NCBI GenBank assembly: GCA_040390045.1
Contig: JAZJZC010000007.1
Coordinates: 1 to 36,286, forward strand
Origin: Patescibacteria group bacterium
GTDB taxonomy: Bacteria; Patescibacteriota; Minisyncoccia; Phycocordibacterales; SIBU01
Direction of reading: 5' to 3'
Length of the DNA stretch: 36,286 bases
In this document: in pieces, positions 1 through 36,286 of the stretch
Numbering within the stretch: the stretch's first letter is position 1
Layout of the letters: every line of letters starts with the position of its first letter
Made by a program: the position numbers and the translations under genes
The notes under the pieces: generated by a model
Database searches by the model: none
Seen by the model: the letters and a program-made list of their open reading frames with translations, nothing else
What the model was told of the DNA's origin: nothing

Positions 1-16
1 CGGCGCTTTCTTTTTG

Positions 17-1864
17 TTAAATTTCTTTGAAGATAGGCGTAATCACCTCAACGTTAAGATGCAAGAGGCCGTCAGGTGGAGTTACTGAAGCCGAAGTTCC
101 TGTTATCAAAATGTCATATATTCCATCGAGAATTTGTCTGTTGGCCTTAATTCTCATGTATAACCCCGCTGTGTAATGATCCTTGTCTATTATCCGGGTA
201 GGAGCGGAAATTTTCAAATCCTTATCTGTATAAAATTCATACGTGAGTGGAACAGCTTGGTTTCCTAAAATAAACGCTGGCAAGGCTTTACCAGGCTCAC
301 CTCCCACTGTAACCGGATCAGAGAAACCACCGAAAGCGCTGATCTTCACATGAGTTGGAACTGAACTAGCGCTCTGTCCTACGAATTTCATCGGCACTTC
401 TATTGGATCGACGATCAAACTAAAGTCTCCAGTCGGTGTTGGGTTTATAAGTAACGGAATTGAACATTGCTCATCAGAAACAACCTTGGGTCTAAGAGAG
501 CTATCCGTAACCGTGACAAAGGCATATTTCACGCCAGAGGTGTCGTAATTGAGAGTCGCAACGTTTGAGGCTTGTGGGGCGCTCAACGCTTCAGACTGAT
601 CTTTGCGCCATTGGTAAGTAAAGGGAGCTGTACCGCCAGAAACAGAGGCTGACCAGGTAATATTTTGTGGCAATCCAACAACCGCTCCGGTTGATGAAGG
701 AGGATCAGTTCTCTGGCAACTAGCCGAAAATTCAGCGGGAATATTTGGCCTAACGGTAACGGTCGCTGTTTTAGTTTCGTCAGAAAAACCACTCTTTGAA
801 CAGGTAACACTATAGGTTGTTGTAGTTACAGGCTGTGTGGCAAAATCGCCACCAGTTCCAATCGGACCGTCAGAAAAACTAGGAGATCCAATGGTGCGTT
901 CGCAAGAGTCGGCGTTTGAGGATAATTTCAATAGGGTTGTTCCACCACGAGTGATCGACTGAGGAAAAGCTGTGAAATCTACTGTAAAATTTCCTGAAAC
1001 TGGCGCCCAGAAATAATAATCAGAACAATTGTTATCTTCACCGTCTGGGCCTTCGTCGATTACTCCGGGGTTTTCAGGCGGTATGTCAATACAGTAACGA
1101 AAATCATATCCATCTGGATTGTCGGCTAATGTCTCAGCATTAAAATTTCCACTAACAGTTACGGCCTTAGTTTGTCCAGCTAATAAACCACCTGACACTT
1201 GCGTTGGAAACATCGGCGATAAATATAAATTATCCGACTCCTTGTGTTTTTTTTGCTGAAGCGAAACTTTAAAATTTTGAACAAAACTTGCACCAATATT
1301 TTGAGGGTCAACGCGGAAATTAATGGTGTTTGAAACGCCCGGTATATATTTCGAACTTCCGTTGTTAGCTGGATGGTTTAAGCCAGGACCCGCGCCTTCG
1401 GCACCGAGTGGAGTGAGGTCGGGCTTGCCACCGACAGTCACTGAACCGCTACAAGTTTTGGTTACAGTTATCTGTTTAAGAATGGTCGGGTCTATGCCGG
1501 GAATAATCGGAGTGACAGTAACAGAAGCGGTAAAAGTACCGGCAGTTTTGTATGCGACCGTGTAAGAATTTCCATTTTTTGCGCCTGAAGATGAAGAATC
1601 GCCACTAGTCCATGCGTAGTCGTAGGTTTGTGGGGCGGAAGGTAGCGTATTTACTGTCCATGTTGCAGATTGGCCGACTACAATAGATTTAGGATTAACG
1701 GTACAACTAACACTTGGCCTAACGTAGACTGTCACTGGATTACTTGAAACGGGAGCAGCTTCAACAGCCGAAGAGAAAACAAAAAATACTGTCAAGAGAA
1801 GAAAAAGTGACTGGAATTTAGAAATGGAGAATTTTTTAAAATTGAGAGAAAAGTTCTTTTTCAT
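17..1864 (-). CDS. secreted PKD/CARDB-domain surface protein
   Basis: 615 aa. The N-terminus is basic followed by a hydrophobic stretch ending near AVEA-AP (about residue 37), a Sec signal peptide. A PKD-like module follows (about 50-135), then a CARDB-like module (about 148-290) with the pattern GYDFRYC-x-D-x-PP...NNCS, a short Ig-like module (about 293-372) with the CSKSG ending, a second PKD-like module (about 380-470, with WSASVSGGTAPFTYQW), and a C-terminal beta domain ending TPIFKEI. PKD and CARDB modules are known in extracellular adhesins and envelope proteins. The C-terminal domain resembles that of the next gene (1984-4341), which ends KPIFEEF. No catalytic motif is visible. Likely displayed on or released from the cell surface; the ligand is unknown. 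The A/T-rich start region has no Shine-Dalgarno site. Confidence 0.85.
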   Translation of the reverse strand: MKKNFSLNFKKFSISKFQSLFLLLTVFFVFSSAVEAAPVSSNPVTVYVRPSVSCTVNPKSIVVGQSATWTVNTLPSAPQTYDYAWTSGDSSSSGAKNGNSYTVAYKTAGTFTASVTVTPIIPGIDPTILKQITVTKTCSGSVTVGGKPDLTPLGAEGAGPGLNHPANNGSSKYIPGVSNTINFRVDPQNIGASFVQNFKVSLQQKKHKESDNLYLSPMFPTQVSGGLLAGQTKAVTVSGNFNAETLADNPDGYDFRYCIDIPPENPGVIDEGPDGEDNNCSDYYFWAPVSGNFTVDFTAFPQSITRGGTTLLKLSSNADSCERTIGSPSFSDGPIGTGGDFATQPVTTTTYSVTCSKSGFSDETKTATVTVRPNIPAEFSASCQRTDPPSSTGAVVGLPQNITWSASVSGGTAPFTYQWRKDQSEALSAPQASNVATLNYDTSGVKYAFVTVTDSSLRPKVVSDEQCSIPLLINPTPTGDFSLIVDPIEVPMKFVGQSASSVPTHVKISAFGGFSDPVTVGGEPGKALPAFILGNQAVPLTYEFYTDKDLKISAPTRIIDKDHYTAGLYMRIKANRQILDGIYDILITGTSASVTPPDGLLHLNVEVITPIFKEI

Positions 1865-1919
1865 TTATCAAATTATAGCACAGAGAAAAATGGTGTGATG
1901 TTGATAACGGAAACGTAAA

Positions 1920-1955
1920 CCCCCGCAGGCCAAAGGCCTGCGGGGGGGGGGGGGG
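1920..1955. terminator. GC-rich hairpin followed by a 14-G run
   Basis: A 12-bp perfect stem, 1920-1931 with 1935-1946 (CCCCCGCAGGCC, loop AAA). It lies between two minus-strand surface-protein genes and probably ends transcription of the 1984-4341 gene. The 3' arm runs into a homopolymer of 14 G (1942-1955), which replaces the usual A/T flank on that side. Confidence 0.55.
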
Positions 1956-1983
1956 TGGATTACCGAATCCTACGAAATTTTAA

Positions 1984-4341
1984 TTAAAATTCCTCGAAGA
2001 TGGGTTTAGATAAACTCGCATCAAGACTAATGGCCTTCGAATCACTTTTTGCCCCAGAGACGCCGTTTATCGTAAGAACATTTGGATATGATGCCGCAGG
2101 AACTGGCTTACTGGCAATCAAAACCATATCTAATCCATCAGAAAATTGTGCTTGGGAAACTGAAACCGGTGAGGTTACCAAGGCTTGTGTTCCGTGTCGG
2201 TACAAACGAACATTCATGGTTACTCCACCGACAACAACACTTGCGGGTGCACTTATTGTGACATTGCCAACAAAGCCGGGTTCAGGTGAAATAGTAATTC
2301 TAACCGGAGTAGAAACAGCGCCTTCATTAATAAATTTTAGGCTGGCAGTTGTTGCGGAGGTTGTAAGATTGAAGTTCGCATTTGAATCCGTGACGTTCAC
2401 TGATCCACAAGCGATAGGACCGTAGAACAGTGGTGGACTACTGGTATCAGTCACCGTAACAAATCCATATTTTTGACCAGCGAGTGTACCGGCGTAATTG
2501 AGAGAAATCCCCGCGGTTGTATTACCGTTGAGCGGAGCGTCTCCTGTCCAAAGATAGGTGTAGCTCAGACTGCCTCCTTCTGGTGTCGCTGTCCAAATCA
2601 CCGTGTCAGGCGGAACGCTTTGCAAATCTACGCCACCCAACGGTTGTGCGGCAGAACAATGAACGAAAAGCGGCAGACACGCACTACTTGCGGCAGTTAA
2701 GGAAGCCGGCAAATCAGACCAACTATCCCCACCTGGACCTCTCGCCAAAATTTGATATTGATATGAACCACCAGGAGTTAATCCTGAATCGGTAGCAGGG
2801 AGTGCGGCAAAACTAGTAACGTGTAAAATGTCTCCCCAACCAGAACTTGGGCTTGAATCCGGAACAGAATACGGATCTCGCTTGAGGTAATAATCGGTCA
2901 CGGGACCACCTGAGTCTTGAACGAAACTTAGGGAAATTTTTCCTGCGCCGGCGCCACAAGAAGATGTGGTAGCGGTAACATGAGGTTCCCCTGGTTTATC
3001 TACCACTTGCACAAGCACTGTTCCAGTAACAAATTCATTGCCGGCACCGGCCAAACCTAAGGCAGGATCGCTACTAAAACAAGTGATGCCATAAATTTTA
3101 GTACTGGCAGGCGTTACCCATTCATCGCCATCGGCGGTCGTCGCGCTCGGCGGATATGCGACACCTCCACTATTGTAAAAACTAGGAATTTGGCTTCCAC
3201 CAGTATTGACTGGGCTATAGCACCATGCAACGTGTGACGGCGCATAACTTGTAGTACTTACGGGATCCCATTTAATATTTGATGAATCTCCTGGGGGGAT
3301 TACGATAGGCGCACTTGAAAAAGAAATCGCTGGATTGTTGCATAGAGCGTTCGTGTACGTGTACGTAACAACAGCACTACTTGTAGTCTGTGTGAGTGGA
3401 AAATGAGAAAAAGGTCCGGTACCGTAGGGTGAGGATTCAGCAAACGAAGTAGCTGAAGTTGAAACGTCTTGAGTGACATCTATTCCCCCTGCACTCGCGC
3501 TAATGTAATTAGAAAGTTCAGTGGGGTCAACAATGGTAATAACCGGCGCGGCCTGATTGTATGTTGTTGTGCCATTGGTAAATGAACTTGAGCCAACGTA
3601 GTCGAGCGCGCCGTCGAAAGCAGTGATGGCAACCGGAGCAAAAGAATTTGCGAAATAACTTTTTGATGTATGTCCCGGGAGAGTGAAAGTGCTTGTCGCT
3701 AAACTAGAACCGCCAACTGAAATAGTGTGATTGGCAGTGTTTTCCACCTTTTGATTTATTTTGACAATCGAAGTAGGTGCAATCTCTAGAGCGGTGAGAG
3801 TGCCGAGAGAGGGATCAAAATAATTTAAGGTAGCATGCGCAAGCCAGTTGTTTGTTGCAGCTGAAAAATTTATGGTTTGAGTGATTTGGCGGCTTTCAAT
3901 AGGTAGCGTGTTAGCAGAAATAATTGGCGAGTAGCGGTTGCCACCTGGACCCACGGCAACAACTTGATATGAAAACATTGCTCCGTGCGCGAAAGTGCTA
4001 TCAATTGGAGAAAAGTCATTGAGGTCGGTCACATGCTGAATGTCTCCCCAGCCAGAATCGCCACCGGAAAATGGCGATCGACTCAAGTAGTAATCTGTGG
4101 CGGGACCTAGCGTGTCTTGCGCAAAAGAAAGTTTAATTTTGTTGGCGCCAGAAGCACAACTTCCTGTTCCCGCCATAACATACGGAGTGCCGGGCAAATC
4201 TACTGATTGCGCCGAAGAAATATTTGGAACAATGAGCGAGAAAGAAAAAATAAAGATAAAAAGAAATCCGCCTGCGCGCTTAATGAGATGTGAAGCGGCG
4301 AAATTTTTTCCTACTTTTGTTTGAGAAAAAATAGTAGTCAC
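1984..4341 (-). CDS. secreted FN3/Ig-repeat surface protein
   Basis: 785 aa. Signal peptide of about 44 residues (hydrophobic core FLFIFIFSFSLIV, ending SSAQS). Two closely similar fibronectin type III modules, about residues 50-145 and 453-553, share PG-x-P-x-V-x-A, a Cys, TDYYL and GWGDI-x-HVT blocks, so they arose by internal duplication. Between them is a Thr/Ser-rich beta region (about 150-345) and an Ig-like module with a TKIYGITCFS ending. A PKD-like module (about 560-650) and a C-terminal beta domain ending KPIFEEF follow. The C-terminal domain is shared with the 17-1864 protein. An extracellular structural or adhesive role is inferred from the modules; no enzyme motif is seen. Confidence 0.83.
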   Translation of the reverse strand: MTTIFSQTKVGKNFAASHLIKRAGGFLFIFIFSFSLIVPNISSAQSVDLPGTPYVMAGTGSCASGANKIKLSFAQDTLGPATDYYLSRSPFSGGDSGWGDIQHVTDLNDFSPIDSTFAHGAMFSYQVVAVGPGGNRYSPIISANTLPIESRQITQTINFSAATNNWLAHATLNYFDPSLGTLTALEIAPTSIVKINQKVENTANHTISVGGSSLATSTFTLPGHTSKSYFANSFAPVAITAFDGALDYVGSSSFTNGTTTYNQAAPVITIVDPTELSNYISASAGGIDVTQDVSTSATSFAESSPYGTGPFSHFPLTQTTSSAVVTYTYTNALCNNPAISFSSAPIVIPPGDSSNIKWDPVSTTSYAPSHVAWCYSPVNTGGSQIPSFYNSGGVAYPPSATTADGDEWVTPASTKIYGITCFSSDPALGLAGAGNEFVTGTVLVQVVDKPGEPHVTATTSSCGAGAGKISLSFVQDSGGPVTDYYLKRDPYSVPDSSPSSGWGDILHVTSFAALPATDSGLTPGGSYQYQILARGPGGDSWSDLPASLTAASSACLPLFVHCSAAQPLGGVDLQSVPPDTVIWTATPEGGSLSYTYLWTGDAPLNGNTTAGISLNYAGTLAGQKYGFVTVTDTSSPPLFYGPIACGSVNVTDSNANFNLTTSATTASLKFINEGAVSTPVRITISPEPGFVGNVTISAPASVVVGGVTMNVRLYRHGTQALVTSPVSVSQAQFSDGLDMVLIASKPVPAASYPNVLTINGVSGAKSDSKAISLDASLSKPIFEEF

Positions 4342-4425
4342 AGTGTGTCAATTATTTTATCTTAAGAGTATACCACAAAAAATTTGGATTTATAAAATGT
4401 GGGAAAAAACGGAAAAGTGGATATG

Positions 4426-4455
4426 AAAAACCCAGCATGAGAATCAATGCTGGGT
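4426..4455 (-). terminator. intrinsic terminator of the 4475-5479 gene
   Basis: A 9-bp stem, 4430-4438 with 4447-4455 (ACCCAGCAT/ATGCTGGGT), followed on the minus strand by a T run (plus-strand A run 4426-4430), just after the stop codon of the minus-strand gene. Confidence 0.75.
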
Positions 4456-4474
4456 GCGATAAACTTGTGACGAA

Positions 4475-5479
4475 TCACTTGGGAGGCGGCGACTTTGCCC
4501 TCTCCTGGAGAGTAACGTTCCGAACTCGGAAAAATCCGGACGACACTCCAGGGTCTGGGCGGTAAACTACCCCCTTGGTGCCGTCGGAGAGAATCTCCAA
4601 GCCGTACCCGCCAACTGCGGGATAAACCGGAGACCACTCACCATCGAGGTTGGAAGATTCCACCGTGCTCAAGGGAGTTGAGTCCCCGTAAACACGGACT
4701 TCAACCGATCCATCAGGTTTTGGAACGACTCCGGTAATCCGGAGCGGCACGATTGGCTTCACCAACTGCGCGACGAATCCCGGTTTGGGATTGGAGGCTT
4801 CGAGCAGATGCCCGTCGATAACGTCGAAGGTTGCGAAACCGTCAAAACCCTCGAGCGTAACTGCTCCCGAATCCCACCAAGACTCCTTGAGCCAAGGATA
4901 AGAGTACTCGCCACTCAATGACGCCCAGCCCATTGATAGAACGCTCTGAGCAGAGCCAATATCGCAAGGAGAATCGCCCCCTACGCCGTCCTTAGTCGAG
5001 TAATACTTTACCTCTTTGGAACCGCGGTATAGTCGCATTGAAACGCTGGTAATCCCACGAAGTTTCCAAGATGCGGAGACTCCGTACTGTAAAGGAGCAT
5101 CCTTCACATCTTGAGGGAGGACCCAGCCTGTTCGGGTCTTCTTAAACTTAAAGTCTCCGTATGCGAACGGACCTGGTGTAACGACTACCTCGAAGTAATG
5201 TTCTGCATCCGCAGGGGAAGCTAAGGAAATGTAGGTCAAGGCTAGTTTTTCAACCCGCCTTTTCACAACCTCCCTGAGAGGTCCGTCCACTGGACGATAA
5301 ACAAAGGTATCCCTTGCTAGCTTAGCGTCCTCCGCGTACCCCAAAAATTCGAGGCTGACTTCAGCGTCACGATTTTCAAAGTTCCTCCCAATGGGGAGTT
5401 GAAACTCTTGTTCAGACGCGACAAGCGTCAGAGCAAAGAGGCAAAGTGGGGTGAATCCCCACAACAGTCCAATTTTCAT
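4475..5479 (-). CDS. exported protein of unknown function
   Basis: 334 aa. Short signal peptide (hydrophobic GLLWGFTPLCLFALTLVAS, cut near residue 22). The remainder is a mixed alpha/beta exported domain with no family I recognise. The C-terminal third (about 245-320) looks like a beta sandwich with a motif ending SGFFRVRNV, a style I associate with C-terminal modules of secreted Verrucomicrobia/Planctomycetes-type proteins; that link is only an impression. Unlike its neighbours it has a clear purine-rich Shine-Dalgarno region (GGGAAGGA about 8 nt before ATG), higher G+C and different codon use, and its own terminator. It may be a recent acquisition. Not modular like the flanking PKD proteins. 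Confidence 0.75.
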   Translation of the reverse strand: MKIGLLWGFTPLCLFALTLVASEQEFQLPIGRNFENRDAEVSLEFLGYAEDAKLARDTFVYRPVDGPLREVVKRRVEKLALTYISLASPADAEHYFEVVVTPGPFAYGDFKFKKTRTGWVLPQDVKDAPLQYGVSASWKLRGITSVSMRLYRGSKEVKYYSTKDGVGGDSPCDIGSAQSVLSMGWASLSGEYSYPWLKESWWDSGAVTLEGFDGFATFDVIDGHLLEASNPKPGFVAQLVKPIVPLRITGVVPKPDGSVEVRVYGDSTPLSTVESSNLDGEWSPVYPAVGGYGLEILSDGTKGVVYRPDPGVSSGFFRVRNVTLQERAKSPPPK

Positions 5480-5635
5480 CTTTCTGTCCTTCCCTTTTGG
5501 GGTTTAGCCTTTGTCTTTTCAATCCATACCAATGGAAAGTTTTTCACAAAAGCCGTGTCAAGTCCTTTCTGAAATCTAACACAGAACCTAGAAAAATCAA
5601 TCAATTTTCCAGTTCTCCTTGGGGACAAAAGGGGT

Positions 5636-5671
5636 AAAAATCAAACCGCCCTTGTTTATGAGGGCGGTTTG
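5636..5671 (-). terminator. intrinsic terminator of the 5719-9153 gene
   Basis: An 11-bp perfect stem, 5642-5652 with 5661-5671 (CAAACCGCCCT), with a T run on the minus strand (plus A run 5636-5640). It lies about 50 nt beyond the stop codon of the large minus-strand gene. Confidence 0.8.
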
Positions 5672-5718
5672 GTCATTGTTTTTGGTTAGTTATCCACAGG
5701 TGGGCAGTTGACTCGAGT

Positions 5719-8700
5719 CTACTGGCACTGCAACTGATAGGCAAATTTGATCTTAGAAGTGAGTGATCCGGTGGTCAAATTGCCTCCTGTGGGGCTAGGT
5801 GTGCTGAACTCCTTGGAGTCTGAAGTGACCCAGGAACACCCTCGAGGGTTACCAGTAGTGGTCCATTGAAGCTTTGCTGGGTTGTTGTAGTCAATAATTA
5901 GCGGGTCGGCTTGCAAGGTTACATTTATCAAAGAAGAACTTCCTGGAAGGACGGAAAAAATTTTACTCGAACAATTACTAGAAATTGTGTCGGCGTTATG
6001 TGCATTGTTGTCTTCTTTTATCAGCCCCGGTTGCTCAGGAGGTTGGTCAGTACAAACTGTAATCTTGTAATCATCACCCTCAACGGAAGGCCACGAACTT
6101 AACGTCTTTAATGGCGATAAGTTTGAATCTCTTTTCAAATCTGAACCAGACAAAGATACGATAGGGGGCGAAAGCAGATTGACGCCTTGTTTAGATAGAA
6201 CAAATTGGTTATTAAAGGTTCCTGAAAAATCCCCACCTGTATTTTTAACCATTGTGGCAAAAGAAATCCGTTGCCCAGCAACTACTTGAGTTACCGTTTT
6301 ACCCCCACTTTTTAATTCAATATTTTCTATGGTCAAATCTGGACAGGTTTCTGAAGCTTGAGACATGACACTTTCTGATGGATTACTGGTGACTGCTCCT
6401 CTATATGCCGCCACTCTGTAGTAGTGATCAACTCTTGGAGCTAAACCAGAATCCGAATAGCTTGGAGTATTAACTGATTTTACAAGAGTGTTTGAATCAG
6501 CAGAAAAATTGCGTGAAGAACCCCGGTACACCCGATATCCTTCAGCTTCGGCCACAGGACTCCATGAAATATTGATTTTTCCAGTGGCCGGATTTGTACA
6601 AGCACCTTTCGCTGGAGTAACATTTTTTGGAGTTTCAACCGTCGTATCTTTTGCAAAAACTAAATTGGTGGAACCAGAACAGTTATCACCCTCGTTTGAA
6701 CCTTCATTAACCAATCCATTTGGTGATGGTGGCAAATCAACACAATATCTGAAATCATACCCGGCTGAGCTTGAGTCGCTTGCAAGAGAACTGTACTCGA
6801 CGGTTTTAGTAACTGATTCCAAAAATGCTAGTCCACCAGAAACTTTTGCGGTCGTGCCAACATCGCTATAAGAATTTTCGTCAGCGTTGGCTGATTTTTT
6901 TTGAAGCTTCACGCTAAAGTCGGGACCGGCAAAACCCAAACCAATATTTTGTGGCTGAACTTCGAATGTTACTGTACTGCCCAATAGACAGGTGCCATTT
7001 GGATTTTGTGGGCAAGATGGAATCGGCCTATTAGGACCGAGAGAAAGGACAGAAGCTCCGAGTGGAATAAGGTTTGGTAACGGAGGGGTAATGATCGGCT
7101 TACTAGAAACTGGCAAGGAACAGTTTGCGGAGACACTCTGAAGACCGGAACTTATTTTTACGCTGGCCATTTTTGTACCCTGTGTTGTGTAAGGTTTTGA
7201 GGTGACAGCTTTAAGCGTTTTGTCGTTTGCGCTTGCGTCAATATCTCCTGACCATTCATACGAATATGAACCCGTACCACCTGTTGGTGTCGGCGCAGTC
7301 CATGTGGCGCCTTCGCCAACGGTGACAGAGCTCGGGGCGACACTACAAGACGCATCTGCTTTAAGTGGTTCGTTAATCACCTGCAACTGGACAAAACATT
7401 GTTTATTTTCAAAACCAACAGATGCAACATCGACAGTAATATATTTTAAATCAGGAGAAGAAAAAGTTTTTGTAATGCTTGGGCCAGTTCCAATCACACC
7501 AGTTTCGTCTGACCAGGTGAAGGTGTAAGCTCCACTACCACCGGTTGCCGATGCTCGAAATGTTGCCGGAGAACCAACTTTTACGGGACTCGGTATCACT
7601 TCACAACTTGGAACAATCACACTTGTGGCAGACTTTACTGTAATTGTATTTGAACACTGTGTTGATCCACCCGCAGAATCTTTGGCAGTTGTGGTTACAG
7701 AATATTCACCCGGAGAAGAATACGAAGTGGTTAAGGTGTTACCAGAAGCGGTACCAGAAGCGGACCATGTGTATGTATACGAATCACTCGGGCTAACATT
7801 TGCAGTCCAAACCACAGACGATCCTGTTGTTGCACTAGACGGAGAAGCACTAACACTACAAGAAGCGGTGCTTGTGTTAACTTTCACGGGCTGTGGGGAA
7901 CAAGCTGAAACGAGAGTGGCGGGAACTTGAGAAGCCCATTCTCGGAGTTCACCTTCGTCGGGAAGAGGTCCTACAAGATTATTATTTTCATCCCTCTCTG
8001 TCCAAACTGGCCAAACGAAAGCGGGTCGGGCAGTTGCTTCAACCACATTGAAAGTTACCAATTTTAACCCAGATCCAGCAAACCCCGCTACATCTTGATT
8101 AAATTGAGCAATACTGTCGGCTGTCGGTGGAAGACCACTAGGACAACTGTATTCTTTTGGGTTGCTAGTGGGCGTACAGAGGCCAAGTTTGTTAGGGTCG
8201 ACAATCGGAGAATTTTCATCAAAATAATATTTAACACTCCTACCGGAGATAATTTTATTAAGATCATCCGGATCGCCCGGGGCACCTTGCGAATAAGAAG
8301 ATCCTTGAGAAAAATTTTGCCCAGGATAGACACCAACGGATGTTGACTCGTCCTGATGAGAAATACTACCAATAAAATCTGCCTCACCCTCAGCGTCTTT
8401 ATAGTACGCGGTAGCTCCGCACGAATAACCGCTTGAATATATGTCCCCAACGCGTTTGCCTTGGTCATCCACCAAGATTGAAATAGGATATAACGGCTTC
8501 TGAACCAGCTTCATGCTTCCATCTGCGCTAGGCGAAGAATATTCTGTTTTTCCGCCACTCGAATTTGTAAAAGTCGAAACTCCCGAAGCCAGTCCGGCAC
8601 CGTGTCCCGAGAAGTCTGCTATATAGCTCGTAGAATAATAATCCGGTATGGTTTGGTTGGGGGGTGTATAACCGCCCTTTCCAGCCGCTCTAAGTGAAAC

Positions 8701-9153
8701 TCCAGCGGCGGAACCTATAAGTTGTGCCTTTCCTTCGTCAATTATTAATCCACTAAAGTTACGCCACAGACATGTTGGATCTGGGGTGTCAGGGTTTATC
8801 GTTTTGCTCCCCGAACCCATTTTCAACATTCCAAAAAAAGCATTCTGAAATGACGAGGCGATTTGATACGAAAAAGCATATTTTTGGATGTTATTGGATT
8901 GTTCATATGCGGGAGCTACCATAAAATAATTACGGCTGTCGGTGCCATTATCCACGTGAACCTCAGCGTTTGCCTCATGAACCCCTTTTGCATGAATCTC
9001 TGCAGCCGCGTAATAGCAATCAGTTTTACTACTACCGCCGTAAGAACCAGTGAGTGACGCCGCACTTGCAACTGGAACCTGAAAATTAAAAACAAACATT
9101 GCCACGAAGGCCAGAGAAACGAAACGCAATGGAAATATTTTTTTTAATTTCAT
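5719..9153 (-). CDS. giant secreted PKD/CARDB/FN3 surface protein
   Basis: 1144 aa. Signal peptide about 1-32 (ending VASAAS). A unique N-terminal region (about 33-410) is rich in Gly, Ser and Tyr. Then come three PKD-like modules (about 425-505, 512-590, 597-680; each with a CSV or CEV start and a Y-x-W-S core), a CARDB-like module (about 690-820, GYDFRYC-x-D-x-PP and DNCS), an FN3 module (about 830-920, GYRVYRGSS and YYRVAAY), a second CARDB-like module (about 925-1065, VCTDQPPEQPG and NCSS) and an Ig-like module. The last module stops abruptly at YQLQCQ-TAG, before the final strand usual in such domains. Its start lies 5 nt after the stop of 9159-9443, so the two are probably co-transcribed. 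An envelope role is inferred; no catalytic site seen. Confidence 0.85.
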   Translation of the reverse strand: MKLKKIFPLRFVSLAFVAMFVFNFQVPVASAASLTGSYGGSSKTDCYYAAAEIHAKGVHEANAEVHVDNGTDSRNYFMVAPAYEQSNNIQKYAFSYQIASSFQNAFFGMLKMGSGSKTINPDTPDPTCLWRNFSGLIIDEGKAQLIGSAAGVSLRAAGKGGYTPPNQTIPDYYSTSYIADFSGHGAGLASGVSTFTNSSGGKTEYSSPSADGSMKLVQKPLYPISILVDDQGKRVGDIYSSGYSCGATAYYKDAEGEADFIGSISHQDESTSVGVYPGQNFSQGSSYSQGAPGDPDDLNKIISGRSVKYYFDENSPIVDPNKLGLCTPTSNPKEYSCPSGLPPTADSIAQFNQDVAGFAGSGLKLVTFNVVEATARPAFVWPVWTERDENNNLVGPLPDEGELREWASQVPATLVSACSPQPVKVNTSTASCSVSASPSSATTGSSVVWTANVSPSDSYTYTWSASGTASGNTLTTSYSSPGEYSVTTTAKDSAGGSTQCSNTITVKSATSVIVPSCEVIPSPVKVGSPATFRASATGGSGAYTFTWSDETGVIGTGPSITKTFSSPDLKYITVDVASVGFENKQCFVQLQVINEPLKADASCSVAPSSVTVGEGATWTAPTPTGGTGSYSYEWSGDIDASANDKTLKAVTSKPYTTQGTKMASVKISSGLQSVSANCSLPVSSKPIITPPLPNLIPLGASVLSLGPNRPIPSCPQNPNGTCLLGSTVTFEVQPQNIGLGFAGPDFSVKLQKKSANADENSYSDVGTTAKVSGGLAFLESVTKTVEYSSLASDSSSAGYDFRYCVDLPPSPNGLVNEGSNEGDNCSGSTNLVFAKDTTVETPKNVTPAKGACTNPATGKINISWSPVAEAEGYRVYRGSSRNFSADSNTLVKSVNTPSYSDSGLAPRVDHYYRVAAYRGAVTSNPSESVMSQASETCPDLTIENIELKSGGKTVTQVVAGQRISFATMVKNTGGDFSGTFNNQFVLSKQGVNLLSPPIVSLSGSDLKRDSNLSPLKTLSSWPSVEGDDYKITVCTDQPPEQPGLIKEDNNAHNADTISSNCSSKIFSVLPGSSSLINVTLQADPLIIDYNNPAKLQWTTTGNPRGCSWVTSDSKEFSTPSPTGGNLTTGSLTSKIKFAYQLQCQ

Positions 9154-9158
9154 AATTT

Positions 9159-9443
9159 TTATTTATTGAGCGCTTGCATTAATAATTTCAAATCGCTCTC
9201 AGAAAAATTATATTGATTAATCTGACCTCCGCTGATCAAATTAAACATCGCGATTTTTTCCGGTTCTGTGAGAGGTTTTGCTTTGGCCTCTGTTGCTCGG
9301 GTTAAAATCATGGTCTTATGGGCTGAGAGGGTTTCTCGAGTGGTGTCTCGGTACACAACAGATGTGAGAACCCATCCAAACATCGCCACAATCATCAACC
9401 ACAAACTTGTAATTACGAGCCCTGCTTTTTGGTTGTTAGACAT
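9159..9443 (-). CDS. small single-pass membrane protein
   Basis: 94 aa with one strong transmembrane segment (about residues 8-30, LVITSLWLMIVAMFGWVLTS) near the N-terminus and a charged C-terminal part predicted to be helical (EPEKIAMFNLI, SDLKLLMQAL). It is the first gene of a likely minus-strand pair: its stop is 5 nt before the start of the 1144-aa surface protein. No family recognised. It may help export or anchoring of its partner; that is inference from position only. Confidence 0.65.
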   Translation of the reverse strand: MSNNQKAGLVITSLWLMIVAMFGWVLTSVVYRDTTRETLSAHKTMILTRATEAKAKPLTEPEKIAMFNLISGGQINQYNFSESDLKLLMQALNK

Positions 9444-9580
9444 ATAGAGTGGTTAAATTATTAGAAAATTTAGATAATTAGCATGAAGCTAAGAACAATC
9501 TTCTCTATTATAGAGTATCTGCGATAAAAATGTAGAAATTTACTGTTGATAACCTCCCAACTCTCCCCCGTATTGTCTAC

Positions 9581-9609
9581 TTGCTACTTTCTATTCTCCA
9601 TGCTATTCT
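9581..9609 (+). promoter_or_regulatory. candidate nusA promoter
   Basis: TTGCTA (9581-9586), 17-nt spacer, TATTCT (9604-9609). Transcription would start near 9616, giving a leader of about 125 nt before nusA. Confidence 0.4.
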
Positions 9610-9620
9610 TTGGAGGTTGA

Positions 9621-9649
9621 AGTTCGCCTCGCGGCGGACTCGTTTTTTT
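9621..9649 (+). terminator. terminator-like hairpin in the nusA leader
   Basis: An 8-bp stem (AGTTCGCC 9621-9628 with GGCGGACT 9633-9640, one G-U pair), loop TCGC, then CG and seven T (9643-9649). It is oriented with nusA, yet no plus-strand gene lies upstream in the window, so it may act as an attenuator or 5' cap structure rather than a gene-end terminator. Confidence 0.5.
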
Positions 9650-9693
9650 AGAAAAATAGCGGAATCATCAATTATTTAATTATTAATTAAGTG

Positions 9694-9727
9694 AGGAGGT
9701 AATGATTTTTATAGTCGTTATACTCCT
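9694..9727 (+). promoter_or_regulatory. hairpin sequestering an AGGAGG in the nusA leader
   Basis: AGGAG (9694-9698) pairs with CTCCT (9723-9727), and TAATGA (9700-9705) pairs with TCGTTA (9715-9720, one G-U). This makes an 11-bp interrupted stem with a 9-nt loop. The enclosed AGGAGGT is too far (39 nt) from the nusA ATG to serve it and too close to the ATG at 9702. Confidence 0.45.
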
Positions 9728-9739
9728 TAAAAATCTATT

Positions 9740-10897
9740 ATGTTTGATCTCAAAGTCATCAATTCAGTGTTGGACCAGCTTGAAGAAGAGCGAGGTATTC
9801 CTCGTGAGAAAATTTTAGAAGCTATCGAAGCGGCGCTCGCCACTGCCTATAAAAAAGAGTACGGCAAAAAAGGCCAGATCGTCAGGGCTAAATTTGATTT
9901 GAATTCCGGGAAAACCGAATTCAGCCAGGTGAAAATCGTGGTGGATGACACAAAAGTCATCATGCCAACTGAAAATCCAGACGAAGAAATTCCAGAACGC
10001 GACCCAGAAGACGATCGTATTTTATACAACACCGAACACCACATCTTGATCAACGACGCCAAGATGATGAAAAAGGATGCCATCCTCGACGACGAAATTA
10101 CCTTCCCTCTCGAATCAAAATCAGATTTCGGCCGTATTGCCGCCCAGACCGCTAAGCAAGTGATCATGCAAAAAATTCGAGAAGCGGAAAAAGTTTCCGT
10201 CATGAATGAATACGGCGCTCGCGAAGGTGAAATTGTTACCGGCACTGTCCAACGACTTGAGCGAGGTAATATTTTTGTCGATATGGGACGAACCACCGGT
10301 ATTTTGCCTTTTGAAGAGCAAATCCCAGGAGAGCGCTACAAACAAGGCGAGCGAGTTCGAGCGTATCTCTATAGAGTAGAAGAAACCCCTCGTGGTATTT
10401 TCCTCAAGCTTTCTCGTTCTCATCCAAAAATGTTGGAACAACTTTTCAGAATTGAAGCTCCCGAAATTGCTAATAAAACCGTTGAAGTAAAAGCCGTGGC
10501 CCGAGAAGCCGGTTCGAGAAGTAAGATTGCGGTAATGTCGAACGACTCACACATTGATCCTGTCGGCTCTCTCGTTGGTCAACGAGGTGTTCGCGTCTCG
10601 ACAGTTATGAGTGAGCTCGGCGGAGAAAAAATTGATATTATCGAATGGTCAGCTGATCAAAAAAAGTTTGTGGAAGGATCACTTTCTCCTGCAAAAATTT
10701 TGAGTATCAACCTAAACGAAGTTGAGCACAAAGCGGAAGTTCAAGTTGCAGAAGATCAGCAATCTCTCGCCATCGGAAAAGGTGGACAGAATGTTCGCCT
10801 CGCCGCCAAACTTACCGGTTGGAAAATTGATATTCAAAGCACCAAGGGAGAAAATTTGGCTGAGGTGGCGCCAGAGGAAGTTGTGGAGAAGAAATAG
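9740..10897 (+). CDS. nusA: transcription termination/antitermination factor NusA
   Basis: 385 aa. NusA binds RNA polymerase and nascent RNA and modulates pausing, termination and antitermination. Visible parts: the N-terminal polymerase-binding domain (1-150, with the typical ILEAIEAALATAYKKEYG helix), an S1 domain (about 160-230, GEIVTGTVQRLERGNIFVDMG), KH1 (about 255-320, LVGQRGVRV) and KH2 (about 325-375, AIGKGGQNVRLA). It ends soon after KH2, so the acidic repeats of gamma-proteobacterial NusA are absent, as in most bacteria. The usual rimP and infB neighbours are missing. There is no usable Shine-Dalgarno site at this ATG; the leader holds two hairpins that could regulate it. Confidence 0.97.
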   Translation: MFDLKVINSVLDQLEEERGIPREKILEAIEAALATAYKKEYGKKGQIVRAKFDLNSGKTEFSQVKIVVDDTKVIMPTENPDEEIPERDPEDDRILYNTEHHILINDAKMMKKDAILDDEITFPLESKSDFGRIAAQTAKQVIMQKIREAEKVSVMNEYGAREGEIVTGTVQRLERGNIFVDMGRTTGILPFEEQIPGERYKQGERVRAYLYRVEETPRGIFLKLSRSHPKMLEQLFRIEAPEIANKTVEVKAVAREAGSRSKIAVMSNDSHIDPVGSLVGQRGVRVSTVMSELGGEKIDIIEWSADQKKFVEGSLSPAKILSINLNEVEHKAEVQVAEDQQSLAIGKGGQNVRLAAKLTGWKIDIQSTKGENLAEVAPEEVVEKK

Positions 10898-10907
10898 TTG
10901 TTTCGCT

Positions 10908-10986
10908 CTGTCATCCTCGCGAACGCGGGGATCCAGATCTTCTTTGTTTTTCATTTCCTGGATTCCCGCTTTCGCGGGAATGACAG
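10908..10986. repeat. inverted pair of VIPAKAGIQ-type palindromic repeats
   Basis: Left arm 10908-10936 and right arm 10958-10986 are inverted copies of a 29-nt unit, with 25 of 29 positions identical. The unit holds its own inner palindrome (CCCGC-N4-GCGGG in the right arm). Translated, it gives the well-known VIPAKAGIQ and DPRVREDD strings that mark a dispersed intergenic repeat found in many bacterial genomes. It follows nusA and could fold into a strong hairpin that ends or protects the transcript. Confidence 0.8.
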
Positions 10987-11028
10987 TCGGTAACTTGCAT
11001 TTATTCAAAGCTTTCGTATATTAGTGTT

Positions 11029-11034
11029 TATAAT
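11029..11034 (+). promoter_or_regulatory. hppA: candidate -10 box for hppA
   Basis: A perfect TATAAT 33 nt before the pyrophosphatase ATG. No good -35 hexamer stands at the usual distance. Confidence 0.35.
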
Positions 11035-11067
11035 TACTAACGTTACAAAATAATCGTTCTACTATAT

Positions 11068-13065
11068 ATGACACCAGGAATTACTTTCGCTCTTGTTTCT
11101 TCAGTTGTCGCCATCGCCTACGGAGCCACACTTATCAGCATCATCCTCCGAAAAAGTACCGGCAACAGCCGCATGCAAGAAATTGCTCAGGCTATTGAAA
11201 TCGGCGCTAAAACCTATCTCAATCGCCAGTACAAAACCATTGCGCCAATTGCTGTCGTTCTCTTTATTGTCATGTGGTATCTCCTCGATTTGACGAGTGC
11301 TATCGGTTTCATTGTAGGAGCAGTTTTGTCTGCGCTTGCCGGATACGTTGGTATGAACGTTTCAGTTCGATCAAATGTTCGCACCACTGAAGCCGCTAAA
11401 ACTGGTATGAAAGAAGCACTCTCAGTTGCCTTTAAGGGCGGTTCAGTAACCGGACTTCTTGTTGTTGGTCTTGCACTTCTCGGCGTCACCGGATTTTACG
11501 CCATCACTCACGATGTTAAAGCTTTGATTGGACTCAGTTTCGGAGCCAGTTTGATTTCAGTGTTCGCGCGACTTGGCGGAGGAATTTTCACCAAAGCGGC
11601 TGACGTTGGAGCTGATCTCGTCGGAAAAGTTGAAGCTGGAATTCCTGAGGACGATCCTCGCAACCCTGCCGTTATTGCTGACAACGTTGGAGATAACGTC
11701 GGAGATTGCGCCGGTATGGCCGCAGACCTTTTTGAAACCTACGCGGTCACGACCGTCGCCGCGATGCTTCTAGGAAATCTATTGTTTCCAAATTTTTCTT
11801 CAGCTTTGATCTACCCTCTTGTGTTGGGAGGTGTCGCCATCTTTGCTTCAATTATTGGAACATGGTTTGTTCGATTGGGATCTTCAAAAAATATCATGTC
11901 GGCGCTCTACAAAGGCCTGATCGCCTCTGGAGTTTTGGCCGCCGCCGCTTTCTATCCTGTCACCAACATGCTCATGACTGGCAACGGACAATATTCAACA
12001 GGAGCTCTCTTCATTTGTACACTCGTCGGTCTCGCGATGACTGGTTTGTTGGTTGTCATTACTGAATATTACACATCAACTGATTACGCTCCTGTTAAAT
12101 CAATTGCCAAGGCTTCAGAATCTGGTCACGGCACCAACGTCATTCAAGGTTTGGCCATCTCGATGAAATCAACCGCACTTCCACTCCTTGTTATTGTCGC
12201 TTCGATTCTCGTTGCCTACCACTACGCCGGCTTGTACGGAATTGCAGTTGCCGCCGTTTCAATGCTTTCGATGTCAGGAATTATCGTGGCCATCGACGCC
12301 TACGGTCCAATCACTGACAACGCCGGAGGTATTGCAGAAATGTCAAAACTTTCGGATGAAGTTCGTGAAATTACCGACGCACTCGACGCCGTTGGAAATA
12401 CCACAAAAGCGGTGACCAAAGGGTATGCCATTGGTTCTGCCGGTCTCGCTGCGCTCGTACTCTTCGCTTCATACACTCAGGAATTTACCAATCTCGGCAA
12501 ACATTTAGTTTTCACGCTCGAAGATCCAAAAGTAATTGTTGGACTTTTCCTTGGAGGTCTTCTTCCCTACTATTTCGCCGCACTCTCAATGGAATCGGTT
12601 GGAAAAGCCGCCGGTTCTGTCGTTGAAGAAGTTCGAAGACAATTCCGAGAAATCAAAGGCATTATGGACGGTAGTGGAAAACCAGATTACGCAAAATGCG
12701 TTGACATCGTCACCACCGCCGCCATTAAGGAAATGATTTTGCCAGCACTCATCCCTGTTGTTGCTCCAATTGCAGTCGGACTCCTTTTAGGTCCAGTTGC
12801 TCTCGGAGGACTTCTCGTCGGTAGTATTGTCACCGGACTCTTCGTTGCCATTTCAATGACTTCAGGTGGCGGAGCTTGGGACAATGCCAAGAAACATATT
12901 GAAAAAGGTAATCATGGAGGCAAGGGCGGAAACGCTCACAAGGCTGCTGTTACCGGAGACACTGTTGGCGATCCGTACAAAGATACCGCGGGTCCGGCAA
13001 TCAACCCGATGATTAAAATTCTCAACATTGTGGCGCTTCTCATGGTTAGTTTGCTTGCTAAATAA
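11068..13065 (+). CDS. hppA: membrane-bound proton-translocating pyrophosphatase
   Basis: 665 aa, the usual length, with about 15-16 hydrophobic segments. It couples PPi hydrolysis to ion export across the cell membrane. Diagnostic motifs: [23 protein letters not shown] and [12 protein letters not shown] (about residues 180-215), [25 protein letters not shown] (about 425-447) and [18 protein letters not shown] near the C-terminus. The K in GNTTKA with T three positions on (AVT) is the pattern of the K+-independent, H+-pumping subfamily; K+-dependent enzymes have GNTTAA. It would recover energy from biosynthetic PPi, which suits a small genome with limited respiration. It has its own strong terminator. 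Confidence 0.97.
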
Positions 13066-13073
13066 AGTTTAAG

Positions 13074-13114
13074 AAAAATCCCCCCGCTGCGCTTTGCGCA
13101 GCGGGGGGATTTTT
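13074..13114. terminator. strong bidirectional terminator after hppA
   Basis: A 19-bp perfect stem, 13074-13092 with 13096-13114, loop TTT. Flanking A and T runs let it work on either strand. It starts 9 nt after the hppA stop. Confidence 0.9.
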
Positions 13115-13203
13115 CTTTACCTAAACCCTAACCCCTTTCCCCTAAACCCTTTCTTCCAAATCTGGTATAATAAAATAGTTAAATTCTAATTTTAATTACT
13201 CCC

Positions 13204-13548
13204 ATGGAAAACCAAACAGACGAAAAACTTTTAACCGGTTCCCAATCTCAGGAATTTCTTCCAAAAGCAGAAAATATTCCAAACCTCTCTGCCAAGGAAT
13301 TTTTGAAGATCACGCCACCACGTGAACTGAAAAATGTTTTCGGAAATTCTCCGTCAGTGCAAACTTTCAAACCCACCCTCACACCACCGCCAACCATACC
13401 ACCGGTGAAAAGTTTTACCACCGCTTCTTCTTTTTCTACTCCGAAGAAAAAACCCCTTCATCTAAAAACTTTCTTTTTGGCCGTGGTCATATTTTGTATC
13501 GTCGCGGTTGTTGGACTCTACATTTGGGGAGCCCTACTTGCACACTAG
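13204..13548 (+). CDS. small Pro-rich tail-anchored membrane protein
   Basis: 114 aa. The first 80 residues are polar and Pro/Thr/Ser-rich (PTLTPPPTIPPVKSF). A basic KKKPLHLK patch precedes one hydrophobic helix (about 88-110, FFLAVVIFCIVAVVGLYIWGALL) at the very C-terminus. There is no signal peptide, so the bulk should be cytoplasmic with a C-terminal anchor. No family recognised. A TATAAT at 13169-13174 is a candidate -10 box. It precedes trigger factor, but a palindromic region separates them, so co-transcription is uncertain. Confidence 0.65.
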   Translation: MENQTDEKLLTGSQSQEFLPKAENIPNLSAKEFLKITPPRELKNVFGNSPSVQTFKPTLTPPPTIPPVKSFTTASSFSTPKKKPLHLKTFFLAVVIFCIVAVVGLYIWGALLAH

Positions 13549-13552
13549 GAAA

Positions 13553-13635
13553 ATACCAATATACTAATGCATACTAATTCTGCGAATAACTACGAATAAA
13601 AATCGTAGGATTAGTAGCTATTAGTAGATTGGTAT
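13553..13635. repeat. nested TACTAAT/ATTAGTA inverted repeats before tig
   Basis: Outer arms 13553-13568 and 13620-13635 match at 15 of 16 positions. Inner arms 13572-13585 and 13603-13616 match at 12 of 14, with the two differences being G-U compatible. The heptamer TACTAAT or its complement occurs five times between 13562 and 13651. An alternative inner hairpin is CTACGA (13590-13595) with TCGTAG (13603-13608). Confidence 0.7.
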
Positions 13636-13638
13636 AAT
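13611..13638 (+). promoter_or_regulatory. tig: candidate tig promoter inside the palindrome
   Basis: TTAGTA (13611-13616), 16-nt spacer, TATAAT (13633-13638), 12 nt before the trigger factor ATG. The promoter overlaps the right arms of the nested inverted repeat, so folding or a bound protein could compete with polymerase. Confidence 0.5.
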
Positions 13639-13650
13639 TCGTATATTAGT

Positions 13651-14688
13651 ATGTCCAACTATAAAATCACCGACGAAAAAAACCTACCGGAGTCTGAGCT
13701 CGAACTTTCAATTGAAGTTCCTCACGAAACACTTGCTCACCACCGAACCAAAGCCATCAAGAAATTGGCCTCAAAAATCTCTGTTGATGGCTTTCGAGCT
13801 GGCCATGTTCCTGAGCATATTTTGATCCAAAAAATCGGCGAACCAGCCATTCTTGAAGAAGCGGCGTACGATTCTATTGAATCAGTTTTTCCTACAATCA
13901 TGGATGAAAAGAAACTCCACGTTGTTGGTGAACCGCGTGTAGCCATTAGCAAATTAGCGCTCAATAATCCGCTCGCCTTTACCATCACCGTTTCCATTTT
14001 TCCAGAAATAACATTGCCGGATTATAAAAAAATTGCTGTTGCCCTAAATTTAAAAAAGACAGAAGACGTTACTGTGTCTGAAAAAGAGGTTGAAGATTTT
14101 ATTGAAAATCTTCGCAAGAGTATTGCTCAAAGTTCCGCGGGAGAAAACGCCACCGACAAAAAAGAAGCCTTGCCTGAAGTGAATGACGAGTTTGTTAAGA
14201 AACTCGGAAACTTTAAATCCGTGGATGATTTCAAATCACAAATTAAAGAAAACTTAGCCGAAGAAAAAAAACGTAAAGCTCACGACAAGAAACGTCTTGC
14301 CTTAGTCGAAGAAATTTTAGAAAAAACCAAAGTCGTTGTACCGAAAGCTTTGATTGAAAGTGAGCTGGCTAAGATGCACGCAAGGTTCCATGATGACGTA
14401 GCGCGGATGGGAATGACGATGGAGGATTACATGAAACAAATCAAAAAGTCTGAAGATGATCTCCGCAAAGACTGGAGACCAGATGCCGAGAAGAGGGCGA
14501 AGTTGCAACTTGTCCTGAGTGCCATCGCCAAAGAAGAGAAGGTGGAAGTAACCGAAGAAGCGGTCAACCACGACGTGAAACACCTTATTGAAGAGTACAA
14601 AACCGTTGACCCTGTTCGCGCTCACGACTATGTAACCATGATGCTTACGAACGAAAAAGTGTTTGCTCTCTTAGAGTCGCAGAAATAA
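13651..14688 (+). CDS. tig: trigger factor lacking the PPIase domain
   Basis: 345 aa. Ribosome-associated chaperone that meets nascent chains at the exit tunnel. The N-terminal ribosome-binding domain has the signature loop as GFRAGHVP (about residues 47-54; GFRxGxxP in the family). The FKBP-type PPIase domain, normally about residues 150-245 in a 430-aa protein, is missing: the sequence passes from VSEKEVEDFIENLRKS through a short acidic linker straight to NDEFVKKLGNFKSVDDFK and the helical C-terminal chaperone arms. This should act as a holdase/foldase without proline isomerase activity. The deletion is in frame and the protein otherwise looks intact. Confidence 0.93.
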   Translation: MSNYKITDEKNLPESELELSIEVPHETLAHHRTKAIKKLASKISVDGFRAGHVPEHILIQKIGEPAILEEAAYDSIESVFPTIMDEKKLHVVGEPRVAISKLALNNPLAFTITVSIFPEITLPDYKKIAVALNLKKTEDVTVSEKEVEDFIENLRKSIAQSSAGENATDKKEALPEVNDEFVKKLGNFKSVDDFKSQIKENLAEEKKRKAHDKKRLALVEEILEKTKVVVPKALIESELAKMHARFHDDVARMGMTMEDYMKQIKKSEDDLRKDWRPDAEKRAKLQLVLSAIAKEEKVEVTEEAVNHDVKHLIEEYKTVDPVRAHDYVTMMLTNEKVFALLESQK

Positions 14689-14689
14689 T

Positions 14690-15445
14690 TTAAGACTTTG
14701 GGCACATGTCCCACATGTACTGAAACCATGTCCGAAAAGAGTCGGCGAGGTTTTTGTTTACAATTACTGTAAAAGTAATTTCTTCATCGGTGCCAACTTT
14801 TCCAAGATATAAGTGATGCAAGATATTCACATGATCTCCAAAAATATCGATGCCGGACGTAGTTGCGTATTTCTTTGGCAAAAACTTATAGTGCTTGCCA
14901 ACGTGAGAAATAATAGGGTGGTGACTTTCTTTGACATCGTAATCAAATAAGTGACGCATCTCTATTTTTTTTCGTTTCATCTGCTCAAGAAAACCTGGCG
15001 TGTAGGATTTTACTCGATCGTCGAGCCATGCTCCCTGCGCCGCAATAGAATAAAACGGCTCGCCAGTTTTAATAATATCTCTCATGTATTGTTTCCAGCC
15101 TTCTTTGCCCTTATACGTGCGAACTTGATACTCCTCAGGCTTGGAAAAATGTAATTTCTGCAACTCTGGCATGGCCGAATCAAGTGCTTCAAATTTTTCA
15201 GCGAGCACTTCGGAAAGTTTACTCGGCTCTACTGCCTGATATTTATTTTCAAAAGATTCAACTATTTCAATAACCAAACCTTTCTCCATAAGGCGCTGTA
15301 AAGAGTCGTATACATTCCTGCGGTGTACTCCAGATTTTTTGGAAATCACCCCAACACCTTGCTCCCCCATCTCAAGCAAGGTTTCGTATATTTTTGCCTC
15401 ATTTTTCGCCAAACCAAGGCTTTGAAACAGTTCTGTGTATTTCAT
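14690..15445 (-). CDS. TrmB-family transcriptional regulator (copy 1)
   Basis: 251 aa. The N-terminal winged helix-turn-helix (1-75) has the TrmB pattern: LGLAKNEAKIYETLLEMGEQGVGVISKKSGVHRRNVYDSLQRLMEKGLV. A short coiled segment follows (about 78-100), then a phospholipase-D-like TrmB effector domain (YKGKEGWKQYMRDII..., IDIFGDHVNIL). It probably binds DNA as a dimer and responds to a small molecule, perhaps a sugar as in archaeal TrmB; the ligand cannot be told. TATACT ends 8 nt before the ATG and a GTGGTA-TT-TACCAC palindrome lies just upstream of the -35, so self-regulation is likely. Its stop is one base from the tig stop (convergent). Confidence 0.88.
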   Translation of the reverse strand: MKYTELFQSLGLAKNEAKIYETLLEMGEQGVGVISKKSGVHRRNVYDSLQRLMEKGLVIEIVESFENKYQAVEPSKLSEVLAEKFEALDSAMPELQKLHFSKPEEYQVRTYKGKEGWKQYMRDIIKTGEPFYSIAAQGAWLDDRVKSYTPGFLEQMKRKKIEMRHLFDYDVKESHHPIISHVGKHYKFLPKKYATTSGIDIFGDHVNILHHLYLGKVGTDEEITFTVIVNKNLADSFRTWFQYMWDMCPKS

Positions 15446-15453
15446 ATTCGAAA

Positions 15454-15482
15454 AGTATACAGCAGTCTTATTCCTTTGTAAA
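15454..15482 (-). promoter_or_regulatory. promoter of TrmB copy 1, near-leaderless
   Basis: On the minus strand: TTTACA (15477-15482), 17-nt spacer, TATACT (15454-15459), then 8 nt to ATG. Confidence 0.65.
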
Positions 15483-15483
15483 G

Positions 15484-15521
15484 GTGGTATTTACCACTCG
15501 TGAGTGATATTTGCCACTCGT
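15484..15521. promoter_or_regulatory. palindrome plus direct repeat, candidate TrmB operator
   Basis: GTGGTATTTACCAC (15484-15497) is a perfect palindrome with a 2-nt centre. It overlaps a 14-bp direct repeat, TATTT(A/G)CCACTCGT, at 15488-15501 and 15508-15521, exactly 20 bp apart (two helical turns). The site sits between TrmB copy 1 (minus) and the 15587 gene (plus), directly upstream of the TrmB -35 box. Confidence 0.6.
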
Positions 15522-15586
15522 CAATAAGGATATACAGTTCTGCGTAGAAATGGTCGAACACTAGAAAACAAAATAAAGGAAATTAT

Positions 15587-15949
15587 ATGCCAATCGTATT
15601 TGTAACAATAGACAGAGAGTGCCCTTCTCTCTCAACTGAAACACAAGTGATTAATCTTGGTCGTCACCTTCAGCATATTGTCGCTGAGGCTTTAACTTGC
15701 GACGAATCACCATTAACCGCAAGTGATGTGGAGGTTGAAATAAAAGATCGGGATGCATGGCGAAGCATTGGTGGTGGAAAGTATGAGCTAAGAATAATCG
15801 TCATTGCCACCAGAACAAAGTCCAGGGAAACAGATTTGTCTATGGCAGCGTACCGAATCGCTCAAAGTATTAGGTGTTACGTTCCATCCTCGGGGAATGG
15901 ATATGTGTGGGTACAATTACCCTCAGCGTCTTTTGCTCCCTTCCGTTAA
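15587..15949 (+). CDS. small protein, possibly tautomerase-like
   Basis: 120 aa. It starts MP followed by a beta strand (IVFVTID), a helix (about 18-37), a strand (DVEVEIKDRDAW), another strand (YELRIIVIATRT), a helix (LSMAAYRIAQSIR) and a last strand (YVWVQLPS). This beta-alpha-beta twofold layout with Pro2 recalls the tautomerase/CHMI superfamily, where Pro becomes the N-terminal catalytic base, but sequence similarity is too weak to assert it. A clear ribosome binding site (AAAGGAAATT) precedes ATG, unlike most genes here. It is transcribed away from TrmB copy 1 across the repeated operator-like site and is followed by a second small gene with the same kind of Shine-Dalgarno site. Confidence 0.6.
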   Translation: MPIVFVTIDRECPSLSTETQVINLGRHLQHIVAEALTCDESPLTASDVEVEIKDRDAWRSIGGGKYELRIIVIATRTKSRETDLSMAAYRIAQSIRCYVPSSGNGYVWVQLPSASFAPFR

Positions 15950-15995
15950 TAATCTCGGAGGGTGCTTGGTGGTTAACAAAATGCGAAAGGAAATC

Positions 15996-16262
15996 ATGAT
16001 GAACACCTTAAGACCGACACAAAAGTTTTCCTTGTTAGTTCATATCTACAAGGAAGACCGTTTTATTGGCCAAGCGATACCTGAGATTGAAACCTATAAT
16101 TTCGAATCTCTCCAACGAATCGTGGTTGAAGCCAACCTCAACCCATCAGATGCTTCGGCTTTCCCGAGCATGCTCCAATCACTACGTGATGGTTATGGGG
16201 CAGGCTCGACAGTAAGAGTCATGCAAATCATGACCCAGGTAATTCTGAAAAATCCTGAGTAG
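15996..16262 (+). CDS. small protein of unknown function
   Basis: 88 aa from ATG 15996 (ATG 15999 is equally possible). The upstream open frame is ignored because it overlaps the previous gene, while AAAGGAAA (15986-15993) sits just before this ATG pair. The sequence looks like a small alpha/beta domain (FSLLVHIYKEDRFIGQAIPE, then helices around SLQRIVVEANL and SMLQSLRDGYG). No family recognised. It lies 46 nt after the 15587 gene, shares its Shine-Dalgarno style and is closed by a terminator, so the two form a likely two-gene unit under the repeated operator next to TrmB copy 1. Confidence 0.6.
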   Translation: MMNTLRPTQKFSLLVHIYKEDRFIGQAIPEIETYNFESLQRIVVEANLNPSDASAFPSMLQSLRDGYGAGSTVRVMQIMTQVILKNPE

Positions 16263-16277
16263 ATATAAAACTATCAC

Positions 16278-16308
16278 AACAGCGACCAGCAATGGTCGCT
16301 GTTATTTT
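16278..16308 (+). terminator. intrinsic terminator of the two-gene unit
   Basis: A 10-bp perfect stem, AACAGCGACC (16278-16287) with GGTCGCTGTT (16294-16303), followed by ATTTT. It abuts the stop codon of the convergent rsmE. Confidence 0.75.
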
Positions 16309-16999
16309 AGAGCAATAATAATGACGAAACTGCTATCGCCGCGGTCTCCGCGCGGAGAATTTGAGAGCCGAGAGAAACAATAGGAATATTTTTTTGTTTA
16401 AACATTTCAAGCTCTGGTTCAGTGAAGCCTCCTTCTGGCCCGATGAAGAAGCTGTAAGCTTTCAGCTGAAAGCTTACAGCTTCAAAAGAAGAACCGGAAG
16501 GATCGAGTACAATTGCGGGAGCTGGTAAATTTTCGAGCGCAGTTTCCAGAGAAATTGGTTCAGAAATTTCCGGCAATATTCCCCGCCCAGATTGTTCAGA
16601 AGATTCTAAAATAATTTTTTTGGCGCGGATCAAATTTATTTTTTTAGCGACTGATCTCTGAACAAGCACTGGAACAAAGTGCGCCACACCGAGCTCAGTT
16701 CCCTTCTCCAAAATCCATTCGAATTTATCGCTCTTAATTAAGGCCTGGAATAGAAAAATTTCTTTCTTTGGAGAAAATTTATTTTTTCGTTTTTCTACAA
16801 TCACAAACTCGGCTTTTAAATAGGTCAACTCAATAAATTGAGCGGTAAATTCAAATCCTGAGTTATCAAAAAGTACCACTGAACTTCCCGTGTTGAGCCG
16901 CAAGACATGCCGCCACTGGTTTAAAAGTGCGGATTCGGTCACCGTAATTTTACTGCTGTCGCCAATCTTTTGATCTATAAAAAAGTTATGTAATCGCAT
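16307..16999 (-). CDS. rsmE: 16S rRNA (uracil-1498-N3)-methyltransferase
   Basis: 230 aa. Methylates N3 of U1498 in 16S rRNA using SAM. N-terminal PUA-like domain (MRLHNFFID..., LLNQWRHVLRLNTGSSVVLFD) and C-terminal SPOUT knot domain with the family motifs LIKSDKFEWILEKGTELGV, FFIGPEGGFTEPELE and LGSQILRAETAA. The start at 16999 gives the family-typical N-terminus; a longer frame to 17122 would run into the 17068-17250 gene. TATACT (minus strand, 17007-17012) ends 7 nt before this ATG, which supports it and suggests a leaderless mRNA. Confidence 0.93.
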   Translation of the reverse strand: MRLHNFFIDQKIGDSSKITVTESALLNQWRHVLRLNTGSSVVLFDNSGFEFTAQFIELTYLKAEFVIVEKRKNKFSPKKEIFLFQALIKSDKFEWILEKGTELGVAHFVPVLVQRSVAKKINLIRAKKIILESSEQSGRGILPEISEPISLETALENLPAPAIVLDPSGSSFEAVSFQLKAYSFFIGPEGGFTEPELEMFKQKNIPIVSLGSQILRAETAAIAVSSLLLL

Positions 17000-17036
17000 G
17001 ACAGAAAGTATATAGTATTTTCTATAGAGTATGAAG

Positions 17037-17068
17037 TATAAAAAAGCCCAACACGGAAAGGTTGGACT
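17037..17068 (-). terminator. terminator of the 17068-17250 gene
   Basis: On the minus strand AAGTCCAAC pairs with GTTGGGCTT (one G-U), followed by TTTTTTA. The 5' arm overlaps the stop codon. Confidence 0.6.
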
Positions 17069-17250
17069 TACGCCTTCAAAGCTTCTTCTGATACGCAGGA
17101 CCATGTCGCGCCGATTGGCCAATGGGCGCGCTCTTCCTGCGTCGCGACGGTTTGCATTGCCGTGATTTCATCTGGGGCTGAGAGTTCCCAAACGCAGGTG
17201 ATCTTAATGTCACCCAAGTATCCCTTCATGGTTACCAGATATTTTCTCAT
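17068..17250 (-). CDS. small hypothetical protein
   Basis: 60 aa. The sequence has a beta-rich N-terminus (YLVTMKGYLGDIKITCVWELSA), a helix (DEITAMQTVATQEERA) and a short C-terminal strand (ATWSCVSEEALKA), a compact alpha/beta look. No family recognised. The evidence that it is a real gene is mainly its own promoter (TTGACC, 16 nt, TAATGT) and a terminator that overlaps its stop. Confidence 0.5.
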   Translation of the reverse strand: MRKYLVTMKGYLGDIKITCVWELSAPDEITAMQTVATQEERAHWPIGATWSCVSEEALKA

Positions 17251-17274
17251 AGTGATTGTTCTACTACTAAAAAC

Positions 17275-17302
17275 ACATTAACCTAAAATTAAAACTGGTC
17301 AA
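17275..17302 (-). promoter_or_regulatory. promoter of the 17068-17250 gene
   Basis: On the minus strand: TTGACC (17297-17302), 16-nt spacer, TAATGT (17275-17280). Transcription would start about 18 nt before the ATG. Confidence 0.55.
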
Positions 17303-17336
17303 GCTTGTAACCTCTTGTTATACTCTTTTTGTCTTC

Positions 17337-17369
17337 ACTTTATAAACTTTACGAACTTTATAAACTTTT
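17337..17369 (+). repeat. tandem repeat in the clpP leader
   Basis: ACTTTATAAACTTT occurs at 17337 and 17355, a period of 18 bp, between a TATACT (17319-17324) and the clpP ATG. It may be an operator or part of a tandem promoter. Confidence 0.5.
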
Positions 17370-17381
17370 AACTACATTCCC

Positions 17382-17960
17382 ATGTTAATCCCAACCGTTA
17401 TCGAAAAATCCCAATTCGGCGAACGCGCCTACGATATTTATTCTCGCCTGTTGCGGGAAAATATTATTTTTCTCGGCGGCCCAATTGATGACAACGTTGC
17501 CAACATTGTGATCGCTCAACTTTTATTTCTTCAGTCTGAAGATCCTAAAAAAGATATTTCACTCTACGTTAATTCTCCTGGCGGATCAGTTACCTCAACG
17601 CTTGCCATTGTCGACACCATGAATTTTGTTAAAAATGATGTTTCGACAGTTTGTCTTGGCATTGCCGCATCCGGCGGAGCTATCATTCTTTCTTCCGGTC
17701 AGAAAGGCAAACGCTACGCGCTCGCCAATTCAGAAGTGATGATTCATCAGCCGCTCGGAGGTGTTGAAGGTCAGGCCACTGATATCGCCATTACTGCCAA
17801 GCAAATCTTAAAAACTCGCGAAAATCTCAACAAGATGCTCGCCAAAAATTGTGGTAAGCCACTCGCCCAAATCGAAAAAGACGTGGAACGCGATTTCTAC
17901 ATGGACGCCGAAGAAGCCAAAAAATACGGCATTATCGATGAAATTCTAAAAACGAGCTAG
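17382..17960 (+). CDS. clpP: ATP-dependent Clp protease proteolytic subunit
   Basis: 192 aa. Serine peptidase that forms the tetradecameric barrel and degrades proteins fed by Clp ATPases. Family motifs: the N-terminal [38 protein letters not shown], catalytic Ser near residue 97 in LGIAASGGA (family usually AASMGA), catalytic His near 122 in VMIHQPLGG, and Asp near 171 in [20 protein letters not shown]. The length matches the mature enzyme; no long propeptide is seen. No Clp ATPase gene lies nearby. A tandem 18-bp repeat sits in its leader and a strong terminator follows, so it is a single-gene unit. Confidence 0.96.
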
Positions 17961-17970
17961 AAAACACAAC

Positions 17971-18005
17971 AAAAACCCCGGCCGCCAAGGGCGGCCGGGG
18001 TTTTT
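17971..18005. terminator. strong bidirectional terminator after clpP
   Basis: A 16-bp perfect stem with AAAAACCCCGGCCGCC as 5' arm (17971-17986), loop AAG and a 3' arm ending in TTTTT. It begins 10 nt after the clpP stop. Confidence 0.9.
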
Positions 18006-18074
18006 GACTGCCACCCCAAAAAACTTGTACAATTCCCTTTTTTCTTATACTATGACGATATTAGTAATTTAATT

Positions 18075-18212
18075 ATGATTTTACTTTTTACTTTTTCAAT
18101 TGCTGTTTTTTGTTCAATAGAGCTTCCGCAGGTGGAAGGTCTTCAGAAATTTTTCCAATATTCAAAGATTCTTAAAAAACTAGAACCAGCTTTTCTTATC
18201 GTGAAAGTCTAA
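18075..18212 (+). CDS. possible 45-aa small ORF before rny
   Basis: ATG at 18075 opens a 45-codon frame ending TAA at 18212. The N-terminus is hydrophobic (MILLFTFSIAVFCSI) and the rest amphipathic with several Lys. It lies between the clpP terminator and rny, 19 nt before the rny ATG. No Shine-Dalgarno site and no recognised family; it could be a leader peptide or chance. Confidence 0.25.
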   Translation: MILLFTFSIAVFCSIELPQVEGLQKFFQYSKILKKLEPAFLIVKV

Positions 18213-18231
18213 AGCGAAATCTTTTCGTATT

Positions 18232-19761
18232 ATGTCATTAAAAATAGTCGTCCTTCTCGCGAGCCTCATAGGCGCTCTTGGGATTGGTCTGGGCTACTAT
18301 CTCCGTCTCATTATTTCTTTGGGCAAACGAGGCTCAATGGAACTTGAGATAAAGGAGATGATGCTCAAAGCCAAGGAAGAAGCGAAGAAGATTATTGACG
18401 GAGCTCAAGGTAAGGCGGATGAAACACTCGCCGCATCAAGAGCCGAGATCAAGGAGAAAGAGGAGAAAATCAAGAAATCTGAGGAGCGTGCCATAAAAAA
18501 AGAAGATACGCTTGATCAGCGCCAAGCTGACATCGACAAAGAAGTCGAAAATATCAAGACAAAGATTGCCGAGGTGAAGAAGGTTAAGGATAAGGTTGAC
18601 GGCTTAGAAACCGAGAAGCGAGCTGAGCTTGAAAAAATTGCCCGCCTCTCCGAGTCAGAAGCTCGAGAGGAACTTTTGAAAAGTGTTGAAAAGAAAAGCG
18701 AGGAAGATATTTTGGTCAGAATGCAAAAGCTGGAGAAATTCGGCGAAGAAAAACTTGAGAAAAAAGCTCAGGATATTCTAGCAACCGCCATTCAACGACT
18801 GGGAAATTCTGTTTCGGCTGATGTTTTGACCACAACCGTGGCGATCCCTTCAGATGAAATCAAGGGAAAAATTATCGGTAAGGAAGGAAGAAACATCAAA
18901 GCCTTCGAGCGAGCGACGGGTGTTGAGGTTATTGTCGACGATACTCCAGGAGTTATCACGATTTCATCGTTTGACCCTGTTCGCAGACAAGTAGCTCGCG
19001 TAGCGCTTGAGACTTTGATCCTCGACGGCAGAATTCAGCCAGCCAAAATTGAACAGTGTGTTGAAAAAGCCGAGCAAGATATCAACAAAATCATTAAAGA
19101 AAAAGGAAATCAAGCAGTATACGAGTGTGGAGTACTCAATCTTGATCCAAGAATCATCGCGATTTTGGGACGATTGCACTTCCGAACAAGTTACGGACAA
19201 AATGTTTTGCAACACTCAATCGAAATGTCACATATCGCGGGAATGATTGCAGAGGAACTCAAAGCCAACGTTGCAGTGGCCAAAGCTGGCGCACTTTTGC
19301 ACGACATCGGTAAAGCGGTTGACCATGAAGTCCAAGGTACGCATGTTGAAATCGGCCGCCGCATTTTACAAAAATTTGGAGCGGATGAAGCTATCGTTAA
19401 GGCCATGCAAGCTCATCACGGTGAATATCCGTACGAAACCATCGAATCAATTATCGTTCAGACTGCAGACGCAATATCTGGTTCACGCCCAGGAGCTCGC
19501 AGAGACAGCGTTGAGAATTATTTGAAACGTCTTGGAGACTTAGAGGCAATCGCCAAGACCTTCACCGGTGTAGAAAAAGCTTTTGCCTTGCAAGCCGGAC
19601 GAGAAATTCGAGTGTTCGTTGCCCCAACTGAAGTTACTGACCTCGATGCCAAAAAAATGGCTCAAGATATAGCTCAAAGGATTGAAAAAGAGTTAAAATA
19701 TCCTGGAGAAATCAAGGTGACTATTATAAGAGAGTTGAGGACTATAGAGTACGCACGCTAA
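18232..19761 (+). CDS. rny: ribonuclease Y
   Basis: 509 aa, the usual length. Membrane-anchored endoribonuclease that starts mRNA decay. An N-terminal membrane helix (about 3-25) is followed by a long Lys/Glu-rich coiled coil (about 30-170), a KH domain with IIGKEGRNIKAFE (about 210-225) and an HD domain with the metal-binding HDIGKAVDHEVQGTH (about 357-372), then the conserved C-terminal QIEKELKYPGEIKVTIIRE-like segment. All catalytic elements are present. No Shine-Dalgarno site is seen before the ATG (context TCGTATTATG). The terminator that follows isolates it from the HU gene. Confidence 0.97.
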   Translation: MSLKIVVLLASLIGALGIGLGYYLRLIISLGKRGSMELEIKEMMLKAKEEAKKIIDGAQGKADETLAASRAEIKEKEEKIKKSEERAIKKEDTLDQRQADIDKEVENIKTKIAEVKKVKDKVDGLETEKRAELEKIARLSESEAREELLKSVEKKSEEDILVRMQKLEKFGEEKLEKKAQDILATAIQRLGNSVSADVLTTTVAIPSDEIKGKIIGKEGRNIKAFERATGVEVIVDDTPGVITISSFDPVRRQVARVALETLILDGRIQPAKIEQCVEKAEQDINKIIKEKGNQAVYECGVLNLDPRIIAILGRLHFRTSYGQNVLQHSIEMSHIAGMIAEELKANVAVAKAGALLHDIGKAVDHEVQGTHVEIGRRILQKFGADEAIVKAMQAHHGEYPYETIESIIVQTADAISGSRPGARRDSVENYLKRLGDLEAIAKTFTGVEKAFALQAGREIRVFVAPTEVTDLDAKKMAQDIAQRIEKELKYPGEIKVTIIRELRTIEYAR

Positions 19762-19800
19762 TAACCACGGAGCATATAACAAAGAACATGGAACATTGAG

Positions 19801-19837
19801 AAAATCCCCGCCGCGACTACGTCGCGGCGGGGATTTT
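19801..19837. terminator. strong bidirectional terminator after rny
   Basis: A 17-bp perfect stem, AAAATCCCCGCCGCGAC with its complement, loop TAC. A and T flanks on both sides. Confidence 0.9.
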
Positions 19838-19895
19838 CGTAAATTTGACATCCAACTCGAATCTGTTGAATAAATTTTTCTCTAAAATTCGGACA

Positions 19896-19923
19896 TTGCA
19901 CAAAAAATGGCTTATTATATAAT
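19896..19923 (+). promoter_or_regulatory. HU promoter
   Basis: TTGCAC (19896-19901), 16-nt spacer, perfect TATAAT (19918-19923). The start site near 19930 gives a leader of about 95 nt, long for this region. Confidence 0.65.
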
Positions 19924-19934
19924 TGGTATTAGCA

Positions 19935-19997
19935 TTTGCCATCAAAAATTTTAATCATCACGTGTAAGGTCGAGATGCAAACGTGATTACGGGCAAA
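19935..19997 (+). promoter_or_regulatory. folded 5' leader of the HU gene
   Basis: TTTGCC (19935-19940) can pair with GGCAAA (19992-19997). Inside it AATC (19953-19956) and ACGT (19960-19963) can pair with ACGTGATT (19981-19988), leaving a 3-nt bulge. The arrangement suggests a single closed stem over most of the leader. Confidence 0.45.
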
Positions 19998-20025
19998 CAT
20001 TATAAAAATAATTTTAATACGTATT

Positions 20026-20298
20026 ATGAATAAACAAGCTATAGCAGACGCAGTTCACGCAATTCTCGGCGGTACTAAAGTTCAAGCAGAACAAGTTGTT
20101 GACGTAGTTATCGACTCAATCGTCAACACCATGAAGAAAGGTGAGGAAGTTTCAATCGCTGGCCTCGGAATCTTTTCAGTAAAGGCTCGCGCCGCTCGCC
20201 AAGCTCGCAACCCTCGCACTGGTGAATCCATCCAAGTTCCAGCTATGAAGGTGCCTAAGTTTCGTGCAGCTAAGGCTCTCAAAGAAGCAGTCAAATAA
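20026..20298 (+). CDS. hup: HU-family nucleoid-associated DNA-binding protein
   Basis: 90 aa, the family's exact length. It binds and bends DNA as a dimer and compacts the nucleoid. The N-terminal helices (MNKQAIADAVHAIL, QVVDVVIDSIVNTMKKGEEVSIAGLGIFSV) are followed by the DNA-binding arm with the signature ARNPRTGESIQVPA-M-KVPKFRAAKALKEAVK. IHF is a close relative, but the single gene and the arm sequence favour HU. It is driven by the best sigma-70-type promoter of the window with a folded leader. A perfect 13-bp inverted repeat (20290-20302 with 20306-20318) covers the stop codon, followed by a strong terminator. Confidence 0.96.
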   Translation: MNKQAIADAVHAILGGTKVQAEQVVDVVIDSIVNTMKKGEEVSIAGLGIFSVKARAARQARNPRTGESIQVPAMKVPKFRAAKALKEAVK

Positions 20299-20318
20299 AC
20301 TGTTTCAGTTTATTTGAC
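20290..20318 (+). repeat. hairpin across the HU stop codon
   Basis: 13-bp perfect arms, GTCAAATAAACTG (20290-20302) and its complement (20306-20318), loop TTT. The TAA stop is inside the 5' arm. There is no T run, so it is more likely an mRNA 3'-end stabiliser than a terminator. Confidence 0.6.
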
Positions 20319-20360
20319 CCCGAGGCTTTGTCGAGGGGTTCAAGTAAGCAGGATCAAGAT

Positions 20361-20400
20361 AAAGAAAGCCGCCGCAACTCCGTTGCGGCGGCTTTCTTTT
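20361..20400. terminator. strong terminator after HU
   Basis: A 17-bp perfect stem, AAAGAAAGCCGCCGCAA (20361-20377) with 20383-20399, loop CTCCG, followed by T-rich sequence. Confidence 0.9.
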
Positions 20401-20434
20401 TAAAAATAAAAACCCCACAATTTCTTGTGAGGTT
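20401..20434 (-). terminator. terminator of the radical SAM gene
   Basis: On the minus strand AACCTCACAA pairs with TTGTGGGGTT (one mismatch), loop GAAA, followed by a T-rich tract (plus-strand A tract from 20401). It lies 37 nt beyond the stop codon. Confidence 0.6.
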
Positions 20435-20470
20435 AGAGTTAGACGCTATTCTCCAAAGCGTTTGGCAGAC

Positions 20471-21736
20471 CTACTGCCGAGGGCGGAGCTCTTGCTCCAC
20501 TCTCTTTTTCACTTCAGTGTAAAACCGAACCGGAAGTGAGAACCCATCCTTCACACAGTGGTTGTTGAAGGCGTTGGTGCGGTAATTTTTACTGTTCATC
20601 CAGATATCCTTAAGAGGAGTCTTCCGAATATCAGGGTCTATTTCGAAGTCTGGGTTGTCATTACCGGGACACCTCCAGACTCGCCCATCCGCATGGACGT
20701 ACATCCCGTGCGTCAACTGATTGCACGGTGTGTTTCCGATATACGGGTGCGGGCCGTCGCTCAGAAACTGCGGAAGAGTGAGCACACCGCGCTCGATTGC
20801 CCAAGTGTAAACTTGAACCGCCAAAGCGATGTATCTCTCAATGAACAATTCCTCCATTGCGGAACCTTCTCCGAGGTGACCCTTGCCACTAACCATCGTC
20901 GGCGGCAAATACACGGGCATATTTCTTTCAATGCCCCATTTGTATATCTCGAAGACGCCGCTGATGTTTTGGTGGGTGACGGGATTGCACTGAATGGTCA
21001 TCCGCTGGTTGGCAAGATCAGCGTTAACTCCCGCGGCGCAGAGCCGCTCATACGCGATACACAAAACTTCGTAGTAATTGACGTGCTTTGCATCTTCCGC
21101 ATCCCGAATAGGTACAAACCGGTTTTCCCAGACGGGGTCAAACGATCGACCCTCGAGATAGAAATTCAGATTCGGATATTCGAGGAGCCGGTTGAGTAGC
21201 TCCATCGAATCGATGCCGTGGTATTTGCGTGCCAACCAATCACTCCCGAGCACACCCGCCTTGGTAAAAATACCAAGAATGATGTTGTGTTTGCGGGTGT
21301 ACTCGAGCATATCCCACAATTCCTTTTTCTCCAGAAGCTCTCCGGGTCCGAGAAATTTGAGAGATTCGAGGCCCAAGGGTCGCGCCTGATCCAAAAAGTT
21401 GTAAACCTCTTTGGTGTAGAGCACGTAGTTTTTCAAGGCCGCCTCGTTGAAACAAAGTGGACACTTCATAGTGCATTTGTATCCTTCCCCGAAGGCGTGG
21501 TTAGCCTCCGGCGAACCGGGAGGAAACTGGTTGACGGAGTTGGCGACGTCATCACCGGGGAGGTTGAAATCGAGTGTCAGAATTTTTTTGATGCACTGAC
21601 AGCCAATTTTGACGGTCTCAGTGTGCCGACCCTCGTGAAACGAGAAGCTTCGAGCCATAGACCGATATTTTGCCGGGAGCTGTCCCTTCGGGGGCAAAAT
21701 AGCGGGGACATTCGGGAATTTGTTTGTGAGTTGCAT
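20471..21736 (-). CDS. radical SAM protein with SPASM-like C-terminus
   Basis: 421 aa from ATG 21736; an in-frame TTG at 21763 with GAGGG ahead would give 430 aa. The radical SAM 4Fe-4S motif is EGYKCTMKCPLCFNE (C-x3-C-x2-C, near residue 90). It is preceded by an unusual N-terminal region of about 85 residues with its own GCQC pair. A barrel follows (LKFLGPGELLEKKELWDML, ILGIFTKAG, NLNFYLEG). The C-terminal part has Cys in PCNQLTHGMYVHADGRVWRCPG and NNHCVKDG, like a SPASM auxiliary cluster domain. Such enzymes modify peptides or cofactors, or mature proteins; the substrate here is unknown and no small precursor peptide is obvious. The gene is visibly richer in G+C than its neighbours and divergent from TrmB copy 2. 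Confidence 0.85.
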   Translation of the reverse strand: MQLTNKFPNVPAILPPKGQLPAKYRSMARSFSFHEGRHTETVKIGCQCIKKILTLDFNLPGDDVANSVNQFPPGSPEANHAFGEGYKCTMKCPLCFNEAALKNYVLYTKEVYNFLDQARPLGLESLKFLGPGELLEKKELWDMLEYTRKHNIILGIFTKAGVLGSDWLARKYHGIDSMELLNRLLEYPNLNFYLEGRSFDPVWENRFVPIRDAEDAKHVNYYEVLCIAYERLCAAGVNADLANQRMTIQCNPVTHQNISGVFEIYKWGIERNMPVYLPPTMVSGKGHLGEGSAMEELFIERYIALAVQVYTWAIERGVLTLPQFLSDGPHPYIGNTPCNQLTHGMYVHADGRVWRCPGNDNPDFEIDPDIRKTPLKDIWMNSKNYRTNAFNNHCVKDGFSLPVRFYTEVKKRVEQELRPRQ

Positions 21737-21910
21737 AAGAATTTGCGTTGACCACGTTTTCAAAGACCCTCAGATTTCACATCCGTGAACTGAATTCCTT
21801 GACTTTCTAACAATAATATATCGTAGTTACACTGTCATTGTAAATGAATTTCGTCAATAAAATTATCAACATATCCTTATTTAACAACATATTTAGTAAT
21901 ATCGACCTAT

Positions 21911-21936
21911 TTTTGTGGAAAATAATTGACACAAAA
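21911..21936. promoter_or_regulatory. inverted repeat over the TrmB copy 2 promoter
   Basis: TTTTGTG (21911-21917) and CACAAAA (21930-21936) are a 7-bp inverted repeat with a 12-nt spacer, covering the -35 box. It is a candidate operator for self-regulation and for control of the divergent radical SAM gene. Confidence 0.45.
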
Positions 21937-21954
21937 CAAATTAAAGGTTATACT
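21926..21954 (+). promoter_or_regulatory. consensus promoter of TrmB copy 2, leaderless
   Basis: TTGACA (21926-21931), 17-nt spacer, TATACT (21949-21954), then 6 nt to the ATG at 21961. Transcription is expected to start at the A of the start codon. Confidence 0.75.
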
Positions 21955-21960
21955 TTTGGT

Positions 21961-22773
21961 ATGAAAGATTCAAACGCTCAGTTAAAAATCGCCCTCCAAA
22001 ATTTTGGTTTTGGAGAAAAAGAAAGTTTAGTTTATTTAGCGCTACTTGAACTCGGTCATGGAACAGTCACCGAGATCAGTCGAAAAGCCGGAATCAATCG
22101 CACAACGGGGTATGATATTTTAAGTTCCCTTGCTAACAAAGGTCTTGCGAGCATTTCTGGTAAGGAACCAAAATCTGAGTTTGCCGCCGAGCCGCCGCAG
22201 GCTATTACCAATTATTTAAAAAAAGTGGCTGAGCGAACTGTAGAGCAAATTAAAAAATCTGAAGAATTAATTCCTGAGCTTAACTTACTTCACGCAAAAC
22301 AAAATCGGCCGAGAATAAAATTTTACGAAGGGGTTGAGGGACTAAAACAAGTGTATGAGGATACGCTGAATTCAACTGAAACAATACGAGCGTATGCCAA
22401 CGCTGGTGAAGTGCACAAAGGTATACCAAATTATTTTCCCGAATATTTCAAACGACGAGCCCGAAAGAATATTTCTATTCGTGCCATATTTCCGCAAACA
22501 GAAGCGGGAATCGAAAGAGCCTCGTTTGATACGGAAGAAAAACGTGAAGTGGCTTTTGTGCCAGCCGATAGATATAATTTTTCTCCCGAAATTAACATTT
22601 ACGATAACAAAGTGATGATTGCTTCCTGGCAAGAAAAACTCGGTGTGATTATCGAGAGTGCCGAAATCGCCGACGCGATGAAAAAAATCTACGAGCTCGC
22701 ATGGGCAGAAGCGAAACGGCTTGATGCGAGTATGAAACTCGCAAAAGCCAAACCCGAGGAGTCCGTTATTTAG
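21961..22773 (+). CDS. TrmB-family transcriptional regulator (copy 2)
   Basis: 270 aa from ATG 21961. A longer frame to 21844 would begin upstream of the near-consensus promoter and is rejected. N-terminal winged HTH (about 5-70: FGFGEKESLVYLALLELGHGTVTEISRKAGINRTTGYDILSSL). A helical linker follows (about 78-110), then the effector domain (KFYEGVEGLKQVYEDTLNS, ...FSPEINIYDNKVMIAS). It resembles copy 4 most (shared FPQT/LPDT, FVP and EI-DIYG/NIYD blocks). It is divergent from the radical SAM gene with about 220 nt between them, so it may control that gene. The stop overlaps the end of TrmB copy 3 by 8 nt, tail to tail. Confidence 0.88.
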   Translation: MKDSNAQLKIALQNFGFGEKESLVYLALLELGHGTVTEISRKAGINRTTGYDILSSLANKGLASISGKEPKSEFAAEPPQAITNYLKKVAERTVEQIKKSEELIPELNLLHAKQNRPRIKFYEGVEGLKQVYEDTLNSTETIRAYANAGEVHKGIPNYFPEYFKRRARKNISIRAIFPQTEAGIERASFDTEEKREVAFVPADRYNFSPEINIYDNKVMIASWQEKLGVIIESAEIADAMKKIYELAWAEAKRLDASMKLAKAKPEESVI

Positions 22774-23503
22774 CTTTGAATGGCTTCGCCGATTGCCAGG
22801 CCATCTCGAAAAGGGTTTTCATGGTCGCGGCTATTGTCGGATCTTCAATCCGAACCACAAAGAGATTTTGTTGTTGAAGTCGAAAAAACGCCACAACATT
22901 ATCGTAAATCACACTGTCATTAAAAATCGGACCATTTGCCAATCGTGCAACATATTTATCCCCTACTGTGGCCGCCCAACGTCGCGAACTGGCTCTCGCA
23001 TCGGCAGTATCCGCGACAATTTCTCTCGTGTGAATATTATTTTCGATTGTCGCCTGATTAATTTTGCGCCAAGCGTCAGGGAAAATTTTTTCGACGGCAT
23101 AGAGGTCTGACCAAAACATGATTTCCTTTGTCTTTTTTATTTCCTCATAGACTTGGAGCAAACCTTTCTCTCCCTCATGCATAGTGACACCAGGCTTGCC
23201 CTGACCTTGAGCGTGAAGCAATTCCAACTCAGGCATTTCTTTTTTTAAAACGGTTAGTTGTTGTTCGAGTTTGATTTCAAGAAACTTAGGAGACGCCGCT
23301 TGGAAGTATTCCTTTTTTCCGATCGTAATTTTTTGAACCAATCCGTCTCGTGCTAACTCTTCCAAGTACACGTACACCGTCGGACGTTTCAATTTTGCTT
23401 TTTGCGCAATAGTTTTTACTGACGACGTTCCGAGGGCAAGCGAAGCAGCATACACTTGCGCCGCCTTTCCGCTTACGCCCAACAATTTCAGAGTTTCTAA
23501 CAT
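22766..23503 (-). CDS. TrmB-family transcriptional regulator (copy 3)
   Basis: 245 aa. Winged HTH at 1-70 (LLGVSGKAAQVYAASLALGTSSVKTIAQKAKLKRPTVYVYLEELARDGLV), a helical linker, and an effector domain (MHEGEKGLLQVYEEIKKTKEIMFWSD..., NDSVIYDNVVAFFRL). The promoter TTGACA, 17 nt, GAGAAT ends 6 nt before ATG. A TGTCAAT-AAA-ATTGACA palindrome at 23533-23549 contains the -35 box. Convergent with copy 2, overlapping it by 8 nt. Divergence from copy 2 is large, so this is not a recent duplicate. Confidence 0.87.
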   Translation of the reverse strand: MLETLKLLGVSGKAAQVYAASLALGTSSVKTIAQKAKLKRPTVYVYLEELARDGLVQKITIGKKEYFQAASPKFLEIKLEQQLTVLKKEMPELELLHAQGQGKPGVTMHEGEKGLLQVYEEIKKTKEIMFWSDLYAVEKIFPDAWRKINQATIENNIHTREIVADTADARASSRRWAATVGDKYVARLANGPIFNDSVIYDNVVAFFRLQQQNLFVVRIEDPTIAATMKTLFEMAWQSAKPFKAK

Positions 23504-23509
23504 AGCTCT

Positions 23510-23549
23510 ATTCTCATTTAAAATTTATAAAATGTCAATAAAATTGACA
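23510..23549 (-). promoter_or_regulatory. promoter and palindromic operator of TrmB copy 3
   Basis: On the minus strand TTGACA (23533-23538), 17-nt spacer, GAGAAT (23510-23515), 6 nt to ATG. The perfect 7-bp palindrome TGTCAAT-AAA-ATTGACA (23533-23549) includes the -35 hexamer, a repressor-like position. Confidence 0.6.
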
Positions 23550-23677
23550 GATTTAAATAATAAACTCGTTATTTTAAGGCTTTTTATGGCGAATTTTAGA
23601 TTTTAACGACAATTTTAGTGACACTTTTTGACAATGGAAATAAACTGTTACTTAGTTAAAAATTGGAATCTTCACAT

Positions 23678-23926
23678 ATGGACGAACAAGAGGCACGGCA
23701 GGTTTTGGACGCATTCCTAAGTGGGTATGTTGAATTAACCCATCCTGAGTTAGCGGAGGCTGGCAAAATTCTCGGGAAAAAAGCCAGAATCCTTTCGTTT
23801 CCAGGTTTCTCACAACCACAAATGAGAAATACAATTCGAATCGTGGTCAACGCACGCGACAGTGTGCCGGATGAGTGTGAAACTTTAGCTAGCTTTTGGA
23901 TATTGGCAAAAAAGTTTAGGTTTTAA
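23678..23926 (+). CDS. small hypothetical protein
   Basis: 82 aa from ATG 23678; a TTG five codons upstream is possible. The N-terminal half is helical and acidic (DEQEARQVLDAFLSGYVELTHPELAEAGKIL), followed by a basic/aromatic stretch (RILSFPGFSQPQMRNTIRIVVNARDS) and a helical C-terminus. No family recognised. It has its own terminator immediately before tRNA-Gly(UCC), which runs the other way. Confidence 0.5.
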   Translation: MDEQEARQVLDAFLSGYVELTHPELAEAGKILGKKARILSFPGFSQPQMRNTIRIVVNARDSVPDECETLASFWILAKKFRF

Positions 23927-23935
23927 ACACCTCTC

Positions 23936-23971
23936 ACCACGCAAAATGTAAAAATTTTGCGTGGTTTTTTA
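23936..23971 (+). terminator. intrinsic terminator after the 23678 gene
   Basis: A 12-bp perfect stem, ACCACGCAAAAT (23936-23947) with 23954-23965, followed by TTTTT. It ends 5 nt from the 3' end of the convergent tRNA gene. Confidence 0.85.
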
Positions 23972-23975
23972 TTTG

Positions 23976-24046
23976 TGCGGGATACCGGAATCGGACCGGT
24001 GTCAAGAGTTTGGAAAACTCCCATTTTACCATTAAACTAATCCCGC
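23976..24046 (-). tRNA. tRNA-Gly(UCC)
   Basis: 71 nt. Acceptor stem GCGGGAT/ATCCCGC with discriminator A, D arm with AGTTTAATGGTAAAAT, anticodon stem GGAGT/ACTCT around loop TTTCCAA (anticodon UCC), T arm ACCGG-TCCGATT-CCGGT. CCA is not encoded. Downstream of the HTH/LAGLIDADG-like gene on the same strand. Confidence 0.93.
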
Positions 24047-24069
24047 ATTTATTTTGACGAGCGAGGAGC

Positions 24070-24158
24070 GCGTGAAAATGTGTACTCATATTTTCACAGC
24101 GTCCGAGTCGAAGTCAAGCTATAGGTCTGATGCTCCGGGGCTTTGCCCCGAGGACCTA
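24070..24158. repeat. two hairpins between tRNA-Gly(UCC) and the HTH/LAGLIDADG-like gene
   Basis: First hairpin: GTGAAAAT (about 24072-24079) with ATTTTCAC (about 24091-24098). Second: outer ATAGGTC/GACCTAT with inner GGGGC-TTT-GCCCC (about 24120-24158). Neither is followed by a T run on the minus strand, so they look like processing or stability structures rather than terminators. Confidence 0.5.
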
Positions 24159-24160
24159 TA

Positions 24161-24829
24161 TTATTTTAAAACTTCGCTAATCCAGCCGTTAATCCTCCGA
24201 GCCAAGAAAACACCAAATTCCTTTTTGCCTTCGCTTTTAATTGTAAGGTGTGCTGTACCATAAGGCAACTTTCCTCGTTTAAACATTTTTTTACCCGTTC
24301 TAGTATCTATAGATGTTTTTTGAAATTGGCTTTGGGGGACAGAAGTAGCATTAGACCAAAATTTTATTGATTCTGCAATATTATTGTCGGGGTACACATG
24401 CAATCTTAATCTAAAGTTAGAATTTTTCATGCCACAAACTTCCCTAAACCACCGGACAGCGAAACTCATCACTTGAGGATTTGCATTAACAACGCGGACG
24501 ATATTATGAGTTTTAGTGCCTTCCCCCAAATAAAGCCCTACTCCTAACATAAAAATGTCTCGCTTGTTCAATGAGCCTATGTCCATCTTCGCTTGTTCAT
24601 TTGCCTCAGCAATAGATTTAATTTTTAGCTTGTGTTTCGCAAGGGTTGAAGCCGTTCTTGCCTTACCAATTTTCAGTAAAGTTTCCTTGTTGGGTACGTA
24701 GGGTACGTTGCCAAGCCACGCGCTTAAGGTGCCTTTCGTTATTTTCACTTTTTCGGAGATAGCCGAGTAAGAAAAGCCAGCTTTTCTCAGTTCAAGCGCT
24801 CTTTGTCTTATCGATACAGGTTTAGTCAC
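24161..24829 (-). CDS. HTH protein with LAGLIDADG-like domain (copy 1)
   Basis: 222 aa with a GTG start. The GTG is supported by TTGAAC, 17 nt, TATAAT ending exactly 6 nt before it. The N-terminus is a helix-turn-helix (about 1-40: RALELRKAGFSYSAISEKVKITKGTLSAWL). The middle has GVGLYLGEGTKTH (about 98-110), like one LAGLIDADG-type motif, followed by RLRLHVYPDNN, WSNATSVPQSQF and LPYGTAHLTIKS blocks. Single-motif LAGLIDADG proteins act as homodimers in homing endonucleases, but here the acidic residue is in GEG and nuclease activity is not assured; a DNA- or RNA-binding regulator is equally possible. Related to the 28454-29137 protein. Both precede a tRNA-Gly. Confidence 0.75.
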   Translation of the reverse strand: MTKPVSIRQRALELRKAGFSYSAISEKVKITKGTLSAWLGNVPYVPNKETLLKIGKARTASTLAKHKLKIKSIAEANEQAKMDIGSLNKRDIFMLGVGLYLGEGTKTHNIVRVVNANPQVMSFAVRWFREVCGMKNSNFRLRLHVYPDNNIAESIKFWSNATSVPQSQFQKTSIDTRTGKKMFKRGKLPYGTAHLTIKSEGKKEFGVFLARRINGWISEVLK

Positions 24830-24835
24830 AAGATT

Positions 24836-24864
24836 ATTATAACAAACCTACAACAAGGGTTCAA
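24836..24864 (-). promoter_or_regulatory. consensus promoter, leaderless GTG start
   Basis: On the minus strand TTGAAC (24859-24864), 17-nt spacer, TATAAT (24836-24841), then 6 nt to GTG 24829. Confidence 0.75.
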
Positions 24865-24965
24865 TTATCTACCGGATGCTTTTCAAGGTACAGACAGCGA
24901 GAGAGAAGCAAATCCTAGCAAAAAAGTGCCTGAGTCGCAATTAAGTCTCAAATAGGGTGTTGTGC

Positions 24966-24971
24966 TAAAAT
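24966..24971 (+). promoter_or_regulatory. -10 box of the exported protease, leaderless
   Basis: TAAAAT (24966-24971) ends 6 nt before ATG 24978. No clear -35 box. Confidence 0.5.
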
Positions 24972-24977
24972 AGAGAA

Positions 24978-26174
24978 ATGCTCGCAAAAATCTTTTCATT
25001 TTTACTGGGAATAATCGGGGTCGTGACGACCGCGCTCTCCTTCCCTGTCCCGCAAACAGCCATAGCGCCGAAAATTACGCCCACGAAAACTGAGACCGTT
25101 GTTGAAAATACCAAAAGTAAAACCAACGACTTTAGTCAACTAAAGTCGGCGAGTACCACCACACAGAGAACCGCAACGACCACTGCCAAAGAAAAAACGC
25201 CCGCAAAAAAACCAACCGAAAATAGTAAAACTCCTGTTCCAAACGTCGTTGCTTCAAAAATTCCCTATATTCCAAAAGTTGCAGTGGCTACGACTACAAC
25301 CCCAGCCCCGCCAACCGATTTCAACGCGCTCAATCAAAAAGCTCGCGCGGCCGTTGTAAATATTTTGTGCACCTCAGCTATGGGAGGAATTTTTGAACCC
25401 ATTTCAGGCTCAGGTGTCTTGATTGATTCAAGGGGAATTATCCTTACCAACGCCCACATCGCTCAATTTTTATTGCTCGAAGATTCAGCGGGAAGAAAAC
25501 TTTTAAATTGTATCGTGCGCACTGGTAGTCCGGCCGTTGCGACGTACAGAGTAAACGTAGTGTATATTTCCCCTCAATGGGTCAAGGATAATTATAAAAA
25601 TTTGCGCTCTCAAAATCCTACGGGTACTGGTGAAAATGATTTTGCCCTGCTTCAGGTAACTGGTTACACGAACCCTGACCTTGTTTTTAAAGGCTCCGTA
25701 CCTTCGATGTCTGTAGAATATAACGACAATGCTATTAAGACTGGTAATCTGGCAGTTTTGGCTGCGTATCCCGCGGGCTTTTTGGGAGGCATCGAAATTC
25801 AAAGAGATCTCTACATCACCTCAACAATCATTAACCTTGGACAACTTTTTACCTTTAAAACCGGCGAGGTTGATCTGTTTAGTCTTGGTGGTAGTCCTGT
25901 CGCGCAACACGGAAGCTCTGGCGGAGCGGCAGTCGACACCGACGGGAAACTGATCGGTATTATTGTCACTTCAACCGACGCGACAAATACTTCAGATCGC
26001 GATTTAAATGCTATCTCTACAAGTTACATCAATCGAAATTTGAAAAGTACCTCCGGTATATCTCTTGAGGAACTGTTAAATTCAAGTCTGAGCAGTTTCT
26101 CAGCACAATTTGATACAGCGTCTCTCCCCGAAATTAAAAAACTTTTATTTGAGGCGTTGACTTCAGGAAACTAA
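24978..26174 (+). CDS. exported trypsin-like serine protease
   Basis: 398 aa. An N-terminal hydrophobic segment (about 4-25) is followed by a Thr/Lys/Pro-rich linker (about 30-115). The protease domain (about 120-375) has a chymotrypsin-like triad: His in VLIDSRGIILTNAHIAQF (about 158), Asp in ENDFALLQV (about 220), Ser in HGSSGGAAVD (about 313). No PDZ domain follows, unlike DegP/HtrA. It probably acts outside the membrane, tethered by the N-terminal helix or secreted after cleavage, and may process surface proteins such as those at 1-9 kb; that link is inference. The mRNA appears leaderless. Confidence 0.88.
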   Translation: MLAKIFSFLLGIIGVVTTALSFPVPQTAIAPKITPTKTETVVENTKSKTNDFSQLKSASTTTQRTATTTAKEKTPAKKPTENSKTPVPNVVASKIPYIPKVAVATTTTPAPPTDFNALNQKARAAVVNILCTSAMGGIFEPISGSGVLIDSRGIILTNAHIAQFLLLEDSAGRKLLNCIVRTGSPAVATYRVNVVYISPQWVKDNYKNLRSQNPTGTGENDFALLQVTGYTNPDLVFKGSVPSMSVEYNDNAIKTGNLAVLAAYPAGFLGGIEIQRDLYITSTIINLGQLFTFKTGEVDLFSLGGSPVAQHGSSGGAAVDTDGKLIGIIVTSTDATNTSDRDLNAISTSYINRNLKSTSGISLEELLNSSLSSFSAQFDTASLPEIKKLLFEALTSGN

Positions 26175-26473
26175 GATTGTTTTCTTGCGAGTGCAAGTAA
26201 CGTATCAAAAGAGTCCCCTGCTACAAAATTATTTTTTCGTTCAAATCCACATTTTTGACAGCGGTGCGTTATAACATAAGAGTCTGAGCGCTTTTCAAAA
26301 GCCACTGGCTCCATTAAACCGCCACATGTCGCTTCCCTGTCACCCGGGTGTACATCAACATGTTTGCTCCACAAACATTTCGGGCAATGGTTCGTGTAGC
26401 CGTTCCCCGCCACTGCTGTTCCACAGTGTTCACACTGAAAATCCTCGACGGTTTTTTGAAATAATTTTTTCAT
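26171..26473 (-). CDS. RNHCP-domain zinc-ribbon protein
   Basis: 100 aa. It carries the hallmark NHCPKCLWSKHVD (about 28-40; the RNHCP domain is named for such a motif), preceded by CEHCG and followed by C-GG and RCQKCGF. The paired CxxC motifs imply one or two zinc-binding knuckles. The family is small and its role is unknown; nucleic acid binding is a reasonable guess from the zinc ribbons. It starts 8 nt after the MutY-like stop on the same strand, so the pair is probably co-transcribed. The 3' end overlaps the protease stop by 4 nt (convergent). Confidence 0.88.
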   Translation of the reverse strand: MKKLFQKTVEDFQCEHCGTAVAGNGYTNHCPKCLWSKHVDVHPGDREATCGGLMEPVAFEKRSDSYVITHRCQKCGFERKNNFVAGDSFDTLLALARKQS

Positions 26474-26481
26474 GGGTTATC

Positions 26482-27285
26482 TTACGCTAAGGTTAACATG
26501 TCTCGATTGTTTTTAATAAAACCTTCGGTTGTTAAGTTTTTAATAATTGTAGTGGCTCGAGCGTTTTCAAATCCACTCATTTTCAAAAATTTTTGGCGAG
26601 AAATTTTTTTATTACAAGTTAAAAATTTCAAAACTGCTCCGCGGATTTCCCTATCTGAGCCGCGAAATTTTGATTGTTTTGCATAGTGTTTACTTTGCGA
26701 ATTGGGATTGCCGAATTCTTTTTTCAGGTAGGTGCCATAATCCATGAGCGCGTAATGCCAATCTCGAGGTTTTCCTGTGTCGAGCGTCGCAAGTGCCAGT
26801 TTCAAAATTTCGGTATCAGGAATTTTTTCTCCGCCTTTAAAAAAGTGGTGAAGAAAAACGGTTCTCACGTTTGTCTCGATGAAAGTTACCGGCTTATTGT
26901 GCGCATAGGCCAAGATAGCGGCCGCTGTCGCCTTCCCTATCCCGGGTAACGATTCAAGCTCGGTAAGAGTTCGCGGTAATTTTCCGTTAAAGTGCTCAGC
27001 AATACTTTCAGCCGCGCGCTTTACAAAAAGCGCGCGGCGGTTGTAGCCCAGCCCTTGCCAAGTTTTTAAAACATCAGAAACAGAGGCTTCGGCGAGTGAT
27101 TTAAAATTAGGAAATTTTTTTACAAATTCTAAATATTTTGGAACGACTCGATCAACCTGAGTCTGCTGGAGCATGATTTCCGATACCAAAATTTTGTAGG
27201 GATCGGTGGTTTTTCTCCAAGGAAGATTCCGCGAGTTTTTACGGTAATAGAGCCAAACTGTTTTTTTGAAGGTGGGGAGGGTCAT
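26482..27285 (-). CDS. mutY: MutY-like A/G-specific adenine glycosylase without Fe-S cysteines
   Basis: 267 aa. HhH-GPD superfamily DNA glycosylase. N-terminal six-helix part: WRKTTDPYKILVSEIMLQQTQVDRVVPKY, with the Glu (about 37) that protonates adenine in MutY; the hairpin-helix-hairpin is LESLPGIGKATAAAILAYA. Two departures: the DGNV segment with the catalytic Asp reads IETNV, and the C-x6-C-x2-C-x5-C iron-sulfur loop after the HhH domain is absent (no cysteines in YLKKEFGNPNSQSKHYAKQS). The NUDIX-like 8-oxoG reader is missing and replaced by a small winged helix at the C-terminus (about 205-267). It is either a degenerate MutY clade enzyme or a glycosylase of changed specificity. Confidence 0.85.
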   Translation of the reverse strand: MTLPTFKKTVWLYYRKNSRNLPWRKTTDPYKILVSEIMLQQTQVDRVVPKYLEFVKKFPNFKSLAEASVSDVLKTWQGLGYNRRALFVKRAAESIAEHFNGKLPRTLTELESLPGIGKATAAAILAYAHNKPVTFIETNVRTVFLHHFFKGGEKIPDTEILKLALATLDTGKPRDWHYALMDYGTYLKKEFGNPNSQSKHYAKQSKFRGSDREIRGAVLKFLTCNKKISRQKFLKMSGFENARATTIIKNLTTEGFIKNNRDMLTLA

Positions 27286-27626
27286 ATGTTATTAAAATAT
27301 AAGAATGACTTCAATTTCAGTAGAAAAATTTTTCAAAAATTACAATTATCAACCCGCAAAGCAGTATGAATAGGATGTACCATACGGGTGCTCGCATTGG
27401 GCCGCCAAGGCGAAATTGTAATATTTTAGATAGAGTGTGCTTCATTTTAATATGGCAGCGCCGAGATTTGCCCGCGACTCAAAATTTTTCGTCAAAAATT
27501 TTGGTCTGGGCACCAGCTCGTCTGTTTTGTCTGCTGACAAAACAAGACTCCGCTGTTCAAATCTCGGTCGCAAGCCAGGCAGTTGGCTTGCTCGCCCGAC
27601 TATATCGTCGCTTTGCTCCTCAATGT
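27286..27626. other. gene-free stretch with tRNA-Pro fragments
   Basis: No convincing gene. It holds a 13-nt direct copy of the tRNA-Pro 3' portion, GCGCCGAGATTTG at 27458-27470 (also 27631-27643 in the tRNA), and a 13-nt inverted T-arm copy, GTTCAAATCTCGG at 27555-27567. Open frames here lack coding character. Confidence 0.6.
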
Positions 27627-27695
27627 CGGGGCGCCGAGATTTGAACTCGGACTGAACGCTCCCAAAGCGTTTATGCTACCGTTACACCACGCCCC
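27627..27695 (-). tRNA. tRNA-Pro(UGG)
   Basis: 69 nt. Acceptor GGGGCGT/GCGCCCC (with one G-U), anticodon stem AACGC/GCGTT around loop TTTGGGA (anticodon UGG, G37), T arm CCGAG-TTCAAAT-CTCGG. The discriminator reads as G, unusual for bacterial tRNA-Pro, which normally has A. CCA is not encoded. Partial copies of both its ends lie nearby (27458, 27555, 27738). Confidence 0.88.
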
Positions 27696-27737
27696 GATTT
27701 TAATTTGCTGCCGTGGAATTTATCCGTCCTTCGGCGG

Positions 27738-27750
27738 ACCACGCCCCGAT
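27738..27750 (-). repeat. copy of the tRNA-Pro 5' end
   Basis: ACCACGCCCCGAT at 27738-27750 repeats exactly the sequence at 27686-27698, the 5' end of the tRNA gene, 52 bp upstream in the sense of transcription. Confidence 0.65.
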
Positions 27751-27802
27751 ACTTATTCCTAGACCGCAAAGCTTAACATAAAAAGATTTAAACGACTACA
27801 AT

Positions 27803-28210
27803 CTACAAAATAACACCATCTAACATTTTTACTTTTGCCGTTTTATTTTTCTCATCTAAGTAAATTGTGATGACATCGAATTGCCACTCGGTCTCGTCTC
27901 CATATTTATTTTCGGCTAAATAAACCGTGATCGTCCGCGAAAGTCGTTGGAGCTTCCATGCATGGACATTGTCTTCGGGTCTAAAAGAGTCCCCCGCTTC
28001 CAAATTGAAGTCTTTAACATTTTCCTTTGAGACAGTTTTAACTTCAACAAAGTGAATCTTCTGTCCTTTTTTGACAATAATATCTATCTCGCCAAACTTT
28101 TTGCGGTAATTCATTTCAACTACCGTAAAGCCTTTATTTACAAGATATTTTGAAGCAATAGCTTCACCGAGCGAACCTAAAATTTGTTTTTTTGTTGGAA
28201 CGGATTCCAT
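27803..28210 (-). CDS. yraN: YraN/UPF0102 family nuclease-like protein
   Basis: 135 aa, family-typical length. PD-(D/E)XK-type fold: LGEAIASKYLVNKGFTVVEMNYRKKFGEIDIIVKKGQKIHFVEVKT shows the conserved GE, EID and E-V-K residues (about 14-59). The C-terminal part (WKLQRLSRTITVYL, WQFDVITIYLD) is also conserved. The function is unsettled; the family resembles Holliday-junction resolvase-type nucleases. Usually near rnhB or rsmI, but here it stands alone between tRNA genes. Confidence 0.9.
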   Translation of the reverse strand: MESVPTKKQILGSLGEAIASKYLVNKGFTVVEMNYRKKFGEIDIIVKKGQKIHFVEVKTVSKENVKDFNLEAGDSFRPEDNVHAWKLQRLSRTITVYLAENKYGDETEWQFDVITIYLDEKNKTAKVKMLDGVIL

Positions 28211-28397
28211 ACACTAGAAGACTTTTATAAATTGACCTAAAAATGGCTGTCTTTTTTAAGTTTCTATACTACCGGCCGTATTTTTCCAATTATCGACTGT
28301 CTTTTATACACTTGTGCACAGACTTATCCCCAGATTCAAGTCCTTAAAAAATCTGGCTTAGAATTAAGACGCTTATAAATATCACAAAATCTATCTG

Positions 28398-28468
28398 TGC
28401 GGGCACCGGGAGTCGAACCCGGATCTCTACCTTGGCAAGGTAGCGTTATACCGCTAAACTATGCCCGC
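28398..28468 (-). tRNA. tRNA-Gly(GCC)
   Basis: 71 nt. Acceptor GCGGGCA/TGCCCGC with discriminator A, anticodon stem CTACC/GGTAG around loop TTGCCAA (anticodon GCC), T arm CCGGG-TTCGACT-CCCGG. CCA is not encoded. Its 5' 15 nt are also the last codons and stop of the upstream HTH/LAGLIDADG-like gene. Confidence 0.94.
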
Positions 28469-29137
28469 ATTGTAATTTTCTCGCGTCAAATCAGTCCCCA
28501 AAAGCTGAATCCACTTCAAAATTTTACACTTTAAGTATGCACTGGAAACTCCGACACTGCAAACGCCGAAGGATAACCGTCTGGTTTTATGCTTACCCCT
28601 CGTTACCATTGTCTTGTCAAAACGCCCCAAAGAAAGTCCGGTTTTCCCCGCCCAGAACATCTTGCACAAATTTTCATCAAGATCGGGGTAAATCAAAATC
28701 CAAGCTTTAATTTTTGAATTATCTATACCGCAGATATTCTTCAAAAATTGTAAAAACAACTTTATCATTAAAGGTTCAGTGTTGGCAATAGAACACCTGC
28801 TTTTTGAAAGCTTGTTACCCTCGCCCCAATAAACCATCAACCCTGCTATAAAAAGAGGATGATATTTTAATAAATCAAATTCTTCCTCGGCTTCCCTGCC
28901 CGCCTGATCATACAATCTTTCTAAATTTTGACCGCGAACCTTGTTCAATTCTTGCAAACGAACCTTGTGGCCATTTTTCGCCCTACTGACAAGTTTTTTT
29001 GAAATTTCTTTTGACCAATTTTGATTCCGAAACCAGTCCGAAAGCGTGCTGAGAGGGACGCTCAATTCTCTTTGAATTTCAGCATAACTTTTGCCAAGTC
29101 GTCTTAAGTTCTGAGCTAGCTCCTTATCTTTTCGCAT
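28454..29137 (-). CDS. HTH protein with LAGLIDADG-like domain (copy 2)
   Basis: 227 aa from ATG 29137. TATACT ends 8 nt before this ATG; the frame upstream to 29179 lacks a signal. N-terminal helix-turn-helix (about 1-40: ELAQNLRRLGKSYAEIQRELSVPLSTLSDWF). A central GLMVYWGEGNKLS motif (about 100-112) aligns with GVGLYLGEGTKTH of copy 1. Then ILIYPDLDENLCKMFW, KTGLSLGRFDKTMV and LSFGVCSVGVSS match the later blocks. The last codons NAGIV and the TAG stop lie inside the tRNA-Gly(GCC) gene, so mRNA and tRNA sequence overlap by 15 nt. The role is unknown; homing-endonuclease ancestry or tRNA-linked regulation are options. Confidence 0.75.
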   Translation of the reverse strand: MRKDKELAQNLRRLGKSYAEIQRELSVPLSTLSDWFRNQNWSKEISKKLVSRAKNGHKVRLQELNKVRGQNLERLYDQAGREAEEEFDLLKYHPLFIAGLMVYWGEGNKLSKSRCSIANTEPLMIKLFLQFLKNICGIDNSKIKAWILIYPDLDENLCKMFWAGKTGLSLGRFDKTMVTRGKHKTRRLSFGVCSVGVSSAYLKCKILKWIQLLGTDLTRENYNAGIV

Positions 29138-29208
29138 ACTTTGAAAGTATACCGCACAACTTCGGTTTTGAAAACACAAGACTCAAATTGGAGAAGAAAA
29201 TCTATGTG

Positions 29209-29281
29209 TGCGCTTGGCAGGACTCGAACCTGCAACCCCTTGCTTCGAAGGCAAGTGCTCTATCCATTGAGCTACAAGCGC
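29209..29281 (-). tRNA. tRNA-Arg(UCG)
   Basis: 73 nt. Acceptor GCGCTTG/CAAGCGC with discriminator A, D arm AGCTCAATGGATAGAGC, anticodon stem CTTGC/GCAAG around loop CTTCGAA (anticodon UCG), T arm TGCAG-GTTCGAGT-CCTGC. CCA is not encoded. Confidence 0.94.
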
Positions 29282-29328
29282 ATTTAGACATCATAATACG
29301 CTAATTAGCGAAAAACTGAAAGTTGTAA

Positions 29329-29334
29329 TAAAAT
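29329..29334 (+). promoter_or_regulatory. -10 box of cca, near-leaderless
   Basis: TAAAAT (29329-29334) ends 8 nt before ATG 29343; TTAGCG lies 18 nt upstream as a weak -35. Confidence 0.45.
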
Positions 29335-29342
29335 AACACGTA

Positions 29343-30854
29343 ATGAAAAGCTCTAAACTTCAGGACACTTTCAACTTGCCGAAAGAAGTTGTAACAATTG
29401 CCGAAGCTCTAAAAAAGGCTAACTTCGAGGCATACCTAGTTGGCGGCTGCGTTCGAGACACCCTTCTCGGTAGAAAACCAAAAGATTGGGATCTCACGAC
29501 TAATGCAGCGCCGGAAGAGATTATAAAAATTTTCCCAAAAACTTTCTACGAGAACTCTTACGGCACCGTAGGTGTTGTAAATGAAGCCACAGAAGATGAA
29601 ACCTTGAAGGTTGTAGAAATCACACCCTACAGACTTGAATCTCAGTATAACGATTTCCGACGACCTAGCAGTGTGGCGTGGAGCGACAAACTAGAAGATG
29701 ACTTGCAACGTCGGGATTTTACGATAAACGCTATCGCGCTTAAGGTTGAAAGTGAAGGTGGAACGCCCGGAACTTATAAGGGACAGTTGATTGATCCGTA
29801 TAAAGGACAAGAAGATCTTGCTTCGAAAACCTTACGAACTGTCGGCGACCCCCATAAACGATTTAGTGAAGATGCCTTGAGAATGCTTCGCGCTATCCGG
29901 ATTTCGACCGAACTGGGCTTCAGTATCAGTTCGGAAACTATTGAGGCAATTGCGAAGTACACTCCCCTTCTAAAAGAAATCGCCATTGAAAGAATTCGAG
30001 AAGAGTTTGTAAGGATTTTAATGTCTGATAACCCAATGAGTGGGATCATTATGTGCCAAAAGCTCGGAATTTTGCCGTTTATTAGCCATGAATTAGAAAA
30101 AGCCATTGGTGTTGAACAAAATCAGGCTCATTCATTCGATGTTTGGGAGCACTTGCTTCGCGCACTTCAGCATGCCGCCGATAAAGGCTGGAGCTTAGAA
30201 ATCCGTCTAGCTGCTTTATTTCATGATATTTCCAAGCCTGAGACTAGACGTGCTTCACATGAAACAAAGTGGACGTTTTACGGCCATGAAGTGGTTGGTT
30301 CACGTGTAACAGAGAAAATCCTCACCAGACTCACCTTTTCAAAGAAAATCATCGAAAAAGTAGTAAAACTTGTTCGTTGGCACATGTTTTTCTCAGACAC
30401 CGAGCAAATTACCCCTTCAGCAGTGAGACGTTTGGTGGCTAAGGTTGGTAAAGACGATGTTTGGGAATTAATGAACTTAAGAATCTGTGATCGCATTGGA
30501 ACCGGCAGACCGAAAGAAAACCCTTATAGATTAAGGAAGTATAAATCGATGATTGAGGAGGTCATGCGAGATCCCGTTTCAGTTGGAATGCTCAAAATTG
30601 ATGGAAACAGGCTAATTGAGGTTACACATGTAACACCTGGACCTAAAATAGGTAGAATTTTGCTAGCTTTATTGGAAGAAGTGCTCGAAAAACCGGAACT
30701 TAACACAGAAGAATATCTTGAAAAAAGAGCTTTGGAATTATCAGATGTTTCAGATGAAACATTGATATCTCTGGCTGAAAAGGCTAGGGAGGCCAAGGAA
30801 GACTTCGAAAACAAGGAGTTGGGTGATATTCGAGGAAAATATAACGTCGAATAG
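29343..30854 (+). CDS. cca: CCA tRNA nucleotidyltransferase / poly(A) polymerase family
   Basis: 503 aa. Adds or repairs the 3'-CCA of tRNAs. Class II nucleotidyltransferase head: YLVGGCVRDTLLGRKPKDWDLTTNA (about 31-55, with the metal-binding D-x-D as DWD), the RRDFTINA motif (about 124-131), and RMLRAIR. An HD domain follows (LAALFHDISKPETRR, about 287-301). The family is shared by CCA-adding, A-adding and poly(A) enzymes, but all four tRNA genes in the window lack CCA, so tRNA end addition is its likely job. Transcription probably starts almost at the ATG. Confidence 0.94.
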   Translation: MKSSKLQDTFNLPKEVVTIAEALKKANFEAYLVGGCVRDTLLGRKPKDWDLTTNAAPEEIIKIFPKTFYENSYGTVGVVNEATEDETLKVVEITPYRLESQYNDFRRPSSVAWSDKLEDDLQRRDFTINAIALKVESEGGTPGTYKGQLIDPYKGQEDLASKTLRTVGDPHKRFSEDALRMLRAIRISTELGFSISSETIEAIAKYTPLLKEIAIERIREEFVRILMSDNPMSGIIMCQKLGILPFISHELEKAIGVEQNQAHSFDVWEHLLRALQHAADKGWSLEIRLAALFHDISKPETRRASHETKWTFYGHEVVGSRVTEKILTRLTFSKKIIEKVVKLVRWHMFFSDTEQITPSAVRRLVAKVGKDDVWELMNLRICDRIGTGRPKENPYRLRKYKSMIEEVMRDPVSVGMLKIDGNRLIEVTHVTPGPKIGRILLALLEEVLEKPELNTEEYLEKRALELSDVSDETLISLAEKAREAKEDFENKELGDIRGKYNVE

Positions 30855-31017
30855 TGGAAATATTTGACCCCAATACCAAAATTGGAGCAGACATAGTATC
30901 TGTTTGCTGGATTTATTACTAAAATAATCACTACCGTCCTAAAAATGCCGTGGGTGATTTTGGTACGGGGTCTTTGCCCGCCAAACCACGAGGGTACTCT
31001 CGGGGCGGGCAAAGAGA

Positions 31018-31038
31018 AACCGCCCAATGGCGGTCTTT
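31018..31038 (+). terminator. candidate terminator downstream of cca
   Basis: ACCGCC and GGCGGT pair around CAAT, flanked by GAAA and CTTTCTTT. It lies about 165 nt after the cca stop, following a longer inverted repeat. Confidence 0.45.
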
Positions 31039-31346
31039 CTTTAAAACATGTCTCAGGTTTCAAGTATATTGAACTCTGGGACATGCTTTAAAGAATTTCT
31101 ACCAAGTAAAGGCGGTTTGAAAAATGATCCGTTCGAAGTCTTAGTTGTGTACTTTTTTTGAAAGATGATTTCCGAGTTTCAAGATGTTTGAGGAAACATT
31201 TTCAAAAGAAAATAGGGTAAAACTTTTTTTGGATCTAATAGAGAGATTCCACTTTTCAAAGAACTTTTGTCAGAGGAGCACATCTCACAACTGACCTCTC
31301 TGCAAACATTGTATCACCTATCAAGGACATGTAAAAGACAACCTGT

Positions 31347-31406
31347 GGATAACTCCCGAAAACTAAGGAGTGTCCTAAGGGACACGACTATAGTTTTCGA
31401 GGATCC
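31347..31406. repeat. two-part hairpin of about 60 nt
   Basis: GGAT/ATCC (31347-31350 and 31403-31406) encloses CGAAAACTA (31357-31365) paired with TAGTTTTCG (31391-31399), then GTGTCC (31370-31375) with GGACAC (31380-31385), loop TAAG. No T run follows on either strand. Confidence 0.55.
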
Positions 31407-31632
31407 CGTACAAATTTTGCCCCCATACTAAGCCTTAATGTGCGAGTGCGACCAATTTTTCTTAGCGGTATTCCGCATAGAAAATGGAAGTACTCCTGTG
31501 GTGCGAATAGCACAACCTCGGGCTACCCCGAGCGCATTAAATCCCACTTGTAATTAAAAATTTATTGAAAATATTGATGAATTTTTGAAAAAGCAAAATT
31601 TGCTACTGGGATACAATAGACCTTTCAAAACT

Positions 31633-32421
31633 TTATTCACTTTTACTTAAGCTCCAAAGCGTCTCAAAAATAGCCTTTAAACTCAGGGCTACGTTGCGGC
31701 TTTTAATGATAATCCCATGTTGGTTTCCGTTAGAATGTGAAGTAATACCAACGTTATCTCCATAAATATCAATTTCATTTTTGAATTGAAAAGCTTCTGG
31801 TGGAACAAACTTTAAGGTTCGTAATTCACGTTGATTTTTCTCGGGATTAAATTGTTCTCGTGCTTGTGAGGTATCAGGCAAAATACCACGAGAGGGGATT
31901 GCTAAAGCAGCACGGCGCTTCCAATACATTTCTAGAAAAATTTTATCAAACCCCGCTTCAAGTGATTCGGCTGAAGCAAAAGAAATTATTTCATTTGGTT
32001 TCTGTTTCAGGGTATCGCTCAAAACTTCTTTGATACCTTGTGCTCCTTCAAAAAATAAAACATCAGGTTTATCCTCTGCCACGTTGAAATTGGCAGAAAA
32101 TTCATGTTTTAGAGTTTCTGCCTTTTTTATAGCCACCCCAACAGCTTCTTGTTTATTTTTGAGCTTTTCAAGGATTTCTGAGTACTCAATAGGCGTGAAA
32201 TATTTGATTTTCTCGTTCTTTTTGGCCCGAATAGTCACAAAACCCTTGCGAGATAGACGCTTCAAAGCTTCATAACCAGTAACTCGGTTTAGGCCAGCCG
32301 CTTTAGCTATAGCGCTGGCAGGTCCCGATCCTAATTCAAGAGCAGACATGTACGTGGTGATCTCCGCGTCGTTCAAATCGAGCTCTTTTAGGAACTGTTT
32401 CATTTCTACCTTGATACTCAT
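31633..32421 (-). CDS. TrmB-family transcriptional regulator (copy 4)
   Basis: 262 aa from ATG 32421; a GTG just before it is less likely because TAAACT then ends 6 nt from the ATG. Winged HTH (about 8-75: FLKELDLNDAEITTYMSALELGSGPASAIAKAAGLNRVTGYEALKRLSRKGFV), a helical linker, and an effector domain (LFFEGAQGIKEVLSDTL, ...FKNEIDIYGDNVGITS). Closest to copy 2 in its effector blocks. The palindrome TTTACAA-N7-TTGTAAA (32437-32457) lies between its promoter boxes, as expected for autorepression. Divergent from the 32611 gene with 189 nt between, which hold another related inverted repeat. Confidence 0.88.
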   Translation of the reverse strand: MSIKVEMKQFLKELDLNDAEITTYMSALELGSGPASAIAKAAGLNRVTGYEALKRLSRKGFVTIRAKKNEKIKYFTPIEYSEILEKLKNKQEAVGVAIKKAETLKHEFSANFNVAEDKPDVLFFEGAQGIKEVLSDTLKQKPNEIISFASAESLEAGFDKIFLEMYWKRRAALAIPSRGILPDTSQAREQFNPEKNQRELRTLKFVPPEAFQFKNEIDIYGDNVGITSHSNGNQHGIIIKSRNVALSLKAIFETLWSLSKSE

Positions 32422-32427
32422 CACTGT

Positions 32428-32457
32428 AGTTTATCATTTACAACTCAATTTTGTAAA
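32428..32457 (-). promoter_or_regulatory. promoter and palindromic operator of TrmB copy 4
   Basis: On the minus strand TTTACA (32452-32457), 18-nt spacer, TAAACT (32428-32433), 6 nt to ATG. TTTACAA (32437-32443) and TTGTAAA (32451-32457) are a perfect 7-bp inverted repeat over the spacer and -35 box. Confidence 0.6.
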
Positions 32458-32517
32458 TAGCGCTAAAAAAGACTTTAAAATAAGGCTTATATTAATTATA
32501 TATTAAAGATTAGCAGT

Positions 32518-32582
32518 TTTGTAATTTTTAATTTACACTATAAACCCTAAGGAGTAGTCTGTTGTTTGGGGTAAATTACAAA
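32518..32582. promoter_or_regulatory. second TTTGTAA-type inverted repeat
   Basis: TTTGTAATTT (32518-32527) and AAATTACAAA (32573-32582) are perfect 10-bp inverted copies sharing the core of the TrmB copy 4 palindrome. The right arm is 28 nt before the 32611 gene. Confidence 0.4.
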
Positions 32583-32610
32583 GAAGATTGAACAAACATA
32601 AAACAAGGTT

Positions 32611-32901
32611 ATGAAAACGAAGCAGATGTATCCTGACAACATAGTGCTTTGGTTCTATAGCCCGAGTATTCTCGAAGTTTTCATGAGTGAGGAGCTTCAA
32701 GACGAACGGATAGAGAATTACTTAAGAGGGTTACTTATAAGTGGCGAAGTTATGACCGTTTCTAGCCGTAAATCGATAACCCAAAATTTTGCTGCACATT
32801 CCGTGCTCATTTTGGATGAAAACCGATTAACCGTCCAAAAGAAAATTGCTGAATATCTAAATTCAATCGGGTACGAGTCAATCATTGAGGAACCGGAGTA
32901 A
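32611..32901 (+). CDS. small hypothetical protein
   Basis: 96 aa. Mixed alpha/beta: helix-rich centre (SPSILEVFMSEELQDERIENYLRGLLI), a beta segment (SGEVMTVSSRKSI) and a C-terminal LDENRLTVQKKIAEYLNSIGYESIIEE. No membrane helix and no family recognised. A weak -10 (TAAAAC) ends 6 nt before the ATG. It is divergent from TrmB copy 4 across TTTGTAA-type inverted repeats, so it may be that regulator's target. A clear terminator follows. Confidence 0.55.
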   Translation: MKTKQMYPDNIVLWFYSPSILEVFMSEELQDERIENYLRGLLISGEVMTVSSRKSITQNFAAHSVLILDENRLTVQKKIAEYLNSIGYESIIEEPE

Positions 32902-32913
32902 TTTCCAAAATTT

Positions 32914-32938
32914 ACCTTGCAGAAATGCAAGGTTTTTT
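32914..32938. terminator. intrinsic terminator between the 32611 gene and xth
   Basis: An 8-bp perfect stem ACCTTGCA (32914-32921) with TGCAAGGT (32926-32933), loop GAAA, then TTTTT. Serves the plus-strand gene and abuts the xth stop. Confidence 0.8.
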
Positions 32939-33736
32939 CTACAAACTAATATCTAGCATTACCGGACAATGATCAGAACCCATCACTTCTGGCAAAATTT
33001 TAGCGCTTTTTACTTTTGGTTTTAAGGATTCAGAGACCAACACATAGTCAATTCTCCAACCTACGTTGCGTTCGCGGGCATTGGCGAAGTGTGACCACCA
33101 GGAATAGTGGCCCTTACCTTTGGTAAACATTCGAAATGTATCAACAAAACCAGCGTCAATGAAAGCCTGAAAGCCGGCCCGTTCTTCTGTAGTATAGCCC
33201 TTTAAACCTTCATTTTGCTTGGGTCGAGCGAGATCGTCAGGGGTGTGAGCGACGTTTAAATCTCCACAAAAGATGACAGGTTTATTTTTTTCGAGCTCTT
33301 TGCAGTAGGCCAAAAATGCTGGATCCCAATTTTTGTGGCGAAGGGGGATTCGAGACAAGTCGTCCTTGGCGTTTGGGGTGTAGACCGTCACCACGTAAAA
33401 TTTTTCGTACTCGGCGGCAATCACTCTGCCTTCTGTTGTCGGATCGCCATAGGCATCCGCTCCAAGTTTAAATTTTTTGATAATTTTTTCTGGGAAGCCG
33501 TTGGTGACAGATAGGGGAGGGGTCTTCGTAAAAATGGCTGTGCCTGAGTAACCTTTTTTTAAGGCAGAATTCCAATATTCAGTGTACTGCGGCAAATCAA
33601 TGACGGATTGATGCTGTTCGGCTTTGGTTTCTTGTAAACACAAGATGTCTGGCTGGTATTTTTCGATAAAAGGCACAAATAAATTCTTTTTATGTACTGC
33701 ACGGATGCCGTTGACGTTCCAAGAAATGATTTTCAT
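32939..33736 (-). CDS. xth: exodeoxyribonuclease III (AP endonuclease)
   Basis: 265 aa. Cuts DNA at abasic sites and has 3'-5' exonuclease activity, in base excision repair. Motifs of the ExoIII/APE1 family: ISWNVNGIRA (3-12), PDILCLQETKA with the metal-binding Glu (about 33), GDLNVAHTPDDLARP, HYSWWSHFANARERNVGWRIDYVLVSESL and the C-terminal GSDHCPVMLDISL. All catalytic residues appear present. The start at 33736 gives the family N-terminus MKIISWN and is supported by TACTAT ending 6 nt before it. It would act after the MutY-like glycosylase in the same pathway. Confidence 0.95.
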   Translation of the reverse strand: MKIISWNVNGIRAVHKKNLFVPFIEKYQPDILCLQETKAEQHQSVIDLPQYTEYWNSALKKGYSGTAIFTKTPPLSVTNGFPEKIIKKFKLGADAYGDPTTEGRVIAAEYEKFYVVTVYTPNAKDDLSRIPLRHKNWDPAFLAYCKELEKNKPVIFCGDLNVAHTPDDLARPKQNEGLKGYTTEERAGFQAFIDAGFVDTFRMFTKGKGHYSWWSHFANARERNVGWRIDYVLVSESLKPKVKSAKILPEVMGSDHCPVMLDISL

Positions 33737-33773
33737 CAGGAAATAGTACCAAGAAATATCGATTTCGATGCTA

Positions 33774-33802
33774 TTGACAAAATAATGCAACTATGCTAAT
33801 AA
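33774..33802 (+). promoter_or_regulatory. promoter of the pseudopilin-like gene
   Basis: TTGACA (33774-33779), 17-nt spacer, TAATAA (33797-33802). The start site near 33809 lies after the upstream ATG at 33793, so that ATG cannot be used from this promoter. Confidence 0.55.
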
Positions 33803-33825
33803 GTAGGGATTCAGCCAAAAGGTAT

Positions 33826-34143
33826 ATGCCAATAACCTTGCTTTCAAGCCTTATTTCAATGATTATCGGATCAACCCTCCTTCTTTCAGGGGTTTTTCCA
33901 CCAACCGATCAATTGATAAAAAGTGCCACAACTGCAACTAATCAAGCCAATGTTCATCAGTTGGCGACGGTTGTTGAGCTTTATTATAGCGATCACGATC
34001 AATATCCAAATGTTAAGGGAGGGAAGGCACTTGTCGACATTCTTGAACTTGAAGGCTATCTCAAAAATCGTCCGATTAACCCAAACGTTTTCAAATACGA
34101 ACCAAAAGATAACGGACAGGATTACATACTTAAGTTAAAGTAA
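33826..34143 (+). CDS. pseudopilin-like membrane protein
   Basis: 105 aa from ATG 33826, chosen because AAAAGG precedes it and the promoter maps downstream of the in-frame ATG 33793. One N-terminal hydrophobic helix (about 3-22, ITLLSSLISMIIGSTLLLSGV). The remainder matches the globular part of small type II/IV pseudopilins: ATTATNQANVHQLATVVELYYSDHDQYPN, then GYLKNRPINPN and a C-terminal YILKLK strand. The prepilin peptidase site with GFTLIE is not visible, so it is either an unprocessed homologue or a divergent member. It could belong to a type IV pilus or DNA-uptake machine, but no other pilus gene lies here. Confidence 0.65.
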   Translation: MPITLLSSLISMIIGSTLLLSGVFPPTDQLIKSATTATNQANVHQLATVVELYYSDHDQYPNVKGGKALVDILELEGYLKNRPINPNVFKYEPKDNGQDYILKLK

Positions 34144-34154
34144 TTGAAAAAAGA

Positions 34155-34187
34155 AAATCCCCGTCGGCCAAAGGCCGACGGGGATTT
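34155..34187. terminator. strong bidirectional terminator
   Basis: A 15-bp perfect stem, AAATCCCCGTCGGCC (34155-34169) with 34173-34187, loop AAA. Between the convergent pseudopilin-like and recombinase genes. Confidence 0.9.
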
Positions 34188-34222
34188 AATTTTTTCTTAT
34201 TCCCGAATCTTAAATCTTGAAT

Positions 34223-35149
34223 CTACTTCATATTATGAAACTTCTTATGAATATCTCTCAAATGTTTATCCGTCACGTGCGTGTAAATTTGAGTTGTGCC
34301 AATATTCGCGTGACCCAACATTGCCTGGACTGACCGGATATCGGCGCCGTTAGAAAGTAAATCGGTTGCAAAAACATGACGAATAACGTGCGGAGTAACT
34401 TTTTTTGAAATGCCGGCAATGGTCGCATATCTTTTCACAATTCTCTCAACTGAACGCCTCGTAAGCCCCGAAACATCGCCATTTTTTTTGGTTTCGTCGC
34501 TCAATTTTACAAAAAGAGCGTCGGACATATCCTTACGCAGAGCCAAATATTCCTTAACTGCATGTTTTGCTTCATCAGACAAAAAAACCACTCTCACTTT
34601 TCCGCCTTTCCCGCGTATCGAAAATTCATCCAATCGCAAATCTAAATCGTTTGTAAGCGAACACAGTTCTGAAACGCGCAATCCAGTGGAAAACAGCATT
34701 TCCATAATCGCCTTATCTCTAAATTTTCGCTCAAAATTTTTTTCTTTATCTGGCGCTTCCAAAAGTCGCTTCAATTCATCCTTAGAAATAACATCTATCT
34801 GTCTTTCTCCCACTTTCGCTAATTCAATATGATCGGCAGGTAGGGCAGTGTGGCCTCTTTTAGCTAAAAACTTTAAAAAACTTCTTACCGCAATCAAATA
34901 GTAGTTTTGAGTATTCTTTTTCATGGTATCGCCGGTTGCGCGATTATTACCATTGGATTGTCTATTGAGCCAAATGCGAAAATTACGAACAGTGTCGTCA
35001 GTTATGTCTTTTGGTCTGCCGATTTTTGTTTGAGCAATAAAAATCGTTAAATAGTGATCATAATTTTCGACAGTCCTTATAGCGCGGCCTTTTTCAATTT
35101 CCATGTATTCAAGAAACTGACGCTTTAAATTTTCCATTTCACTTGCCAT
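34223..35149 (-). CDS. xer: Xer-type tyrosine recombinase
   Basis: 308 aa, normal for XerC/XerD. Resolves chromosome dimers at dif. The N-terminal SAM-like core-binding domain (about 5-105) and the catalytic domain carry the full set: Arg158 in STGLRVSEL, Lys in GKGGKVR (about 184), His254 and Arg257 in TPHVIRHVFAT (family usually HxLRHSFAT), His280 in MLGHANI and Tyr289 in QIYTHV. One gene may do the work of both XerC and XerD, as in other reduced genomes, though a partner outside the window cannot be excluded. TAAAAT ends 6 nt before ATG 35149. No integrase or element structure surrounds it. Confidence 0.93.
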   Translation of the reverse strand: MASEMENLKRQFLEYMEIEKGRAIRTVENYDHYLTIFIAQTKIGRPKDITDDTVRNFRIWLNRQSNGNNRATGDTMKKNTQNYYLIAVRSFLKFLAKRGHTALPADHIELAKVGERQIDVISKDELKRLLEAPDKEKNFERKFRDKAIMEMLFSTGLRVSELCSLTNDLDLRLDEFSIRGKGGKVRVVFLSDEAKHAVKEYLALRKDMSDALFVKLSDETKKNGDVSGLTRRSVERIVKRYATIAGISKKVTPHVIRHVFATDLLSNGADIRSVQAMLGHANIGTTQIYTHVTDKHLRDIHKKFHNMK

Positions 35150-35228
35150 GGGCTTATTTTACCATGGTATTTGGTAATTTTTGCGGTTTACGCTCGAGCA
35201 AGGCCTCATTTACAACCCACAATTGGGC

Positions 35229-35257
35229 TTGCGTAAAATATACTTTCGTGCTATCAT
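35229..35257 (+). promoter_or_regulatory. promoter of rpsO, leaderless
   Basis: TTGCGT (35229-35234), 17-nt spacer, TATCAT (35252-35257), then 7 nt to ATG 35265. Confidence 0.65.
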
Positions 35258-35264
35258 TTCGGGC

Positions 35265-35534
35265 ATGTTAACAAAAACCAAGAAACAACGAGCAATTAAA
35301 GAAGTGGCAGTTCACGACAAGGACACCGGATCTTCGGAGGTTCAAATTGCACTTCTCACCAAAAAAATTGAAGCACTCGCCAGTCACCTTAAGAAAAACG
35401 CCAAGGACAAACACTCCCGACGCGGTCTTCTTTCTATGGTAGCCAACCGACGTTCGCACATGGTCTATCTTGAAAAAAAAGATTCTAAACGTTTCAACTC
35501 TGTCGTTAGAAAATTGGATCTCAAAAAGGCGTAA
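35265..35534 (+). CDS. rpsO: 30S ribosomal protein S15
   Basis: 89 aa, the exact family length. It binds 16S rRNA early in 30S assembly at the three-way junction. Motifs: VHDKDTGSSEVQIALLTKKI, HLKKNAKDKHSRRGLLSMVANRR and VYLEKKDSKRFNSVVRKLDL. The start at 35265 follows the -10 box by 7 nt; a longer frame to 35181 would begin before the promoter and is rejected. No S15-binding leader element can be present if the mRNA is leaderless, so the translational self-control known in E. coli is not expected. The usual neighbour pnp is absent. Confidence 0.95.
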   Translation: MLTKTKKQRAIKEVAVHDKDTGSSEVQIALLTKKIEALASHLKKNAKDKHSRRGLLSMVANRRSHMVYLEKKDSKRFNSVVRKLDLKKA

Positions 35535-35640
35535 TTCGTAGCCTCAATTTCTCAAGCTGAGCACAACGAGCTTTTAATTTAAAGTGTTATACTTGTTTTA
35601 GTTGTGCTAAATATTTTAATAATTTTTATATGTAGTCGGG

Positions 35641-35653
35641 GCTCGAATCGAGC
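35641..35653. repeat. palindrome upstream of the NYN gene
   Basis: GCTCGAATCGAGC is a perfect 6-bp palindrome with a single-base centre, 12 nt before the ATG at 35665. It is a candidate operator or translation-blocking hairpin. Confidence 0.45.
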
Positions 35654-35664
35654 ACTAAATTTTT

Positions 35665-36219
35665 ATGACTGTAATCAAACACAAAGAACAAAGAGTGGGA
35701 ATTTTTATTGATACCCAAAATCTCTATCACACCGCAAGAAATCTTTACAACGCAAGAGTTAATTTTGGCCAAGTGGTCAAAGACTCATTGGCAGGAAGAG
35801 CGTTAATTCGTGCTGTCGCATATGTCATCACCACTGAATCCGGTGACGAAAAAAGTTTTTTCGAGGCACTAGGAAAAGTTGGCATTGAAGCCAAGACCAA
35901 AGATTTACAAATTTTTGCTGGCGGCGCCAAAAAAGCTGACTGGGATGTCGGCCTTGCCGTTGATGCTATCAAACTCGCACCAAAACTTGATGCTGTTATT
36001 TTAGTAACAGGGGACGGAGATTTCGTACCCCTGGTTGAATATCTCCAAGTTCACGAAGGTTGCCAAGTTGAAGTCGTGACCTTCGGTAAATCCGCCTCCG
36101 GCCGACTGAAAGAAGCCGCTGATGAATTTATTGATCTCGACGAAAACCCAAGAAAATACTTGATGGGATCCGGTGCTCCACGACGAGAGAGAGGGACACA
36201 AAGACCAGAAAATTCTTAA
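35665..36219 (+). CDS. NYN-domain (LabA/DUF88-like) protein
   Basis: 184 aa. PIN-like NYN nuclease fold: VGIFIDTQNLYHTARN (first Asp, about 16), KKADWDVGLAVDAIKL (Asp pair, about 93-101) and VILVTGDGDFVPLVEYL (Asp, about 112-118). These acidic positions form the metal site in NYN RNases. The C-terminus is basic and polar (GAPRRERGTQRPENS), possibly nucleic acid-binding. The family is predicted to process or degrade RNA; the substrate is unknown. TATACT at 35588-35593 gives a leader of about 70 nt with a GCTCGA palindrome just before the start. Confidence 0.88.
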   Translation: MTVIKHKEQRVGIFIDTQNLYHTARNLYNARVNFGQVVKDSLAGRALIRAVAYVITTESGDEKSFFEALGKVGIEAKTKDLQIFAGGAKKADWDVGLAVDAIKLAPKLDAVILVTGDGDFVPLVEYLQVHEGCQVEVVTFGKSASGRLKEAADEFIDLDENPRKYLMGSGAPRRERGTQRPENS

Positions 36220-36227
36220 AATTAAAA

Positions 36228-36286
36228 TTCCCCGCCGCGCTTTGCGCGATGCTGCGCGCTGGTATAAGTTCGTGCCATGGGCAACT
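36228..36286. other. partial GC-rich hairpin at the window end
   Basis: A CCCCGCCGCGC-TTT-GCGCG sequence begins like the other GC-rich terminators of this window, but the 3' arm does not continue (expected GCGGGG). The sequence reads on into ATGCTGCGCGCTGG. It may be a broken terminator after the NYN gene or a sequence-end artefact. Confidence 0.35.

Follow-up and report, generated by a model that had tools for sequence, protein, structure and literature searches.

Why do pieces of a tRNA gene lie around an intact copy of that gene? The question arises at tRNA-Pro (TGG), a minus-strand gene at 27625-27696 (ARAGORN; Rfam tRNA, 61.1 bits) in a window of 36,286 nt, contig JAZJZC010000007.1 of the Patescibacteria group bacterium assembly GCA_040390045.1 (genome G000 below). 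A first-pass annotation of this window had recorded exact 13-nt copies of parts of the gene on both sides of it and had read them as scars of integration and excision at a tRNA gene, or of repeated duplication. The direct copy at 27458-27470 and the inverted copy at 27555-27567 are present just as it described them; at 27738-27750 a 13-nt match to the 5' end is also found, although 11 of its nucleotides lie inside the gene and the other two match the leader. Chance matches of this length are rare: dinucleotide shuffling of the two 300-nt flanks gave a 13-nt match to the gene on either strand in 3 of 2000 trials and an 11-nt match in 38 of 2000, and the two downstream pieces are therefore beyond chance, the upstream piece weakly so. 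The downstream pieces prove to be arms of one intact, conserved element that is copied behind other tRNAs, and in this respect the picture of scattered scars has to be given up. What survives of it is that the pieces mark something settling at tRNA genes, and that the direct 3' fragment resembles the displaced piece of tRNA that tRNA-targeting elements leave.

Anatomy of the element behind tRNA-Pro

All features of the locus lie on the minus strand and are given here in the direction of the tRNA. The gene is followed by a spacer (27601-27624), an inverted copy of the 3' strand of the tRNA acceptor stem (GTCGGGCG, an exact complement minus one G; 27593-27600) and a hairpin, hp1 (27568-27592, from sequence and fold), which is inserted in the inverted arm at the boundary between T-stem and acceptor stem and whose loop contains CTGC, as in many other copies. 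Next come an exact inverted copy of the T-arm (CCGAGATTTGAAC; 27555-27567), which is the 5' strand of a stem, P1; the conserved 84-nt core (27471-27554), supported by covariance model, fold and covariation; and an exact direct copy of the 3' part of the tRNA from C56 onwards (CAAATCTCGGCGC; 27458-27470), which is the 3' strand of P1. The element as a whole is non-coding and about 100-170 nt long.

Full copies elsewhere, read by eye, follow one general order on the tRNA strand: a tRNA ending in GTTC-X, a spacer, X', GAAC, the core and a direct X. In this scheme X' is the reverse-complemented tRNA 3' end, usually interrupted where T-stem and acceptor stem meet by a hairpin whose loop is often CTGC or TAAAC. 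In the window, X' corresponds to 27593-27600 plus 27555-27567 and X to 27458-27470. The inverted and the direct piece are thus the two strands of one stem, P1.

The interval 27286-27626, which the first-pass annotation had called gene-free, does hold the element, but it overlaps the tRNA by 2 nt and contains a putative 42-aa ORF with an ATG start and a hydrophobic stretch (27317-27445), directly 3' of the element. This ORF was rejected as a conserved gene, since its own genome was the only one of 41 to have it. The upstream piece (27738-27750; the tRNA 5' end plus two leader bases) lies about 52 nt upstream of tRNA-Pro beside a hairpin. It is absent from the element anatomy found at other loci and is perhaps a remnant of an older tRNA gene.

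Distribution

A blastn search of the region against its own genome found eight further places, seven of which lie 20-215 nt 3' of a same-strand tRNA (Val, Ala, Cys, Ser, Ile, Lys and Val); the eighth has no called tRNA. With a covariance model built from seven copies, whose E-values are rough, G000 gave at least 14 matches at E<=4.4e-5 and two weaker ones at E<=1 (150 of 330 candidates scored), and a scan of its tRNA loci added a 45.5-bit copy behind Ser-TGA together with weaker ones. The window copy itself scores 115.9 bits at 27464-27564.

Within the order, 32 of 60 genomes, including G000, have model matches at E<=0.01, and at this threshold 28 have none. In a sample of the phylum, searched with stricter filters than the order, 14 of 286 genomes matched, G000 included. 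Nine loci of this sample were read: eight have a same-strand tRNA gene directly upstream, and the remaining one is the third member of a tandem series that follows a tRNA. A 17-nt core pattern found 117 genome loci, of which 39 of the 80 listed were tested with the model, as were all 11 viral ones. The model matched all 17 tested loci titled Candidatus Taylorbacteria, Nomurabacteria, Vogelbacteria, Yonathbacteria, Paceibacterota or Parcubacteria and all five titled just 'bacterium', none of the 17 titled otherwise, and none of the 11 viral contigs. Carriage by phages or plasmids was dismissed, since blastn gave no match in the phage or plasmid collection.

For the survey of copies, 100 of the 105 loci L017-L121 were searched, omitting L030, L062, L070 and L077 (repeats of other loci) and L121. 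Of the 118 rows obtained, 108 were analysed after removal of four duplicate places and six weak rows (E >= 0.002). Loci beyond the best one per genome came from eleven genomes only (G001, G002, G003, G010, G013, G029, G043, G045, G048, G049 and G051), and the 108 copies are therefore not a random sample.

A conserved three-way junction

The core folds as a three-way junction in which P1 is formed by the arms, P2 carries a GGA/GA internal loop and an AGCA-type tetraloop, and P3 ends in a GACG-type tetraloop. In the window, the fold places P2 at 27514-27555 (AGCA cap) and P3 at 27470-27511 (GACG cap), with a stability z-score of -9.9 against shuffled sequences.

This structure is conserved across copies. 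In the seven seed copies, 96.9% of 254 cells are paired and 24 of 37 pairs show changes on both sides. Among 113 distinct rows, 93.6% of 3943 cells are paired against a shuffled mean of 63.0%, and 1145 cells are changed on both sides against a shuffled mean of 329; neither value was reached in any of 500 shuffles, although the 113-row alignment was fitted to the covariance model and thus leans towards it. When the partner column was slid by 1-3 positions, pairing fell to 36-50%. We used cell counts as the evidence for covariation, since all 37 of 37 pairs have at least one both-side change but shuffling already gives a mean of 33.1 such pairs.

Of 107 cores, 98 fold more stably on the tRNA-sense strand. 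Inner G-U pairs make up 3.3% on the sense strand and 2.2% on the other, which is a weak test of RNA against DNA, type B cores holding a fixed G-U when read by eye. In Rfam 15, window positions 27400-27800 matched tRNA and no other family at an E-value limit of 5, and the cores of four further loci had no match over the core at a limit of 1; a further search of the loci found a tmRNA in one and tRNAs in four, none of them over the core. Three loci in three genomes (L028, L084 and L112) have a variant core whose P3 contains an additional hairpin of about 42 nt.

Target genes and breakpoints

The element is positioned behind tRNA genes: 75 of the 108 copies start 19-88 nt 3' of a same-strand tRNA gene and 89 lie within 300 nt of one, these 89 spanning 20 amino-acid types. 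Its two arms copy the end of the gene at hand, one in inverted and the other in direct orientation. For the 75 close copies, the longest match of an arm to its own tRNA has a median of 11 nt (inverted) and 13 nt (direct), against 6 and 5 nt for other isotypes and 6 nt for an upstream control, yet the own tRNA beats every other isotype in only 38 of the 75 for the inverted arm and in 47 for the direct arm.

Breakpoints were counted in copies with a placeable acceptor stem and a long enough match, which for the direct arm (>=11 nt) left 46 of the 75. They concentrate at G53/T54 in the inverted arm (-20/-19 from the discriminator; 35 of 69 copies) and at C56 in the direct arm, where 18 of 46 copies start, most of the others starting within the T-arm. 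The direct copy ends 0 to +2 nt from the discriminator in 24 of 46 cases and at least 8 nt beyond it in nine. The latter include L066 and L076, which belong to a second class of site, the acceptor end itself, exemplified by L066, L056, L092, L093 and L106.

The same signal is seen when tRNA genes are taken as the starting point. A copy of the tRNA's own 3' end (>=10 nt) lies downstream of 21 of 45 tRNAs in G000 and of 16 of 44 in its congener G003, with two and no upstream copies, respectively; in the control G005, a complete genome of the same order that has no model match and was examined at 31 of its 37 tRNAs, a downstream copy was found at none of the 31 and an upstream copy at two. More than 100 nt separate 33 of the 108 copies from any called upstream tRNA. 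Among these, L066, L076 and L026 are second or third tandem copies, L067, L075 and L119 stand behind topA, and L022 comes after a 3' end of tRNA-Asp type that was missed by ARAGORN.

topA as a second target

Copies at the 3' end of topA occur in G003 (L067) and G029 (L119), where the reading frames match the topoisomerase I zinc ribbon, and in G001 (L075), where the frame was read by eye. At L067 (about 390-690) the topA 3' end is found twice around the core with the peptide kept, and the displaced and the intact end differ at 12 synonymous codons and two nonsynonymous ones, one of these at the core junction. The pattern suggests two once-functional ends, as if the end had been exchanged and not duplicated. 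An integrating element that brought its own copy of the target's tail would leave just such a pair. This reading depends on one locus, because the ends at L119 are nearly identical and those at L075 are diverged and shifted; the repeats in G029 (about 60 nt) and G001 show no countable synonymous excess.

At L067 the inverted arm is closer, by eye, to the intact than to the displaced topA end. Since the inverted arm copies the upstream, intact end and not the displaced one, the two probably arise or travel together.

Evidence on mobility

Near-identical cores sit behind different tRNAs of one genome. The cores of L023 and L024 are 100% identical and lie behind Arg-CCG and Arg-GCG, with exact identity stopping 2 and 5 nt outside the match; those of L092 and L093 are 99% identical behind Lys and Arg, and here identity of the flanks ends at once. 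In such pairs the short direct arm travelled with the core and does not match the new site, which is a point against the explanation favoured below.

Occupancy of syntenic tRNAs also differs between the two congeners. The window and G003 share the syntenic cluster Gly-TCC, Pro-TGG, Gly-GCC, Arg-TCG, in which the element stands at Pro and not at Arg-TCG in the window, but at Arg-TCG and not at Pro in G003; Val-GAC is occupied in G000 and empty in G003. At four orthologous tRNAs (Ile, Arg-GCG, Arg-CCG and Cys) both congeners have arms around different cores, as read by eye, which could be core replacement or fast divergence. No two near-identical flanks, one with and one without the element, were found, and neither a transposition event nor an excised or circular form was seen; both points count against mobility. 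The nearest-neighbour core came from the same genome in 16 of 90 cases (shuffled mean 6.0) and from the same amino acid in 15 of 90 (5.3); both are mildly enriched and neither dominates, and core similarity was set aside as a tracker of either.

Taken together, the identical cores, the differing occupancy, the tandem copies and the topA site argue for a mobile module.

Candidate enzymes and known systems

At E<=0.001, G000, G001 and G013, which carry 14, 9 and 10 copies, have no match to Y1_Tnp (PF01797 in the G000 search) or RVT_1. Y1_Tnp occurs in 39 of the 60 order genomes and does not follow copy number, and both a reverse transcriptase and a Y1 transposase were rejected as partners, their presence not tracking the element. 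The single Phage_integrase match in G000 is the Xer-like protein of the window, about 7 kb from the element, which scores 124 bits against an integron-integrase cut-off of 265; G001, 89% complete and with nine copies, has none. A dedicated tyrosine integrase was likewise rejected, with exactly one match in 43 of the 60 order genomes, none in four and more than one in 13.

Crossover subsites in tRNA genes, according to the consulted part of PMC4383910, are the anticodon loop, the T loop and the junction of T and acceptor stems. Like the tRNA-targeted islands of tyrosine integrases (Islander), the element leaves the target whole on one side and a displaced 3' fragment on the other, has breakpoints in the T-loop and uses a gene 3' end as another target. 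Unlike them, it is about 170 nt long and non-coding with no integrase gene inside, and it has an inverted copy of the target arm, a conserved folded core and many copies per genome. REPs are described, in the portion of PMC3733652 used here, as palindromes of 20-40 bp with a GTAG or CGTC tag. With REP/RAYT systems and MITEs the element shares being short, non-coding, palindromic, dispersed and without an enzyme of its own; it differs from REP/RAYT in its 84-nt three-way junction tied to tRNA genes, its target-like arms and the absence of Y1_Tnp matches in G000.

The attC site of integrons is a hairpin. The element resembles it in its folded, strand-biased structure of conserved shape and variable sequence beside a fixed site, and differs in having a three-way junction and in that G000 shows no integron integrase. 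From retrons and other retroelements it is set apart by the lack of an RVT_1 match in G000. Islands, REP/RAYT, integron cassettes and retroelements thus each have a defining feature that the element lacks; by analogy, it works most like a miniature tRNA-targeted integrative element. In the literature searched, which lay mostly outside subscription papers and preprints, we found no description of such an element, and the libraries searched held no matching family.

What the element may be

The explanation we favour, with a confidence somewhat above even, is that of a non-autonomous, non-coding mobile module that integrates at the T-loop of tRNA genes, in a second class at their very 3' end, and in a few genomes at the 3' end of topA. 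Recombination in the T-loop would insert the element, with an unbroken gene upstream and a 3' fragment left displaced on the downstream side, in the way of tRNA-targeting integrases. The folded tRNA-sense strand could be what is recognised, by analogy with a folded attachment site, and the enzyme may act in trans, as the single Xer-like recombinase or the enzyme of a helper element, or may have been lost. The extra inverted arm goes beyond what a plain integrase would make; template switching, which is a guess, or a substrate folded from a single strand may lie behind it.

A rather unlikely alternative, though the one that fares best, is a cis-acting RNA module of the tRNA transcript, whose three-way junction would sense a ligand or protein while the inverted arm had two alternative partners: pairing with the 3' end of the tRNA would block its maturation, and pairing with the direct arm would release it. 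Such a module could have spread between tRNAs through ordinary gene conversion at the conserved T-arm. The covariation of the core and the greater stability of the sense strand in 98 of 107 copies suit an RNA. So does the predicted folding of tRNA plus trailer: in the lowest-energy structure of 59 of 75 copies, 10 or more of the final 22 bases of the tRNA are paired to the trailer; the median gain of tRNA-trailer pairing is 8.8 kcal/mol, an estimate that ignores tRNA modifications and tertiary folding. Against it, terminator-like hairpins separate the core from the tRNA in 10 of 75 copies versus 4 of 75 with one within 120 nt after the core, occupancy differs between congeners, 28 of the 60 order genomes have no match (E<=0.01), and copies also stand behind topA.

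It is quite improbable that the element is a retroelement, in which a structured RNA carrying a tRNA 3' fragment was reverse transcribed and inserted, the direct arm being that fragment. Direct copies do often span the stretch between C56 and roughly the end of the mature tRNA, where the 24 of 46 noted above stop, but G000, G001 and G013 carry their 9-14 copies without an RVT_1 match. Moreover, the repeat can extend beyond a tRNA fragment: nine of 46 direct copies end at least 8 nt past the discriminator and the topA repeat of G029 reaches about 60 nt.

Template switching typically yields one target copied in both orientations, inverted and direct, and the arms, as well as the tandem and partial repeats that occur, would also fit a neutral product of replication at tRNA hairpins that is neither mobile nor functional. 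This would explain the arms but not a core that different genera share and in which 1145 cells are changed on both sides, against 329 in shuffles, and we regard it as very improbable.

Least credible is the scar of island integration and excision or of repeated tRNA duplication: the direct 3' fragment resembles island attachment sites, as far as the part of PMC4383910 consulted describes them, and a tRNA-Pro split by a second one at the syntenic place in G003 (by eye) also speaks for this reading, but a covarying 84-nt core that recurs after many tRNAs is not expected in such a scar.

To return to the mobile module, it is possible, though on balance doubtful, that it represents a new class: a folded three-way junction whose targets are the T-loops of nearly all tRNA genes and the 3' end of topA. 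Its arms would copy each new target, it would move without a dedicated recombinase, and its inverted arm would act, if co-transcribed, as an antisense switch on the tRNA. If mobile, it would be a tiny element multiplying, without any visible enzyme, behind the tRNA genes of bacteria with reduced genomes, and arms that resemble each target would raise the mechanistic question of what copies the target. If regulatory, it would mean that tRNA supply in Patescibacteria is controlled in cis by antisense pairing. In both cases, some 100 natural copies, recent duplicates and differing syntenic occupancy make it a usable model, and it deserves annotation and not dismissal as tRNA debris.

Unusual loci

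Several loci depart from the common arrangement. At the place in G003 syntenic to window positions 27625-27696 (L141:4500-5030), an outer tRNA-Pro is split, by eye, by a second, complete tRNA-Pro, and further tRNA 3' halves lie downstream, as nested or replaced tRNA genes. At L022 (about 1270-1430), what we take to be a group I intron-like 3' end precedes the Asp-type tRNA 3' end, and the core follows. The copy at L050 is about 370 nt from a tmRNA. Four loci (L101, L105, L108 and L043) have a GGTTCTA-type motif upstream with no called tRNA nearby and are possibly odd or interrupted tRNA genes. At L043, a 184-aa NlpC/P60-like ORF (1753-2307, minus strand) lies between tRNA-Ser and the core, an arrangement that recalls a gene cassette.
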